64,000 bases of DNA, from NCBI GenBank assembly GCA_024275575.1, contig JAJRYV010000081.1, forward strand, positions 62,001-126,000, read 5' to 3'. This document shows positions 1 through 64,000 of this stretch, piece after piece. The notes under the pieces are model-generated. The model had not been told where the DNA came from. It saw only the letters and a program-made list of their open reading frames with translations, and ran no database searches. Every line of letters begins with the position of its first letter. The stretch's first letter is position 1. The position numbers and the translations under genes are program-made. The DNA is from a bacterium (GTDB lineage Bacteria; Zhuqueibacterota; Zhuqueibacteria; Zhuqueibacterales; Geothermadaptataceae).

Positions 1-402
1 TCCTACGGTGGTGGAACGAATTATCCAATGCAGGAAGCGATTGAGAAAAATGTTCAGTTTATCCAGATGCAAGGGCAGGAGGTTTTTAAATCGGCCGTGA
101 GGGCTATGAGCGAGGCCGTTTTGACTATTTTGAAAAAAAACGATCTCACTGGTGATGATATCGATGTTCTGATCCCGCATCAGGCAAATATCCGCATTAT
201 GAACGCAACAGTGCGCAAGACGAAAATTGATGAAAACAAGGTTTACGTCAATGTCGATCGCTTTGGCAACACCTCGGCTGCGTCTATACCTATCGCACTG
301 GCGGAAGCGCGACAGAGTGGTGCGATCAAAGCGGGACAACTGGTTTTGCTGGTCTCTTTCGGTGGCGGATTTACCTGGGGTTCTTTGCTGCTGCAACTTT
401 AG
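1..402 (+). CDS. fabH: 3-oxoacyl-ACP synthase III (FabH), C-terminal part
   Basis: This is the last 133 codons of a KAS III enzyme, cut by the window edge; the frame is open from base 1. KAS III condenses acetyl-CoA with malonyl-ACP to start type II fatty-acid synthesis in the cytoplasm. The visible part holds the family's catalytic His in the IPHQAN motif and the catalytic Asn in the FGNTSAASIP motif, followed by the usual GGGFTWG ending. The active-site Cys lies outside the window. It is followed after about 105 bp by fabD, then fabG and acpP, the common fab gene order, which supports FabH over other thiolase-fold enzymes. Confidence 0.95.
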   Translation, partial: SYGGGTNYPMQEAIEKNVQFIQMQGQEVFKSAVRAMSEAVLTILKKNDLTGDDIDVLIPHQANIRIMNATVRKTKIDENKVYVNVDRFGNTSAASIPIALAEARQSGAIKAGQLVLLVSFGGGFTWGSLLLQL

Positions 403-507
403 GTGAACGCTGCTGAGCAGCAGACAGGCTCGCCACCCGTTTAGCTGTATGCACAGTTATGGTTTAATCATGATAAACGCTTTTTGCTTAATAAAGGAAG
501 TAAACTT

Positions 508-1425
508 TTGATCGCATTTCTCTACCCTGGACAGGCCTCGCAGTATGTCGGCATGCTCAAAGACCTCGTTGAAAACTATCCACTTGCTGCGGAAATGGTT
601 GAAGCGGCAGAGCAAATTCTCGATTTTGATTTGAAAACAGTTTGTTTCGAGGGCTCGGAAGAAAAACTGAAGCAGACCTATATCACCCAGCCGGCTATTT
701 TTGTGCACAGTTGCATCGCCACGGCCTTGCTGGCTGAAAAAGGCATCAAACCGGATTGTGTGGCCGGGCACAGTCTTGGCGAGTATTCTTCACTTGTCGC
801 TGCCGGTGTGCTGGAATATATCGAAGCGCTTAAACTGGTGAAAATCCGCGGTGAAGCCATGCAAAAAGCGGGAGAAATTCAGCCGGGAACGATGGCTGCC
901 ATTATTGGTATTGAGAATGATGCAGTGGAAAAACTGTGTGCGGCGGCTGCGGAAGCCGGTATTGTCAGGCCGGCAAATTATAACTCGCCGGGTCAAATTG
1001 TTATTTCGGGTTGCCTGGAAGGTATCGAAAAAGCGGTGCAAATCGCGGTGGAATTCGGCGCCAAACGCGCCGTGCCTCTCATCGTTGGTGGGGCGTTTCA
1101 CTCGCCGCTGATGGAGAGCGCCGGGCAGCCATTAAAAGAAGCGATTCACAATACACGATTTAAGGATGCAGCCGTTCCGCTTTATTCCAATGTTGCCGCG
1201 AAACCGGTACGTCAGGCTGAAAAGATTAAAATACTGCTCGAGCAGCAATTGACCAGCCCGGTTTTGTGGGCGCAATCGATGGAAAATATGCTGCGTGATG
1301 GTGCGGAAAAATTTTATGAAGTCGGCCCGCAGCGTATTTTGACCGGGCTGCTACGCCGAATCGACCGCAAAAAACGAGTCAAAGGAATCGATACTGTCGA
1401 AGATTTAAAAAACCTCATCGATTAA
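508..1425 (+). CDS. fabD: Malonyl-CoA:ACP transacylase (FabD)
   Basis: FabD moves malonyl from CoA to the ACP phosphopantetheine arm, supplying the extender unit for fatty-acid synthesis. The protein shows the N-terminal GQASQ motif (residues about 8-12), the nucleophile Ser in GHSLGEYS near residue 89 and the partner His in GAFHSP near residue 198. Length, 305 residues, fits the family. I place the start at a TTG at 508 because an AAAGGAAG ribosome site sits about 6 bases upstream and the protein then begins at the usual place; the frame is open further up to a TTG at 484, but without a ribosome site. It lies between fabH and fabG in one run. Confidence 0.95.
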   Translation: MIAFLYPGQASQYVGMLKDLVENYPLAAEMVEAAEQILDFDLKTVCFEGSEEKLKQTYITQPAIFVHSCIATALLAEKGIKPDCVAGHSLGEYSSLVAAGVLEYIEALKLVKIRGEAMQKAGEIQPGTMAAIIGIENDAVEKLCAAAAEAGIVRPANYNSPGQIVISGCLEGIEKAVQIAVEFGAKRAVPLIVGGAFHSPLMESAGQPLKEAIHNTRFKDAAVPLYSNVAAKPVRQAEKIKILLEQQLTSPVLWAQSMENMLRDGAEKFYEVGPQRILTGLLRRIDRKKRVKGIDTVEDLKNLID

Positions 1426-1452
1426 ATAATTTAATTTTAGTTAAGGTTAAGC

Positions 1453-2196
1453 ATGAACACTTTGCAGGATAAAATCGCGATCGTCACCGGCGCTTCCCGC
1501 GGCATTGGCCGGGCAATCGCACTGCAACTCGCGGTTGCCGGGGCAAAGGTTGTTTTAACGGCAACCTCACAAGCAGGCGCGGACAAAACGGCTGCGGAAA
1601 TCGGCAGTGCAGGTGGTCAGGCATATGCCCGTGTGCTGAATTTGAACGACGCTGCAGCCATCAGCGAATTTATTTCTTCTGTACATAAGGAATTTGGTCG
1701 TATAGATATTCTTGTAAACAATGCCGGTATCACCCGCGATAATCTTCTCATTCGCATGTCTGCACAACAATGGCAGGAAGTCATCGATGTCAACTTATCC
1801 GGCGTTTATTACGCTATTCGTGCGGCGGCCAAACCGATGATGCGCCAGCGCGCGGGAAAAATCATCAATATCACCTCAATCGTTGGGCAGATCGGCAACG
1901 CCGGGCAGGTAAACTACAGCGCTGCAAAAGCAGGAATAATCGGCATGACAAAGGCCGTTGCAAAAGAGTTCGCAGCGCGCAATATCCAGGTCAACTGTGT
2001 GGCTCCGGGTTTCATCGCCACCGACATGACCAAAGATTTACCTGAAGATGTAAAAAATGATTTGTTTGCCGCCATTCCGGCCGGCAGCATGGGAACGCCG
2101 GATGATGTCGCCCATGCTGTTGTCTTTCTTGCCGGTGATGCGACAAATTATATCACCGGCCAGGTCATCAATGTTGATGGCGGCATGGTAATGTAG
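1453..2196 (+). CDS. fabG: 3-oxoacyl-ACP reductase (FabG)
   Basis: An SDR enzyme that reduces 3-oxoacyl-ACP to 3-hydroxyacyl-ACP with NADPH. The Rossmann motif TGASRGIG is at residues 12-19, NNAG at 89-92, the catalytic Ser at about 142 and the YSAAK pair Tyr155/Lys159. The C-terminal GQVINVDGGMVM is typical of FabG. It has 247 residues, a normal length, and starts 27 bp after fabD, so co-transcription is likely. The position between fabD and acpP makes FabG much more likely than another SDR. Confidence 0.96.
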   Translation: MNTLQDKIAIVTGASRGIGRAIALQLAVAGAKVVLTATSQAGADKTAAEIGSAGGQAYARVLNLNDAAAISEFISSVHKEFGRIDILVNNAGITRDNLLIRMSAQQWQEVIDVNLSGVYYAIRAAAKPMMRQRAGKIINITSIVGQIGNAGQVNYSAAKAGIIGMTKAVAKEFAARNIQVNCVAPGFIATDMTKDLPEDVKNDLFAAIPAGSMGTPDDVAHAVVFLAGDATNYITGQVINVDGGMVM

Positions 2197-2250
2197 AAAA
2201 GAACAAACTAAAATAACCCAAACATCCTTTTTGGAGGAGGTAAATTTAAC

Positions 2251-2484
2251 ATGTCAACTGAAGACAAAGTAAAACAAATAATCGTTGAACAGCTTGGTGT
2301 CGATGTTAGCGAAGTCACTCCGGAAGCCTCATTTATTGATGACCTCGGTGCTGATTCTCTCGATACCGTTGAACTCGTGATGGCTTTCGAAGAAGAATTT
2401 GATACTGAAATTCCAGATGAAGATGCTGAAAAGCTGACAACGGTTGGCAATGCAATTGAGTATTTGCATGCAAAGTTGGGATGA
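2251..2484 (+). CDS. acpP: Acyl carrier protein
   Basis: A 77-residue acidic protein that carries growing acyl chains on a phosphopantetheine arm. The attachment Ser is residue 36 in the [10 protein letters not shown] motif, and the four-helix ACP pattern is intact. A strong GGAGGAGG ribosome site lies about 8 bases before the ATG, in keeping with high expression. It follows fabG by 54 bp. A weak hairpin followed by six Ts (about 2498-2534) comes after the stop. Confidence 0.97.
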
Positions 2485-2931
2485 TTTTCCTTTCCCGGGT
2501 GTTTCAATAATGTGGCATTGGGACACCTTTTTTATCCTGAGATCTTCATACAAAGTAGATTTCGCAGCAGGCCTCGATCATAAGCGTTAAATTCTTTCCC
2601 GGATAAACTCAAAAAATTTCAGGATTTAATCAAACTGTCAAACCATGTTTAATTTCGAGTTTAATCTGTCCACCCCTGATAATAAATGACCAGATATTTT
2701 CCCGGGAAGTGATTTATTCTTTCACAAAAGAATAAAAAAACTATCTTGTGCAATCAGGATAATTTTGCTGCTTTGAATTCATATGCAAACTGCCGCACGT
2801 GTTCGAATCGCCACACCCAATCAAATCCGACCAATTACACCCTAAGGGTACGTAAATTCGATCCGTGTGGAATTGTGACTGATTATTTTGAAATGATTAT
2901 TTGATTTAATTACAAGTAGAATGACTTTATT
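2485..2931. other. Gap between acpP and fabF, no gene seen
   Basis: These 447 bp are AT-rich with stops in every frame and no convincing coding stretch. Two structures can be seen. The first is a possible weak terminator just after acpP (stem GGTGTT/GACACC, then TTTTTT, about 2498-2534). The second is a perfect 9-bp inverted repeat TTATTCTTT/AAAGAATAA at 2714-2735. fabF usually sits close behind acpP, so this gap probably carries a separate promoter for fabF. Confidence 0.5.
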
Positions 2932-4179
2932 ATGCAGATGAAACGAGCCGTGGTTACGGGTATTGGTGCGATGACACCACTGGCCCTGACTATAGAGGAA
3001 ACCTGGCAGAAATTAATCGCCGGAGAATCAGGCGTTGGTGAAATCACTTTATTTGACACCAGCAATCATAAAACTAAAATTGCTGGCGAGGTGAAAGGTT
3101 TCGATCCCCTCGATTATATGGATACGAAAGAAGCCCGGCATATGGACCGCTTTTGCCAACTAGCGATCGCTGCAGCGACGGAAGCCGTTAAAGACGCCGA
3201 ACTTGAAAAAATGCCGCAACTCGATATCGAGCGCGTCGCCGTGATCATCGGGTCGGGCATCGGTGGTATGGATACTTTTTCCAGGGAAGCGCAAAAATTG
3301 TTTGAACGCGGCCCAGGCCGTATCAGCCCGTTTTTCATCCCCAAAATGATTTCCGATATTGCTGCCGGGCAAGTCTCGATGCGGTACGGCTTCCGCGGGC
3401 CCAATTATGCGACAACCTCCGCATGTGCCTCCAGTGCCAACGCACTTGCCGACGCCTGGCGAATTATCCAGCGCGGCGAAACCGATGTCGTGCTTGCCGG
3501 CGGCTCCGAGGCCACGATCAATGCCCTGGGAATCGCCGGGTTTAACGCTCTGAAAGCATTATCGATGCGCAACGATGAGCCGGAAAAAGCCAGCCGCCCG
3601 TTTGACCGCGAGCGCAATGGTTTTGTCATGGGCGAAGGTAGCGGCATTCTCATCGTCGAAAGTCTGGAGCACGCGCTAAAGCGTAACGCGCGGATTTATG
3701 GCGAGCTCGCCGGCGCCGGACTTTCGGCAGACGCCTATCATGTCACCATGCCGGCACCGGAGGGTTACGGCGCCCAACTGGCGATGAAACGCTGCCTGGA
3801 AAACGCCGGGGTTGCACCGGAAGAAGTGCAATATATCAATGCGCACGGCACCTCGACGCCTGCTAACGATAAAAATGAATCCATCGCTATTCGCAAAGTT
3901 TTCGGCGCACATGCTGATAAATTGAGCGTCAATTCGACCAAATCAATGCTGGGCCATTTGCTCGGCGCCAGCGGAGCGATCGAGGCGGCTGTCATCCTGC
4001 TTTCCATGCGTGACGGCATCCTGCACCCAACGATTAACCAGGAATTTTCCGATCCCGATTGCGATCTCGACTACGTGCCGAATCAGGCGCGAAAGCAGGA
4101 AATAAATATTTCACTCAGTAATTCTTTCGGATTTGGCGGACACAACGCCTGCCTGTGTTTGCGGCGTTTCGGGGAATAA
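2932..4179 (+). CDS. fabF: 3-oxoacyl-ACP synthase II (FabF)
   Basis: KAS II elongates acyl-ACP with malonyl-ACP. The Cys-His-His triad is complete: Cys165 in TTSACASS, His305 in NAHGTSTP and His342 in KSMLGHLLG. The protein has 415 residues, the usual length, and the C-terminal FGFGGHNA motif. The start could be either of two ATGs (2932 or 2938), with no good ribosome site before either. It stands 447 bp from acpP and 133 bp before rnc, an order (acpP-fabF-rnc) known from many bacteria. Confidence 0.95.
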   Translation: MQMKRAVVTGIGAMTPLALTIEETWQKLIAGESGVGEITLFDTSNHKTKIAGEVKGFDPLDYMDTKEARHMDRFCQLAIAAATEAVKDAELEKMPQLDIERVAVIIGSGIGGMDTFSREAQKLFERGPGRISPFFIPKMISDIAAGQVSMRYGFRGPNYATTSACASSANALADAWRIIQRGETDVVLAGGSEATINALGIAGFNALKALSMRNDEPEKASRPFDRERNGFVMGEGSGILIVESLEHALKRNARIYGELAGAGLSADAYHVTMPAPEGYGAQLAMKRCLENAGVAPEEVQYINAHGTSTPANDKNESIAIRKVFGAHADKLSVNSTKSMLGHLLGASGAIEAAVILLSMRDGILHPTINQEFSDPDCDLDYVPNQARKQEINISLSNSFGFGGHNACLCLRRFGE

Positions 4180-4312
4180 TAAAAACCGTCATGAGATAAA
4201 CTTCGGGAATTAACGCACGATAATAATGTAAGTCGCTGTATAAACAATTAAATCAGTACACTGTTTCATCATTATCAATAAACTCTCTTTAATCAAACGA
4301 CCTTAACAAATT

Positions 4313-5062
4313 ATGTTTGAATGGATTACCCGATTACTTAAAAAAACAGAAAACCGTACCCGGAAAACTTTAGAAATCGATTACGAGTCACTCAACCAAT
4401 TGCTCGATTATTCGTTCACAAACAAGAATTTGATCGAACAAGCCTTAAAACACAGGTCGGTTTTGCCCTCCCTGCATGAACCGCGCATGCAATCAAACGA
4501 ACGCCTGGAACTGCTCGGCGATGCGGTGCTTGGCCTTGCTGTAACGGAATTTCTCTACAACAGATATCCTGAAAAAGAAGAAGGCGAACTCACAGCGATG
4601 AAATCGTTACTGGTGAGCCGGAAGATTCTTGCAAAGGTCGCGAACCGGCTGAATCTCGGTGATTATCTTCTGCTCAGCGAGGCAGAAATCAAAAGTGGCG
4701 GGCGAACCCGGCATTCGATCGTCGCGGATGCTATGGAGTCGGTGATCGGTGCCATGTATCTCGATGGTGGGCTGGAGACGGCGCGAAAATTTGTTGTGGA
4801 TAACGTGCTGAACAAGTTCGAAGATATTCTTAATGAAAAGCAGCATAAAAATTTTAAAAGTATATTGCTTGAATATGCTCAGGGGCACAATTTCGGTTCT
4901 CCCAGTTATGTCGTCCGTTCAGAAAATGGCCCGGATCATCAAAAAACATTCACTGTCCAGGTTTTAATCAAAAATAAAATCGTCGGCGAAGGGGTTGGCA
5001 AAAGTAAAAAACATGCAGAGCAACATGCTGCCCAGGCTGCAATCGAAAAAATTATGAACTAA
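4313..5062 (+). CDS. rnc: Ribonuclease III
   Basis: RNase III cuts double-stranded RNA in rRNA and mRNA processing. The signature NERLELLGDAVLGL spans residues 62-75, with the metal-binding acidic residues there and in the later VADAMESVIGAMYLDGG segment. A double-stranded RNA binding domain fills roughly residues 178-249, ending in the GKSKKHAEQHAAQAA pattern. The length of 249 residues is normal. The stop codon directly abuts the ATG of the PilZ gene, so the two are very likely translated from one message. Confidence 0.96.
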   Translation: MFEWITRLLKKTENRTRKTLEIDYESLNQLLDYSFTNKNLIEQALKHRSVLPSLHEPRMQSNERLELLGDAVLGLAVTEFLYNRYPEKEEGELTAMKSLLVSRKILAKVANRLNLGDYLLLSEAEIKSGGRTRHSIVADAMESVIGAMYLDGGLETARKFVVDNVLNKFEDILNEKQHKNFKSILLEYAQGHNFGSPSYVVRSENGPDHQKTFTVQVLIKNKIVGEGVGKSKKHAEQHAAQAAIEKIMN

Positions 5063-5704
5063 ATGGATTTACTCAATATCGAGCAGGATATCCATATTCT
5101 GGTCAAAGATGGCGATGAACTCCGCGAGTTCAAATCAAAAATTTATGCAATCCATGACGAGGCGATTGCTTTCAGGCTGGAGGACGCAGAAAACCCGCCT
5201 AAGATCGGCACCTCTATCGAAGTGCTCTTTACGCGCCCAGACGCCTACTATTCCCTGCAAACAAAAATAAGCGATAAAATAACCCGGCCGATCCCACTTT
5301 TCATTTTTCAATACCGGCAGGAAAAAATAATCCGCTCCCAGCGCCGGCGTTTTTTTCGCGTTGCCACACGGCTGCGTATTGCTTTTGCTTTCATCGGTTT
5401 TGAAAAAGGGCGGCGGAAGAAAATCGCCAGTTCGACTTTCACCAAAGATATCAGCGGAGGTGGGCTCTACTGTTATATCCAACGGCCGCTCATGGTCGGT
5501 GAAATTTTACCCCTGGAAATTTTTCTGCCGGATGAGGAGAAACCGATTGCAACCAAAGCGCGGGTTGTTCGCAAGAATGAATTCGAGAAAGCCGATATTG
5601 TACTCAACGCATATGGCTTTAATTTTGAAAAAATTAAAGAGAGCGACCGCACAAAAATCATCAAATACCTCAATCGTTTGCAAAGCCGCCTCAAACCATT
5701 ATGA
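5063..5704 (+). CDS. PilZ-domain protein (c-di-GMP responsive)
   Basis: A 213-residue soluble protein with a YcgR-like N-terminal half and a C-terminal PilZ domain. The c-di-GMP binding signatures are visible: an arginine-rich RRRFFR stretch near residue 96 that fits RxxxR, and KDISGGGL near residue 130 that fits (D/N)xSxxG. PilZ proteins bind cyclic-di-GMP and alter motility or secretion; the partner cannot be told from this sequence. It begins on the base after the rnc stop and overlaps the next gene by 4 bases (ATGA), so it belongs to the rnc operon. Confidence 0.85.
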   Translation: MDLLNIEQDIHILVKDGDELREFKSKIYAIHDEAIAFRLEDAENPPKIGTSIEVLFTRPDAYYSLQTKISDKITRPIPLFIFQYRQEKIIRSQRRRFFRVATRLRIAFAFIGFEKGRRKKIASSTFTKDISGGGLYCYIQRPLMVGEILPLEIFLPDEEKPIATKARVVRKNEFEKADIVLNAYGFNFEKIKESDRTKIIKYLNRLQSRLKPL

Positions 5705-6318
5705 ATGAAATATCAGAACATCCTGATTTTTATACAATTGACAAGCATTATTCTGTCGAACACAGCGTTAAAAGCAGCCTGTTCATCGCCCACCTTGCCC
5801 CGGCGGCAGATCGCGGTGCTGCAGAGGGATTTATTGACAAAAAACGCCGGGAGTATGCCGACGCGACCCATAACTGCTTTGCATTTCGCCTCGGCAAGGC
5901 TGATCAGTGCGATTACCGCTTTGATGATGATGGTGAACCCGGCGGCTCATCCGGCCGGCCTATCCTGCAGGCGATGCAAGGCCGCCGGTTGAGCAATGCA
6001 GTGATCGTCGTCACCCGCTATTTCGGCGGCACAAAGCTCGGCGTTGGTGGTTTGATTCGTGCCTATGGTGGCGCCGCATTCCTCTGCATCGACACGGCGG
6101 AACTGCTGCCCGTCATTCCTGAAATAACTTTACAACTACTGTTTTCGTATGATTTTACCGGCACTGTACGCAATCTGTTAAAACAGAACGATTGTACCAT
6201 TTTAAATACAGACTATTCCGAAACCGTCCGCATGGAAATCAAACTCATCAAAGAACGGCAAGCCGCCTTGCGACAACAACTTATGGATGCGACTCGCGGA
6301 CAGATAAAAATCCGGTAG
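5701..6318 (+). CDS. YigZ/IMPACT family protein
   Basis: A 205-residue member of the UPF0029/IMPACT family. The diagnostic motifs are DDDGEPGGSSGRPIL and VTRYFGGTKLGVGGLIRAYG in the N-terminal half; the C-terminal part is the usual ferredoxin-like domain. The bacterial role is not well settled; the eukaryotic relative IMPACT regulates translation through GCN1/GCN2. It overlaps the PilZ gene by 4 bases and is 2 bases from the next start, so this is a compact operon. Confidence 0.88.
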   Translation: MNEISEHPDFYTIDKHYSVEHSVKSSLFIAHLAPAADRGAAEGFIDKKRREYADATHNCFAFRLGKADQCDYRFDDDGEPGGSSGRPILQAMQGRRLSNAVIVVTRYFGGTKLGVGGLIRAYGGAAFLCIDTAELLPVIPEITLQLLFSYDFTGTVRNLLKQNDCTILNTDYSETVRMEIKLIKERQAALRQQLMDATRGQIKIR

Positions 6319-6320
6319 CC

Positions 6321-7538
6321 ATGGAAATTTGGATTATTATTCTCATATCGTTTTTGCTCTCTGCTTTTTATTCCGGTTCAGAAGCGGCTTTCTACAGTGT
6401 GAACCGCTTAAAATTATCCATTTTTAAGCGCAAGCATCACCGTGGCGCCAGACTTGCCATCGAATTCATCAATTCACCTTCTCGATATCTTGCGGCCATT
6501 CTCGTCGGCAATAATATCGCCAATGTGCTTTTTGGTTCGGCCATGGCCATCGCCCTGCACGGCGTTTTCAGTGAAACTGCGATCATATTTATTTCAACGA
6601 CGCTCATCCTGATTTTTTCTGAAATACTACCTAAATCCATCAGCCGCATAAATGCTGAAAAAATAGCGATGAAAAATGCCCCCGGAGTACGAATATCCGA
6701 GGTATTGTTTTATCCATTAATCAAATTTTTAAGTTTGATTACTCGTTTTGTGAGCCATTACCTGGGTCATGAAAGCAATGGCGGCACAACCGGTTTATCC
6801 AAAAAGGAAATATCAATCCTATTTCAGGAAAGCCGCTACCTCGGTCTCATCCAGTCCCGGGATGAAAATTTTATTCAGAAAGTGATTCAACTGAACGAAG
6901 TCAAAGCCCGACAAGTCATGCGGCACCGCACGGAAATTCAGGCCGTTCCTGTCGAAAACTCCATCGAGGAGGTCAGGCAGTTCTTTATTCGCAAACAATT
7001 TACACGGCTACCGGTTTATGAAAAAAATCTCGACAATATCATAGGCATTGTCAATTCGCTCGATGTGCTGCATGCACCGGCAAATTTGCAGGAAATCATG
7101 CGGCAAGTGCCGTTTATGCCGGAAACCAAACCGGTACTCAGTATTTTACAACAATTGCGACGGCAGCAGGCCAGTATGGCCATAATTCTCGATGAGTATG
7201 GCGGCACCGCAGGTTTGCTCACTATGGAAGATATTTTTGAGGAAATCTTTGGAGAGATCGAGGATGAGCATGACGATCACGGCGATTTTATTGAGAAACT
7301 GACGGATGATGAATATCGGATTCGCGGCCGCGTGGAAATTAATGAGTTGAACGAACGCCTTGATTTTAACCTGCCGACAGGGGATTATGAAACCATTGCC
7401 GGGCTGGTGATTTCACGGTTAGGCAAAATTCCTACCGTCGGGGAGCACTTGGATCTGAACGACTGTCGCATTATCATAACCCGGGCAACCCGTACAACCG
7501 TTTCCATGGTGCGCATTCAGGGAACAGGAAAAGCTTAA
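6321..7538 (+). CDS. CNNM/CorC-type membrane protein with CBS pair
   Basis: A 405-residue integral membrane protein of the HlyC/CorC (CNNM) family. The order is an N-terminal DUF21 membrane domain with about four hydrophobic segments, then two CBS domains (ending in the DEYGGTAGLLTMEDIFEEIFGEI signature), then a CorC_HlyC domain with GDYETIAGLVISRLG. Family members act in magnesium or cobalt export and resistance. I start at the ATG at 6321, 2 bases after the yigZ stop, because the membrane domain begins there (MEIWIII); the frame is open upstream but that part overlaps yigZ and does not resemble the family. Confidence 0.88.
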   Translation: MEIWIIILISFLLSAFYSGSEAAFYSVNRLKLSIFKRKHHRGARLAIEFINSPSRYLAAILVGNNIANVLFGSAMAIALHGVFSETAIIFISTTLILIFSEILPKSISRINAEKIAMKNAPGVRISEVLFYPLIKFLSLITRFVSHYLGHESNGGTTGLSKKEISILFQESRYLGLIQSRDENFIQKVIQLNEVKARQVMRHRTEIQAVPVENSIEEVRQFFIRKQFTRLPVYEKNLDNIIGIVNSLDVLHAPANLQEIMRQVPFMPETKPVLSILQQLRRQQASMAIILDEYGGTAGLLTMEDIFEEIFGEIEDEHDDHGDFIEKLTDDEYRIRGRVEINELNERLDFNLPTGDYETIAGLVISRLGKIPTVGEHLDLNDCRIIITRATRTTVSMVRIQGTGKA

Positions 7539-7614
7539 AATATGAACGGTATCGATTTTAGTTTTTTATCTGCGTTCCGGAATAAAAAAAACACGGATCA
7601 CAGTTAGAAATAAC

Positions 7615-7643
7615 TTGCTAAAAAGATATAAAGTTAGTATACT
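7615..7643 (+). promoter_or_regulatory. Promoter of the initiator tRNA
   Basis: TTGCTA (7615-7620), a 17-base spacer and TATACT (7638-7643) form a good sigma-70 type promoter. Transcription would start near 7650, about 10 bases before the tRNA. Confidence 0.75.
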
Positions 7644-7660
7644 ATATTCTCAGAATATGA

Positions 7661-7734
<74 letters not shown>

Positions 7735-7760
7735 CTAACGTAAATATTTGTTTTTAAGTA

Positions 7761-7788
7761 GAAAGGGAATCTCTAAAGATTCCCTTTC
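7761..7788 (+). terminator. Rho-independent terminator after tRNA-fMet
   Basis: A perfect 12-bp stem (GAAAGGGAATCT / AGATTCCCTTTC) with a CTAA loop, followed by TTATTT. Confidence 0.85.
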
Positions 7789-7835
7789 TTATTTCCCCGG
7801 GGACAGAAATGGACACATAAGGACAAATTTTAACG

Positions 7836-7958
7836 CTAAAATGACGCACGGTTTTTATGAGTTTTATTAAGCCTTAGGGCTGATTTTACTCTTTCCTTCT
7901 CCACAGAACCGCCAGATTTAAGTATCTCCCCAATATAATTTTGATCCCCTTGCGACGG
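7836..7958 (-). pseudogene. Possible C-terminal fragment of an unknown protein
   Basis: On the minus strand a 40-codon open frame without a start ends at a stop at 7836-7838. Its translation is rich in charged residues and looks protein-like (for example GEILKSGGSVEKERVK). It runs up to a stop about 30 bases from the left end of the IS element. It may be the tail of a gene disrupted by the insertion or by earlier decay. I do not recognise the family, and chance cannot be excluded. Confidence 0.25.
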
Positions 7959-7990
7959 CTAATTACAATCAAAAACTAATAATTAAAAAT

Positions 7991-8010
7991 TGACGAGTTC
8001 GTAAAAAAGA
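7991..8010 (+). repeat. Left terminal inverted repeat of the IS
   Basis: TGACGAGTTCGTAAAAAAGA, exact reverse complement of 9851-9870. Similarity stops abruptly at base 8011. Confidence 0.92.
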
Positions 8011-8164
8011 CTTTGTACATATAACTTCTATAAAAATAGTTCTTTATTAATTATTTTGCACTTGCATTATTCAACGATATTTAGTATCTTATATTATTGT
8101 TTATTTTAAACTAAGGTACTCCACGATTAACGCAAGACCTCGCAATAATTTAACCTTTCCCGGA

Positions 8165-9717
8165 ATGGATCCCTGGGAAATGAGCTTGAGCAAAAAGTCA
8201 TGGGCAGGTCTCTTCCGAGAACAATTTTTGCCCAATTTGCCTGTTGGCCCCATAGCAAAACACTTTAACCGCAAAATCGGACGCCCGACGAAGGAGTTAT
8301 TTACTACCTGTGGAGCCTGTATTTTACAGCAGATTTTTGATTTAACAGATTCTGAATTACGGGCACAGTTAGCTTTTAATCAGCAATGGCATTATGCATT
8401 AGACATTGCCGATCAGGATGACCATGTTATTTCCTTAAAGACCTTCTGGACAATTAGGCAAATATTTGTTTATGACGAACTTGCAAGTAAAACATTTAAC
8501 AAAATCACCGATGAGTTGATAAAGAAATTTAATGTCAGTACAGACCTTCAACGCCTTGACTCAGTGCATATCAATTCCAACATGGCTTGCCTGGGGAGAG
8601 TTCGGCTTTTAAGTCGGATCTGCACGAATTTCTTAAAAAGTCTCAAACGTCATTTCCCAGCGCTTTATGATTCATTATCAGATACGATAAGAACCAGATC
8701 TCAAAAAGATGAAGACCCGGATTATTTTGGCAATGCTAAACCGACTGCCGCTCCGAGACGCCTTTTAGATATAGCACTTGACATTAATGAACTTCTTGAG
8801 CTGTTCAAAGGCAACCCGGATGTTTGTGCTAAGTACACCTATAAAAACATGCAACGTGTTTTCTTTGAACACTGCTCTATCGAAAATGAAAAAGTTGTGG
8901 TCAAGCCAGCCAAAGAAATCCCTTCGGACAGCTGGCAGAATCCTTCCGATCCGGATGCCAGTTATGATGGGCACAAAGGCTAGGGATATCAAGTCCAAAT
9001 CATGGAAAACCACTCCAATAAGCCACAGGAGAAACAGGCGATGCTAATGCGACTGAAAGCCTGGAATTAATTACCCATGTTCGTGTTGAACCGGCACATT
9101 GCCATGATAGCAAAGCTATCGAACCGGCTTTAGGTGATGTTAAAGAACGCTGTATCCTGCCCAAAGAATTAGAGGCGGATACACTTTACGGCAGCCACAA
9201 AAACAAAGAAAAAACAGCCGAACAGGATGTCGAATTAGTGGCTCTGACGCCGGGGAAAAAGCCGAAACTCAATAAAGATGATTTTCAATTTGATCCTGAA
9301 ACTAAAAAAGTTAACCGCTGTCCACAGGGACATGCTCCAATCAATATCAAGATGAATAAAAAAGGTCCCATTACCGGAGTTTGGGCAAAAGAGACCTGTG
9401 CTCAGTGCCAGATACAAGCTGAATGTGCTGTAAAAAAAGGCAAAAAAGCCTACCGGCTTTGCTATCATCCCAAAGAAGTTAAAAGCATTCTCGCTCGCCA
9501 ACATGAGCAAAACGAAGAATTTCGAGAGAAGTATCGCCGTCGATCGGGTGTTGAAGCGTCAATTTCTCGCTACATCCATATGACCGGGGCGCGGCGACTA
9601 AAATACCGCGGATTAAAACGTGTCTCTTTTGCTGCTCAAATAAAGGCCCTTGGGATAAATATGTTCAGATCGACCAAAACATGGGCTTTACAGCCTGAAA
9701 ATGCATGCATCGCCTAA
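8165..9717 (+). pseudogene. IS1182-like transposase, broken by a stop and a frameshift
   Basis: About 517 codons in total. The N-terminal half (8165-8980) has the DUF772-type region (RKIGRPTKELFTTCGACILQ, LTDSELRAQLAF). The frame hits TAG at 8981-8983 right after DGHKG; related proteins read GHKGQGYQVQ, so a CAG-to-TAG change is likely. The same frame continues as GYQVQIME and then shifts between about 9010 and 9040 into the frame that runs to 9717. That part carries a Cys-rich segment (RCPQGH, CAQCQIQAEC) and the end domain RRSGVEASISRY...RRLKYRGL. Two lesions make a functional product unlikely. Confidence 0.85.
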
Positions 9718-9850
9718 GGGCGAGGCCCTGTCGATGCTTTATTTCTGAATAAAAGCGTGAAGTCTCCGTGAAAAATGAATAGTATTAAACATGTTAATAA
9801 CAAGAAGTCATAAATTTTATTTTAGCGCAAAATGCTGTTTTTTATCCATT

Positions 9851-9870
9851 TCTTTTTTACGAACTCGTCA
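9851..9870 (-). repeat. Right terminal inverted repeat of the IS
   Basis: Exact inverted copy of 7991-8010; marks the right boundary of the element. Confidence 0.92.
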
Positions 9871-10025
9871 TGTTTTACCTCTTCAAAAAACGGCAAGTCC
9901 TGTACATAATAAAAAGCAGGAGGAAACATCGCAGCCGTGTGACACTCCGGCGATGATTTCGGAAAACGATGTGCAAATTGACCGGTTTGAAACTTTCCCA
10001 ACACACCTTCATAAGGATTGTGAAC

Positions 10026-11366
10026 GTGAAATTATACGCAACATTACTGCAATTGCTCCTGTTGTCCACACCGCTCACCTTTCTTCATTCCCGGCAAAAT
10101 CCCGTTATTAACCTCGAAGGTGAGTTTTTGGCGCATACGACGGAACGGGCCTATTTCAACTCGCCCGTTACGACCTATAACAGCGTGATTTATCTCGCTT
10201 ATATCGACCGGAATCTGCAACTCCGCGTAGCGAAAAAAGAGGAGAATTTCTGGCAGGAAAGCATCGTCGATTCTGTGGTTTACCCCTCGACCTGGCACAG
10301 CGCTGCTTCCATCGGTATCGATGAGTCAGGTTTTGTGCATGTCGTTGGCAATATGCACAGCACGCCGTGGCAGTATCACCGCTCGAAAGTGGCGGAGGAT
10401 ATCTCGCAGTGGGAATTTCTCGGGCAATTCGCCGGCAGCAACAAAGGGCATACGGTTCCCGGCGCCGATGTTCGTGCGACATGGATGACTGAGGGAAACG
10501 CAGCTATCCCTGGCAACCAGATCACCTATCCTTTTCTCTGCAACGACCGGCGCGGTCGACTCTTCGTCGCTTTTCGTGAATGTTTCTATTGCGATCGTTC
10601 CGATTATTTTAGCCGTGAATGGTCGGCTGGCATTGCAAAATACGACGCACGCAAGCGGAGATGGCGGCGCGTCGGTGGTGCACGAACCTGGGCGCATGAT
10701 ACGGGTTTTGTACCGCTGGGCCTGCGCCTTGCTTTCGATGCACGCAATCGCATGCATGTGTCATGGCTCTGGTATGCCCATTACAAAAAAGACCGCACCC
10801 ATGATAAAGCGCCCAATTTTCCGGCCTATGCGCTGAGCCCGCTCGCAGGGGATGATTTTCAGCGTAGTGATTTACAACCCTTGTCGCTGCCGGTCGATTT
10901 TAGTCAAACCGATACGCTGTGGTCGCCGTTTGCTCTTGCACCGAACTCCAAAGGATATTTTGAGCGTTATACCGACATCGCTATCGCGCCCAACGGTTCG
11001 CCTTATGTCGTGCTTTTTCCCAAATCTCCATCGGCCGGCAGGAAGCGGTCATTCACCACCTATGTTCCCGGTTTCGGCTGGACGAAACCGGAGCCCATGC
11101 CCTGGGCGGCAACTCGCTTGCTGATCGATGATAATGGTATGATGACGGCTATTTCCAGCGGGGTGAGAATCCATCGCAAAAAAATTTCTGAAAAAAAATG
11201 GAAAACTTATACCGTGGATTTAAGCCTGGGAGGCTGTTTGGTCACTGTGGACTACCGCTATTTTCAGGAAAGCGGCAATCTGCGCATCTATGCGGTGCAG
11301 AACCGCTCCGGCAACCCGGTGAAATTACGAGTTTATACGGTTTTTTTTCCGAAAGAAGGAGAATGA
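10026..11366 (+). CDS. Secreted BNR-repeat family protein (PL24/ulvan-lyase-like propeller)
   Basis: A 446-residue exported protein with a hydrophobic signal segment (LLQLLLLSTPLTFL). The body resembles the BNR_4 propeller family, which includes ulvan-type polysaccharide lyases. Recognisable pieces are a Trp-His site followed by HVVGNMHSTPWQYHRS, the MTEGN...ITYPFL strand and a later HVSWLWY strand. The conserved histidines suggest sugar binding or lysis, but activity is not shown by the sequence. I choose the GTG at 10026 because AAGGA lies 8 bases upstream and the signal peptide then starts correctly. It lies 155 bp from the right end of the IS and has no operon partner. Confidence 0.7.
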   Translation: MKLYATLLQLLLLSTPLTFLHSRQNPVINLEGEFLAHTTERAYFNSPVTTYNSVIYLAYIDRNLQLRVAKKEENFWQESIVDSVVYPSTWHSAASIGIDESGFVHVVGNMHSTPWQYHRSKVAEDISQWEFLGQFAGSNKGHTVPGADVRATWMTEGNAAIPGNQITYPFLCNDRRGRLFVAFRECFYCDRSDYFSREWSAGIAKYDARKRRWRRVGGARTWAHDTGFVPLGLRLAFDARNRMHVSWLWYAHYKKDRTHDKAPNFPAYALSPLAGDDFQRSDLQPLSLPVDFSQTDTLWSPFALAPNSKGYFERYTDIAIAPNGSPYVVLFPKSPSAGRKRSFTTYVPGFGWTKPEPMPWAATRLLIDDNGMMTAISSGVRIHRKKISEKKWKTYTVDLSLGGCLVTVDYRYFQESGNLRIYAVQNRSGNPVKLRVYTVFFPKEGE

Positions 11367-11947
11367 GACGCTCCACTATCTTTCATTAAGGTATTCTATT
11401 CCGTAAAAAGCACCGGCACCCGGCGATGAATTGCCGGACTATTATCAAACGCTCCTGACGGAAAATTAGCTGATTCCCGCCGAAAAATAAAATGCAAGCT
11501 GCATTTCTACCGAATGGATACTTGGTTTTGACGGTACGAGCGCCTGGTATTTTAATAAAAAAGTCAGCCTTCTGTTATGGGAAAAAAGAAAGGAAATGGC
11601 CTTACTTTTTTTACAATCCCTTTATATTTAAACCTCTTCTTGCAACAACAATTCGATCAGTTAATGATTTCACTTTCAGGGCCGAAACCGGAATCCACAT
11701 GGGAGGCCTTGTACAGCGCATAGCATTTCAATATTCAGCATGAATCTGCTTATTCACACAGGAAAGCTCACCTGTCGGCTGCCGGGGCTTTTCATACACC
11801 GTGCCTTTGTTCTGTATCCGGGGCTCTGCCCTGGAACTCACAGCAGCAGGTCTATCTGCAATACCATTTAAATATCTGCAAGTGCGAGCCACTGGCAGAG
11901 TCTGGGACGGAGTAAACCTTACCTTTAAAAAAGGAAGAAGTTCAAAA
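11367..11947. other. Gene-poor stretch
   Basis: No credible gene. Open frames here are short, lack ribosome sites and have no recognisable content. A ribosome site (AAAAAAGGAAGAAG) at the right end belongs to the decayed lipoprotein gene. Confidence 0.5.
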
Positions 11948-12396
11948 ATGAAAAAAATATGAGTTTCTCTGTGTGGTATTGCGTTTCTTGCGACCATTTT
12001 TTCTTTAAGTTGCTCATCTGAAAATAAATTTACAACTAGCAGAACTAAAGTTCTTTTGAAAAACCATATTCTTTTGTAGGGAAAGAACATACCAATGCAT
12101 GTCAATACTATTTTTCAGTTCGAGGTGCTTTTAAGATTTTTGCAGATAGCTTAACAAAAAAAATAGACTTTGAAAGTATTATTTCTATACTGGTTGAGTA
12201 TTCTAAACTGAATGAATATGATTCTATCGCAGTAAATTCTACGATCGACAGTTTAAATCAATTATTTACAGAGAGTGGTATGTTTTATCAGGAGAATAAT
12301 GCAACATATGTAAAGTATATTGATGCAACTAAATTTACTGATTTAGGCACAATTACTGTAAACATCGGTTTACTTGATGCCAATCAACTAAATTAA
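11948..12396 (+). pseudogene. Decayed small lipoprotein gene
   Basis: An ATG at 11948 follows a good GGAAG ribosome site. The start reads MKKI, then TGA at 11960, then continues in frame as a typical lipoprotein signal with hydrophobic core and lipobox (FLATIFSLSC, then SSENKF). This frame stops at about 12078. A second frame, offset by one base, carries on from about 12050 to a TAA at 12394-12396 with a protein-like sequence (for example GAFKIFADSLTKKIDFES, YVKYIDATKFTDLGT). One nonsense codon plus one frameshift in an otherwise coherent ~150-codon gene point to decay. The region is much richer in A+T than neighbours, suggesting transfer. Family unknown. Confidence 0.6.
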
Positions 12397-12827
12397 ATGC
12401 GTAAGCATCCGGCCAAGCACACCTGTCCTTGCTAAATTTTTTTTCGTATTTTACTCGTGCGTACAAAATACGAAAGGAGATTGATTTTGTAAAGATGAGC
12501 TTCACCGGACGGTTTCCGCCATGTTAGCTGTGGAATAAATCCCGCAGCTCTTTAAAGATAAATGAACCATCCTGAAAGCGGCTCAATTATAGAGTTCACT
12601 TCAGCGAGGTTGAGTTTGCGTAGCTGCATGTTTTAATATGCAACCGGCATCTTTAAGCCGAGAGTCTGTGTCCGTGAAAATTTATTCAATCTGCTGAATC
12701 CGTGTCTAGTTATCGAGTTAACTCAGTATTTTCAACCTTTATCTAAAACAAGACAGTACATAGTTTATGAAAATTCTATCTTTTCGAAAAATCCTCAAAG
12801 TGATACCACCCCTTCGGGATTAATAAA
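12397..12827. other. Gene-poor stretch with an inverted repeat
   Basis: No coding stretch seen. An 11-bp perfect inverted repeat TTTCGTATTTT / AAAATACGAAA lies at 12442-12475; the T run precedes the stem on the plus strand, so it is not a normal terminator. Confidence 0.45.
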
Positions 12828-12986
12828 TCAGTAGCACTTCTCGAGCAATTTTTGGGCTTCTTCTGTATTCAGCGGCAGATGCATTGAAACCTCGGCAATG
12901 GTGAGACGCCCATTGTTGGTCTTGGCCAGTTGCAGAAGTTGACGTTCCTGGAGTTCATCGGCGCGGTTTTGCGCATTGCGTGTCAT
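12828..12986 (-). CDS. Small protein, possible winged-helix-like fragment
   Basis: A 52-codon frame starting at ATG 12986. Its second half (LLQLAKTNNGRLTIAEVS then NTEEAQKLLEK) resembles the small winged-helix segment found at the end of many small bacterial proteins, where it is usually followed by more residues. Here it stops early at TGA. The frame is open further upstream to about 13054 but without a start codon, so it may be the remnant of a longer gene. No ribosome site is visible. Confidence 0.35.
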   Translation of the reverse strand: MTRNAQNRADELQERQLLQLAKTNNGRLTIAEVSMHLPLNTEEAQKLLEKCY

Positions 12987-13005
12987 CTTGCAGCAGGTTA
13001 AGAAA

Positions 13006-13039
13006 CCGGCAAAAAGGGCTGGGCGCCGCTTTTTGCCGG
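13006..13039 (-). terminator. Probable terminator after the metal-binding lipoprotein
   Basis: A perfect 11-bp inverted repeat (CCGGCAAAAAG / CTTTTTGCCGG) lies 22 bases past the lipoprotein stop. The U tract on the minus strand is weak (TTTCTTAA). Confidence 0.5.
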
Positions 13040-13060
13040 AATTTGTCGTATCAACTATTT

Positions 13061-13432
13061 TTACATCTGCTCATCTTTGACCAGGCGCATCGGCTTCAGC
13101 ATCATACCGCATTCATCGCACTTTCCTGCTTCTTCCTTGCGTACATGGCTATGGGCTTCCATCGGGCAGCCATAGAATTCCATTTTCTCGGCGCTGGTTA
13201 CCACACTGGCCACCATCGCCATGCCGCATTCAGGGCATTTCCCGGCTTCTTTGGCGTGAATGTGTTTGTGGCTTTCCATCGGGCAGGTGTAATAGACGGT
13301 TTTTTCACCCGTGTCGGCCGTTTGCTCCGTCATCTCATGGGATTCGTGGCTTTCGGCTTTGTGCTCTTCTTTTTGTCCGCAAGCAAAAAAGAACAGAACG
13401 GCCAGTAAGAACAACAGATTTGTCAATCGCAT
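13061..13432 (-). CDS. Lipoprotein with two heavy-metal-binding domains
   Basis: A 123-residue lipoprotein: signal peptide with lipobox FFFAC, a His/Glu-rich linker, then two copies of the heavy-metal-binding (HMBD) motif, YTCPMESH...GKCPECGM and YGCPMEAH...GKCDECGM. Each has the paired CPM and CxxCGM cysteines known from copper transport ATPases and CusB-type proteins, where they bind Cu or other soft metals. It likely sits in the outer membrane facing the periplasm and holds metal. Start 13432 is preferred over the upstream ATG because AAAGGA lies just before it and the signal peptide starts there. The unknown membrane protein at 13529-14425 is encoded just upstream on the same strand. Confidence 0.85.
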   Translation of the reverse strand: MRLTNLLFLLAVLFFFACGQKEEHKAESHESHEMTEQTADTGEKTVYYTCPMESHKHIHAKEAGKCPECGMAMVASVVTSAEKMEFYGCPMEAHSHVRKEEAGKCDECGMMLKPMRLVKDEQM

Positions 13433-13528
13433 TTTTCGTCCTTTCGATTGGTTGATAGGAAACTTCATGGATTAATTTTTCTCACGTGCTTTATTTATGA
13501 ATTTGCATCGGGTGTATATTAAAACAAG

Positions 13529-14425
13529 TCAGCCGACTGTGCCGCGACCGGTGCCACTACGAAAATCATATTCCGAGCCGAAAATGCTGTGTGGAATAAA
13601 GTATACCACCAGTGTAACGACGCCGGCGAGCAAAACCGACCAGCGGTTGCGCCGATCTCCGCGATTCAAATAGAGCGCAATAATCCAGAATACCAGCTCG
13701 ACGAGTACTTTGTTGTCGGTCCAGTCCCAACCGAAAGGCACACCTGACCAAAAGACGCCAAACGCATACCACTGCACCAGCGGCCCGAGCACGAATGCGC
13801 CAAAAACCAGCGAGGAAATTGTCGCCCAGAGCATCCATTTGAAGCGGCCGTCGATGAGTGTTTCGAGGGTGGTGCGGATGGCGAAAGCCATCGATAAAAA
13901 GACGACAAAAATATGTGGTACCAGCACGAAAGCAGGTACTGCGCCTTTATAGCGTGCATAAACCGGCTCATCTCCGGTGATCGAGACGGCTTCGCCGCCA
14001 TCTGTTTTGATATAGACAAAGTATTCATACTTGCCGGCACGCACCTCGAGGCTCGGCAATTCGGCACCCATGCCTGAAACCGATTCTTTACGGCTGCGGC
14101 GGGTAAATTCAAAATAACCGGCCTGCATTTCGATTGTGGACCAGTCATCGTGCGATTTGAAGCGGCGAAATTTCACGCTGCCGCTTACCCCTTGCGGCAA
14201 CGGATCGACGAACATGATTTTCAGGCTGGTACCGATATTTTCACTACGCAGAAATTTAAAATGGACACTGCCGTTTGCCGTATTAAAATGACCTTCGAGC
14301 GGATAGGTCGGGCCGGTCTTGTCCTGATAATTAAAACAGGCGAAAGTGAGCAGGATTGCGAGATACCAGAGCAAAAGACTTATCAACAGAGGACGGGAAT
14401 TGAATGCATTTTTCATCGCTGACAT
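13529..14425 (-). CDS. Membrane protein of unknown function
   Basis: A 298-residue protein with one N-terminal membrane helix (residues about 12-32), an extracytoplasmic beta-rich region (about 40-150) and four C-terminal helices. A striking aromatic loop, WYAFGVFWSGVPFGWDWTDNK (about residues 217-237), lies between the last helices and looks like a conserved signature. I do not know a function for it. It precedes the metal-binding lipoprotein by 96 bp on the same strand, so a link to metal or redox handling is possible but only inferred. Confidence 0.7.
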   Translation of the reverse strand: MSAMKNAFNSRPLLISLLLWYLAILLTFACFNYQDKTGPTYPLEGHFNTANGSVHFKFLRSENIGTSLKIMFVDPLPQGVSGSVKFRRFKSHDDWSTIEMQAGYFEFTRRSRKESVSGMGAELPSLEVRAGKYEYFVYIKTDGGEAVSITGDEPVYARYKGAVPAFVLVPHIFVVFLSMAFAIRTTLETLIDGRFKWMLWATISSLVFGAFVLGPLVQWYAFGVFWSGVPFGWDWTDNKVLVELVFWIIALYLNRGDRRNRWSVLLAGVVTLVVYFIPHSIFGSEYDFRSGTGRGTVG

Positions 14426-14999
14426 GCGGCAGTTCCTTGGATCGAATTGAGATATCGCAGTGCGCTTTATAAAGATAGCGGATGATTATCAGGACTGATC
14501 GAAAAAAAAGAAACCAGGTGTCCGGTACAAAAAACGATCATGCCCCATTTCACCAACGGCGATGAACTTACTGAAACAATCGACGAAAGGCAAGTGCTAT
14601 CATCAGAAAATATTCGCCGGCAAACAGGATGCGGTGAAAAAAAACAGGGAGCTGATAAACACGGAAAAGTTCCGCAACAGCAAGGATAGTGTGCAGGTAA
14701 TTTTTTTTAACCTGCATTATTCACAAATTTTTTATTAAAAAAATTATCTCGTCGAGTCGCAGAGTTTTGTCTTTAAGTATTTTATGCTGTTTTTTTCTGC
14801 GCCATTGCGTCTCCGTGAGAATAATAAAGGTTAAATACGTGAAAAAATGTAATTAGCGAGAAACATAATTCGATTAGTATCGTTAATAAAATCTCAAATT
14901 TTTATTTAGGTCGCGGGTTGGGAAATTATAATTTCCATTAATAATTTAACCGGCAAGCCGGACATATAGTTGTTAGCACCACAGCAGAAGGAGAAATCT
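14426..14999. other. Gene-poor stretch
   Basis: No gene seen. A 7-bp stem TGCAGGT/ACCTGCA with a T-rich loop lies at 14692-14716. A stretch reading GCGTCTCCGTGAG near 14806 resembles a phrase inside the right end of the IS (near 9760), but the match is short. Confidence 0.45.
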
Positions 15000-15944
15000 G
15001 TGTCAGGAGAGTTTCACGTTATTTTCGGGACAGGTCCCGTAGGGTGTTGGATTGCCCGTACTTTGCGGTCAATGGGGATTTCCGTGCAAGCTATCAATCG
15101 TAGCGGTAAGCGTCCCGAACTGATGCCGAAGGATATTGAAATTATCGCTGCGGACGCATCTGATCCCCGCCAATCTGTTGAATCAACTCAGGGTGCAACG
15201 GTAATCTATCAGGCTCTCAATCCACCATACCATAGATGGCACGAGTGGTTCCCTGCTCTGCAAACCGGTGTATTGGCGGCTGCCAAATCGTCGGGAGCGC
15301 GGTATGTCTCTATCGAGAATCTGTATATGTACGACGCATCAGCACCCATTACTGAAGAATCGCCGGAGATACCCCAATCAAAGAAAGGCGCGCTTCGAGC
15401 GGTAATGGCGGAAGAAGTCATGAAAGCACATCAGCGCGGAGAGATACAGGCAGCCGCATTGCGTTCCAGTGATTACTACGGGCCTGGGGTGTTGAAATCA
15501 GTGCTTGGGGAGATGGTTTTTGGGAATTTAGTAGCCGGAAAGAAACCTCAGTTGAGCGGCTCGGCAGAAATGCCGCATTCCTGGACGTATATTGAAGATG
15601 TAGGGCGGGCCGCAACAATACTTGGCACACGTGACGAAGCTTTGGGGAAAGTCTGGATTGCTCCACACGCTCCGGCATTGACGCAGAAAGAGATAATTGA
15701 ACCGGCGAGTCAAGCGGCTGGAGTTCAAACACAGTTTGCAGTTATCTCACCGCTGATGATGCGCTTTGCCGGACTGTTCATGCCTGAAGCGCGTGCATCT
15801 GTTGAGATGATGTATCAATTCACCAAGCCCTTAGTCGTCGATTCGGAGCGTATTCAACAAACGTTTGGTATAGAGCCGACCTCGATGGGGACAGGAATAG
15901 ATAGAACGCTCAGATGGTACAAGGAAAGACTTGACCGTGAATAA
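15000..15944 (+). CDS. NAD-dependent epimerase/dehydratase family protein
   Basis: A 314-residue atypical SDR. The N-terminal Rossmann motif reads GTGPVGCWIA, where the usual pattern is GxxGxxG, and the first strand is preceded by FHVIF. The catalytic Tyr/Lys pair of classical SDRs is not evident, in line with the atypical SDR group (quinone-reductase or NmrA-like). Substrate unknown. Start: the GTG at 15000 has AAGGAG 8 bases upstream, better than the TTG at 14970. The gene stands alone between two gaps of over 500 bp and could be a transferred gene. Confidence 0.75.
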   Translation: MSGEFHVIFGTGPVGCWIARTLRSMGISVQAINRSGKRPELMPKDIEIIAADASDPRQSVESTQGATVIYQALNPPYHRWHEWFPALQTGVLAAAKSSGARYVSIENLYMYDASAPITEESPEIPQSKKGALRAVMAEEVMKAHQRGEIQAAALRSSDYYGPGVLKSVLGEMVFGNLVAGKKPQLSGSAEMPHSWTYIEDVGRAATILGTRDEALGKVWIAPHAPALTQKEIIEPASQAAGVQTQFAVISPLMMRFAGLFMPEARASVEMMYQFTKPLVVDSERIQQTFGIEPTSMGTGIDRTLRWYKERLDRE

Positions 15945-16504
15945 GTGGCGCTAAACCATGCATCTACCCGAACCGCTTATGGTGGTTGGTCAGCGGTGCG
16001 ATTTGAGTCAATTATCGCATCTTCAGGGTAGTGGGGTCTTAGCAGAGTCGGCGGGCGGGTGATGCTCATGTTCGATGCGTTTTTCAGCGATGAAATCTTC
16101 AGTATTGAGCACAGTAAAGATTTTTCATTTAAAAAAAACAGTGTTCGAAATGACAGAAAAGGTGCATTTTCGGATGGATACTAAATAGATTATAATTCCA
16201 CAGACAGCCAGGGTATTCGGGGAATGCATTCCGGCAAAAGCAAACGATCAATTTTTCAAATACACCGAGGATACGAAACACAGTTTATATATTTTATTCC
16301 GGGATCACATCTCTCATTCAACGGTTATCAGTCAGTTTAATAAGCAGTCGCTGCATTTCGAGAGAAACGGGCTGCCGCTGCCTAATTTATACGCAGGACG
16401 GCAAGGCCGGCGTGCTTGCACAAACAGCGGGTTAGTCATGCTGAAATCGTTGCTTGAAATAAAATAAAACAAAGGGTTAAAAACGAATCACTCCGGAGGG
16501 CAAG
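15945..16504. other. Gene-poor stretch
   Basis: No gene seen. The right end holds the CGGAGGG ribosome site of the TonB receptor. Confidence 0.45.
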
Positions 16505-18880
16505 ATGAAATTTTTTCAAAAAACGATACTGCTTTTCATGTTAATCTATATTCCGCTTTGGGCCGGTGAACCTGAGAGCGGTTTCAGTTCCATCAGCGGT
16601 TATGTTTACGATCAATCTAATGGTGAAGCGCTCATTGGTGCAAATATATTTCTGCAAGGCATGAACCGCGGCGCCAGTACCAATGTTTCCGGTTTTTTTG
16701 TCATCCCAAAATTGATGCCCGGCAAATATACGCTCATCTGCCGGTATATCGGTTTTCAGACCTGGAAAAAGGAGATTGTACTGACGATCGTTGCACCGGA
16801 GCCGTTAAAAATCGACCTGCAACCACAGATATTGCAGGCTGAGGAAGTGGTCGTCACTGCGGAAAAAAAACGCACTATCGACAAGCTTTTTTCACGGCCG
16901 GTTTCGCAGGTGGAAATGAACGCCCGTGATATCAACGCCATCCCGCAGATTGCTGAAGCGGATTTGCTGCGCGCGCTGCAAACGCTGCCGGGAATTTTGC
17001 CGGTGTCGGATTTTTCCTCGGCGCTGTATATTCGTGGCGGCACGCCGGATCAGAATTTATACCTCATCGATGGTGCTGATGTTTACAATCCCGAACATGC
17101 TTTCGGTATTTTTTCTACTTTCAACACCGATGCGATCAAATCCGTCGAACTTTCCAAAGGCGGTTTTGGGGCGGAATATGGCGGCAGGCTTTCTTCTGTG
17201 CTCGACATTACAAACCTCGACGGCAACCGCAAGGAATTTGAAGGCACGGCCTCCATCAGCCTGCTTTCGGCTAAAACAACGCTGCAAATGCCGTTGGGCA
17301 ATTTCGGTTCCATCTCCGGTTCTTTTCGTCGCACCTATTTCGATAAAACACTGGGACGGAAATTCGACGAAATCCCGGACTATTATTTTTATGACAGCAA
17401 TTTCAAAGCGTTTCTTGATTTCGGGCCGCGCAACAAGCTAACGCTAAGCTGGTTCAATAGCTACGACGATCTCAATGTCAGCTTCAACCCGGATGCCGAG
17501 GTTGACGCCGGTTTTTTATACAACTGGGGCAATACGACGGGCAGTCTGCGCTGGACACATTTGTTTTCACCCCAGCTTTTTTCAAATTTCTGGGTGACCG
17601 GCAGCCGCTTTTCGTCGAAGTTTAAATTTGAAAATGTCGTCGATGTCGATGAGCTCAACGAGATTTCCGACTTCACTATCAAAGCCAATTTGCAGTATTA
17701 TCATTCAAAAAAATTCAACGCTTCTTTCGGTTTTGAACATAAATTCCTCGATGGCCGTTATCGCCAGAGCTGGCCCGGTGGCAAAGTCGACGCCGGCAAC
17801 AAACCGGAATATCTCTCCGGATATTTTGCGCTGAGCTGGCGCCCCTCAGTGCTGTGGGAGATCAACACGGGTTTGCGCATGCACTATTTCAATTCGAAAA
17901 AAGATTATTACAACCCCTCGCCGCGTTTTGCAGTAAAATACCGCGCCAGCGATACCATCAATCTCAAGCTGGCTGCCGGGCGTTATCATCAATATCTGCA
18001 TCGTATTACGCGGCCATTTTTTGCCGATATCTGGACGACTTCCAACGAATTCCAGCGGCAATCGGACGCCACTCACATGATTTTGGGCTTTGAAAAAGAG
18101 ATCGGTGAGTTTTATTCTCTCGAAATCGAAACTTATTATAAAGACTACCATAATCTCTATTCGCTGGATCAGAATCTTGGCGCCAAGGTTACGCCGACCT
18201 ATTATGAAAATGATGAACCGGTTTACGCGACGACTGAAGGGCTTTTTAATAAGGGCAAGGGTTACTCGCGCGGCCTGGAGTTGTTGTTGCGGAAAAACAG
18301 CGGCGCGATCACCGGCTGGTTCGGTTATAGCCTCGCTGCGACGAAATATACTATCGCAGAAATTAACCAGGGTAAGGAGTTTGCGCCGCGCCACGACCGT
18401 AGCTCAACGGTCAATTTCGTTACCAATATCGATGTTAAAAATGCCTGGCGCAATTTTCGTGGTCATAACCATAAGCGAGATAAAGGGCGCTATACCCTGG
18501 GCATCAATCTGGTTTATTCCAGCGGCCAGCCGATCACTACGCCGAGTTCGGTTTATATCACCAACACCATGCCCGATATCATCGGCACCGCAGGATTCGG
18601 CGGTGACAGCCGGTTTTCGGCTTTTGCACTTTATCCGACATCGATCAACAAATACCGGCTGCCGGCTTATTCGCGCCTCGATATCAGTCTGACATATTTT
18701 CGCCGGTATAAGGGTTGGTCGATGGCGCCGTATCTGCAAATTTTCAACGCCGGCAACCGTAAAAATGTCTGGTTCATTCAATACAATGATGAAAGCACCG
18801 AAGACAGCATCGTGCAGAATGTCGATGAAACCAACATGCTGCCACTGTTGCCGACGATAGGCATTAAATTTGAGTTTTGA
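16505..18880 (+). CDS. TonB-dependent receptor with carboxypeptidase-like N-terminal domain
   Basis: A 791-residue outer-membrane receptor. After the signal peptide (to about residue 20) comes a CarboxypepD_reg-like beta-sandwich (ISGYVYDQSNGEALIGANI...GRGAS-like turn, residues about 28-110), then the plug domain (YIRGGTPDQNLYLIDGADVY, SVELSKGGFGAEYGGRLSSV, about 125-240) and a long barrel ending in the typical C-terminal aromatic residue (KFEF). Such receptors import large nutrients with TonB energy. CGGAGGG lies just before the ATG. The DUF4249-type lipoprotein follows by 30 bp, a pairing common in Bacteroidota for nutrient uptake; the substrate cannot be read from the sequence. Confidence 0.9.
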   Translation: MKFFQKTILLFMLIYIPLWAGEPESGFSSISGYVYDQSNGEALIGANIFLQGMNRGASTNVSGFFVIPKLMPGKYTLICRYIGFQTWKKEIVLTIVAPEPLKIDLQPQILQAEEVVVTAEKKRTIDKLFSRPVSQVEMNARDINAIPQIAEADLLRALQTLPGILPVSDFSSALYIRGGTPDQNLYLIDGADVYNPEHAFGIFSTFNTDAIKSVELSKGGFGAEYGGRLSSVLDITNLDGNRKEFEGTASISLLSAKTTLQMPLGNFGSISGSFRRTYFDKTLGRKFDEIPDYYFYDSNFKAFLDFGPRNKLTLSWFNSYDDLNVSFNPDAEVDAGFLYNWGNTTGSLRWTHLFSPQLFSNFWVTGSRFSSKFKFENVVDVDELNEISDFTIKANLQYYHSKKFNASFGFEHKFLDGRYRQSWPGGKVDAGNKPEYLSGYFALSWRPSVLWEINTGLRMHYFNSKKDYYNPSPRFAVKYRASDTINLKLAAGRYHQYLHRITRPFFADIWTTSNEFQRQSDATHMILGFEKEIGEFYSLEIETYYKDYHNLYSLDQNLGAKVTPTYYENDEPVYATTEGLFNKGKGYSRGLELLLRKNSGAITGWFGYSLAATKYTIAEINQGKEFAPRHDRSSTVNFVTNIDVKNAWRNFRGHNHKRDKGRYTLGINLVYSSGQPITTPSSVYITNTMPDIIGTAGFGGDSRFSAFALYPTSINKYRLPAYSRLDISLTYFRRYKGWSMAPYLQIFNAGNRKNVWFIQYNDESTEDSIVQNVDETNMLPLLPTIGIKFEF

Positions 18881-18910
18881 TTTCGAACAAATTAACCAAC
18901 AGGAAATCCC

Positions 18911-19816
18911 ATGAAACAGATAAAATATATCATTCTTGCCGCTCTGCTTTTCAGCGCCTGCGGCACCGGCGTTGTCGAAGTGGATGACAGCAATTACGAA
19001 CCCAAAATCGCTCTTGATGGTTATATTTATCCTCACACCCCGGTAAAAAACATTCGTATCATGCGCAATTTCCCGCTCAATACCTCACTTTTGCGCACCG
19101 ACATTTTTCTTGTCGACGCCGAGGTTGTGCTCACCGATGTGAGCAATCAAAAAGATTATCCGCTGATTTTTAATCCGCAGGCGCTGGCGCATGAATATCC
19201 GGGAAATGATTTGCTTATCGAACACGGACAGGCATATATGCTTTCGGTTAAAGCCACTATCGATGGAGTGAATTTGCAATGCCGCACCACAACGGTCGTG
19301 CCCCAGGAAGGATTCTCCATCGTAAGAGAAAATTCGAAAATTACGCCCTCCACCTATTTTCCCATCAATGATGACGGCAGCACGGAAAGATGGGAATTCG
19401 CCTTTGAACGCAGCCCGAACACCGGGTTTTACGCCCTCTCCATCGTTGCGCTGGAGGCGGATACCAGCACTTATATTTATGAAAGTCCCTTCAGTCGTTT
19501 TGATACTGCAGCAGATTTTGAGGAAGATGAATGGAAAGACCTGATTTATAACTTTACCTGGCAGCAAGATTTGCAGGAAGAAAGCGGTGAAACCACACTG
19601 CCGCTGGACTGGTATCTTTTTGCATTTTACGGCAAATACCGCACGATTCTCTACGCCGGAGATCAAAATTTTCGCGATTATTTGCTCACCGCCTGGCAAG
19701 TACAGGAAATCGATGGCAATTTCCATGAGCCCATACTCAACATTCAGGGGGATGGTATCGGCGTTTTCGGCTCCGCCATCGCTGATACCGTTTTTCTTGA
19801 AGTCCTGCGAAACTGA
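18911..19816 (+). CDS. DUF4249-type lipoprotein
   Basis: A 301-residue lipoprotein with signal and lipobox (LLFSACG). The body begins with the KIALDGYIYPHTPVKNI strand and the DAEVVLTD segment that mark the DUF4249 family, known mainly as surface lipoproteins paired with SusC-like TonB receptors. It likely covers or assists the receptor encoded 30 bp upstream. Exact ligand unknown. Confidence 0.82.
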   Translation: MKQIKYIILAALLFSACGTGVVEVDDSNYEPKIALDGYIYPHTPVKNIRIMRNFPLNTSLLRTDIFLVDAEVVLTDVSNQKDYPLIFNPQALAHEYPGNDLLIEHGQAYMLSVKATIDGVNLQCRTTTVVPQEGFSIVRENSKITPSTYFPINDDGSTERWEFAFERSPNTGFYALSIVALEADTSTYIYESPFSRFDTAADFEEDEWKDLIYNFTWQQDLQEESGETTLPLDWYLFAFYGKYRTILYAGDQNFRDYLLTAWQVQEIDGNFHEPILNIQGDGIGVFGSAIADTVFLEVLRN

Positions 19817-19882
19817 TTCAACAGCCGATTTCTTTAAATACGGCAGAAATGCCCCCAATGCCACAAAAGAGATCATAGCCCA

Positions 19883-19920
19883 GGCATCTTGCCCGCATAT
19901 CATACGGCAGGCAAGATGCC
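19883..19920. repeat. Inverted repeat between convergent genes
   Basis: GGCATCTTGC and GCAAGATGCC form a perfect 10-bp stem, with a CCCGCAYAY-like end on both arms. It lies between the end of the DUF4249 gene and the end of the next minus-strand gene, so it may end transcription or be a dispersed palindromic element. Confidence 0.6.
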
Positions 19921-20082
19921 CGCACTACATTTCCTGTTACTTTATCAATTGAGGTTTTGGGAGTACCATCCCTTGATGGCTTGCAGCATAAAATAGTGCA
20001 TAAAAGCACTACACTGCAAAACTTAAAGCCTGTCTTCATACCATTAAAGCCGCAACCTTCCAAAACTTTACCGGAAAAGTGC

Positions 20083-20114
20083 AAAAAAAAGCCGGGCTAA
20101 AATCCAACCCGGCT
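20083..20114 (-). terminator. Terminator of the 881-residue surface protein gene
   Basis: On the minus strand AGCCGGG...CCCGGCT is followed by eight Ts, 20 bases past the stop codon. Confidence 0.88.
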
Positions 20115-20134
20115 CAACTTGACATGAAATAATT

Positions 20135-22738
20135 CTAACGGATCAAAAGCATTTTTTCTTTGGCAAAATAAACCTGTCGGGCGTTTTTTGTCACCCGCAA
20201 GAGGACAAAATAGGTGCCGCTGGCAACCGATTGTGCGTCCCAGGCGAGTTTATGACTGCCGGCGGGCATCACGGCAGAAAGCAGCGTCGCGACACGGCGG
20301 CCCTGCACATTGTAGATTTCGAGATGTACGGTTGCCTGTTCTTTGAGGTCAAACGGGATTGTCGTTTGCGGGTTAAACGGGTTTGGATAGTTCATTTTGA
20401 GTTGAAATTTATCCGGAACAGCCGTAAAACTTTCACCCACAGCGGATGGGTCTTTAACACTGATGAGAACATCGATATCGGAGCTGGCACCCTGCTGATC
20501 GGAGACGGTGAATGTCACCAGTTCGCTTCCCCGCCACTGGGAATTGAGTGGTGCGATGGTCGCTGTAAAACCGACAAAACCGATGAAAAAGTTTGTCGAA
20601 GGCCCTGCCGAAACACTGAGGGTTTCCATGGCATCGTCAATATCCGAGATATATGGTTTCAAATCGAGTGGCGCGAACGCTTCACCGGGGGGGGCCGCCT
20701 GCTCTTCAATTTGGCGAAAAACCGGTGCGTCATTCACCGCTGTAACGATGAAACTGGCGGATGCGCTGTCGGTATTGCCGGCGGGGTCGGTCGCTGTGAA
20801 CAGAATATTTTCTGCTCCGGCCCATTCCGAATCCGGCACCGCGATTGACGCTGTGCTATCACTGATGGAAACCAGCAGTGCGTGATTGCCTGTAAAACTC
20901 CAACTCAAATCGGAATTTGGGTAGTCCGGGTGGGTGACGAACTGATTGAGAATGATATCCTGAAATAAGCCACCCTCGGCAATCGTTTGGCTCGGGATTG
21001 CGCTGATAATGGGGCGCGAGTTGTTGACCAGAATAAGCACTTCGGACTGGGTCTCACCGCCATCGTCATCGATGACTTTTACCGCCACTTTATAGGAACC
21101 GCTATCAGCATAGGCTTTTGTCGCTTCTGCGCCGGGTGTTTCAAAAATGTCGTCGCCGTCGAGATCCCAGGAAAACTCGTGCGTGTCGAAAATACCGGCG
21201 TCAGAAACGCTGGCACGCAGAATCACCGGTTTATCTTTTATCGTGTGGTAGGGGCTGCCGGTGCTTAAAACCGGCAGGGCGTTGGTGATTGTTACGGTAT
21301 ATGTTTTTTTACCGAGAAGTCCATCGGTATCGATGACACCGAGGGTGATTTCGCCGGTGAAATCATCACCGAAAAAGCGTTTTGTCTGCGGCTGGCCTGA
21401 TGTTTCATCGAAAGTGCCGTCGTTATCCCAATCCCAACTATAGCTGACGATGGTTTTGCCATCCGGGGAGAAGGATGCTGATGCATCAAATTCAACGGAA
21501 TCGCCTTCAACAGCCGTATAAGGCCCGTTGGCAACAGCAGTCGGCGGGTATTCGAACTGGGCATTGCGGAAAAAAAGTTGACCATCGATAGGATAGACGA
21601 CGTAGAACATCGTTTGCCAGGCTTTTAATACTTCTTTTTCCCGCCCATCGGTGCGCCGGGTATCACCGGCAAGAGTTACATATTCAGACCATGTCACCCC
21701 GCCGTCGGAGGAATAACGCGATCGCAGATTAGTGGAATCCGCCTGATTATATGTCGCAACGACATATTGTCCATCATCAGAAGCGGCGACATTACCTTTC
21801 CCCAGGCTATGCTGCCATTCCCCGAGTTCAAATTTATCAGTGAGCACGATATCCCGCACTTGCTCGCCGTTTTCAAAACGAATGTAGCGTAGCGTCCGGT
21901 CGTTTTCCAGCGCTTTGTCTTTCGCAGCGCCGTAGACGATATGCACATTGCCGGATTGATCGGCAAAAATATCAGCATTGCCGTTGCGATCGACGGCGTC
22001 TTTGGAGTGGATATCGCCGGCTTTTTCCAGCGTCTCGCCGCCATCAAAGGAGCGCCAATAGGTCAATGGGCCGCCGGCAATGCCCTGATGGCTGCGATCG
22101 GGAGAGCACAGCAGAATATGTAAAACATCATCCTGGCTTATGGAGATTTCTAGGCGGTCATCAGCGCGGTAGCGGTCGAGATTTTCCTGTTTCCGCTGAA
22201 TGCGGCCATTGACGATTTTATAATAAGTGGCGCTGCCAAAAATATCATTATTACCGTCCGATTTTCCTGTCAACACATGCGCCACACCTTTGGAATCCAC
22301 GTCGATGCGTGCCAGATAGGCACGGTACTGCTTGTCGACAAGTTTTAATGATGGGCTCCAGTCACCGTTTTCCATTTTGTATGTATAAAAAATATCGAAA
22401 GTCCAGTTGCCGCGGTGGATGCGGAAAACCACATGCGGCCTTCCGGTTGCAGGATCAAAAGCAATCGAGGGGCCGAAATAAAAACCGCCCCAGCTTTTTT
22501 CGCCGCTTGCCCGTGGAATTTTTTCCGAGGAGAGCACAGTTCCCTGCGGCGATAGAACAGTATAAACCGAACCGCTGTTATTATAGATGAGGTGTATATT
22601 ACCGGTTGCCGGATCGATATCAAAATCCGGCGTCTCACCCGGTCCGAGATCGATGGCTTCACTCCACTCCTGCGCTGCGAGAGCTTGCAGGCTGGAGAAC
22701 ATCAAAATCAGCAGAAAACCCAGGATGCGTTTTTTCAT
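20135..22738 (-). CDS. Secreted BNR/PKD/cadherin-like protein with type A C-terminal sorting tail
   Basis: 867 residues from the ATG at 22738, which has GAGGA just upstream; a longer reading to 22780 lacks one. After a signal peptide there is a sialidase-like propeller of about 400 residues with repeated Asp-box-like pieces (YWRSFDGGETLEKAG, RYSSDGGVTWSEY). Two PKD domains follow (VANGPYTAVEGDSVEFDAS; SWDLDGDDIFETPG), then two Ig/cadherin-like domains that both carry the SEWAGAE/SQWRGSE pattern. The tail begins YPNPFNPQTTIPF and ends KMLLIR, a type IX-style sorting or FlgD-like domain. It is probably surface-exposed and may bind glycan or protein. It closely parallels its neighbour at 22850-27490. 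Confidence 0.85.
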   Translation of the reverse strand: MKKRILGFLLILMFSSLQALAAQEWSEAIDLGPGETPDFDIDPATGNIHLIYNNSGSVYTVLSPQGTVLSSEKIPRASGEKSWGGFYFGPSIAFDPATGRPHVVFRIHRGNWTFDIFYTYKMENGDWSPSLKLVDKQYRAYLARIDVDSKGVAHVLTGKSDGNNDIFGSATYYKIVNGRIQRKQENLDRYRADDRLEISISQDDVLHILLCSPDRSHQGIAGGPLTYWRSFDGGETLEKAGDIHSKDAVDRNGNADIFADQSGNVHIVYGAAKDKALENDRTLRYIRFENGEQVRDIVLTDKFELGEWQHSLGKGNVAASDDGQYVVATYNQADSTNLRSRYSSDGGVTWSEYVTLAGDTRRTDGREKEVLKAWQTMFYVVYPIDGQLFFRNAQFEYPPTAVANGPYTAVEGDSVEFDASASFSPDGKTIVSYSWDWDNDGTFDETSGQPQTKRFFGDDFTGEITLGVIDTDGLLGKKTYTVTITNALPVLSTGSPYHTIKDKPVILRASVSDAGIFDTHEFSWDLDGDDIFETPGAEATKAYADSGSYKVAVKVIDDDGGETQSEVLILVNNSRPIISAIPSQTIAEGGLFQDIILNQFVTHPDYPNSDLSWSFTGNHALLVSISDSTASIAVPDSEWAGAENILFTATDPAGNTDSASASFIVTAVNDAPVFRQIEEQAAPPGEAFAPLDLKPYISDIDDAMETLSVSAGPSTNFFIGFVGFTATIAPLNSQWRGSELVTFTVSDQQGASSDIDVLISVKDPSAVGESFTAVPDKFQLKMNYPNPFNPQTTIPFDLKEQATVHLEIYNVQGRRVATLLSAVMPAGSHKLAWDAQSVASGTYFVLLRVTKNARQVYFAKEKMLLIR

Positions 22739-22849
22739 TATTTTCCTCGACACGTTAATTAATAAATTCACTTTATTCATTGTTCAAAATTCCCTGAAAT
22801 TCAAGATTCCCTTCATCATGTGAGTTTATCAGAGTCCGTTTCATCTTTT

Positions 22850-25800
22850 TCAACGGATGAGCAACATCTTCCGGCGCGCCGAATAAACCAGTTTTTGACC
22901 ATGCATGATCTGGATTTGCAAGAGATATGTTCCGGTCGCAAAGCGCGTAGCGTCCCACAGTATTTTATGCCGCCCGGCCGGCATATATTTATTGACCAGC
23001 CGGTTCACTTCCCGGCCCGTAATATCGAAAATGATTATTTTTACCTCTCCGGCATCCTTCAGATCAAATGTAATTGTCGTTTGCGGGTTGAAGGGGTTGG
23101 GATAATTCTGTTGCAAGGCAAAACTCTGCGGTAACCGGCTGTCGCTTTCGGCAACGGCGGTAGTATTCTTTCCCGAAAAAACCACCGATACCGTGGCAGT
23201 CGCCGAATCGACATCAGTGATCGAGAAAATGACAGTATCCGCACCTACCCACTTTTCTTGCGGTTTGGAAATGGCGGCAACCAGGCCGGAGATGGTCACC
23301 GTGACCTGTGCATAACCCGAAGCGGAAAGGCTTAACTCTTCGAGTGTATTGTCAGCGTCGTGTACGAAATCTGCAAAATCGATGGCGGTAAAGTTTTCTC
23401 CGGCATCCACCTGCTGATTTTCGATAGTCTCGATGACTGGCACGTCATTTACCGGATTAACTGTAAAAATGACCGATGTCGTGTCTGCATAGCCTTCAGG
23501 GTCACTGCTGATGAATGAAATTTTTTCCGAACCGGCCCATTCTGAATCAGCCGCAGCGATAGCGAAGGAAAAAAGGCTCTTTTGCTGCTGCACCAAGATT
23601 TTCTGATTGCCAAAATAACTCCAGTTGAGCTCTTCAAAACCGTTGTCGCCGTCGCTGGTATAATTTTGCAAATCCAGATCAGCAAAAGGCTGATTTTCAT
23701 CCGTCACCTGCATTGGAATAGCTGAAAAAACCGGTGGTGTAAAATCGATGGAATTATGCCGCCGGATGTACTGTGGTTGCTGCCCTTCAATCACGGTTAA
23801 GCGCTGCCCGGCTGCCACATCGAATAATTTTGTCGTACCACCGGCAGGCCAGCGAATGATCAAGCTATCGGCGAAATCAGCCTGTGCCAAACCGAGGTGG
23901 AAAGGAACGATCGCACCGGAAACAAAACCTTCACCGGCGAGCATGATGCGTTTCTGACGCAGACCCGCGGCAAAACACTCGATCTCCGCCCCGATTGCAT
24001 CCCGGTTGCTGATCTGCCCCTGTGGTTTGATGACCAGCCAATTCGTTGGTCCTGCCAGGTTGTCCATCAGGACACTTTTCTGCCCTGAGTTCGAGTAGAA
24101 TACGTCAACATCACCATCGTGGTCAAAATCGGTGACACAGGAGCCATAACCGCTATCCCAGGTTTTAACACCGAAATCGCTCAACTTCGTAAATGTACCG
24201 TCCCCGTTATTCCTGAAAACTTTATCGGCGCCAAAATTGATAACGATCAAATCGAGCCAGCCGTCATTATCAAAATCGGCAAAATTGCAACCGGTAGAGC
24301 GATCGTTATCAGTCAAACCCGCCGCATTTGTAACGTTGGTAAAATAACCGCTGCCACTGTTTTGAAAAAGCGCGTTACTACCTGTTGCATTGGAAACGAA
24401 CAGATCAAAATCACCGTCGTTGTCATAATCTCCCACCGTGACACCCTGCCCGTGCATCGAGCTCATGCTGATGCCGCGTTCGTAGCCTTTTTCATAAAAA
24501 CGATTATTGCCGTTGTTGATGAACAGCAGGTTGGCGTTTTCTGTGCCGGTATCATCGTCGGTGCCGCGGGAGACAAAAATATCGAGATCGTCATCCCCAT
24601 CGGCGTCAAAAGCGACAGCGCCAACACAAAATTTTTTATAGCCAAAGTTGAAATTCGAAGTCTGATTAGAGAAGTAGTCATTCTCGTCCTGCAGGAAAAA
24701 ACGCATTTGATGGCTGAAATTGAACGATAACAAATCGAGCAAACCATCATTATTGAGATCAGCCCAGACCGCTGCCTGTGCCTGCCCGCGGTCATCGATA
24801 CCGTTTTTCCCGGAAATATTTTTAAAAGTATTATTGCCTTCATTGCGGAAAACCTTGCTATGACCGGCTACATTCAGATAAATATCGACAAAACCGTCAT
24901 TGTTAAAGTCTGCCGGTGAAATGCCGCGGTCAAACCAGTGGATATCGCCATAAACAGACCAATTCCCCGCCTGTTCGGAAAATGTGCCGTCCTCGTTGTT
25001 GATAAACAATGAATTGATGGTGTCGTAATTGGCGATGTACAAATCGGTGAAACCATCGTTATTGAAATCGGCACCGGCAACGCCATGCCCCCAGCCCAGA
25101 TCGCCTGGCGGCGCCTGCGCTTGCGCTGCAGAGGCAATATTGGCGAACCTGATCGATCCCTGCACTACAGTACTACCGGCATCTGTCGTAAATTCGAAAC
25201 GCTGCGAAATGGCCTTGTTGCCGTTTACATCTGCAGAAAACACCCGGAAAGTATAATTGGTCGCGCTTTGCAGGCCAAACAACAAGACACGATGCTGCAA
25301 AACATGGCTTGTATCCAGCGGCACAAATGTACCCATAGCGGCTGTGCTGCCATATTCAACCTGCGAGTTTGCCGCTTCATCCGTTTGCCACAAAATCATC
25401 GTCGAATGGGAAGTGATTTCAGACGCAGTAACCTGCGTTATTTCAGGATAAGAATTATCCGGTTGTTTGGTGCGGAATGAAAATACCGCGGAAGAAGATT
25501 CATTTCCCGAGCTGTTTTTCGAAAAAACACGATAAAAATAATCGCTGTCCGGTTGTAAATTTTGCAGAATAATGGCGTGGCTGGTGTCGAAAACGGTCGT
25601 GCGCACACTTGATGAATCGAGATTTGCAGTCAGACCGTAACGCACGAGGGCGTCTGCCGGCTGGTGTGTTTTCCAGCGCACCGTTGCCGTTGCGGTGTCG
25701 ATATCTGCAACTTCGAGCGCTGAAATGACGGGTGATCCAGCGCTGACCAAAACCCGTGCCTCGACGGAGTGTGTTCCGCCGTCGTCATCGCTGACGGACA

Positions 25801-27490
25801 CAGCGATAATCTGCTCACCGACACTTGAAAACTTCGCCTTGATTGTTGATCCGGCGATTTCAAACTGGCCATCATTGTCCAAATCCCAGGAAAACTGCAG
25901 GGAATCATCACTGCCGGCGTCAGTTGCCGTGGCGGAGAGCAGGGTCGGTACATATTGAAATGCAGCGAAAATACTGTCAACTTTGATCACTGGGTTGACA
26001 TTGGCGACATCAACCTGAAATGTGCTTTGTCCGGAAAAACCTTCATTATCGACCACCTGCAAAGTGGCGAGACCGGAAAAATCATCGCTATAAGTGTGTT
26101 CTGCTTTTGCTGAATCCGATTCGAAATCAAAAGTGCCGTCGCCGTCCCAATCCCAGCGATAATTGACAATTTGCCCGTCGGCATCCGTCGAAGCGGAGGC
26201 ATCAAACTGAATCGGTGTGCCCTCAAATCCTGAATATGGGCCGGCGGCATCGGCCACCGGTGATTCACCAAGAGTAATTCTGCGCATTTGAATCGACGAA
26301 CCGGAAGGATAAACGATAAAAAAGCTGTTTTTCCATGAGCGTGCGACCTGCTTGTTGCGCCCTTCAGATTTCCGCGAACTGCCACCGATGCCTTCGGGCT
26401 CCGACCATGTTGCGCCGCCGTCTTTCGATACGCGGTAGCGAATGGGGCCCGTGTCGCTTTTGCGGTACGACATCAGTAAATGGGTGCCGTCGTCGCTGGC
26501 CGCTATCGAGCCGATGCCCAGGGAATGATGCCAGGGATCAAGCTCGCCGCCTGCATTCACCGCCACATCGCGAACACGGTGGCCATTTTCATAACGGGCA
26601 TAGCGGATACTGGAATTATTGCCGAGAGATTTGTCTGATTTTGAGCCATAGGCGATATGGGCGACGCCGTTTTGATCGACAAAAATATCAGCATTGCCGT
26701 TGCGTTTGGTGGCGTCGCTGTGGTGAATATCACCGGTCAGGCGCATTGATTCACCGCCGTCGTAGGAACGATAATAGGTGATGGCGCCACCGTAGGCCGG
26801 GTTTGTTTTTTCCAGCGGATAGCTCAAAACGAGATGCACATCATTGTTGGGGCCACAGGCGAGCTCAACGTGATCGTCTGTTCGGTACTGATTGAGGTTA
26901 CCGATTTTCTTTTCAATATTGCCCTCAGCATCAACACGGAGATAAGTCGCCGGGCCGTCCGTACCACCTGACGGCTTTCCCGAACCATGAACGATATGTG
27001 CTTTTCCGGCTGCGTCGATATCCATGCGTACGGCATAAGCACGGCGGACATTACTGACAATTTTTTTTGCAGCGCTCCAATTCCCATCGCTAAAACGACG
27101 CGTGATGTATATATCATAAAAGTCGTCATGCGTATTAATACGATAACAAACCCGAGGTTCTCCGGTAGTCGGATCGACCGCAACCGTAGCGCCAAACTTC
27201 CAGCCGATAGCATCGCTGTCGGCATTGGAGCCGGGAACGATCTCCTGCAGCAGTATCTCACCGTTCGGATTCATTTTCGTATATTTCACACCACCCCGGT
27301 GTTGCACGATGTGCAGCATACCGTTTTGTTGATCGATATCGAGATCAGGAACGCCTCCGGTTCCGACATCAAAAGTCTCGCTTAAAGTTTGTGCATGAGA
27401 AAAAGATGAAAAAAGAAAAACCAGCAGAATCAGTGTCAGTTGCAGTGCGTGTCCAACGTGAGACATTTGTATTATTTTTCGACAAGACAA
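22850..27490 (-). CDS. Giant secreted protein: BNR propeller, PKD, FN3-like, FG-GAP/ASPIC, cadherin-like, sorting tail
   Basis: 1546 residues. The order is: signal peptide ending SHAQ; a sialidase-like propeller matching the neighbour (YYRSYDGGESMRLTG); two PKD domains; two FN3-like domains (TATVRWKTHQPADALVRYG and TMILWQTDEAANSQVEYG); a seven-fold FG-GAP/VCBS region with DFNNDGFTDLY-type calcium loops; an ASPIC/UnbV domain (SNRDAIGAEIECFA...FHLGLAQ); two cadherin-like domains; and the YPNPFNPQTT tail ending KMLLIR. The start is a TTG at 27490 with AGGAG 9 bases upstream; an ATG at 27466 has no ribosome site but would also give a signal peptide. The FN3 plus FG-GAP/ASPIC block (about 620 residues) is what this protein has beyond its neighbour. 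Confidence 0.87.
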   Translation of the reverse strand: MSCRKIIQMSHVGHALQLTLILLVFLFSSFSHAQTLSETFDVGTGGVPDLDIDQQNGMLHIVQHRGGVKYTKMNPNGEILLQEIVPGSNADSDAIGWKFGATVAVDPTTGEPRVCYRINTHDDFYDIYITRRFSDGNWSAAKKIVSNVRRAYAVRMDIDAAGKAHIVHGSGKPSGGTDGPATYLRVDAEGNIEKKIGNLNQYRTDDHVELACGPNNDVHLVLSYPLEKTNPAYGGAITYYRSYDGGESMRLTGDIHHSDATKRNGNADIFVDQNGVAHIAYGSKSDKSLGNNSSIRYARYENGHRVRDVAVNAGGELDPWHHSLGIGSIAASDDGTHLLMSYRKSDTGPIRYRVSKDGGATWSEPEGIGGSSRKSEGRNKQVARSWKNSFFIVYPSGSSIQMRRITLGESPVADAAGPYSGFEGTPIQFDASASTDADGQIVNYRWDWDGDGTFDFESDSAKAEHTYSDDFSGLATLQVVDNEGFSGQSTFQVDVANVNPVIKVDSIFAAFQYVPTLLSATATDAGSDDSLQFSWDLDNDGQFEIAGSTIKAKFSSVGEQIIAVSVSDDDGGTHSVEARVLVSAGSPVISALEVADIDTATATVRWKTHQPADALVRYGLTANLDSSSVRTTVFDTSHAIILQNLQPDSDYFYRVFSKNSSGNESSSAVFSFRTKQPDNSYPEITQVTASEITSHSTMILWQTDEAANSQVEYGSTAAMGTFVPLDTSHVLQHRVLLFGLQSATNYTFRVFSADVNGNKAISQRFEFTTDAGSTVVQGSIRFANIASAAQAQAPPGDLGWGHGVAGADFNNDGFTDLYIANYDTINSLFINNEDGTFSEQAGNWSVYGDIHWFDRGISPADFNNDGFVDIYLNVAGHSKVFRNEGNNTFKNISGKNGIDDRGQAQAAVWADLNNDGLLDLLSFNFSHQMRFFLQDENDYFSNQTSNFNFGYKKFCVGAVAFDADGDDDLDIFVSRGTDDDTGTENANLLFINNGNNRFYEKGYERGISMSSMHGQGVTVGDYDNDGDFDLFVSNATGSNALFQNSGSGYFTNVTNAAGLTDNDRSTGCNFADFDNDGWLDLIVINFGADKVFRNNGDGTFTKLSDFGVKTWDSGYGSCVTDFDHDGDVDVFYSNSGQKSVLMDNLAGPTNWLVIKPQGQISNRDAIGAEIECFAAGLRQKRIMLAGEGFVSGAIVPFHLGLAQADFADSLIIRWPAGGTTKLFDVAAGQRLTVIEGQQPQYIRRHNSIDFTPPVFSAIPMQVTDENQPFADLDLQNYTSDGDNGFEELNWSYFGNQKILVQQQKSLFSFAIAAADSEWAGSEKISFISSDPEGYADTTSVIFTVNPVNDVPVIETIENQQVDAGENFTAIDFADFVHDADNTLEELSLSASGYAQVTVTISGLVAAISKPQEKWVGADTVIFSITDVDSATATVSVVFSGKNTTAVAESDSRLPQSFALQQNYPNPFNPQTTITFDLKDAGEVKIIIFDITGREVNRLVNKYMPAGRHKILWDATRFATGTYLLQIQIMHGQKLVYSARRKMLLIR

Positions 27491-28196
27491 AGGTGCAATC
27501 TCCTCAATCGTATGGGTGTTCCTAAGTGTATTCTTTTTCGTCGTTTAATTTTCGGAATTATGCGCATAGAATCAGTAAATTATTCTTATCCTTTAAAAAA
27601 GTGATGCTCTTTGAGCAGAAATGGTGCCAGTCATTTATTCTCCTGAAAAATAATCGGCTCTGCCGGAGATCGTACAAATCGATTTTGTACATACAATTAG
27701 CCGGACAGACAGCATGAACCCAAAAAGTTTGACCGGAAAGTCCATTTTGGGGACATGGAGCAATAGCGTTTTGTCCGGCACTCTGCTCAGCGTGTCGCTT
27801 TTCACTCCATGTGTCGGGAGTAAAGCTAAATAATTACGACGTTCATGGTGTAAATCTATTGAGTATTCTACGGTTAGACCCGGGGAAATGCAGATGGAAT
27901 TCTTCGCCCTGACCATGAATGATTGTCGTTTTATCACTATTCTGATGCTGGTTTTTATGACGAACTCATTTTTTTCATTAGCCTGCTACGATTATCGCTT
28001 GCTTTAAGTGTCAAATTTATATAGATTTTGATCTTATTAAATCTGGCTGGTCAGCTCAGGTGTGCTCGTTGGCAATTTAAGCCCATGTGCTCACCCTTCA
28101 AGAAATCCCCGACAGGAAGAATGGTGGGATTCTACGATTGACAAGCAAGGAGAACCCCCCGCCAAGCGGATAGGGCTGAGAGGATGAATTGGCAAT
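27491..28196. other. Gap before the sigma factor gene
   Basis: About 700 bp with no convincing gene; open frames here are short and unrecognised. A dispersed hairpin repeat (28085-28150) lies at its right end. Confidence 0.5.
28085..28150. repeat. Dispersed hairpin repeat, copy 1
   Basis: The core AATCCCCGAC ... GGTGGGATTCTAC, followed by ATTGAC, matches 41628-41690 closely over about 60 bp with a few changes. The arms AATCCC/GGGATT can pair. Neither copy is in a gene. Confidence 0.7.
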
Positions 28197-28865
28197 ATGG
28201 CAAGTTCCTATAAAAAACTTTCCAATACTCGACTGATTCAATTATGCCAACAAGACCCCATCGATGAAATGGCATGGACTGAATTTTATCATCGTTTTCA
28301 CAAGACGATTGCAAGATTCATTTTCAAATGGAACCGGCAGTATAAACAACATCACCTGCCTGATGATTTTACCAGCTATCTGCATGATCTTTCACAGACG
28401 ATCATGCTGAAACTCAGCAGTGATAATCGCCGTGCTCTCAAAGCATTCCGCAATGAAAATAATGATTCTATTTATGCCTATCTGGCAAAGATGGCAAAAT
28501 ATACAGTCATCAATTATTCCAAGCATTATTCAGCAGCAAAGCGCAATGCCCCGACGGTTTCTCTGTTTGAGCCGCTCTCCATCGCAAATGATAAAGAACA
28601 CTTGGAGCTCATCGATCTGCTGGCTTCGCCAACGAATAGTCTGGAAAAGGAACGGCAATATCAGGAAAAAATCGAAGAACTGCGGGAAAAAATAAGAAAA
28701 CAGAAAAAAAACAAGTATTGGAAACGCGATCTCATCATTTTCGAACTGGCTTTTGTACACGAACTCAAAGCGCATGAAATAGCAGCGATCATCTCTTTAG
28801 AGATTTCTGAAAAGAGGATTGCCAACCGTATTACCGAACTGAAAAAATTGTTTAATAAATTATGA
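28197..28865 (+). CDS. Sigma-70 family (ECF-like) RNA polymerase sigma factor
   Basis: A 222-residue protein with the layout of an ECF sigma factor. Region 2 covers about residues 27-120 (AWTEFYHRFHKTIARF, DLSQTIMLKL, SIYAYLAKMAKYTVINY), a charged linker follows, and region 4 is near the C-terminus with the helix-turn-helix HELKAHEIAAIISLEISEKRIANRITELKKL. It would direct RNA polymerase to a small regulon. The following gene encodes a membrane-anchored protein and probably works with it. The ribosome site is weak (GAGAGG about 13 bases upstream). Sequence divergence from classic ECFs leaves some doubt. Confidence 0.75.
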   Translation: MASSYKKLSNTRLIQLCQQDPIDEMAWTEFYHRFHKTIARFIFKWNRQYKQHHLPDDFTSYLHDLSQTIMLKLSSDNRRALKAFRNENNDSIYAYLAKMAKYTVINYSKHYSAAKRNAPTVSLFEPLSIANDKEHLELIDLLASPTNSLEKERQYQEKIEELREKIRKQKKNKYWKRDLIIFELAFVHELKAHEIAAIISLEISEKRIANRITELKKLFNKL

Positions 28866-29045
28866 CACGTTTTTTAGTTTGGGAAATTAGCACCAAAATT
28901 TTGTCTTTAATACGTACAATTCGGAATTCAATTTTACTTAAAAGCGTCAACAGGGATAGTGTACAATTTACAGGATTTGTGATTCACAAATGATGACGAG
29001 AGATTTTATCTAATGATGAATCGCTCACCCGTTCAGGAAAGAAAA

Positions 29046-30011
29046 ATGGACCCCAAGCATAATAAGCAGCAAAACAAAACAGAAGACCTGAAGCAATTAA
29101 TCGCATATATAACAGGTGAAATCTCACCTGACGACGCCAATGATATCGAAAACAAACTCATACATAATCCTGAGTATTTAAAATCGTTAAGCTCGATAAT
29201 CAAGGATGAGGAATGCCAGTTGTCTGCAGCGGAAGAAGCTGAGTTTGCAGCCATGTACAAGGCACCCAAAAAGCAAGATCGCGAAACCTTTATACGAGCG
29301 GTGCTGCAAAATAGTGAACCGCCGGCCACAACCATTCGAAGAAAACTGCCGCGATTCGCCTTTGCAAAAGCAACCTGGATTTTCGCTATCGCCCTCCTCT
29401 TTGTCTTATTATTAACCCCCACTATAGTCAAATATCTACCTGACAACAATCAATTCTGCCACACATTTTTTTACGAAGCACTGCAAAATGACGCGCTTTT
29501 CTATTCCATCGATGCAAATGGGGTAGCGGATTCACCGTCAATATTGCGGGGTCCTGAAGCGGAAATCACGCAACAAATCATTTTTATGAAAAATCAGTTT
29601 ATGGTTGGTTTAGGTTATTTTCTCGACGGGAAATACAACACCGCCGGCGACCATATGAATTTTCTGCTGCAAAAACAGAAATACAGGGATGATCTCAACC
29701 AAACAACCGGCGGGCAAAAGCTCCTCAGCGATATTTATTGTTTGCACGCGCTTTCCCGTTTAAGCCTGGCACTCGATCTGAGGGATGACAGCGAGTTGTA
29801 CAAACAAAACCTCACGGCGGCTATCAGCGCCTTACAAACCGCACGGGATTATGCAAACGAAAAGCTGCCGCAGAATTCCGGCAAAGAGCTCTATTTTCTC
29901 GGCCTCGCCTATAAACTTAACGACGACGATATTTCCGCACAAGAAACCCTTTCACAAATTTCTCCGGAACAAACTTATTATAAAAAATCAAACGAAATTC
30001 TGACCCGTTGA
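29046..30011 (+). CDS. Single-pass membrane protein, probable anti-sigma partner
   Basis: A 321-residue protein. The N-terminal part is cytoplasmic and charged (DLKQLIAYITGEISPDDANDIENKL), like the start of zinc-free anti-sigma factors; one membrane helix (WIFAIALLFVLLLTPTIV) follows at about residues 94-113, and the periplasmic part is helical and TPR-like (LGLAYKLNDDDISAQETLSQI). I start at 29046 because AGGAAAG lies 4 bases upstream; an earlier ATG at 29013 has no such site. It lies 180 bp after the sigma factor gene on the same strand, and a terminator follows at once. The role as anti-sigma is inferred from position and layout. Confidence 0.7.
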   Translation: MDPKHNKQQNKTEDLKQLIAYITGEISPDDANDIENKLIHNPEYLKSLSSIIKDEECQLSAAEEAEFAAMYKAPKKQDRETFIRAVLQNSEPPATTIRRKLPRFAFAKATWIFAIALLFVLLLTPTIVKYLPDNNQFCHTFFYEALQNDALFYSIDANGVADSPSILRGPEAEITQQIIFMKNQFMVGLGYFLDGKYNTAGDHMNFLLQKQKYRDDLNQTTGGQKLLSDIYCLHALSRLSLALDLRDDSELYKQNLTAAISALQTARDYANEKLPQNSGKELYFLGLAYKLNDDDISAQETLSQISPEQTYYKKSNEILTR

Positions 30012-30037
30012 CCCTCCGTTCTCTCGGGGGATTTTTT
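30012..30037 (+). terminator. Terminator after the sigma/anti-sigma pair
   Basis: A 6-bp GC-rich stem (CCTCCG/CGGGGG, one G-T pair) with a TTCTCT loop and ATTTTTT, starting on the base after the stop codon. Confidence 0.8.
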
Positions 30038-30169
30038 CGAAACAATCTCCCGAACATCCTCAAAACTTCCTGCAACAGCACTCTCCCTGACAATTATCCT
30101 TTTCATTGATCAGAATATTTTGCACTTTATTGCAACTCATTAATTACAATGCAATAAGGATGGTATTAT

Positions 30170-30922
30170 ATGAAATTGATTTCATGGAATGTGAACGGTA
30201 TTCGCGCAGCAATGAAAAAGGGATTCCTCGAATTTTTAAAGACCTCAAATCTGGATATTTTATGTATTCAGGAGACAAAAGCACGACCGGAACAGGTCGA
30301 ATTCGACTTTGATGGATTTTATCAATTCTGGAATTCGGCGGAGAAAAAAGGTTATTCGGGAACCGCTGTTTTCACGAAAATCGAACCGCTCGACATCCGC
30401 CTGGGCATGGATGTACCTGATCATGATAACGAAGGGCGTATTATCACTCTGGAATATGAAAATTATTATCTCGTCAACGTCTACACACCCAATTCACAGC
30501 GGGGGCTGATGCGCCTGGGCTACAGAGAAAAGCAGTGGGATGTGGATTTTTTAAAGTTCGTTAAAAATCTGGAGGAGAAAAAACCGGTTGTATTTTGCGG
30601 CGATCTTAATGTCGCGCATAAAGAAATCGATCTTGCCAACCCCAAAAGCAACCGGAAAAATGCCGGGTTTACCGATGAGGAGCGCGCCGGTTTTGACAAT
30701 ATCCTCAAGGCTGGATTTATCGACACTTTGCGTGAGTTCAACCAGCAGCCGGGGCAGTATTCCTGGTGGTCCTATCGTATGAATGCACGGGCCAGGAATA
30801 TCGGCTGGCGCATCGATTATTTTTGCATTTCTGAAGTTTTGCGCCCGAAACTGCAAGATGCATTTATTCTTCCCGAAATTATGGGATCGGACCATTGTCC
30901 GGTTGGCATTATTCTCCAATAA
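30170..30922 (+). CDS. xth: Exodeoxyribonuclease III
   Basis: A 250-residue AP endonuclease and 3'-5' exonuclease for base-excision repair. The motifs are complete: metal-binding WNVNGIRA (residues 6-13), IQETK with the metal Glu, the catalytic Tyr region [26 protein letters not shown] with Asp/Asn, and the C-terminal SDHCPV with the catalytic His. It stands alone, and its stop codon lies in a 9-bp palindrome. Confidence 0.95.
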
Positions 30923-30958
30923 ATCCCGCAAATCTACTCCACATAAGGTGGGATTTAT
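30919..30958. repeat. Hairpin repeat overlapping the xth stop codon
   Basis: ATAAATCCC and GGGATTTAT form a perfect 9-bp stem. The GGTGGGATT arm resembles the dispersed repeats at 28085 and 41628. There is no T run, so it is not a typical terminator. Confidence 0.6.
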
Positions 30959-31069
30959 GCACTTATCAATCTCCAACGCGCCGCAGTCCACCCTCCTGAA
31001 CTTGCTTCAGATAAACTTCGGGCAGGGGCGCAAACCGATGCAAAATATACTTTTTCGCGGGGATGGATT

Positions 31070-32803
31070 TCAGAAGGAATTGGTCAGTCTGACGTGGACC
31101 TTGCCCTGTGAAAGGCCGTCGCCGCGACCGAGGCCGTAATCCAGTCCCACAATGCCCAGGCGGGTTTCCATGCGCACGCCTAATCCAACGCTGCCAAGCG
31201 TCTGCTCGAAAATGCCTGTAGTTTTTTTCTGATAAACATAACCGGCGTCGTAAAAAATGAAAGCACGACTGCGTGACGCCAATAAATAGCGATACTCCAG
31301 ATTGAGCCAGGCGATGCGCTGGCCCCGGAATTGTTCCTCGCGATAGCCGCGCAGGGAACGGGCGCCGCCAAGCCGGTACTGATCGGCAAAATCAATCCGG
31401 ATTTCATCGCTGGTGATATGTCGCCAATGCATGGCGGCATGAAACACCTGAAAGCGCCGGAGCGGCAAAGCCCAGCGCACATCAACAGATAATTTTTGTT
31501 GCCGGAATCGGCTCACCGCATCTTTTCGCACCGATTCGATCATCGTCGCGTAAAACACCCCACGACGTGGATTATATTGATCATCCATCGTATCGACCTG
31601 CAAACCGAATCCTGCTGCAATGGCCGTACTTTTTTCAATATTAAAAATGGTTTGCCCCGCCAAATCGGGATTGATGCTCTTGCGCCACAACCTGCCGGTA
31701 AAATGAAGAATCCGGCGTAGGGGCAAATCTGCTTCCAGATTAAACCGGCGCTCAACGTAGAGTGTATCCTGGATGAGCTGCTCGAATCCGCCGCTGACAT
31801 GCAGTGGAAGCTTGAAAATCCACGGCTCGCGGTAATGAAGCGCCAGTTCCTGCGCATCGCGGTTGCGTTTTTCCCAGCGTGCAGAAATTTGTCGCCCGCT
31901 ACCCAAAAGGTTGCCAAATCGCAGATCGATGATGCCGGTCAGATATCCTGACCGACCGTCACTTCCCGGATTATAGCCGGCCACACCATTAAACGCATTG
32001 GTATTGCCTTCGCGGACGTCGATTTGCAGCAGAGCTTTTTCATTCTCATAAAACAATTGCGGTTTGCCAACTGTTGAAAAAATACCGAGTCGGTTGAGAT
32101 TATCCTGTGCGGTTTTAATCCGCGATGCCCGGTAGATATCACCTTTTTTCAGCCCAAGCTGTCGCCGGATCACTCTTTCCTTGGTCAACGTATTACCGCT
32201 GATGCCAATGGAATCGAGACGAATGAGCGGGCCGGGTTCGATCAGCAATCCGGCGCTTATCTCTGTTTCCCACGAATTCAGCCGGGCCAGGCGCAAGCTG
32301 TCAAAAACGAGCTGGGCAAAAGGATAGCCGTTTTCAGCAAAATCGGCGAGAAATTCCGGCAATTCGGTGACAAGATGATTGATCGGTATCGTGTCCGAAA
32401 ATCGCTTGCGCCAGGCTTTTTGCAGGTTTTGCGGCATCGATCCGGGACGTACATGCATGTCGGCAAATCGTACTCCTGTATCGATAAATATAAACCAGCG
32501 CTGGGCCGGTGTCGCCCTTTTTTCAAGAGTATCGATAGTGGCAAAATAATAGCCCTGCTGGGTAAACCATGTTAAAATTTTCTGTGCCAACTCCGCTGCC
32601 GGGTCCGTCGTTTTTGCCTCGCGCATTTTCATGCCCAAAGCCCGTAGCAAATTCACGACGCTGCCGCCGTTTTTCAGACGGATATCGACGGTGATCGCTC
32701 CCGAATCGGCTGGCACCAATCCCATACCGCTGCCCATCGCCGGGCACAAAAGCAAAAAACTGGCGCTAAAAAGCAAAACGAAAATATATCTTTTATCCTT
32801 CAA
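31070..32803 (-). CDS. Omp85-family outer-membrane protein (TamA/BamA-like)
   Basis: A 577-residue exported protein. Residues about 30-280 form POTRA-like repeats (the clearest being RLDSIGISGNTLTKERVI...RIKTAQDNLNRLGIF), and the rest is a 16-strand-type barrel with the Omp85 lid-lock motif SLRGYREE (near residue 482) and an aromatic end (NSF). Such proteins fold barrels or move proteins across the outer membrane. Its length and few POTRAs set it apart from the housekeeping BamA, which suggests a dedicated role. It starts 17 bp after the SprA-like gene, so both are in one operon. Confidence 0.86.
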   Translation of the reverse strand: MKDKRYIFVLLFSASFLLLCPAMGSGMGLVPADSGAITVDIRLKNGGSVVNLLRALGMKMREAKTTDPAAELAQKILTWFTQQGYYFATIDTLEKRATPAQRWFIFIDTGVRFADMHVRPGSMPQNLQKAWRKRFSDTIPINHLVTELPEFLADFAENGYPFAQLVFDSLRLARLNSWETEISAGLLIEPGPLIRLDSIGISGNTLTKERVIRRQLGLKKGDIYRASRIKTAQDNLNRLGIFSTVGKPQLFYENEKALLQIDVREGNTNAFNGVAGYNPGSDGRSGYLTGIIDLRFGNLLGSGRQISARWEKRNRDAQELALHYREPWIFKLPLHVSGGFEQLIQDTLYVERRFNLEADLPLRRILHFTGRLWRKSINPDLAGQTIFNIEKSTAIAAGFGLQVDTMDDQYNPRRGVFYATMIESVRKDAVSRFRQQKLSVDVRWALPLRRFQVFHAAMHWRHITSDEIRIDFADQYRLGGARSLRGYREEQFRGQRIAWLNLEYRYLLASRSRAFIFYDAGYVYQKKTTGIFEQTLGSVGLGVRMETRLGIVGLDYGLGRGDGLSQGKVHVRLTNSF

Positions 32804-32820
32804 ACTTTCAACCCTCTCAC

Positions 32821-35800
32821 CTAAAAATATGCCCGTAGCTCAACTTTTGCCAGATGGATCGTGCTCTCGCGCTGCGGCTCTTGCCTGCCCTGATAGCTCA
32901 CCGAAGTATTGAGATTTGTCGACATGCGGTATTCAAAAGCAATATTCCAGCGGAACGATTTGCCCAGCCGGTTTCCCTGCGCCAGTTCGTAAGGAATAAT
33001 GCGTGAGCTTTCATTGGCGCTCACATCCGTCAATTCGAAATCGGCGCGCAGGCGGCCGCGACCGTGGAAAGAATATGTTGTGCGTGGTTTAAAAGTCAAT
33101 TGCTGCACTTTTGTCGCCGGCGAATAGGCTTTATCGATATCGCTGCCGAATACCGAACGCAATGCCAGTTCAAATTGATTTTTCGGGCGAAATGATAAAT
33201 CCGCGATGAAACGCAAACCACGGATGAAGCGATCCGGCCGTGAATCACGGGCAAAGGTTTTATCTTCGATGCTGCGAATGATTTCGAAACGGCCGCTGAG
33301 TTTGCGTGCAGGATTGATGTTCAAACGCCATTCATGGCGAATTTGCCATCGTTTCTGCTCATCGTTGAGAAATTGATTATTGATGTTTTTACTGGAAATC
33401 AGCCGGTAGCGCAAAGAAAAATCCCGTCGTTTGCCGAAAAGAGTGATATCCTGCCGCAATTCCATGGCGCCGAAAAGGGTGGTTGCAGGTTTTTGAAATT
33501 GGGCCAAATTAAGCAAATAAATCTGCCGAACATCGGTTTCCTGCGTTTTTTCGTCGATGCGCAAAAAAGTCTCGCTGCCGATATTGCGCAGAATTTTCGT
33601 TAGAAACGACCTCTTTTTTTTCTTCCGGCCAAAGGCCTTGTGTGGATCGAAACGAATATTGAACCGGCTTTTCAGCTCAACGACGGGAATAAACTCATCC
33701 GTCGGCAGCAGGCGTAAAATATAATCGCCGAATGGATCGGAGATATATTCATCGAGGGTGGCTTCGTAGCGGTAATTTCCTTCGCCGTCTTTTACTTTAA
33801 AATAAACACGTTCCTGTCTGCCTACTTGCGTATTGCTGATGCGGTACTGCGCATCGAGCCGCAGCGCCTTACGCCAATGGTTACTGCCAATTTTGATTTC
33901 CGCCAGATTGGTTCGGCTGTCCGGTGTGCTTTCGGCGGCATAATTGCGGCGACGGTGGATATAGGAAGCGGAAAAATGAAAACGGCGGATATTTTTGCTG
34001 GCGAGATTAAAACGGCTCGTTTTTGCCACACTCAAACGTTGGAAAGCGCCGGCGAAGCGATCGTCGTCTTCACGCTGTGCAAACTGAATTTCAGCAGTTA
34101 GTTTATTCAATTTTACTAATCCGAGGCCGGCAATCAGTTCGGTAAAACGGAAACCGGAACGCAGACTATCGGCCAATGGCTGTTCTTTTTTAACTTCATT
34201 TTCAAAAGCAAACATGGGCTGCAGAAAACCAAAGCGACGGCGAATATCGCCTTTTTGCCGCAGCCAGTCATTTGCCTCCGTCCTTTTTGTTTCGGTTTTT
34301 TTGATACGTTCAACACGATAATCAAGCTCGACAAAACGTGGCGTACGCCAATTTGTGCTGGCGGTGATTTTTTTAGATTTAAGGCCGTATCCCGGTTTTT
34401 CGAGCAAGCCGGCAGTGGCAAAAAACTGCACCGAGGGAACCGGCGCATACTGCAATTGAGTTTCGCTTATGATTTCGTCGCCGCCACGGCCTGCGGTGTT
34501 TATATCCCACCGACGTCTAAATTCAATTTCATCGGCACGGTCGATATCGCGATATTTTTTGGCGCGGAAGCGGCGTTTTATCTGCAAACTGCCTTTGCCC
34601 AGGTTCCAGCCTCTTAGTTTCATGCTTTCCGGAGCGGCCTGCAGAGTTAAATAATAGGCGTGACCGTTGTTGTCTTCATCATCTTTTGCCGAATAAAGAT
34701 TCTCATCGAGATTGCTCAACGCCCATTCAGCGCTGATTTTCACCGTCTTTGCTGCCTGAAAATCCAGCCGTATATCAGCGATATCGTGTTTCCGCGCCCG
34801 TGGTAATAATACAACCGGCGCATATCGTCCCGCACCTGCCCCGACGAAAATATAGTTGCCGAATCCCTGATAGTTATAGCTGCCCTCTCCCGGACCGAGA
34901 TCGCTAAAACGAACCTGATAATCGCCGGAATTGATTCCCACAAACACGTAGACCGAATCCTGCAAAACATAACTGCCTTTATCTGCCCCGACGAAAGCAG
35001 CCCCTTCGACCAAAGCGCGGCTATCACCCGCGTTTCGCAAAGCCGCGCGGATGTCTTCTGTTAGCGACAGACCCAGCGGGTTGCCTGCGTCATCTTTTTC
35101 GCGCAAGAGTGTGGTTCGTAATTGCAATTTATCGGATAAAAGCCGGGTGCCGGCCTGCAGGCCGTACAGGCTACGCTGAAATTGTTCATCAGAATATTGA
35201 AAATCGACGATGATGCGGGAATCCGCGGTGATGAGCCTTTTGCGGGTAAACAGGATTTCACCGTTGCCGTATTCCATCACATAATCATTGTTTTCGCCGC
35301 GCACCATGGGGGTGCCATCGAGCCAGACGCGCTCGGTGCCGGCAAGTACCAGAATGTCGATTTGTCCGCGATCGCCAGTGAGTTGGTACGGCCCCTGGTT
35401 CCCTTCGATGCCCTGAAATCTTTGAGTGCGATATTTGCCTTTTGAAACCGCGCCGGAAAGCGTGATGCGGCTCTTTTCTCCGGGGAAAACCGTGGCCATG
35501 GCGCCCTGAAGTTTGCGCTGATATCGGGTAAATTCCGTGCCGGCAAAGTTGAGTTCATAATCCCCCAGCGTGGTTTCAAACTGCTTTGATTTAAGCTGGA
35601 TAAAAACCTTGTCGATCTCCTGCAGCGTTTGTGTATTGCCTTCCGGCTGAATGGGTGTGTTTTGATCCGTCAATGCAGCGACCAGCTCGACGCCGGGCGC
35701 CACTTCGCCGTTGACCTGTAAACGTAACCCCGAATCCACTTTCAACCCCTGATTCGAACCGAGAGAGAGGCCACGCACCAGACTGCCGCTTTTGCGCAAG

Positions 35801-36258
35801 TCAGCGGTATAACCTTCTGATGCATGTGCAATCTGCGGCAGTAGAGCCGGGCTGTGGGGGCGGTTGGTTTGCAGAGAATCATTTTTTCCCCGGGGAATCA
35901 GCAAGCGGTAAGTTTTGTTCAGCGGCAGCAGCAGGCGTTGATAAGCGATAAAAATAGAATCACCTGTTTGAAATTGTAAATCAGGAAAAAGAAGCTGTGA
36001 ATGCAAATAATCGAGCTGGTAATCGCGAAAGCGCTGTAAATGTCTGCCGTGTAATGCGACACTGTCGCTACCAGCGATGATAAATGAATCCGGCAGGGCG
36101 ATGCTGTGGGCTGAATCTGAAAAAACGTGATAAAATGAAACCTGAAAATTATTTTTCGGTGGGGAAATTACCTGAGCATTGGAAACTGAAATTCCAAAAA
36201 GCAGCAAGGAAGATGCAACGTGTATAAAGGGGTGATTTTTTTTTACGAAACTGATCAC
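32821..36258 (-). CDS. Giant SprA-like outer-membrane beta-barrel protein
   Basis: A 1145-residue exported protein ending in an aromatic residue (RAYF), with long alternating beta-strand segments over most of its length. A block at residues about 155-245 (RKSGSLVRGLSLGSNQGL, then VAALTDQNTPIQPEG, then DKVFIQL and TTLGDYELNF) resembles the conserved segment of SprA, the type IX secretion barrel, and related proteins in Bacteroidota and Chlorobi. SprA proper is about twice as long, so this is a relative and not necessarily the translocon. It sits between an NHL-propeller gene (30 bp upstream) and an Omp85 gene (17 bp downstream). Confidence 0.72.
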   Translation of the reverse strand: MISFVKKNHPFIHVASSLLLFGISVSNAQVISPPKNNFQVSFYHVFSDSAHSIALPDSFIIAGSDSVALHGRHLQRFRDYQLDYLHSQLLFPDLQFQTGDSIFIAYQRLLLPLNKTYRLLIPRGKNDSLQTNRPHSPALLPQIAHASEGYTADLRKSGSLVRGLSLGSNQGLKVDSGLRLQVNGEVAPGVELVAALTDQNTPIQPEGNTQTLQEIDKVFIQLKSKQFETTLGDYELNFAGTEFTRYQRKLQGAMATVFPGEKSRITLSGAVSKGKYRTQRFQGIEGNQGPYQLTGDRGQIDILVLAGTERVWLDGTPMVRGENNDYVMEYGNGEILFTRKRLITADSRIIVDFQYSDEQFQRSLYGLQAGTRLLSDKLQLRTTLLREKDDAGNPLGLSLTEDIRAALRNAGDSRALVEGAAFVGADKGSYVLQDSVYVFVGINSGDYQVRFSDLGPGEGSYNYQGFGNYIFVGAGAGRYAPVVLLPRARKHDIADIRLDFQAAKTVKISAEWALSNLDENLYSAKDDEDNNGHAYYLTLQAAPESMKLRGWNLGKGSLQIKRRFRAKKYRDIDRADEIEFRRRWDINTAGRGGDEIISETQLQYAPVPSVQFFATAGLLEKPGYGLKSKKITASTNWRTPRFVELDYRVERIKKTETKRTEANDWLRQKGDIRRRFGFLQPMFAFENEVKKEQPLADSLRSGFRFTELIAGLGLVKLNKLTAEIQFAQREDDDRFAGAFQRLSVAKTSRFNLASKNIRRFHFSASYIHRRRNYAAESTPDSRTNLAEIKIGSNHWRKALRLDAQYRISNTQVGRQERVYFKVKDGEGNYRYEATLDEYISDPFGDYILRLLPTDEFIPVVELKSRFNIRFDPHKAFGRKKKKRSFLTKILRNIGSETFLRIDEKTQETDVRQIYLLNLAQFQKPATTLFGAMELRQDITLFGKRRDFSLRYRLISSKNINNQFLNDEQKRWQIRHEWRLNINPARKLSGRFEIIRSIEDKTFARDSRPDRFIRGLRFIADLSFRPKNQFELALRSVFGSDIDKAYSPATKVQQLTFKPRTTYSFHGRGRLRADFELTDVSANESSRIIPYELAQGNRLGKSFRWNIAFEYRMSTNLNTSVSYQGRQEPQRESTIHLAKVELRAYF

Positions 36259-36288
36259 ACTGGGATTACTCTTTTCCTGAATTTGAAA

Positions 36289-37215
36289 TCATTGGTCGTC
36301 CGTTGTCACAGTATACACATCGATTCGCCGGTTGGTATCGTTTAAGATGTATAAACGGTTCTTACTGGTACACAAATCCGTGATTCGTTGCATGCTGCTT
36401 TTTTCCGCTGCCGGGAGAGGATTAAAATGAAAACGCAATGCGCCGTTTGTTGCTGCGATCGTGATTGAATTATTCTGGCCGTCTAACAGAAAAATGTGCT
36501 TTCCCAGGCAAGCAATAGTGACCGGGTTGGACAGAAATTGAAATTCAAATGCCTGCAAAAAGTTCCCGTAGTAATCGAATTTCATGATACTCTTGCGTTG
36601 CTGATCAGCGACGAATATTTCATTATCATCGCTGATGCACAGGGCGACCGGCTCTTCAAGTTGCCCGGCGCCTTCGTCAAAATCACCGAAAGTCAAGGTG
36701 ACATTGCCCTGTTCATCGAATTGCATGATACGGTTGAGCTCCGTTTCGATAATGAATAAATCTCCAAAATTTGCCCAGGCAAGAGCCACGGGAAAGGAAA
36801 ACTGATCACTTGCCGGCTCGATTTCTTCTCCGATGATGGCGGTGACAAAATTCAAATTGCGATCGAAGCGTTGAATGCGGGAGTTATTATAATCGGCGAC
36901 AAAAACATCGAGAGAGTTCTCAGCCCAGATATCCCGCGGCTGGTCGAATTGCTCCTTTTCCCAGCCGAAACCACCGACTTCCTTTAATAAAATGCCGGCG
37001 CTATCGCAGAGCAAAACACGGTTCAATCCGCTATCGATTAAATAAATTTTATTCTCCGAACTGACTGATAGCCCCTGCATCAGTGAAGCGGTTTCGGGAT
37101 ATAAACGTGAAATATCAATTTGATGGTGAAATTTGACCTGTAAATCCTGTCCGGGAAGTGGTGTAAATAAATTGGTGATGATAATTTGAGTGAAAATCAG
37201 CATTGTTTTGCGCAT
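36289..37215 (-). CDS. Exported NHL-repeat beta-propeller protein
   Basis: A 308-residue protein with a signal peptide (to about residue 22) and six NHL-type repeats, for example the pieces ADYNNSRIQRFDRNL and ADQQRKSIMKFDYYG. NHL propellers are binding platforms; no catalytic motif is seen. It is the first gene of the three-gene outer-membrane operon and would work in the periplasm or at the cell surface. The frr terminator lies upstream, so the operon has its own promoter. Confidence 0.82.
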   Translation of the reverse strand: MRKTMLIFTQIIITNLFTPLPGQDLQVKFHHQIDISRLYPETASLMQGLSVSSENKIYLIDSGLNRVLLCDSAGILLKEVGGFGWEKEQFDQPRDIWAENSLDVFVADYNNSRIQRFDRNLNFVTAIIGEEIEPASDQFSFPVALAWANFGDLFIIETELNRIMQFDEQGNVTLTFGDFDEGAGQLEEPVALCISDDNEIFVADQQRKSIMKFDYYGNFLQAFEFQFLSNPVTIACLGKHIFLLDGQNNSITIAATNGALRFHFNPLPAAEKSSMQRITDLCTSKNRLYILNDTNRRIDVYTVTTDDQ

Positions 37216-37278
37216 TTTTTACTCCGGCGAGAGAGGAAAGAATTTTTCCAAACTTGCATCATATGGCGGATTTGCAAA

Positions 37279-37314
37279 CAAAAAAAGCCTGTAAACGCGA
37301 TATTTACAGGCTTT
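37279..37314 (-). terminator. Terminator of the rpsB-tsf-pyrH-frr operon
   Basis: On the minus strand a perfect 12-bp stem (AAAGCCTGTAAA / TTTACAGGCTTT) with a 7-base loop is followed by a T run, 18 bases after frr. Confidence 0.92.
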
Positions 37315-37332
37315 GAATATGTTCAAAAAAAA

Positions 37333-37893
37333 TCATACTTCCATGATTTCAGTTTCTTTATGTTTGAGGATTTCATCAATCTGTTTGATGTGCTTATCGG
37401 TAGCTTCCTGAATTTCATTGAGATGATTGTGCACTTCATCCTCCGACATATCATGGTCTTTTTCCAGCTTTTTGTACTGATCATTGCCATCGCGGCGGAT
37501 ATTGCGGATGGCGACGCGTCCATCTTCGACGATTTTCCGGCAGAGCTTAACCAGTTCTGTTCGGCGTTCTTCATTGAGCGGCGGCAGGGGGACACGGATA
37601 ACAGTACCGTCATTTGAAGGGTTGAGACCAAGGTCTGCCTTCATAATTGCTTTCTCGATCTCGCCCATCAGGCCTTTATCCCAGGGCTGAACGACAATCA
37701 GACGGGCGTCCGGGGTGTTGACAGATGCGATCTGATTTAACGGCATTTTACTGCCGTAAGCTTCAACCCGAACGGGATCAAGCAGTGCGGGAGTCGCTTT
37801 TCCGGAACGAATTTTTGACAGCTCACTGCGAATGGCCTCGACAGTTTTATTCATCCGCTCATTCACGTCTTTAACGATTTCGTGCATTTTCAT
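37333..37893 (-). CDS. frr: Ribosome recycling factor
   Basis: A 186-residue protein that releases ribosomes from mRNA after termination, with EF-G. Signatures are RSELSKIRSGKATPALLDPVRVEAYG near the start, PWDKGLMGEIEKAI and LNEERRTELVKLCRK. Start and length are normal. It follows pyrH by a single base, as in the classic rpsB-tsf-pyrH-frr order. Confidence 0.97.
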   Translation of the reverse strand: MKMHEIVKDVNERMNKTVEAIRSELSKIRSGKATPALLDPVRVEAYGSKMPLNQIASVNTPDARLIVVQPWDKGLMGEIEKAIMKADLGLNPSNDGTVIRVPLPPLNEERRTELVKLCRKIVEDGRVAIRNIRRDGNDQYKKLEKDHDMSEDEVHNHLNEIQEATDKHIKQIDEILKHKETEIMEV

Positions 37894-37894
37894 A

Positions 37895-38614
37895 TCAGCT
37901 TCCCGTAATTAGAGTTCCGATTTTCTCGCCGAGAATCGCCCGGCGCAGATTACCTGATTTTTTCATATTGAGAACGATAATAGGTAAGTTGTTGTCCATA
38001 CACAAAGTTGCCGCAGTTGAATCCATGACCTTTAAACCATCTTTAATGAGATCGATAAATGTCAAATACTCATATTTTTTAGCTTCAGGATTTGTCATCG
38101 GATCAGCATCATAGACGCCGTCGACTTTTGTGGCTTTTAAAATTACATCGGCCTGAATTTCAACCGCGCGTAGCGCTGCGGCGGTATCGGTGGTAAAATA
38201 AGGATTTCCGGTACCGGATGCAAATATGACGACACGGCCTTTTTCGAGATGGCGGACAGCGCGGCGACGAATGAACGGTTCGGCCAGTTCGGCCATTTTG
38301 ATAGCGGTCTGTACGCGAGTGTAAACATTGTGGCGTTCGAGATAGTCCTGCATCGCCAGCGAATTGATGACGGTTGCCAGCATACCCATGTAATCAGCTT
38401 GCACCCGGTCCATGCCGCGAGCGCTGGCTGAGAGACCACGGAAAATATTGCCACCGCCAATGACAACGCCCAATTCTGTGCCCAGTTCGCGAATAGATTT
38501 GATTTCCTGTGCTACTGCATCGACAATTTGTGGGTCGATTCCCAGACCCTGGGTGCCCATCAGGGCTTCTCCGCTTAATTTCAGAAGGACACGTTTGTAT
38601 TTGAGTTCTGACAT
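37895..38614 (-). CDS. pyrH: UMP kinase
   Basis: A 239-residue amino-acid-kinase-fold enzyme that makes UDP from UMP. The phosphate loop KLSGEALMG, the nucleotide segment [11 protein letters not shown] and [13 protein letters not shown] are present. It is bacterial-type UMP kinase, usually allosterically controlled by GTP and UTP. It sits between tsf and frr. Confidence 0.97.
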
Positions 38615-38713
38615 AGAATCAGGCAGGCTTCACTTTCTATATTTGATGTGCGGCCATATGCCGGCAGACCGCTCCCGATCTGCCGGTTGTGAATTCGGGG
38701 ACTAATACTGCGC

Positions 38714-39313
38714 TTAAATCTCTTCGCCAAGCTGGAAACGGACGAAGCGGCGCACCGTCATATTCTCGCCGAGTTTGGCAATCGTTTCGGTCATCATTTC
38801 TTTGATGGTTTTTTTCGGGTCTTTGACAAAACTCTGTTCCATCAACACGGATTCCTGGTAGAACTTATTCATTTTGCCATCGACGTAACGATCGATGATT
38901 TTTTCGGGTTTACCCTCATTTTTAGCCTGCTGCGTGTAGATTTCACGCTCTCTGGCGACCAATTCTTCAGGAATTTCCTCACGACTCACGGCCGTGGGGT
39001 TTGCCGCGGCAATTTGCATGGCGATATCACGCGCCATCTTTTTGAAATCATCGGTTTTTGCAACGAAATCGGTTTCACAGTTTATTTCAACCATGACACC
39101 CAGTTTTGCACCGGCATGTACATAGGTTTCGATAATGCCGTCGTTGGTTGCACGGCCGCCTTTTTTCTCTGCAATTGCGGCGCCTTTTTCACGTAAATAG
39201 ACGATTGCTTTTTCGAGATCGCCATCGGTTTCCACAAGCGCTTTTTTACAATCCATCATTCCAGCGCCTGTTTTATCACGCAAAGCCTTCACATCGGCTG
39301 CTGAGATTGCCAT
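38714..39313 (-). CDS. tsf: Elongation factor Ts
   Basis: A 199-residue nucleotide-exchange factor for EF-Tu. Signatures: VKALRDKTGAGMMDCKKAL at the start and VEINCETDFVAKT. I begin at the ATG at 39313, where the family starts and a GGAGA ribosome site lies about 8 bases upstream; the frame is open further up but without resemblance. The protein is shorter than the E. coli form (one core subdomain), as in many bacteria. Confidence 0.96.
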   Translation of the reverse strand: MAISAADVKALRDKTGAGMMDCKKALVETDGDLEKAIVYLREKGAAIAEKKGGRATNDGIIETYVHAGAKLGVMVEINCETDFVAKTDDFKKMARDIAMQIAAANPTAVSREEIPEELVAREREIYTQQAKNEGKPEKIIDRYVDGKMNKFYQESVLMEQSFVKDPKKTIKEMMTETIAKLGENMTVRRFVRFQLGEEI

Positions 39314-39547
39314 ATCGAGTTCTCCAAATTTCAAGGCTATATTGTTATTTGATTTATCTTGCGTTTTGCGGCATGCCAATCACGGCTGCAGGTTGAAAGA
39401 ATACACACGCCACCACGCATTATTTTCGGCCATATTTCAGCGAAATCAGTGCATTCCTATTGCCCCGATTCCTCACTTTTAAGCTCGCACTGCATGCTAT
39501 TTTTGTATGATGAAATACAGGAGCAAGTCCAGTCCAGTTGTTCTCGA

Positions 39548-40360
39548 TTATTGGGCGTCGGCTTTTTGGGCAGGTTTGGCATTTCCATTTTTTTCTGCCT
39601 TGGCCGCTGTTTCATTCCCGCTGATGACCTCTGCTTTTTCTGCATCCTTATCAGCTTCAGCGGCGGCTTTTTCTGCGCGGACGCTCTGGCCTTCCATGAT
39701 CGCTTCAGTGATCGCATCGACGATCAATGCGATAGATTTGAAGGCGTCATCATTTGCAGGAATGATATAATCAACTATTGAAGGGTCGCAATTGGTATCG
39801 ATAATCGCAAATACCGGAATATCGAGACGGCGGAATTCCGCAACTGCGATGGCTTCTTTTTTGGGGTCCACGACAAAAGCTGCGCCGGGAAGACGGTTCA
39901 TATCACGAATGCCGCCGAGAACGCGATCGAGTTTTTCCAAATCCCGTTCGATGGAAAGAATTTCTTTTTTGGTGATTTTATCATAGGTGCCGTCAGTTGC
40001 CTTTTTTTCGAGATTTTTCATGCGTTTGATGCTTTTCTTGATCGTCGAAAAATTGGTCAGCGTGCCGCCCAGCCAGCGTTCGATCACATAATGCATATTG
40101 CATTTCATCGCCGCGGATTTGATGATATCACGCGCCTGCTTCTTCGTGCCGACGAAAAGGACTGAATCACCATTACGGACAATTTCCGTCATGGCGGTTT
40201 GTGCTTCTTTAATCAGTTGCAAAGTTTTTTTGAGATCGATGATATGAATCCCGTTTCTTTCCATGAAGATATAACGCTTCATTTTGGGATTCCAGCGGCG
40301 GGTGAGGTGGCCGAAATGTACCCCGGCGGCGAGCAGGTCGTTGAGTTGGACTTCTTTCAT
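39548..40360 (-). CDS. rpsB: 30S ribosomal protein S2
   Basis: A 270-residue S2. Signatures: [19 protein letters not shown] and [19 protein letters not shown]. The C-terminal tail after about residue 228 is a low-complexity Ala/Glu/Lys extension. It is first in the rpsB-tsf-pyrH-frr operon, 234 bp before tsf. Confidence 0.97.
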
Positions 40361-40541
40361 CTATGACTCCATTTTAAAGGGTTGTTCCACCATTGGTTAT
40401 CTTCAATTGCCAAACCTTTCTCAAGGCACCCGTGGCACAATAATCCAATGTGTGTGATTTGAGTGATTTCAATGTTGCTGTATGAGATTAAAGGGCGTGA
40501 TTGAAATTAAGCGGTGTGTGTTTCGCAGGTCGTGCTGAGAA

Positions 40542-40570
40542 ATATTGTCGACTATTCCTATAAAATGCAA
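40542..40570 (-). promoter_or_regulatory. Probable rpsB promoter
   Basis: On the minus strand TTGCAT, 17 bases, CAATAT. It would give a leader of roughly 170 bases ahead of rpsB, long enough for ribosomal-protein feedback control; the leader contains GC-rich complementary pieces but I could not match a known motif. Confidence 0.45.
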
Positions 40571-40600
40571 ACACCGATCACGATGTCCCTCATGAAAATC

Positions 40601-40634
40601 ACAAAAAACCCATTTCAGATTTCTGAAACGGGTT
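40601..40634 (-). terminator. Terminator of rplM-rpsI
   Basis: On the minus strand AACCCGTTTCAG / CTGAAATGGGTT (one G-T pair) with a 4-base loop and TTTTTTG, 28 bases after the rpsI stop. Confidence 0.92.
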
Positions 40635-40662
40635 GAATTTACTTTGTTAAAAAAAAAAGAAA

Positions 40663-41055
40663 TTAGCGTTTCGAAAATTGAAACCGCTTGCGAGCGCCGG
40701 CCAATCCGTATTTCTTGCGTTCTTTGATGCGTGCGTCACGTGTCAGGAAACCCGCTTTTTTCAACGTCGGGCGTAAATCTTCGTCAAAGGTTTGTAATGC
40801 GCGGGAAATTCCCAGCCGCATCGCACCGGCCTGGCCGGTCAATCCACCGCCATGAACGATGGCGATGACATCGAATTTACCCATTGTTTCGGTTGTTTCA
40901 AAAGGCTGTTCGATGATCATTTTCAGGGTTTCACGCTTAAAATATTCCAGACATTCACGTTTGTTTACGGTAATATTGCCTGAACCGGGAATCAATCTGA
41001 CGCGAGCAACTGAACCTTTGCGACGGCCGGTTGCGCCATAAGCCGTTGTTTTCAT
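40663..41055 (-). CDS. rpsI: 30S ribosomal protein S9
   Basis: A 130-residue S9 with the family's [14 protein letters not shown] start, [19 protein letters not shown] and the basic end RKRFQFSKR. It follows rplM by 23 bp. Confidence 0.97.
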
Positions 41056-41078
41056 ATAAATTCCGTTCTCTCTTTTCT

Positions 41079-41507
41079 TTAGAATTGCAATTCTTCTGGT
41101 TGCTGCGACTGATGCGGATGTTCAGCGCCTGCGTATACTTTCAGATGTTTGATGATTTTGCGCCCGAGCCGATTGTGTGGTACCATGCCCCAAACCGCTT
41201 TGCGAATGATACGCTCCGGGTGTTTGGACAACAAATCCTCAAAACTTATCTGGCGTAAGCCGCCGGGATAACCCGTATAGCGGCTGTATAATTTTTCCTG
41301 CGTTTTCTTGCCGGTAACCGCGATTTTTTCGGCATTGACGACGATGACAAAGTCGCCGGTATCCATGTGTGGTGTAAACATGGGTTTGTGCTTACCACGC
41401 AAAACTTGTGCGATATTGCTTGCCAGCCTACCAAGAGTGAGTCCGTTAGCATCAACGACGTACCAGTTCTTTTTGATTTCGCTGACCTTAGGTATATATG
41501 TTTTCAA
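41079..41507 (-). CDS. rplM: 50S ribosomal protein L13
   Basis: A 142-residue L13 with [32 protein letters not shown] and [15 protein letters not shown] choose a TTG start at 41507: AGGAGG lies 9 bases upstream and the protein then begins at the usual place (LKTYIPK) and has exactly the usual length. The frame is open upstream, but that start lies at or before the transcription start expected from the promoter at 41544-41572. Confidence 0.95.
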
Positions 41508-41543
41508 CTCGACATGCCTCCTTAGCATAATTTTCAGACTCAA

Positions 41544-41572
41544 ATGATAAACATTTTTTATTTATTTGTCAA
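41544..41572 (-). promoter_or_regulatory. Promoter of rplM-rpsI
   Basis: On the minus strand TTGACA, 17 bases, TATCAT. Transcription would begin about 30 bases before the TTG start, leaving a short leader. Confidence 0.82.
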
Positions 41573-41627
41573 GCTGAATATCAATAAAATTTGATTGAAT
41601 ACATATGCTTATCCGTGGTTTAAACCT

Positions 41628-41690
41628 GCATACTCATCATCAAGGAATCCCCGACGCAATAAACGGTGGGATTCTACAGATTGACCAGTG
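41628..41690. repeat. Dispersed hairpin repeat, copy 2
   Basis: CATCAAGGAATCCCCGAC ... ACGGTGGGATTCTAC, then AGATTGACCAG; matches 28085-28150. It lies just upstream of the rplM promoter. Confidence 0.7.
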
Positions 41691-41804
41691 AAAAGATATC
41701 CCGCTTCGGCAAGCTCAGCATCCGCCTGATGCGTTGAATGGGATACTTGACAACTATCCCGGGAACGGCACGAACGGTTTAATTTCAACTATAAATATTC
41801 GACT

Positions 41805-42674
41805 TCAAAGTCCGAACTTGTAGCCGATCATTTTGTAAGCCAGTTTTGCTGCCAGAAATTCGGGGTGTTGCAGGCCGGCGATTGGTTTTAGCTCGACAAT
41901 ATCACAGGCGATGACATTGCACTCCGCAAAAACCCGGCGTAGCAACGCCAGCGTTTCGTACCAAAAAAACCCGCCGGGCTCCGGTGTGCCCACTGCAGGC
42001 ATAATGGAAGGATCGAAAAAATCGAGATCAAAAGTAATGTAGACATTTTCTGCCAACGCTGCCAGCGTTTTATCCATCCAGCTTTGATCCCGCTGCATTT
42101 GCCACGCATAAATCAACCTGGAATCAGGACGTAAATTCCGCCTTTCAGATTGAATGCCGCTGCGCAGCCCGACACTGACGAACGGGCAAGTTTCTGCGAC
42201 CCGCGCCATCACACAAGCATGGTTGAGCGGCGATCCTTCATAACTTTCGCGTAAATCGCTGTGGGCGTCCAACTGCAGTACGGACAGATTTTGCCAGTAC
42301 TTTGCTGCCTGTTGCACCAGCGGAATCGTTACACTGTGCTCGCCGCCGAGACTGAGAACAAATTTATCTTCTGCAAAGAGCCGCTCGGCTTCATCTGCAA
42401 GTTTGTTTAAAGCTTTTTCATGGTTTAAACCGGCGCAATTGAATTGAGCGAGTGTGCAAATTCCCTTTTCACTGGGTTCACTATCCAGTTCTTCATCCCA
42501 GAATTCAACCTGTTGCGAGGCAGCGAGAATTGCCGCCGGACCGGCATTTGTCCCCGTTGCATAGGTTGTCGTCGCCTCGTAGGGCAGCGGCCAGACAACC
42601 GTCGGTGCAGTTTCAAATGCCGCCAGTTCATCAACGAGGCCGAGAAAGTTTTCATTCTGATTCAAATATTGCAT
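41805..42674 (-). CDS. speB: Agmatinase/arginase family ureohydrolase
   Basis: A 289-residue manganese enzyme of the ureohydrolase fold. The metal-site motifs are GGEHS, DAHSDLR and DLDFFDPS; the last is followed by PAVGTPEPGG, more like agmatinase than arginase. It would make putrescine from agmatine, or hydrolyse a related guanidine. It has no clear operon partner. The gene symbol is by family resemblance. Confidence 0.8.
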   Translation of the reverse strand: MQYLNQNENFLGLVDELAAFETAPTVVWPLPYEATTTYATGTNAGPAAILAASQQVEFWDEELDSEPSEKGICTLAQFNCAGLNHEKALNKLADEAERLFAEDKFVLSLGGEHSVTIPLVQQAAKYWQNLSVLQLDAHSDLRESYEGSPLNHACVMARVAETCPFVSVGLRSGIQSERRNLRPDSRLIYAWQMQRDQSWMDKTLAALAENVYITFDLDFFDPSIMPAVGTPEPGGFFWYETLALLRRVFAECNVIACDIVELKPIAGLQHPEFLAAKLAYKMIGYKFGL

Positions 42675-42875
42675 ATCAAGTTTAATTTAATAGTAAAATG
42701 ATGTCTGCTGCATATTAAAACATGCAACGACGCAAACGCAACCTTGCTGAAACGAGCTCAGTATTTGAGCCGCCTTCAGGCGGGTTCATTTTTTTTAAGA
42801 GCTGCGGGATTTATTCTGCAGCGGAAATGATGCTATATTCCGCTGAAATGCAGAGTGAAGGGTTCAATCTTTTTA

Positions 42876-44171
42876 TTAAGCCTGCCAGATTTGCCCTTTA
42901 TTGCACACCGCTTTAATCACCCCCTGCAGCGTGTCATTCAGGAAAATCGAATTTCTGCTGCGTGAATAAAATGAATCGGCGGTGACTTGCCGTTGTGCCT
43001 GCAAATCCCAGATGGAGAAATTTGCCGGCGCTCCCTCACGCAAGGCCGGCACCGTAAGATGGAGTATTTTTCGCGGTGCGACACTTATTTTCTGCAGCAA
43101 TATTTCGAGTGGCAAACGCCCGCTTTGGACAAGCCCGGAATACAACGCAGAAAAAGCGGTTTCGAGCCCGGTTGTTCCAAACGGTGCTGCGAGAATTTCA
43201 ACCTGTTTCTCCTCCGGCGAATGGGGCGTATGATCGGTGGCGATAGCGTCGATGGTGCCGTCGCGCAACCCCTTGATGAGCGCTTCCCTGTCTGCAACAG
43301 TGCGCAGCGGCGGTTTTACTTTGAAGTCGGTGTTATAATGCGCCAGGCTTTCCTCTGCAAGCAGGCAATGGTGTGGTGTGACGTCACAGGTTACCTTCAC
43401 CCCCCGTTTTTTTGCATCCCGGATGAGCTCGACTGCACGTTTGGTGGAAATTTTAGCGAGATGCATCGCTGCGCCCGTGTATTCGGCAAGATGGAGATCA
43501 CGAGAAATGATGATATCTTCGGCGATACCCGGAATGCCGCGCATGCCGAGACGGGTGGACATCGCTCCCTCGTGCATCAGGCCGTCACCGGCCAGCCCAG
43601 CATGCTCGCAAACATCGATGACAGGGACTTTAAACATACAGGCATAATCGAGTGCATGGCGCAGCAGGCCGGCATTAGCCAGTGAGTGCGGGGCATCGGA
43701 AAAAGCCACAGCACCGGCTTGCACCAGTTCGGCCATTTCCGCAAGTTCGGCACCGCAGCAATCTTTGGTGATCGCTGCAGCAGGGCTGATATCGACCATC
43801 GTCTTTTCTGCCGCCCTTTGAATAAATTCAACGACACCGCGGGTATCGGTCACGGGTTCGGTATCCGGCATGGTGCACAAGCCGGTAAAACCACCGGCGA
43901 TAGCTGCCGCACAGCCGCTGGCAATTGTTTCCTGGTCTTCAAATCCGGGCTCGCGTAAATGGGCGTGCAGATCAAAAAAACCGGGAAAAACAACGCAACC
44001 ACCGACATCCAGGACATCGGCGTTCTCACTGGGAAATCCTTGCCCGATCCCGGCGATTTTTCCCTGGCGCAGGAGCATGTCGGCCACTTTGTCCAGCTTG
44101 CTGCCGGGGTCTAGCAGGCGCGCTCCTTTTATTAAAATCTCGTTTTGCTTTTTTGCTTTAAATTCTTTCAC
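42876..44171 (-). CDS. pyrC: Dihydroorotase
   Basis: A 431-residue class I dihydroorotase, third step of pyrimidine synthesis. Metal ligands are the HAH in FFDLHAHLREPG, and the catalytic Asp in ATDHTPHSPEEK. I start at GTG 44171, which has GAGGTG 6 bases upstream; the frame extends to 44261 but into pyrB without family likeness. It follows pyrB by 67 bp. Confidence 0.93.
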   Translation of the reverse strand: MKEFKAKKQNEILIKGARLLDPGSKLDKVADMLLRQGKIAGIGQGFPSENADVLDVGGCVVFPGFFDLHAHLREPGFEDQETIASGCAAAIAGGFTGLCTMPDTEPVTDTRGVVEFIQRAAEKTMVDISPAAAITKDCCGAELAEMAELVQAGAVAFSDAPHSLANAGLLRHALDYACMFKVPVIDVCEHAGLAGDGLMHEGAMSTRLGMRGIPGIAEDIIISRDLHLAEYTGAAMHLAKISTKRAVELIRDAKKRGVKVTCDVTPHHCLLAEESLAHYNTDFKVKPPLRTVADREALIKGLRDGTIDAIATDHTPHSPEEKQVEILAAPFGTTGLETAFSALYSGLVQSGRLPLEILLQKISVAPRKILHLTVPALREGAPANFSIWDLQAQRQVTADSFYSRSRNSIFLNDTLQGVIKAVCNKGQIWQA

Positions 44172-44238
44172 TGAACACCTCAAATTTGATCGATGACTCG
44201 AATTTAAATTCCATTCCAGGCTGTTTGTTTTTTCAAAA

Positions 44239-45159
44239 TCATTCTTGCGCAGGAACACCACTTTTCAGGTAGAGCACAGCCATGCGCAGCGCCACACCAT
44301 TAGTGACCTGATCGAGGATGACGGAAAATTCACTGTCGGCGAGATCGTGCTCAAGCTCGAGCCCTCGGTTTATCGGGCCAGGGTGCATAATAGTAATTTC
44401 TTTATCGACCCGTCGTAATTTTTCCAGGGTTACACCAAAACGCTGCGTGTATTCTCGCCGTGAGGGGAACAAACCGGCGCTCTGCCGCTCCAGTTGAATG
44501 CGCAGTATATTCAAAACATCACCCCAGCGAATGGCATCGCCGATATCATAAAAAATTTCGACGCCCCATTGTTCAGCTTTTACAGGAATGAGCGTCGGCG
44601 GGCCGCAAAGAGCAACTTTTGCCCCCAGTTTTTGCAGGCCGTAAATATTGGAGCGCGCCACCCGGCTGTGCAATATATCCCCGACGATGACAACTTTCAG
44701 GCCTTCAACCGAGCCCAGTTTTTCCTGCAAGGTCATGATATCGAGCAGGCCCTGTGTCGGATGCTCGTGCAGGCCGTCACCGGCGTTGATGATGACCGCA
44801 TCGGTGCACTCGGTGAGAAAGCAGGGTACACCGGGTGACTTATGACGCACCACAACCATGTCGATTTTCATTGCTTCGATATTGCGAATGGTATCCCGCA
44901 GGCTTTCGCCTTTGGCGACCGAAGAACCTGCCACCGAAAAATTGACCGTATCTGCGGACAGGCGTTTCTGCGCCAGTTCGAAGGAGATGCGCGTACGCGT
45001 GCTATTTTCAAAAAACAAGTTGACAATTGTTTTGCCGCGCAGTGTCGGAACTTTGGGAATGGGGCGGCTTAAAACTTCTTTAAAAGAAAAACCGGTCTGG
45101 ATGATCGATTCAATTTCTTCGCGGGAGCAATATTCCAATCCCAGCAAATGTCTGTTCAT
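44239..45159 (-). CDS. pyrB: Aspartate carbamoyltransferase catalytic subunit
   Basis: A 306-residue enzyme for the committed step of pyrimidine synthesis. The carbamoyl-phosphate loop STRTRISFE, the VAKGESLRDT lysine loop and HPTQGLLD are all visible. No regulatory subunit gene (pyrI) is next to it. It starts 3 bases after pyrR. Confidence 0.96.
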   Translation of the reverse strand: MNRHLLGLEYCSREEIESIIQTGFSFKEVLSRPIPKVPTLRGKTIVNLFFENSTRTRISFELAQKRLSADTVNFSVAGSSVAKGESLRDTIRNIEAMKIDMVVVRHKSPGVPCFLTECTDAVIINAGDGLHEHPTQGLLDIMTLQEKLGSVEGLKVVIVGDILHSRVARSNIYGLQKLGAKVALCGPPTLIPVKAEQWGVEIFYDIGDAIRWGDVLNILRIQLERQSAGLFPSRREYTQRFGVTLEKLRRVDKEITIMHPGPINRGLELEHDLADSEFSVILDQVTNGVALRMAVLYLKSGVPAQE

Positions 45160-45162
45160 TTT

Positions 45163-45723
<561 letters not shown>

Positions 45724-45796
45724 TAAAACACTCAGATCAATTTAGGTGATGATTGATAGTGCAAGCAAGTTTGGCTGCAAAATTTTAAGTCGCAGG

Positions 45797-45838
45797 CAAA
45801 AAAAAAGCTTCGGATTAAGAATAGAAATCCAAAGCTTC
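45797..45838 (-). promoter_or_regulatory. Probable attenuator in the pyrR leader
   Basis: On the minus strand GAAGCTTTGGATT / AATCCGAAGCTT (one mismatch or wobble) is followed by nine Ts. It lies about 75 bases before the pyrR start and about 115 bases after the likely transcription start. No minus-strand gene lies upstream that would need a terminator here, so an attenuator is the natural reading. I did not find a clear PyrR binding loop. Confidence 0.75.
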
Positions 45839-45961
45839 TAACAATACAAGTCAGGGCAGTTTGCCTGCCTTTTTCTGTATAATATGTGTTTTATTTTCAT
45901 TAGACAGTTATCATGGTGTTTAAGATTAACCTGCCGTTTCAGGTTCGCCAAATTAGCGGCA

Positions 45962-45990
45962 ATAATAAATATTTAAAACAACATTGTCAA
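45962..45990 (-). promoter_or_regulatory. Promoter of pyrRBC
   Basis: On the minus strand TTGACA, 17 bases, TATTAT; close to consensus. The leader to pyrR is about 230 bases. Confidence 0.85.
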
Positions 45991-46048
45991 GCAAAATAAT
46001 CAGTTTGTACGGAGGTCGGGAAGTGTTAAATAATCGTGACGGAATCAT

Positions 46049-46077
46049 TTGCACAATACAGGGATTATTTATATTTT
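46049..46077 (+). promoter_or_regulatory. Possible promoter of the NhaC-type gene
   Basis: TTGCAC, 17 bases, TATTTT on the plus strand, about 110 bases before the start codon. Confidence 0.4.
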
Positions 46078-46189
46078 GCAACAGGTGTTCCCTGGTTTAT
46101 GAAAAATCAATCATTTGCACTTGATTGGGCAGACCAATTCATCCCGGCCAGTTACCGACAACTTTACGTTATTTGTGGAGATTAGCGCT

Positions 46190-47677
46190 ATGCCAGATTC
46201 GCCAGTAAAATGTGAGCCCTCACTCATTCAGGCCTTGTTACCGCTTGCGTTTCTCATCGGATTACTCGCCTCTTCGGTCTATCTTTTTGGCAGCGATTCA
46301 TCCTACGGTCCCAATCAGATTGTTCTTATTCTCGCTGCCGGAATCGGGATTATCATCGGCATGCGCAATGGTTATACGTGGAAAGACCTGGAAAAAGGCA
46401 TCGTGCACAGTATTTCCCTCAGTATGGGCGCTGTGCTCATTTTACTGGTCGTCGGCTCGCTTATCGGCACCTGGATTTTGTCCGGCATCGTGCCGACGAT
46501 GATTTATTATGGCCTGGAAATTCTCAGCCCGACGTTCTTCTATCCATTATCTGCGATCATCTGTGCCATCGTTTCATTGGCAACCGGCAGCTCCTGGACG
46601 ACGGCTAGCACGATCGGCATTGCTCTTATCGGCATCGCCACTGCGCTTGAGCTCAATCTTGCCGTCACCGCCGGTACGATTATTTCCGGTGCCTATTTCG
46701 GAGATAAACTGTCGCCGCTTTCCGATACCACCAATCTGGCGCCCGCTGTTGCCGGCACCGATCTCATCACCCATATTCGCCACATGTTGTGGACGACGCT
46801 GCCCAGCATGGCTGTTGCGCTGGTTCTCTACCTGATCATCGGCCTGTTTACCATCAAATCCGGCGACCTGGTGCAACTCGAACAGTTTCTCGACGCCATC
46901 GGCGGTTCGTTTAATATTCATTGGTATTTGCTCATTCCACCGGCATTGGTCATCGTTATGGTCATTAAGAAAGTTCCGGCCATGCCGGCGTTGCTTATCG
47001 GCGCTTTACTGGGCGGTCTCTTTGCAATCATCTTTCAGCAGGAAGCAGTGTTAAAATATGTCAACGAACCGGAGTTGAATAAAACGGTGGCGCTGCTCAA
47101 AGGCATGTGGATGGCGTTATTCACCGAATATCGCGCTGATACGGGCAACGCAGCGCTGAATGAATTGCTGTCGCGAGGTGGTATGTCGAGCATGCTCAAC
47201 ACGATCTGGCTGATCATTTCTGCGATGATGTTTGGCGGCGTCATGGAGAAGATCGGGGTTCTGAACAAGATTGCCGGTTTCGTTCTGCGTTTTGCCAAAT
47301 CGACCGGTGGCCTGGTTTTTTCGACGCTGGGGACCTGTACCGGCATCAATATCATCGCCGGGGATCAGTATATTTCCATCGTCATTCCGGGGCGGATGTA
47401 TCGTGCAGAATTCGCTAGAAGAGGGCTGCATCCAAAAAACTTATCTCGCTGTCTCGAAGATTCCGGCACATTGACTTCTCCCCTGATTCCGTGGAATACT
47501 TGTGGCGCTTTCATGGCTGCTGCGCTCGGCGTACCAACCTATTTGTATATGGGATTTGCATTTCTCAATTTACTCAATCCGCTGATATCCATCTTTTATG
47601 GTTACACCGGTTTCACCATGGATAAATTGAAAGAAACCGAACAAGGCGAGGCTATCGACGAATTACAGGCAGCATGA
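46190..47677 (+). CDS. nhaC: NhaC-family Na+/H+ antiporter
   Basis: A 495-residue membrane protein with about 11-12 helices. The NhaC signature region SLATGSSWTTASTIGIALIGI and GAYFGDKLSPLSDTTNLAPA is intact, and LIPWNTCGAFMAAALGVPTY near the end is typical. It exchanges Na+ for H+, or Na+/organic acids as MleN does. Start: ATG 46190 with TGGAGAT 7 bases upstream; the open frame begins earlier but that part is not membrane-like. It is divergent from pyrR and ends in its own terminator. Confidence 0.88.
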   Translation: MPDSPVKCEPSLIQALLPLAFLIGLLASSVYLFGSDSSYGPNQIVLILAAGIGIIIGMRNGYTWKDLEKGIVHSISLSMGAVLILLVVGSLIGTWILSGIVPTMIYYGLEILSPTFFYPLSAIICAIVSLATGSSWTTASTIGIALIGIATALELNLAVTAGTIISGAYFGDKLSPLSDTTNLAPAVAGTDLITHIRHMLWTTLPSMAVALVLYLIIGLFTIKSGDLVQLEQFLDAIGGSFNIHWYLLIPPALVIVMVIKKVPAMPALLIGALLGGLFAIIFQQEAVLKYVNEPELNKTVALLKGMWMALFTEYRADTGNAALNELLSRGGMSSMLNTIWLIISAMMFGGVMEKIGVLNKIAGFVLRFAKSTGGLVFSTLGTCTGINIIAGDQYISIVIPGRMYRAEFARRGLHPKNLSRCLEDSGTLTSPLIPWNTCGAFMAAALGVPTYLYMGFAFLNLLNPLISIFYGYTGFTMDKLKETEQGEAIDELQAA

Positions 47678-47680
47678 TAG

Positions 47681-47709
47681 CCGGCAATTGCCGGAAGTAT
47701 TATTTTTTT
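47681..47709 (+). terminator. Terminator after nhaC
   Basis: CCGGCAATTGCCGG palindrome (5-bp stem, AATT loop) followed by a T-rich tract. Confidence 0.8.
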
Positions 47710-47890
47710 ATTGGAATTTTCATCAGGCCGATCGGTGAATTAACCTGGCGGCACCGCAAAGCTCACAGACTTTTGAAGAACTATTTCGAATAAAGCCATT
47801 TACAAAGTGTAACACAGTATTGTGCAAAGTGTACAATAGCTATTGGATAAATTAAAAACAAATAATTGAAAGAAATCTGGAGGACATAAC

Positions 47891-48868
47891 ATGGCAACTC
47901 AAAGACCTGGAAATATTCATGAGCTCAGGCCCCCGGAAATCCCGGCCAATGTCTTGCGTTTGATCGTCTCAGGCGCGGTGATATTGCTGATTGTCGTTTC
48001 GTCGGTTTTTACCATCGGCGCCGAGGAAGTGGGCGTTATCCTGCGTTTTGGCCAGTACAAACGCACCGAATCATCCGGACTGCATTTTAAAATCCCATTT
48101 ATTGAATCGGTCACCAAGGTGGCTGTTGAACGGCAGAATAAAGAAGAATTTGGTTTTCGCACCATTTCCGCAGGAAAACGCACACAATTTTCCACCCGTG
48201 GATATGAGGAAGAATCACTGATGCTCACCGGCGATCTCAATGCCGCTGACGTCGAATGGATTGTGCAGTACCGAATCGACAACCCTTTTGAATTTCTCTT
48301 CAAAGTTCGCAATGCGCGGCAGACTTTTCGCGACATGAACGAGGCGATCATGCGGGAAATCATCGGCGACCGCACTGTAAACGAGGTTTTGACCGTTGGC
48401 CGGCAGGAGATCGCCGATGCCATGACGTTGAAATTGCAGGAATTATGCGAACAGTATGAACTCGGCATCCGCGTTGATCAGGTGGTGCTGCAGGATGTAA
48501 CGCCGCCCGAGATGGTCAAGCCCGCCTTTAACGAAGTCAACGAAGCGCAACAGGAAAAAGAAAAACTGATCAACCAGGCACGTTCAGCCTATAATCAGGT
48601 GATTCCCAAAGCCCGCGGTGAAGCGCTGCGCACCATCGAGGAAGCTCACGGCTACGCCACCGAGCGCATCAATATCGCCCGCGGTGATAGCGCCCAGTTT
48701 GCCGCGATATATCGTGAATACATCAAAGCAAAAGAAGTGACAAGGCAACGTATTTTTCTCGAGACCATGAATGAAGTCTTGCCGAAAGTTGGCCGCAAAC
48801 TCATTACTGATGATGCGGCATCCGGCATATTACCCCTATTTAACCTGCAGCAAGGAGGTGGAAAATGA
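47891..48868 (+). CDS. hflK: HflK, FtsH protease modulator
   Basis: A 325-residue SPFH/band-7 membrane protein. One N-terminal membrane helix (about residues 22-42) is followed by GAEEVGVILRFGQY and the long C-terminal coiled region. HflK with HflC forms a cage around FtsH and limits its action. A GGAGG ribosome site precedes the ATG. It overlaps hflC by 4 bases. Confidence 0.93.
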   Translation: MATQRPGNIHELRPPEIPANVLRLIVSGAVILLIVVSSVFTIGAEEVGVILRFGQYKRTESSGLHFKIPFIESVTKVAVERQNKEEFGFRTISAGKRTQFSTRGYEEESLMLTGDLNAADVEWIVQYRIDNPFEFLFKVRNARQTFRDMNEAIMREIIGDRTVNEVLTVGRQEIADAMTLKLQELCEQYELGIRVDQVVLQDVTPPEMVKPAFNEVNEAQQEKEKLINQARSAYNQVIPKARGEALRTIEEAHGYATERINIARGDSAQFAAIYREYIKAKEVTRQRIFLETMNEVLPKVGRKLITDDAASGILPLFNLQQGGGK

Positions 48869-49815
48869 AAAATCCACGCATGGTTATTATTGCCGCATTT
48901 TTTCTCATCGCCGCCTATCTCGTTGGTTCTGCAGTTTTCGTCGTTGATGAAACACAGCAGGTTATCATCACTCAGTTCGGCAAACCCCAGGGTAATCCCA
49001 TCGTCGATGCGGGCATTCATTTAAAAATGCCGTTCCTGCAGGAAGCCAACTATTTTGACAAACGCTTTCTCGAATGGGATGGCGCTCCGAATCAGGTTCC
49101 GACAAAGGATAAACGTTTTATCTGGGTTGATACTTATGGCCGTTGGCGCATCGCTGACCCTCTGCTCTATTTTCAGCGCGTGCGTGATGAACGCCGCGCC
49201 CAATCCCGCCTCGATGATATCCTCGACGGTGAAACGCGCAACGCCATCGCTAACCATACGCTGGTTGAGCTCATCCGTTCGTCAAACCGCGAAATTCGGA
49301 TCGATGAAACTCTGGGACTCGACGCCCAGGCGATTCTCGATAAAATTGTCGACGGCCGCAGTCGTATCACCAATACAATTCTTAAAGCCGCCGCCAACCG
49401 GACAAGTGAACTCGGCATCGAACTGCTCGATTTGCGTTTCAAACGCATTAATTACGTACGGGAAGTGCAGGAAAAAATCTATGAAAGGATGATTTCCGAG
49501 CGCAAGCGCATTGCCGATAAATTTCGTTCCGAGGGCCAGGGTGAAGCCTCAAAAATTCTCGGTGATAAAGAACGTGATTTGCTTGAGATTCGTTCGGCGG
49601 CATATCGGCAAGCGCTGGAGATTAAAGGGGATGCCGACGGAACTGCGACGAAAATCTATGCCGGCGCTTACAACCGCAACGCCGAAACACGTGACTTTTA
49701 TGAGTTTCTGAAAACCATGGAAACTTACCGCAACACCCTCTCTTCGAAAGACTGGCTGATCATGTCTACCGATAACAATTTCTTCAAATACCTGGAAAAA
49801 CCGAACCCGAAATAG
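48865..49815 (+). CDS. hflC: HflC, FtsH protease modulator
   Basis: A 316-residue SPFH protein, partner of HflK. The N-terminal helix (residues about 5-24) is followed by VDETQQVIITQFGKP, then RKRIADKFRSEGQGEASKI in the coiled part. The ATG overlaps the hflK stop (ATGA), implying coupled translation. Confidence 0.94.
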   Translation: MKNPRMVIIAAFFLIAAYLVGSAVFVVDETQQVIITQFGKPQGNPIVDAGIHLKMPFLQEANYFDKRFLEWDGAPNQVPTKDKRFIWVDTYGRWRIADPLLYFQRVRDERRAQSRLDDILDGETRNAIANHTLVELIRSSNREIRIDETLGLDAQAILDKIVDGRSRITNTILKAAANRTSELGIELLDLRFKRINYVREVQEKIYERMISERKRIADKFRSEGQGEASKILGDKERDLLEIRSAAYRQALEIKGDADGTATKIYAGAYNRNAETRDFYEFLKTMETYRNTLSSKDWLIMSTDNNFFKYLEKPNPK

Positions 49816-49828
49816 ATTTGATTATTCG

Positions 49829-49848
49829 CCCCGCGGGCAACCGCGGGG
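49829..49848 (+). other. Strong GC hairpin between hflC and the TSUP gene
   Basis: CCCCGCGG-GCAA-CCGCGGGG, 8 perfect GC pairs with a tetraloop. There is no T run directly behind it, so it probably stabilises the hflKC mRNA end or slows passage into the next gene. Confidence 0.6.
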
Positions 49849-49864
49849 TCATCCGGAGTTTTTC

Positions 49865-50623
49865 ATGCCAGAGCTGCTCAAGTTGGCCGCCCTTTTTGTC
49901 GTGGGGCTGGCTGTTGGTTTTATCAATATTCTCGCCGGAGGTGGCTCGTTGCTTTCACTACCTGTACTCATCTATTTCGGGTTGCCGACGGCTGTGGCCA
50001 ACGGCACCAACCGCATCGCTATCATCATGCAAAATCTCACCGGTTCGTTCCGTTTTTACAAATTTAAAGTCATTCCCTGGCGCCTCGCTATATTTGCTGC
50101 AATCACCGGCATCATCGGCGCGGCTATTGGAGCAAACTTCGCTGTGGATGTGCCGGATGCTGTTTTTAAACGGCTGTTAGGCGGTGTCATGATCTTCGTG
50201 CTTATCATCATAGCGTTGGACCCCTCAAAACATATCCTTGCGCGATCGCAAAATCTGCAGGGGTGGGGCAAAGTCTGGTTTGCGCTGGCTTTTCTCGGGG
50301 TGGGTTTCTGGGTCGGATTTATTCAGGCGGGGGTCGGTTTCATCGTCATCACGGTAGGGCTATTTGCCGGCTTTGACCTCATCAAAACAAATGCGTTGAA
50401 AATATTGCTCATCTTCTTTTTTACCATCATCGCGCTGGCTATTTTTATCTGGCATGGACAAGTCGATTATACTTATGGCTTTACGATGGGAATTGGCAAC
50501 AGCATCGGGGCATGGTGGGGGAGCAAAGCAGCGGTAAAAAAAGGACATCGCTGGATTCGCGGATTTGTCTTGCTAATGGGGGCCATTTTTGCAATAAAAT
50601 TGCTTGTCGATTCTTTGCATTGA
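49865..50623 (+). CDS. TSUP (TauE/SafE) family membrane permease
   Basis: A 252-residue protein with about eight membrane helices and the family start GFINILAGGGSLLSLPVLIYFGLP and GTNR motif. TSUP proteins export sulphite, sulphoacetate or related anions; the substrate is not evident. A CCGGAGTTTTTC ribosome site precedes the ATG. It lies 49 bp after hflC. Confidence 0.88.
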   Translation: MPELLKLAALFVVGLAVGFINILAGGGSLLSLPVLIYFGLPTAVANGTNRIAIIMQNLTGSFRFYKFKVIPWRLAIFAAITGIIGAAIGANFAVDVPDAVFKRLLGGVMIFVLIIIALDPSKHILARSQNLQGWGKVWFALAFLGVGFWVGFIQAGVGFIVITVGLFAGFDLIKTNALKILLIFFFTIIALAIFIWHGQVDYTYGFTMGIGNSIGAWWGSKAAVKKGHRWIRGFVLLMGAIFAIKLLVDSLH

Positions 50624-51096
50624 GAGAACACAGGGGCGACGCACTTTTCTCCAATTCCAAAACCATCATCCGCACCGAAGCTTTCCATCCCCCGGCTTGC
50701 AAAGTCATTATAAATATATCTTGTTTGTTTTATGAGAGCAATTAATGGCGCCTGGCTTTGCTTTTCCAGAAAAAGCATTCCCGGATGGACGCTAATTATG
50801 CTATTTGACGAAACTTAATGTCCTTCCCAACTTTAATAATATCAGCTAAATAATCGGCATGTCATACAAGATTTTTAAAGCGTTCAGGATAATTTTTTAT
50901 TTTATTCTTGTTTTTAAAAAAGAACAAATTATCTTTAATATTAAGCCGTGTATATATTCCATAAAAAATTGATGGAATGAAATATTACTGCATCTCGCCA
51001 AAACTTTATTTCACAATGTTGACAGGGGGACATTCCGCTCGGAGGGAATGCTGCTCATTCCGGGTCAATTATTGTACTTAAATTCTCGATCTCAAA
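50624..51096. other. Gap before the respiratory operon
   Basis: 473 bp, no gene. An inverted repeat CATTCC/GGAATG (51031-51050), with another CATTCC just behind, lies about 50 bases before the first cytochrome gene and might be an operator. TTGACA occurs at 51019 but without a good -10. Confidence 0.5.
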
Positions 51097-51648
51097 ATGA
51101 AAAAACTAATTCTGTTCGGTCCAGTATTCCTGATTATCGTGATTCTTGCTGTATGGTTTATTGACGGTATGGGCGACGTTGTGCAACCCATCCAATACAA
51201 TCACTTCGTGCATGTGCAAGAGGAGGAGATTGAATGTCTGGAATGCCACCAATATGCCGAAGATTACGCCCGCGCCTCAATTCCCAACATCGATGAATGT
51301 GCTGATTGCCATGACGAAAGCGAACTCGAAGACGAGGAGGAAATGACAAGCGACGAGGATATTATCAGGCAAGAAATGAAACGGCAAGAGAAAAAGATTT
51401 TGTTCGCTTATATGGCGCAAAACAAGAAAATACCCTGGCGGCAAGTCAACAATGTCCCTAATTATGCTTATTTTTCTCACCGGCGTCATGTCAAACTGGG
51501 CGGTATTGAATGCGTTGAATGCCACGGTGATACAGGAAAACAGACCACGCCGATTGTCAGACCCCATGAAACAAGAAGCATGGCTTGGTGCATGGACTGC
51601 CATGAAAAAGAAAACGTCTCAAACGACTGTTACGCTTGTCACCATTGA
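51097..51648 (+). CDS. Pentaheme c-type cytochrome, quinol:acceptor complex
   Basis: A 183-residue protein with one N-terminal membrane helix or uncleaved signal (residues 3-22) and five heme sites: CLECH, CADCH, CVECH, CMDCH and CYACH. An acidic linker with repeated Glu separates the first two from the last three. It resembles the small multiheme subunit (QrcA, or ActA-like) of quinone-linked Mo-type complexes. It is the first gene of the operon and is 12 bp from the Mo-type subunit. Confidence 0.82.
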   Translation: MKKLILFGPVFLIIVILAVWFIDGMGDVVQPIQYNHFVHVQEEEIECLECHQYAEDYARASIPNIDECADCHDESELEDEEEMTSDEDIIRQEMKRQEKKILFAYMAQNKKIPWRQVNNVPNYAYFSHRRHVKLGGIECVECHGDTGKQTTPIVRPHETRSMAWCMDCHEKENVSNDCYACHH

Positions 51649-51660
51649 AGGAACGTCCCT

Positions 51661-54135
51661 ATGGAGATTTCCCGAAGAGATTTTTTAAGGTTATTAGGTA
51701 TCAGCACGGCCGGTGTTGCAGCGGGCTCCGTCGGGTGTAATACGATTTGGTCGGTGCCTGATGAAGTCGTCGAAAAAATCGGTGGAGCGCCGCGCCGCGA
51801 AAGCTGGAAAACCAGTGTCTGCTCTCTTTGTCCCAGTGGCTGCGGCATAAAAGTACGCCTCATCGACGGTATTCCGGTTCGCATTCTCGGCAATTCAATA
51901 AATCCGGTCAATCGCAACGGACTGTGTCCAATGGGGGAAACCGGAATCGAAGCCCTTTTCAATCCGAATAGAATCAAACACCCGCTTAAAAGAGTTGGCA
52001 GCCGCGGAGAAAACAAGTGGGAAAAAGTTTCCTGGGATGAAGCGATACAAAGCATTGTCACCAGGTTGCAGAGCTTGCGGGAAAAAAGCGAGCCGCACAA
52101 AATGGCTTTTTGGAGCAGCCAGGGGAATAACCTGCAGTCCGGGTTGATCGAACAATTCACCACAGCTTTTGGCTCTCCCAATTTCTTTCAATTTGATGAT
52201 AACAACGTTGCAAAGCTGGCCACCCGGATCACCCTGGGGCATGAAAAACAACTGGCATACAATTTCGAAAACATCGACCTGCTGATCAACTTTGGTGGAG
52301 ATTTCCTCGACGCCGGCCCTGCACCTGTGCGTTTCAACCAAATCTATGCCGAAATCAGGAACCGGGAAAACGGGCAGCAGGCAAAAATTATTCATATCGA
52401 TTCACGTCTCTCCCGCACCGCCACTAATTCCGATGAGTTTATTGCAGTTAAACCGGGGACGATGGCCGCATTAGCCCTGGGAGTTGCCAACGTTTTAATT
52501 AATGACGGTCAGTACGATGATGAATTTATCGCAAAAAACAGCTTTGGATTTTTCGATTGGCAAAGTAAAGAAGGAAAGTCATTTAATGGTTTCAAGCATT
52601 TTATCGAGCGAGAATATTATCCTGAGAAGGTTGCAAAAATAACCGGCGTGACTGCATCGCAAATTGTCGATCTGGCACGAAAACTGAGCGCTGCGAAATC
52701 AGCCCTGGTTTTATCAGGCGGGCAAGCTTCAGCAAGCACTAATGGTTTATATACTTCATGGGCTATCGAATGCTTAAATGCACTCAAAGGTAACTTCAAA
52801 GAAAACAGCCCTATTTCACTTGCCCCACACCCACCTTTTGCCGAGATTCAGGAAGTGCAAATGGACGGAATCGCCACAAAGGGTTTGGCCCGGACCGGGC
52901 TAAGCCAGGCTGCCGGCGATTTCTGCTTCGCGGAATACTCCGTTTCAAATATACCAGATGCGATTTCACAACAAAACCCCGTTGAAATCCTTTTCCTTGC
53001 CAATGCCAATCCGGTTTTCAATGCAATAAATCAAGCCGGTTTCACCAAGGCGCTCAGCGAAATTCCCTTCATCGTCAGTTTCTCTTCTTTTATGGATGAG
53101 AGCAACGCTTTTGCCGATCTGATTCTGCCGGACCATGTTTATTTAGAGAAGCACGAGATCGTTCACAGTATTCCGATGATCGACTTTGCCCACTTTAGCG
53201 TACAGCAACCTGTCATCGAGCCCTTGTTTGATACCCGGCACCCGGGTGATGTTATCATTCAAATTGCTCAAAAAATCGGCGGCACGGTTGCCTCATCCCT
53301 GCCGTGGGTGGGTTATAAAGAATATCTTCAGGATCGAGTTAAAGGCATTTATGAAACCGGTACCGGTTTACCGTTTTCAGAGGAAGGCGATGAAAAGTGG
53401 CTCAAATATCTCAAAGAGCGCGGTTGGCAAATTTTTGAATTTACAAATTTTAAAGAGTTTTGGCAGGTGCTGTTGGAAAAAGGCGGCTGGTGGGATCCAT
53501 TTCCTCAGCAAATGGATTTTAACAACGTCTTCGCAACACCTTCGCGGAAATTTGAATTTTTCTCACAGTTGTTAGAGAAAGAAATCCAGTCCCATGTTCA
53601 AACAGACGCCATCTCCAGTGATAACATTGCCGCCGTACTCGCGAAATTGAAAATCGCCGCACCGGGTGATATGGCGTTCATCCCCCATTACGAAATTCCA
53701 CATTTCGATGATGGTGATGGCAGGTTTGATCTGCATTTGCTGCCTTTTAATTTGATAACCAACGTGAACGGTATGGGCAACAACATGCCCCTGGCGCAAG
53801 AGATGTTCGGAATGCTCACACGGGAATATTGGAACTCCTGGCTTGAAATCAATCCCGAAACCGCCCATGAAAAAGGCATTAGCGAAGGGGATTTCGTGAA
53901 AGTGACCTCATCTCGCGGAAGCCTAACAGTTAGAGCAAAGCTGCTGCCGACAACCATGCCGGGCACAATCTGCATTCCTTTCGGCCTCGGGCGTATAAAC
54001 GGCGCAACCAGCAAACGTGTCGGCGTCAATCCATACTCTCTGCTCGTGGAAAAATATGATCATCTTCGAGGGATACCCTCTCTCATCAGCACGAAAGTTT
54101 CAGTGAAAAAAGCCAACGGAAGGGAGGCGGTGTAA
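51661..54135 (+). CDS. Molybdopterin-oxidoreductase-family subunit, Tat-exported
   Basis: An 824-residue protein of the DMSO reductase superfamily. A Tat signal (SRRDFLRLLG, residues 4-13) leads it out of the cell. Cys54, 57, 61 and 89 form an N-terminal iron-sulphur site of the CxxCxxxC...C type; the molybdopterin fold follows, ending in the SRGSLTVRAKLLPTTMPGT domain. No clear Cys or Ser Mo ligand was identified, so it might be a cofactor-free relative as in QrcB or ActB. It is the large subunit of the module. Confidence 0.84.
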   Translation: MEISRRDFLRLLGISTAGVAAGSVGCNTIWSVPDEVVEKIGGAPRRESWKTSVCSLCPSGCGIKVRLIDGIPVRILGNSINPVNRNGLCPMGETGIEALFNPNRIKHPLKRVGSRGENKWEKVSWDEAIQSIVTRLQSLREKSEPHKMAFWSSQGNNLQSGLIEQFTTAFGSPNFFQFDDNNVAKLATRITLGHEKQLAYNFENIDLLINFGGDFLDAGPAPVRFNQIYAEIRNRENGQQAKIIHIDSRLSRTATNSDEFIAVKPGTMAALALGVANVLINDGQYDDEFIAKNSFGFFDWQSKEGKSFNGFKHFIEREYYPEKVAKITGVTASQIVDLARKLSAAKSALVLSGGQASASTNGLYTSWAIECLNALKGNFKENSPISLAPHPPFAEIQEVQMDGIATKGLARTGLSQAAGDFCFAEYSVSNIPDAISQQNPVEILFLANANPVFNAINQAGFTKALSEIPFIVSFSSFMDESNAFADLILPDHVYLEKHEIVHSIPMIDFAHFSVQQPVIEPLFDTRHPGDVIIQIAQKIGGTVASSLPWVGYKEYLQDRVKGIYETGTGLPFSEEGDEKWLKYLKERGWQIFEFTNFKEFWQVLLEKGGWWDPFPQQMDFNNVFATPSRKFEFFSQLLEKEIQSHVQTDAISSDNIAAVLAKLKIAAPGDMAFIPHYEIPHFDDGDGRFDLHLLPFNLITNVNGMGNNMPLAQEMFGMLTREYWNSWLEINPETAHEKGISEGDFVKVTSSRGSLTVRAKLLPTTMPGTICIPFGLGRINGATSKRVGVNPYSLLVEKYDHLRGIPSLISTKVSVKKANGREAV

Positions 54136-54136
54136 T

Positions 54137-54820
54137 ATGCCGAAATGGGGTATGATTATCGATTTAAACAAGTGCACCGGTTGTGGTGATTGTGTTACCG
54201 CCTGCAAAGTGGAAAACAATATTGCCGTCGTTGGTCAGGAAGAATCCGCAAATGGGCGTACAATGCTGTGGATGGATATCATAACAACGTATGAAGGCGA
54301 ATTTCCCAACGTCAAAGTACGCCACATGCCGCGGCCTTGCTTCCATTGTGAGCACCCGCCCTGCACCAAAGTATGTCCTGTGGGCGCAACCTACCTCAAC
54401 GATGAAGGAATAGTAGCGCAGATTTATCCGCAATGCATCGGTTGCAGGTATTGCCAGGTTGCCTGCCCGATTACCGTCAAAACATTCAACTGGTATACAC
54501 CGGAGTGGCCGGGCAGAATGGCGGAGGCCTGCAACCCGGACGTCGCTGTACGGCCAATGGGAGTTGTGGAAAAATGCACTTTTTGTATTCATCGCCTGCA
54601 AAAAGCCAAAGAGCAGGCCGCCGTCGAAAAACGGGAATTGCGGGATGAAGATTATGTGCCGGCCTGTGCAGAGAGTTGCCCGACCCGGGCAATTTCCTTT
54701 GGCGACATGGGAAATCCCACAAGCAAAGTCAGTCAATTAAAAAGAAATCCCCGAGCTTTTGCAGTCGGAGAAGACCTGGGGATAGAGCCCAAAGTATATT
54801 ATCTATCAGAGGTGGAATAA
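54137..54820 (+). CDS. Four-cluster ferredoxin-type electron transfer subunit
   Basis: A 227-residue DmsB/PsrB/QrcC-like subunit. Four Cys groups are visible: CTGCGDCVTAC, CFHCEHPPCTKVC, CIGCRYCQVAC and CTFC...CAESC. It would pass electrons between the Mo-type subunit and the membrane subunit. It starts 1 base after the previous stop; the next frame begins on the base after its own stop. Confidence 0.93.
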   Translation: MPKWGMIIDLNKCTGCGDCVTACKVENNIAVVGQEESANGRTMLWMDIITTYEGEFPNVKVRHMPRPCFHCEHPPCTKVCPVGATYLNDEGIVAQIYPQCIGCRYCQVACPITVKTFNWYTPEWPGRMAEACNPDVAVRPMGVVEKCTFCIHRLQKAKEQAAVEKRELRDEDYVPACAESCPTRAISFGDMGNPTSKVSQLKRNPRAFAVGEDLGIEPKVYYLSEVE

Positions 54821-55126
54821 GTGGCTGAAGCACAACAAAATGTTTTTCAAGACGAGACCCTCCTTCACCCGATCGAAAATACAGGTAGAGGGTTCTACAT
54901 TTCCTCTGCCGTTTTGCTGGTTTTTATGGCTTTTGCCCTGGTCACATATCTCTACCAGATCATTTTCGGATTGGGCGTGACGGGTTTGGCGCAGCCTGTT
55001 TCCTGGGGCTTCTACATCATCAACTTTGTCTTTTTTATCGGTATCAGCCATGCCGGGACACTCATTTCAGCGATTTTGCGGCTCTCCCAGGCCGAATGGC
55101 GGCGGCCGATTACCCGCATGGCTTAA
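54821..55126 (+). CDS. NrfD/PsrC-family membrane subunit, N-terminal part (frame stopped by TAA)
   Basis: 101 residues from GTG 54821. Two membrane segments are seen and the sequence GISHAGTLISAILRLSQAEWRRPITRMA leads directly into the NrfD family. The frame stops at TAA 55124-55126 and then continues in the same frame as 55127-56182. Together the pieces make a normal NrfD-type subunit that should carry quinone oxidation and proton movement. In relatives a Glu follows the MA, so one GAA-to-TAA change explains the stop. Confidence 0.75.
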   Translation: MAEAQQNVFQDETLLHPIENTGRGFYISSAVLLVFMAFALVTYLYQIIFGLGVTGLAQPVSWGFYIINFVFFIGISHAGTLISAILRLSQAEWRRPITRMA

Positions 55127-56182
55127 GTGATTACAGCAATCGTTTTGCTCATTGGCGCCTTTCATCCGGTCATCGATTTGGGCCGCCCCGAACGTATGCT
55201 CAATATTTTTACCAGTGGACGATTGCAATCGCCGCTGCTGTGGGATGTAACCAGCATCACCGCTTATTTTACGGCGAGCACAATCTATCTTTACCTGCCG
55301 ATGATCCCCGATATTGCGATCATGCGCGACCGGGGGGTTAAACCGCGCTGGCTCTATGAAATTCTGGCCTGGGGCTGGACAGGAACTGAACATCAACATA
55401 AAGTGCTCAACCGAGCCATCAACATCCTCATGGTCATGGTCATCCCTATTGCCGTTTCCGTACACACGGTGATTTCCTACATTTTCGCCATGACGGTTCA
55501 GCCCGGCTGGCACAGCACAATTTTTGGCCCATACTTCGTCGTTGGCGCCATCTTCTCCGGTATCGCCGCTCTGTTGATCGTCATGATTGCATTCCGCAAA
55601 GCATACCGGCTGGAAAATTATTTGCGTGAAATCCATTTTACCTATTTATCCAAACTGCTTCTCATCATGTCCATATTCTGGTTCTATTTTACTTTTTCCG
55701 AATACCTCACAACCTATTATGGAAATGAACCCGCGGAGATGCGGGTTTTCTTCAATAAATTTTCAGGTACTGCCGCACCCTACTTTTGGGCGATGGTCGT
55801 ATGCAATTTCATCATTCCGGTCATCCTCCTTTCCAATGCCAAAACCAGAAAGATACCGGGTATTCTGATCGCCTCCATTGCCATCGTTATCGGGATGTGG
55901 CTGGAACGTCTGACCATCGTCGTTCCGACTTTGGCAAACCCGAGATTGCCTTATCCGGAGGGTGTTTATATTCCGAGTTTGACCGAATGGTCAATTTTTA
56001 TCGGCTGCATTTGTACGTTCATTTTAGGATTTATGATGTTTGCAAAATATTTCCCGATCATTTCAATCTGGGAAATACAGGAAGGGCGGGAAACCAGTGT
56101 TAAGGAAGTTGCCCACCGTCTCAAATCCTATCTCCCGGACGATCAATCGGAGGAATCTTTGGAAAAAGTACTAACGAAATAA
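55127..56182 (+). CDS. NrfD/PsrC-family membrane subunit, C-terminal part
   Basis: 351 residues starting GTG directly after the TAA, in the same frame as the part before. It has seven or so membrane helices; motif HPVIDLGRPERML is typical of the NrfD family. The GTG might allow restart of translation right at the stop (TAAGTG), giving a two-piece protein, or the gene may be dead or the stop a sequence error. Confidence 0.75.
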   Translation: MITAIVLLIGAFHPVIDLGRPERMLNIFTSGRLQSPLLWDVTSITAYFTASTIYLYLPMIPDIAIMRDRGVKPRWLYEILAWGWTGTEHQHKVLNRAINILMVMVIPIAVSVHTVISYIFAMTVQPGWHSTIFGPYFVVGAIFSGIAALLIVMIAFRKAYRLENYLREIHFTYLSKLLLIMSIFWFYFTFSEYLTTYYGNEPAEMRVFFNKFSGTAAPYFWAMVVCNFIIPVILLSNAKTRKIPGILIASIAIVIGMWLERLTIVVPTLANPRLPYPEGVYIPSLTEWSIFIGCICTFILGFMMFAKYFPIISIWEIQEGRETSVKEVAHRLKSYLPDDQSEESLEKVLTK

Positions 56183-56221
56183 CTAAAAAAGATTGGGTTT
56201 TTTTCCACCATGAGGATAGCG

Positions 56222-56455
56222 ATGCCAAATAAAAAGATCATCTTTCTTCTGCAATTCGCCAGCGTGGCCTTTATTTGGGTCTTCATCACGGCCATACTCT
56301 TCTGGATTGTCAACATGATTCTGGTTGCACACCGGCTCAACGACGCCCTCGATGCATCGGTTGCTATAAGCATTATTGCCATGCCGGTATATGTGTCGCT
56401 GGCCTCGCTTTTGACGTACGTATTTGTTGGGCTGCAAAAGGGCAAAAACAAATAA
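56222..56455 (+). CDS. Small two-helix membrane subunit
   Basis: A 77-residue protein with two membrane helices (about residues 6-32 and 46-70) and a basic end (KGKNK). ATG 56222 has GAGG 7 bases upstream; an ATG at 56210 has no site. Its position between the NrfD subunit and the cytochrome suggests a small accessory subunit, like ActF or the small subunits of quinol complexes. Family unrecognised. Confidence 0.6.
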   Translation: MPNKKIIFLLQFASVAFIWVFITAILFWIVNMILVAHRLNDALDASVAISIIAMPVYVSLASLLTYVFVGLQKGKNK

Positions 56456-56467
56456 AATGAGAGTGAA

Positions 56468-57679
56468 ATGAGAAATCATAAACAAACAAGGAACGCCTTG
56501 CATGCCATCGTTATTTTCATCTATCTAACTCTTGGTACTGTGAGCGTTTCGTTTGCTCAAAACCTGACCATCCCCGATAACCCTCTAAAAGGCCGTATCG
56601 TTTTCGAGCAAAAAGGATGCATTTCCTGTCACGCGATTCAGGGCGACGGCAAAGAAATCGGCCCTGACCTGGGGGAACAAAAAATCTACGGCAGCTTCCT
56701 GCAATTAGCCGGAATCATGTGGAATCATGCGCCGGAAATGCTGAGAAAAATGAACGAACAGAATATGCCTTTTCCTGAATTCACCCAAACAGAAATGGTC
56801 GAACTCATTGCCTATCTCTACTATTTACGCTATTTAGGCGAACCGGGCGAACCGGAACAGGGCAAAATTTTAATCAAAGAAAAAGCATGTTTGAATTGCC
56901 ACTCGATCGGCGTAAAAGGTGGAGACCTGGCGCCGGCCTTTGAAAAATTCGCAAAATTTGTCGCCCCGCTTTATATAGCCCAGGCCCTGTGGAACCATGG
57001 TCCGAAAATGGACAAGCAACTCAAGAAAAAAGGTTTAAAACGGCCACATTTTGCAGAAGGAGAGCTTGTCGATCTCGCAGCTTATATCCGTGAGGCAAGC
57101 AGCGGCGCCGGCCGGGGAAAAGCATCTTTGTCGCCCGGCAATCCAAATAACGGTAAAAATGTATTTGAAGAAAAAGGCTGTATAAATTGCCACGATCTGG
57201 ATGACCGCAAAAATAATATCATTCCGGATTTGGAGGAGGTGGATTTGGCTCTCAGCGTTACGGGAATTGCCGGGCTCATGTGGAATCACGGTGCTGAAAT
57301 GCAAAAACAAATGAAAGAGGAAGAGATAGAATGGCCGCAATTTGAAGCCAAGGAAATGGCTGATCTGACTGCTTTTCTCTACTTTCTCAAATTCAACGGC
57401 AAGGCTGGAAATAAAAGAGCAGGCAAAGCCGTATTTTCTGAAAAAGGCTGCATAAGCTGTCACAGCACTGATGTCACAGGTGGTACAATCGGCCCGAACT
57501 TGACCAAATCAAAGCATTTCTCTTCAACGATTGATATGGCGCACGTCATGTGGAATCATGCCCAGGTGATGGAAAAAAGAATTGCGGAGAAAGTACAACA
57601 CTGGCCAATTTTCACTGGAAATGAAATAACTGATCTCTACGCTTATTTGAAATCTATTTCCCAGGGCCGTGATAAATAG
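56468..57679 (+). CDS. Tetraheme c-type cytochrome (four mono-heme domains)
   Basis: A 403-residue exported protein. After a signal peptide (to about residue 31) come four similar cytochrome c domains with heme sites CISCH, CLNCH, CINCH and CISCH. Each domain has a WNH (MWNHAPEM, LWNHGPKM, MWNHGAEM, MWNHAQVM) motif, with Met as likely distal ligand. It probably carries electrons to a terminal acceptor. It ends the module. Confidence 0.88.
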   Translation: MRNHKQTRNALHAIVIFIYLTLGTVSVSFAQNLTIPDNPLKGRIVFEQKGCISCHAIQGDGKEIGPDLGEQKIYGSFLQLAGIMWNHAPEMLRKMNEQNMPFPEFTQTEMVELIAYLYYLRYLGEPGEPEQGKILIKEKACLNCHSIGVKGGDLAPAFEKFAKFVAPLYIAQALWNHGPKMDKQLKKKGLKRPHFAEGELVDLAAYIREASSGAGRGKASLSPGNPNNGKNVFEEKGCINCHDLDDRKNNIIPDLEEVDLALSVTGIAGLMWNHGAEMQKQMKEEEIEWPQFEAKEMADLTAFLYFLKFNGKAGNKRAGKAVFSEKGCISCHSTDVTGGTIGPNLTKSKHFSSTIDMAHVMWNHAQVMEKRIAEKVQHWPIFTGNEITDLYAYLKSISQGRDK

Positions 57680-57754
57680 AGGTTGAGCCATACACTGCCC
57701 GGCAATACCGCAAAAACTAATCTCGCTCTTCACAAACAAACCTTTACGCTACCT

Positions 57755-58498
57755 TTATCCAGACTGTATTTTATCAAACCGCCATTCACATAATTGTTTA
57801 AAACGGTTTAAAATATTTGCAGAAACACGATCATGCACCATCTGCCAGGGTTGGTTTATCCAGCGTTTTTTTGAAAGTGCTTCCCTGCCGTAAAAATTGA
57901 AACCGACGATCATGAAAAGTTGCGCCTGTTCTTTTTCGTTTTGTTCACCGATGGAAGAACGCACATACATGGCAAAGACGCCGATGGGATAACCGCCGCT
58001 GCAATGGTAAAGCAAATAGCGGCCGTTATCGACGTCGAATTTTTCCGGCACCTGCAAAATTTTTAGTGCTTTCAAGTTAAAAAGCGAAATGCCTTTCAAA
58101 TCCATTGGTTTTTGCGGGCGCTGAAATGGATTTTTTATCCCGCCGAACAGGTAAATTTTAATCTTTTCAAGATCATTGTCATTGTGCACGACGTTCGCGA
58201 TATGATTAGGCCAGCAGGTCGAATCTCCGTTCCATTGCAATAAATCTTCAAAAATATAACTCGCCGGCGCTTCGATGCCGATTTTATGAATATTTAAAAT
58301 TGCATACTTGTTAACGTCGATATCCAGCCGCTGGATGATGCGGTGGCCGTAATTTTGCCGTTGCGATTCGGAATCAGAATCGACTCGTGTGGGGATCGAC
58401 GGTGAGTGCAAAAGGAAATGAAAAACATCCGTAAAAAAATTTTGACTCCGCGGCGGCGGGCATGGCGTGCCGGGTTTATTGGGTTTTATTTTCTGCAA
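57755..58498 (-). CDS. Unknown protein, possible SRPBCC-like fold
   Basis: A 247-codon frame from a TTG without a ribosome site; the true start is uncertain, and the N-terminal 45 residues look unlike the rest. The remaining part has a strand-helix pattern (KIGIEAPASYIFEDLLQWNG...) and ends with a long helix (VHDRVSANILNRFKQLCEWRF), as in SRPBCC/START-like domains. That assignment is tentative. No signal peptide or membrane helix. Confidence 0.55.
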   Translation of the reverse strand: MQKIKPNKPGTPCPPPRSQNFFTDVFHFLLHSPSIPTRVDSDSESQRQNYGHRIIQRLDIDVNKYAILNIHKIGIEAPASYIFEDLLQWNGDSTCWPNHIANVVHNDNDLEKIKIYLFGGIKNPFQRPQKPMDLKGISLFNLKALKILQVPEKFDVDNGRYLLYHCSGGYPIGVFAMYVRSSIGEQNEKEQAQLFMIVGFNFYGREALSKKRWINQPWQMVHDRVSANILNRFKQLCEWRFDKIQSG

Positions 58499-58608
58499 TT
58501 TAGTTGGCTTCTGACAAAAGGTGATGGGGGCTTAACCACACTCGTATTAATACAGGGGCGTGTATGCGTTGCTGCCTGCAGAAGCAGACAGCACAGAAAA
58601 ATAGTATC

Positions 58609-59463
58609 TTATAAAAATGAATATGTCAAACCAAATGAAAAGGCCTGATTGATCTGGCGTTTGGCTGAGATATCCTTGTCATATAATAATTTAAAATTGA
58701 AATTCATGGTGAAATATTTGGCGATTTTTGCGCTTAAAACATTATCCCAGTTGACGTCGATTTCGTCGAACGCGGTAAAAGCGGTGAAGAGCTCGAGCTT
58801 CGAGGTCAGCAAAGTCGTTTGATTGATTTTCCAGCTCACATCGGTGACCGACTCAGCGCCGGCTTCAAAACGCGTCAATTCGATATCGTCCGGCGTTTGC
58901 GGGTCATCGGTGTAGGGAATGGGATAATCGCTGGTCACAGTTTGCTTAAACGAAAGTCCGCCACGTGTTTGCACTATTTCATTTACTTTGTATGTCAGCC
59001 CCAGGCTTTCACGCAGAAATCCCGGATCGAGAAATGCGGAGATTTGCGTCTTTGCACCAGCGGCATAAGCATAACCCGGTGCAAATTGCGTCTCCCCGTT
59101 AACCGAGATGTAAGGATTAATGACGCTACCGAGTTTGTAGGTAAATACGCTTTCTAACTTGATCTCATCGATGGATTTACGCGCCTCCTGATCGCCGGTT
59201 TTGGTGTTGCCGTAGGTCATTTTACCGGAGGTTGCCCAGGTGGTTTTTTCCTGCTCTTCGATGAATTTGAAATTTATATTAAGCTGCCAGGCGAAGGAAT
59301 TTTCACCGCCCTGAACCCAGTTGTCGAATTTGTTTTGCGTCAAGTTGAGCCCGCCGGTCAATTCTTTCTGCCAACCGTATTTTGCCTTTTCTGTTTGTTC
59401 CTGCGCAAAAATCAGGTTGCCGGTTGTCATGAAAATGATAATAATAGTTTTGAATTTGTTCAT
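58609..59463 (-). CDS. DUF3078-type outer-membrane protein
   Basis: A 284-residue exported protein with signal peptide ending FAQ, followed by a WQKELTGGLNLTQNKFDNWVQGG segment typical of DUF3078 and then barrel-like strands, ending in an aromatic-rich YSFL. Likely an outer-membrane beta-barrel; function unknown. Start at ATG 59463 with AGAGGGA just upstream; the frame is open further but without a signal peptide. Confidence 0.8.
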   Translation of the reverse strand: MNKFKTIIIIFMTTGNLIFAQEQTEKAKYGWQKELTGGLNLTQNKFDNWVQGGENSFAWQLNINFKFIEEQEKTTWATSGKMTYGNTKTGDQEARKSIDEIKLESVFTYKLGSVINPYISVNGETQFAPGYAYAAGAKTQISAFLDPGFLRESLGLTYKVNEIVQTRGGLSFKQTVTSDYPIPYTDDPQTPDDIELTRFEAGAESVTDVSWKINQTTLLTSKLELFTAFTAFDEIDVNWDNVLSAKIAKYFTMNFNFKLLYDKDISAKRQINQAFSFGLTYSFL

Positions 59464-59602
59464 TTTTCCCTCTGTTGAAAAATAAAGATATATTTTTGTG
59501 ATTACCGGGTTAATAGTTTGCGCCAGCGTGCACAAGATTTCACTAATAATTGATGATCGCTCTGAAACCTGCACGATTAATGCCGGCGCCAACCGGGTTA
59601 AA

Positions 59603-60418
59603 TTAATGTTGGTAAACGTGAATATCCTGCTGTGGGAATGGAATTGAAATACCGGCTTTGTCGAATTGTAGTTTTACCTTTTCTTGCATATCAAAATAAA
59701 TACCCCAGTAATCGGCGCTATCGCACCAGGCACGAACAGCAAAATTGACCGAGCTGTCGGCAAGCTCGGAAACCACAACCATCGGTGCCGGCTCTTGCAA
59801 AACGCGCTCATCGTTTTCGAGCATTTTGCCAAGCAGTGCTTTCGCTTTTTTGATGTCATCCGAATATCCGATGCCGAAAGTCATATCGACGCGGCGTTTG
59901 GATTCGGTGGAAAAATTAGTAACGCTGGCATTGCTCAAAACACCGTTGGGGATGATGATTGTTTTGTTATCCGGGGTTTTTAAAATTGTATTAAAAACCT
60001 GAACCTGGCTAACAGTGCCGGCATAACCTGCACCATCGATAAAATCACCGATTTTATAAGGCTTGAATAGCAAAATCAAAACACCGCCGGCAAAGTTTGC
60101 CAGGCTGCCCTGTAACGCCAGACCGACCGCGAGACCGGCCGCACCCAAAACCGCAATAAATGAGGTCATCTCGATACCGATCATACCGGCAACGCTGATG
60201 ATCAGCATAGCTTTAAAAAATATTTCCGCCATACTCAGGAGAAAGTGTTTGAGAGATGCATCGGTTTTGCTGCGCTCCAGCGTTTTGCCCAGCCCTTTGA
60301 TAAAAACTTTGATAATCCAGAGACCAACGATGAGCGTGATGATGGCCAACACTAATTTGGGGCCATATTCCATGATCATCGAAATTGCTTTGTCAGAGTA
60401 CACTTGTAAATTATTCAT
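59603..60418 (-). CDS. MscS-type small mechanosensitive channel
   Basis: A 271-residue inner-membrane channel with three N-terminal helices; the third, pore-lining helix is Gly/Ala-rich (GAAGLAVGLALQGSLANFAGG), followed by the beta domain (IIIPNGVLSNASVTNFS). It opens under osmotic stress. AGGAGG lies upstream of the ATG. Confidence 0.93.
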   Translation of the reverse strand: MNNLQVYSDKAISMIMEYGPKLVLAIITLIVGLWIIKVFIKGLGKTLERSKTDASLKHFLLSMAEIFFKAMLIISVAGMIGIEMTSFIAVLGAAGLAVGLALQGSLANFAGGVLILLFKPYKIGDFIDGAGYAGTVSQVQVFNTILKTPDNKTIIIPNGVLSNASVTNFSTESKRRVDMTFGIGYSDDIKKAKALLGKMLENDERVLQEPAPMVVVSELADSSVNFAVRAWCDSADYWGIYFDMQEKVKLQFDKAGISIPFPQQDIHVYQH

Positions 60419-60915
60419 TCCGCTGCCTCCTGTGCAGGACTGTTTGTCCTCTATGACTGATTATTTACGAGTTATGATTTTTTTATCAGGTGGGAGTTGT
60501 TTATGTGGTTGTCGAAATGCTTATCCCGGTTTCAGGTCTGATCCTGGCTGAAAGAACAAGTTAACTTAAAATATGTTGGGAGAATGTCAATAAAAAAGAA
60601 CTGTTTTTCATACACCATTCTTTACAGTTATACCGCGCACGTTGTTTTTTTCTTGCTTTCATAGCTGCGGGAGATTATATTTCTCACTGTTATTTTGAAC
60701 ATATGGAGAAGCCATCCCGAACCCTTGCTATTTTATCTGCAGTTTTTGTATCTTCGCTTTTATCTCAATAATTTTTTCCTGATTATAAAACGTATCAACT
60801 GATGGATATTTATCGTGTTTAGTGAAATGCTGCGCAATTGCCCGGCCGGTGTGTACAATTCACTTTGTAACAGGTCAGATGTTTTTTGATTTACATCTTT
60901 GAAAGGGAGAATTAA
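60419..60915. other. Gap between divergent MscS and uppP genes
   Basis: About 500 bp, AT-rich, no gene. It should contain promoters for both sides. GTGTACAAT near 60852 also occurs upstream of hflK and the anti-sigma gene. Confidence 0.5.
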
Positions 60916-61728
60916 GTGTCAACTTTACAAGCGGTTATTTTAGGACTTATACAGGGGCTGACAGAATTTTTGCCGGTCTCCAGTTCCGGTCATCTGACGT
61001 TGGGAAAAGCCCTGCTGGGCGTCTCGCAGGAAGGTATTTTGTTTGAGGTTGTCGTGCATCTCGGTACGTTTTTCGCAGTGATCTCCGCTTTCCGTGAGGA
61101 TGTTCTGTGGCTACTCAAGGGTATTGCAGGTTTTTTCCCGAACGCCGAACGGCGAAAACACCATTCGCAGGAAGCGGCATTACGTTATATCGCTTATCTT
61201 TTCTGGGCGACAATCCCGGCGGTGATCGTCGGATTATTCTTCAAAGATTGGGTTGAACAAGCCTTTTCTGATCCCTTTTTGGCAGCCTGTCTGCTCATCG
61301 TCACCGGTTTGATTTTATTGCTTTCGCGCCTGGGGTTGAAATCGACCGGCGAAGTCAATATCAAACGCAGCCTGATTATCGGCATCTCCCAGGCTTTTGC
61401 TATTTTGCCTGGTATTTCACGCAGCGGCACGACAATCTCCGTGGGCATGCTTGCCGGTGTTAACCGGGAAGAAGCAGCGCGTTTTTCATTTCTCATGGCT
61501 TTGCCCGCAATTGGCGGCGCTTTTATTTTACATCTGAAAGATATCGGCGACACTGCCTTCGATACCGGGCATCTCCTGCCGCTGATCGCCGGTTTCGTCG
61601 TCGCGTATTTATCCGGTCTTTTTGCGATAAAAGTTTTGTTGGCAGTCGTCAAAAAAGGCCGCTTCGATTATTTCGCCTGGTATTGTTTTGCTATTGGTTT
61701 CATTGCTCTTTATTTTCTGCAGGGTTGA
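60916..61728 (+). CDS. uppP: Undecaprenyl-diphosphatase
   Basis: A 270-residue membrane enzyme that recycles the lipid carrier for cell-wall synthesis and gives bacitracin tolerance. Motifs: GLTEFLPVSSSGHL at residues about 15-28 and PGISRSGTTISVGM. GTG start with AAAGGGAG upstream. Confidence 0.95.
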   Translation: MSTLQAVILGLIQGLTEFLPVSSSGHLTLGKALLGVSQEGILFEVVVHLGTFFAVISAFREDVLWLLKGIAGFFPNAERRKHHSQEAALRYIAYLFWATIPAVIVGLFFKDWVEQAFSDPFLAACLLIVTGLILLLSRLGLKSTGEVNIKRSLIIGISQAFAILPGISRSGTTISVGMLAGVNREEAARFSFLMALPAIGGAFILHLKDIGDTAFDTGHLLPLIAGFVVAYLSGLFAIKVLLAVVKKGRFDYFAWYCFAIGFIALYFLQG

Positions 61729-61761
61729 AGTTTAGAGTTTTAATGTGCATACGGAGGGAGA

Positions 61762-63228
61762 ATGGCAAAATCACGCGAGGTCTTTTCATCGCGCTGGACA
61801 TTGGTGATTGCGGCGCTGGGCATGGCGATCGGTACTGGAAATTTATGGCGTTTCCCACGCATAGCCGCACAAAATGGCGGTGGTGCATTTCTCATCCCCT
61901 GGCTGATTTTTCTTGTTCTATGGTCGATTCCGTTACTGATGACCGAATTTGCCATCGGCAAAACGACGCGCCGGGGGCCGGCGGCAGCAATCGGCAAACT
62001 CATCGGTAAAAAATATACCTGGATGGGCGGGTTCATCGCTTTTTGCACCATCGCCATCATGTTTTACTATTCCGTGGTTGCCGGCTGGTGCATGAAATAC
62101 ACTTGGGCTGCGGCAACAGGCGGCCTCGATGAAATCACCGGAACAGCTTACTGGGCGTCTTTTTCAAAAAATCCTGAACAGGCTTTGTTGTTTCATTTTC
62201 TCGCCATCACCCTTTCGGCACTGATTATCTTCCGCGGCATCAAAGGTGGTATCGAAAAAGCCACAAAACTGCTCATCCCCGGGTTATTTCTGTTGCTGGT
62301 CGCCGGTGCGGTTCGCGTGTTGACCCTGCCCAACGCAATGCAGGGGCTGGAGTTTTTTTTCAAACCGGATTGGTCGGCGCTGGGGCATTACAAAGTCTGG
62401 CTTGAAGGCCTGTCGCAAAGCGCCTGGTCCACCGGTGCGGGCTGGGGACTGGTGATGACCTACGCTGTTTACATGCGTGAAAAAGAGGATGTCGCCCTGA
62501 ATTCGTGCATTGCCGGGTTCGGCAATAACAGCGCTTCGGTGCTGGCGGGTATCGTGATCTTTCCGGCGGTTTTCGCGCTGGCGCCTCTTCTCGGGCTGTC
62601 GCCGCAGGAAGTTTTGGCCGATACCGGTCCGGCCTCAACCGGGCTGACTTTCATCTGGATCCCGGAGCTTTTCCGCACCTTGCCGATGCCCCGGCTTTTT
62701 ATGACCGGTTTTTTTCTCGCGTTAACAATCGCCGCGGTGAGCAGCCTCATCGCTATGCTGGAACTCGCGGTGCGCACGTTGCTCGATCTGGGCTGGCAGC
62801 GAAAAAAAGCCACGATTTTTGTGTGGTTTGCCGGTTTTCTCCTCGGTGCACCCTCGGCCGTCAATTTAACCTTTTTTCAGAATCAGGACTGGGTGTGGGG
62901 GGTAGGCCTGCTGGTGAGCGGATTTTTCGTCGCTTTTACCGCGCGCAAATTCGGGGCAAACCAATTCCGCCGCCAATTCATCAATACGGAGGGCAACGAT
63001 CTGCATGTCGGCAAATGGTACGATTTCATCATCACCTGGTTAATTCCTTTGGAGTTTGCGGTGCTGATCATCTGGTGGTTCTATCAGGCGATCACTTCGT
63101 ATCACCCCGATTCCTGGTGGGACCCGCTGCAGCCGTTCAGTGTCGGCACCTGTATCTTACAATGGGGCATTGTTGTGCTTCTTTTTTTGTTTTTTAATAA
63201 TAAATTATATCACAAAGCTATCGACTAA
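61762..63228 (+). CDS. NSS-family sodium-dependent symporter
   Basis: A 488-residue sodium:neurotransmitter symporter family (LeuT-fold) protein with 11-12 helices. The sodium site motif GNLWRFPRIAAQNGGGAF is at residues about 28-45. Substrate probably an amino acid. It is followed by the small MetS-like gene, as in MetPS-type transporters. Confidence 0.91.
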   Translation: MAKSREVFSSRWTLVIAALGMAIGTGNLWRFPRIAAQNGGGAFLIPWLIFLVLWSIPLLMTEFAIGKTTRRGPAAAIGKLIGKKYTWMGGFIAFCTIAIMFYYSVVAGWCMKYTWAAATGGLDEITGTAYWASFSKNPEQALLFHFLAITLSALIIFRGIKGGIEKATKLLIPGLFLLLVAGAVRVLTLPNAMQGLEFFFKPDWSALGHYKVWLEGLSQSAWSTGAGWGLVMTYAVYMREKEDVALNSCIAGFGNNSASVLAGIVIFPAVFALAPLLGLSPQEVLADTGPASTGLTFIWIPELFRTLPMPRLFMTGFFLALTIAAVSSLIAMLELAVRTLLDLGWQRKKATIFVWFAGFLLGAPSAVNLTFFQNQDWVWGVGLLVSGFFVAFTARKFGANQFRRQFINTEGNDLHVGKWYDFIITWLIPLEFAVLIIWWFYQAITSYHPDSWWDPLQPFSVGTCILQWGIVVLLFLFFNNKLYHKAID

Positions 63229-63241
63229 GTGGAGTTAGATT

Positions 63242-63346
63242 ATGTCAACAAGCGCGATAATCATGCTCGTTATCGTTCTCGGATTTACCTGGGGCGGCTT
63301 TTTCAGCAGCCTGCTGCTGGCGATTAAAAAGGAAAAACTGAAATAA
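63242..63346 (+). CDS. MetS-like small subunit of the NSS transporter
   Basis: A 34-residue protein with one membrane helix (IIMLVIVLGFTWGGFFSSLL) and basic end (KKEKLK). It begins 13 bp after the transporter, and GGAGT lies upstream. This matches the MetS-type small subunits encoded next to methionine/alanine NSS carriers. The aromatic-glycine FTWGGF motif supports this. Confidence 0.85.
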   Translation: MSTSAIIMLVIVLGFTWGGFFSSLLLAIKKEKLK

Positions 63347-63348
63347 AA

Positions 63349-64000
63349 ATGGCCGATTTTCGTATCGAAAAAATCAAAGCAGCCGCTGATTTGCCCGCAT
63401 TGATCCTGCTCGCCGGCGCTGAAAATTATCTCAGTGATCGTTACATGGAAAAAATTATTTCCGTGGGGGTGCCGCAGGATTTGCGCGAATTCAACATGGA
63501 TTTGTTGTACGGCAGCGAAACCGGCGCCAGACGTGTTCTCGATATTGCCGCATCCTACCCGATGATGGCTGCAAAACGGCTGGTGATCGTGCGTGATTTC
63601 AATAAAATGAGCCCAACAGATCAAAAACTGCTTGCTGCCTACGCAAAAAAACCAAACCCGACGACTTGTCTCGTTTTGATTTCCCGGACGGCTGATTTTC
63701 GCTCGAAAGCTTTAAAAGAATTGCAGGCAAATTCAGCTTTTGTTTCCTGCAAGCCGATGTATGAAAACCGCGTTGTCCAATGGCTCGAAAAGGAAGTGCA
63801 GGCCCGAGGATATTCAATCGATCCGGAGGCGACAGCGCTGCTGGTTTTGCAGGTGGGGACAAAGCTGCAGGAGCTTAAAAATGAAATTGAAAAAATCCTG
63901 CTCTATCTCGGAGATGAAAAAATGATCACCCGGGAAGTAGTGGCGGAAGTGGCCGGCATGCGCAAGGAGTACAGCCCCTTTGCGCTTCAAAATGCCCTCG
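63349..64000 (+). CDS. holA: DNA polymerase III subunit delta, N-terminal part
   Basis: The first 217 codons of HolA, open to the window end. It opens the sliding clamp during loading. Visible pieces are LILLAGAENYLSDRYMEKI near the start, the AAKRLVIVRDFNKM strand with the delta-type lock and ALLVLQVGTKLQELKNEIEKI, typical for delta. It starts 2 bases after the small transporter subunit. Confidence 0.9.
   Translation, partial: MADFRIEKIKAAADLPALILLAGAENYLSDRYMEKIISVGVPQDLREFNMDLLYGSETGARRVLDIAASYPMMAAKRLVIVRDFNKMSPTDQKLLAAYAKKPNPTTCLVLISRTADFRSKALKELQANSAFVSCKPMYENRVVQWLEKEVQARGYSIDPEATALLVLQVGTKLQELKNEIEKILLYLGDEKMITREVVAEVAGMRKEYSPFALQNAL

Follow-up and report, generated by a model that had tools for sequence, protein, structure and literature searches.

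An operon for a candidate second SprA-superfamily barrel, an NHL propeller and an Omp85 protein in FCB bacteria

The type IX translocon SprA/Sov is commonly regarded as a giant barrel that stands alone. It is represented by the NCBIfam family TIGR04189 and by the PDB entries 6h3i, 6h3j and 8gl8, and measures ~2000-2700 aa with large inserts. The barrel itself is built from 36 strands (PMC10994853). Other described systems of relevance are BamA and TamA, where POTRA units are combined with a 16-strand Omp85 barrel, and BamB of the BAM complex, a secreted beta-propeller that accompanies an Omp85 protein. A propeller in a type IX setting is also found in PorZ, a beta-propeller protein of the type IX attachment complex.

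The operon described here lies in the window, by which the whole stretch of 64,000 nucleotides that was analysed is meant. It comprises three intact ORFs on the minus strand in the order NHL propeller, barrel and Omp85 protein. An earlier note on this DNA had claimed three packed minus-strand genes with 30 and 17 bp between them, and the ORF listing confirms both the gaps and the coordinates:

36289-37215, minus strand: NHL propeller gene, 308 aa (ORF listing)
32821-36258, minus strand: barrel gene, 1145 aa, GTG start (ORF listing)
31070-32803, minus strand: Omp85 gene, 577 aa, TTG start (ORF listing)

The operon is preceded by rpsB-tsf-pyrH-frr on the same strand (gene names by reading of the ORFs). 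The idea that its Omp85 gene marks the old bamA locus, after rpsB-tsf-pyrH-frr, was dropped: by reading, the genes that come downstream in relatives resemble those for UbiA, Dtd and Maf, not skp/lpx. A possible divergent sigma factor is encoded at 28197-28865 (+; Sigma70_r2 at E=0.1 only), followed at 29013-30011 (+) by a gene whose membrane-protein product matches nothing in Pfam. In L031, a relative of the same genus, these two genes are likewise found next to the operon.

The 1145-aa barrel protein matches no Pfam or NCBIfam family at cut-off. Against TIGR04189 it scores 19.2 bits (cut-off 200) over residues 304-387 only, which leaves it outside the SprA family proper; the same profile also matches 10 of 19 relatives (best E 2.6e-7). 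The barrel is much shorter than SprA, which measures ~1960-2360 aa in the same genomes, and is devoid of SprA's long inserts, including long stretches between the matched segments given below. When a profile of 78 barrels is compared by hhalign with one of 20 SprA proteins from the same genomes, a probability of 96.8 is obtained, against ~1% for the Omp85 control. This signal comes mostly from one small domain (residues 303-357), of which a related copy is found ahead of the barrel:

35920..36126, minus strand: first SprA-type small domain, residues ~45-113, ahead of the barrel (hhalign: E=5.7e-12 against the second copy, E=2.5e-11 against SprA)
35188..35352, minus strand: second SprA-type domain, residues 303-357, between barrel strands (hhalign to SprA 632-684)

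The match of residues 303-357 to SprA 632-684 reaches a score of 72.7 with a decoy maximum of 24.2. With the small domain left out, three further segments still exceed the best of their decoys (41 per segment, reversed or block-shuffled): residues ~166-284 align with SprA ~212-326 (34.6 vs 24.8), ~502-623 with SprA ~763-897 (44.1 vs 26.0) and ~944-1081 with SprA ~1944-2070 (33.7 vs 27.1). All four segments follow the same order along the barrel and SprA. The SprA-like segment that the earlier note had pointed out is thus recovered at residues 303-357 (E ~3e-10), together with three more collinear segments above decoys. Since the ordered segments beat all decoys even without the small domain, we conclude from these profiles that the barrel is a full-length but distant SprA homologue, any single non-domain segment being weak when taken alone. 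By collinear profile homology along its chain, it is placed in the SprA superfamily in the broad sense. Against PDB sequences the barrel profile gives chance matches only.

The small SprA-type domain (35188-35352) also resembles the phage tail families DUF2460 and TIGR02217, the latter of which matches 12 of 19 relatives. This suggests that phage tails and SprA-type barrels share a small beta domain. A third type of protein is encoded at L048:5563-9756 (-), where a chain of 1397 aa combines a propeller-like N-terminal part (by reading), a SprA-type domain and a barrel-like C-terminal part; the gene adjoins MoxR-ATPase and DUF362 genes. A 912-aa fragment of the same type is found at L049:1-2739 (+). 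In light of this third type, the superfamily may be larger, with SprA as just one of its members.

The AlphaFold2 model of the barrel (pLDDT 87.9, pTM 0.77) contains 39 strands of at least 8 residues (DSSP) and suggests a barrel of roughly 36-38 strands, the strands being assigned by reading of the model DSSP. In a Foldseek search of the PDB, the four leading matches all belong to SprA, with E-values from 9e-11 to 1e-9 and TM values of ~0.25-0.28, which are weak in absolute terms, and other large barrels come next at 5e-9. The fold search thus supports rather than proves the relationship with SprA. Like SprA, the protein would form a giant single-chain barrel of ~36 strands, and the two are found in the same phyla and together in nearly every genome. 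The following parts can be distinguished:

32824..35802, minus strand: predicted transmembrane barrel, residues 153-1145, with C-terminal Phe (model strands)
35605..35673, minus strand: loop at residues 196-218, nearly invariant (LTDQNTPIQPEGNTQTLQEIDKV; alignment of 78 sequences with invariant columns)
34804..35016, minus strand: Gly/Tyr-rich repeat insert with G-x-Y motifs, residues 415-485 (family alignments; short strands in the model)

According to the conservation profile, residues 151-360 are the best-conserved stretch of the barrel. They include the loop 196-218, part of which is of low confidence in the model (pLDDT below 50 at 200-207). This loop, nearly invariant and partly disordered in the model, is read as a putative contact site. 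The Gly/Tyr-rich insert 415-485 is conserved within the barrel family.

Two roles that are already filled in this genome were rejected for the barrel. It is not the genome's SprA, the translocon of the type IX secretion system (T9SS), as a full SprA sits at G000:C52:119140-124461 (945 bits in frame). It is not a substitute for LptD either, a separate LptD_2 protein being found in the window's genome and in 7 others (8/8). Unlike SprA, the barrel is accompanied by NHL and Omp85 genes, in a genome where genuine SprA is also present. The same genome yields 131 Por_Secre_tail matches, two of which lie in the window:

20135-22780 and 22850-27490, minus strand: two type IX-tailed genes (Por_Secre_tail 3.5e-8 and 5e-8, Pfam)

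Both encode secreted proteins with PKD domains and type IX sorting tails, one of them also with FG-GAP and ASPIC/UnbV repeats. The earlier note was right about these tails (Pfam E=3.5e-8 and 5e-8); the tailed proteins are explained by the ordinary type IX system of the genome, whose full-length SprA is encoded elsewhere.

The third gene product is an Omp85-superfamily member by its Pfam matches (Omp85 domain 5e-21, POTRA 9.5e-12). In its AlphaFold model (pLDDT 88.4), three POTRA-like units (37-265) are followed by a 16-strand barrel (270-576), and Foldseek relates this model to BamA and TamA. Profile and model thereby bear out the Omp85 protein with few POTRAs that had been proposed. POTRA units and the 16-strand barrel are shared with BamA and TamA, and the number of three POTRAs is that of TamA. 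The protein nevertheless stays below the cut-offs of both equivalogs, with 130.9 bits against 297.15 for BamA (TIGR03303) and 31.8 bits against 625 for TamA (NF047950). Genome G000 contains ~13 Omp85-domain proteins over the Pfam cut-off. The operon protein is distinct from the canonical BamA-like protein among them (G000:C77, 804-aa frame), and in 93% of bootstrap trees the Omp85 proteins of the operon cluster separately from seven others encoded in this genome, long branches leaving their precise position uncertain. Based on the canonical protein elsewhere and the separate clade, the operon protein was rejected as the BamA of this genome.

The propeller belongs to the NHL-repeat family (E=4.7e-12; 45.7 bits, Pfam cut-off 20). 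Its N-terminus carries a signal-like segment, without a lipobox in this copy; repeats and signal together fit the exported propeller of the earlier reading. Like BamB, it is a secreted beta-propeller linked to an Omp85 protein. Unlike BamB, it has NHL-type repeats, and genetically it is tied most closely and most deeply to the giant barrel, not to the Omp85 protein. A type IX C-terminal tail was not found on it in the Pfam search, which would set it apart from PorZ.

Among 60 relatives, sampled as far out as the window's class, 53 have a barrel orthologue; of the 39 good genomes, 38 have one, nearly always as a single copy. At least 568 barrel relatives were confirmed in GTDB genomes by an alignment-based profile scan of contigs. 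The best 80 of these are labelled KSB1, Calditrichota, Zixibacteria, Marinimicrobia, Gemmatimonadota, Latescibacterota, Ignavibacteria and Bacteroidota, labels that are taken from the submitters' record titles and may be unreliable. Among the matches listed, genomes labelled KSB1 or Calditrichota come closest to the window. When GTDB contigs were scanned with a single-sequence pattern, no relative was confirmed, and plasmid records contained none.

Relatives of the same class retain the order NHL, barrel, Omp85, although the outer genes change. As this holds for most relatives, the operon order is not due to chance. Counting only loci with enough flank, the NHL gene lies upstream of the barrel in 16/19 KSB1, 11/12 unlabelled, 8/9 Calditrichota, 2/2 Zixibacteria and 2/2 Marinimicrobia loci, in the single loci labelled Gemmatimonadota (1/1) and Latescibacterota (1/1), and in 0/12 of Ignavibacteria. 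The Omp85 gene follows the barrel in 16/18 KSB1, 8/10 unlabelled, 2/7 Calditrichota, 2/2 Zixibacteria, 2/2 Marinimicrobia, 1/1 Gemmatimonadota-labelled and 0/10 Ignavibacteria loci; no Latescibacterota locus was long enough for this count. Calditrichota thus mostly contain NHL and barrel, and most Bacteroidota the barrel only, without linked Omp85 and usually without NHL. The NHL and barrel genes overlap by 4 bp in nine loci, as expected for coupled translation, and they are adjacent in two Bacteroidota genomes. From this Bacteroidota pair and the linkage counts, it follows that the pairing of NHL and barrel is the older one, with Omp85 as the partner that varies more. Being unlinked in Bacteroidota, the Omp85 partner would be dispensable in places, or replaced there by the general BAM. 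In two flavobacterial-type genomes, the barrel gene directly follows a gene for an aspartate kinase.

In the KSB1 loci L104 and L073, the barrel has unrelated genes instead of NHL and Omp85 neighbours. In G049 (L044:7648-11051), the barrel gene is split into consecutive ORFs of 598 and 490 aa by a frameshift or an assembly error.

Profile similarity to SprA and conservation of the neighbourhood had been set beforehand as tests, and both hold. The order NHL-barrel-Omp85 was found in KSB1, Zixibacteria and Marinimicrobia and not in Ignavibacteria and most other Bacteroidota. The dedicated unit of the earlier note therefore survives as a set of genes that are deeply conserved and linked in several phyla, with a putative role in assembly or secretion, and fails as an obligatory trio. 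Its statement that this is not a described system still stands: no curated family covers the barrel, and neither a paper naming it nor a description of any SprA paralogue was found in a literature search that left out subscription journals and preprints.

SprA scores over its cut-off in 40/40 named FCB genomes that contain the barrel. The relation was counted in 296 genomes sampled from the phylum to which an Ignavibacteria genome belongs, Bacteroidota in GTDB. Barrel and SprA occur together in 174 of them, the barrel alone in 1, SprA alone in 54 and neither in 67. Only strong barrel matches were counted, nine weak ones (E 5e-5 to 9e-4) being treated as cross-matches to SprA; the association has a Fisher p of 1.6e-31 when shared ancestry is ignored. 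The barrel is found without SprA in 1/175 genomes, and SprA without the barrel in 54/228. The two distributions are nested, in that losses of the barrel leave SprA in place and almost no loss of SprA leaves the barrel. The barrel would thus belong to the type IX setting without being part of the core, and would be dispensable to the type IX system.

The single exception, G366, is a genome (3.34-Mb contig) that appears to be SprA-free, with an intact barrel of 1162 aa (L165:7719-11207) and one weak type IX tail match. Its assignment as a Chlorobi genome was rejected, as the class sample shares genomes with high SprA scores; it looks like a member of Bacteroidia.

Across 20 genomes, the distances of barrel and SprA correlate (Mantel r 0.86, 0/2000 permutations) and their mean divergence is equal, as expected if both are old and vertically inherited. 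Since both are present throughout the FCB phyla sampled, the split of the barrel from SprA probably predates these phyla.

Several other explanations have to be weighed against this background. If the likeness to SprA were confined to a small widespread beta domain, the barrel itself would be unrelated to SprA. It is true that HMMER finds only the small domain and that this same domain matches phage tail families; yet the three additional segments, in the same order and above all decoys without the domain, and the leading place of SprA in the fold search make this explanation decidedly improbable. Given true homology, the barrel might be a further full type IX translocon, powered by the GldLM motor, that exports tailed substrates of its own class. 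Such a role would agree with the SprA homology, the size of the barrel and the co-occurrence with SprA. However, the barrel is without most of SprA's extra sequence, among it the long stretches that separate the matched segments; neither a PorV/PorP-like nor a motor gene was found beside it; and T9SS genomes manage without it, so that a true second translocon is quite unlikely.

The machine could alternatively be the Omp85 protein, at work in an assembly complex with a BamB-like propeller and with the giant barrel as main client or as a structural subunit. The BamA/TamA-like Omp85 protein with its TamA-like POTRA number and its own clade, encoded in one operon with the propeller, is compatible with this. 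But it is the barrel that is constant and the Omp85 gene that varies, with Calditrichota and Bacteroidota barrels lacking a linked Omp85, and the genome already contains a canonical BamA-like Omp85 and ~11 more; we regard this arrangement as very unlikely. A more serious contender, though still on the unlikely side, is a housekeeping or porin-like protein of the FCB group, kin to SprA, that passes lipids, polysaccharides or nutrients and exports no protein. Its co-occurrence with SprA would then reflect shared loss in host-adapted, reduced lineages. The barrel of SprA-free G366, its absence from 54 SprA genomes and the Bacteroidota barrels standing alone amid unrelated housekeeping genes speak for such a protein; the SprA homology, the strongly nested distribution (174 to 1) and the separate LptD that already serves LPS export in 8/8 genomes speak against it.

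We give an even chance to the operon encoding an outer-membrane complex around a compact second SprA-superfamily barrel. In this complex, the 1145-aa barrel would be an ancient paralogue of SprA, the translocon of type IX secretion, and would have kept a similar strand number and the small domain. The adjacent three-POTRA Omp85 protein would most likely be a dedicated insertase or assembly factor for the giant barrel. As for the propeller, it would most likely partner the barrel in the periplasm and scaffold or close (gate) it on that side. The complex as a whole would most likely be a wide pore for export or surface assembly, a job that is favoured because of the homology with SprA; the neighbor genes do not indicate its substrate. 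It would serve cells that already run a type IX system, outside the type IX core. Against the complex as proposed stand the low TM values (~0.25-0.28), the fact that the strongest match is one small domain shared with phage tail families, the G366 barrel without SprA, the 54 SprA genomes without barrel and the unlinked Omp85 in Bacteroidota. More tentatively, and rather unlikely in this specific form, the barrel might be a second SprA-type translocon of the FCB group that split off before the phyla, has its own insertase and periplasmic propeller, and moves a separate class of proteins to the surface.

From the SprA homology and the nested co-occurrence, the barrel would so far be an ancient second barrel of the SprA superfamily, nested in the type IX world and dispensable to type IX. 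A compact SprA relative is conserved as tightly as SprA itself (equal mean divergence, 20 genomes) across the superphylum, including flavobacterial-type genomes, which were recognised by SprA score and neighbours only. The barrel offers a minimal form in which the evolution and insertion of SprA-type barrels can be studied. It also poses the question of what role a SprA-like pore plays in cells that already have SprA, for which it is a clear genetic target.
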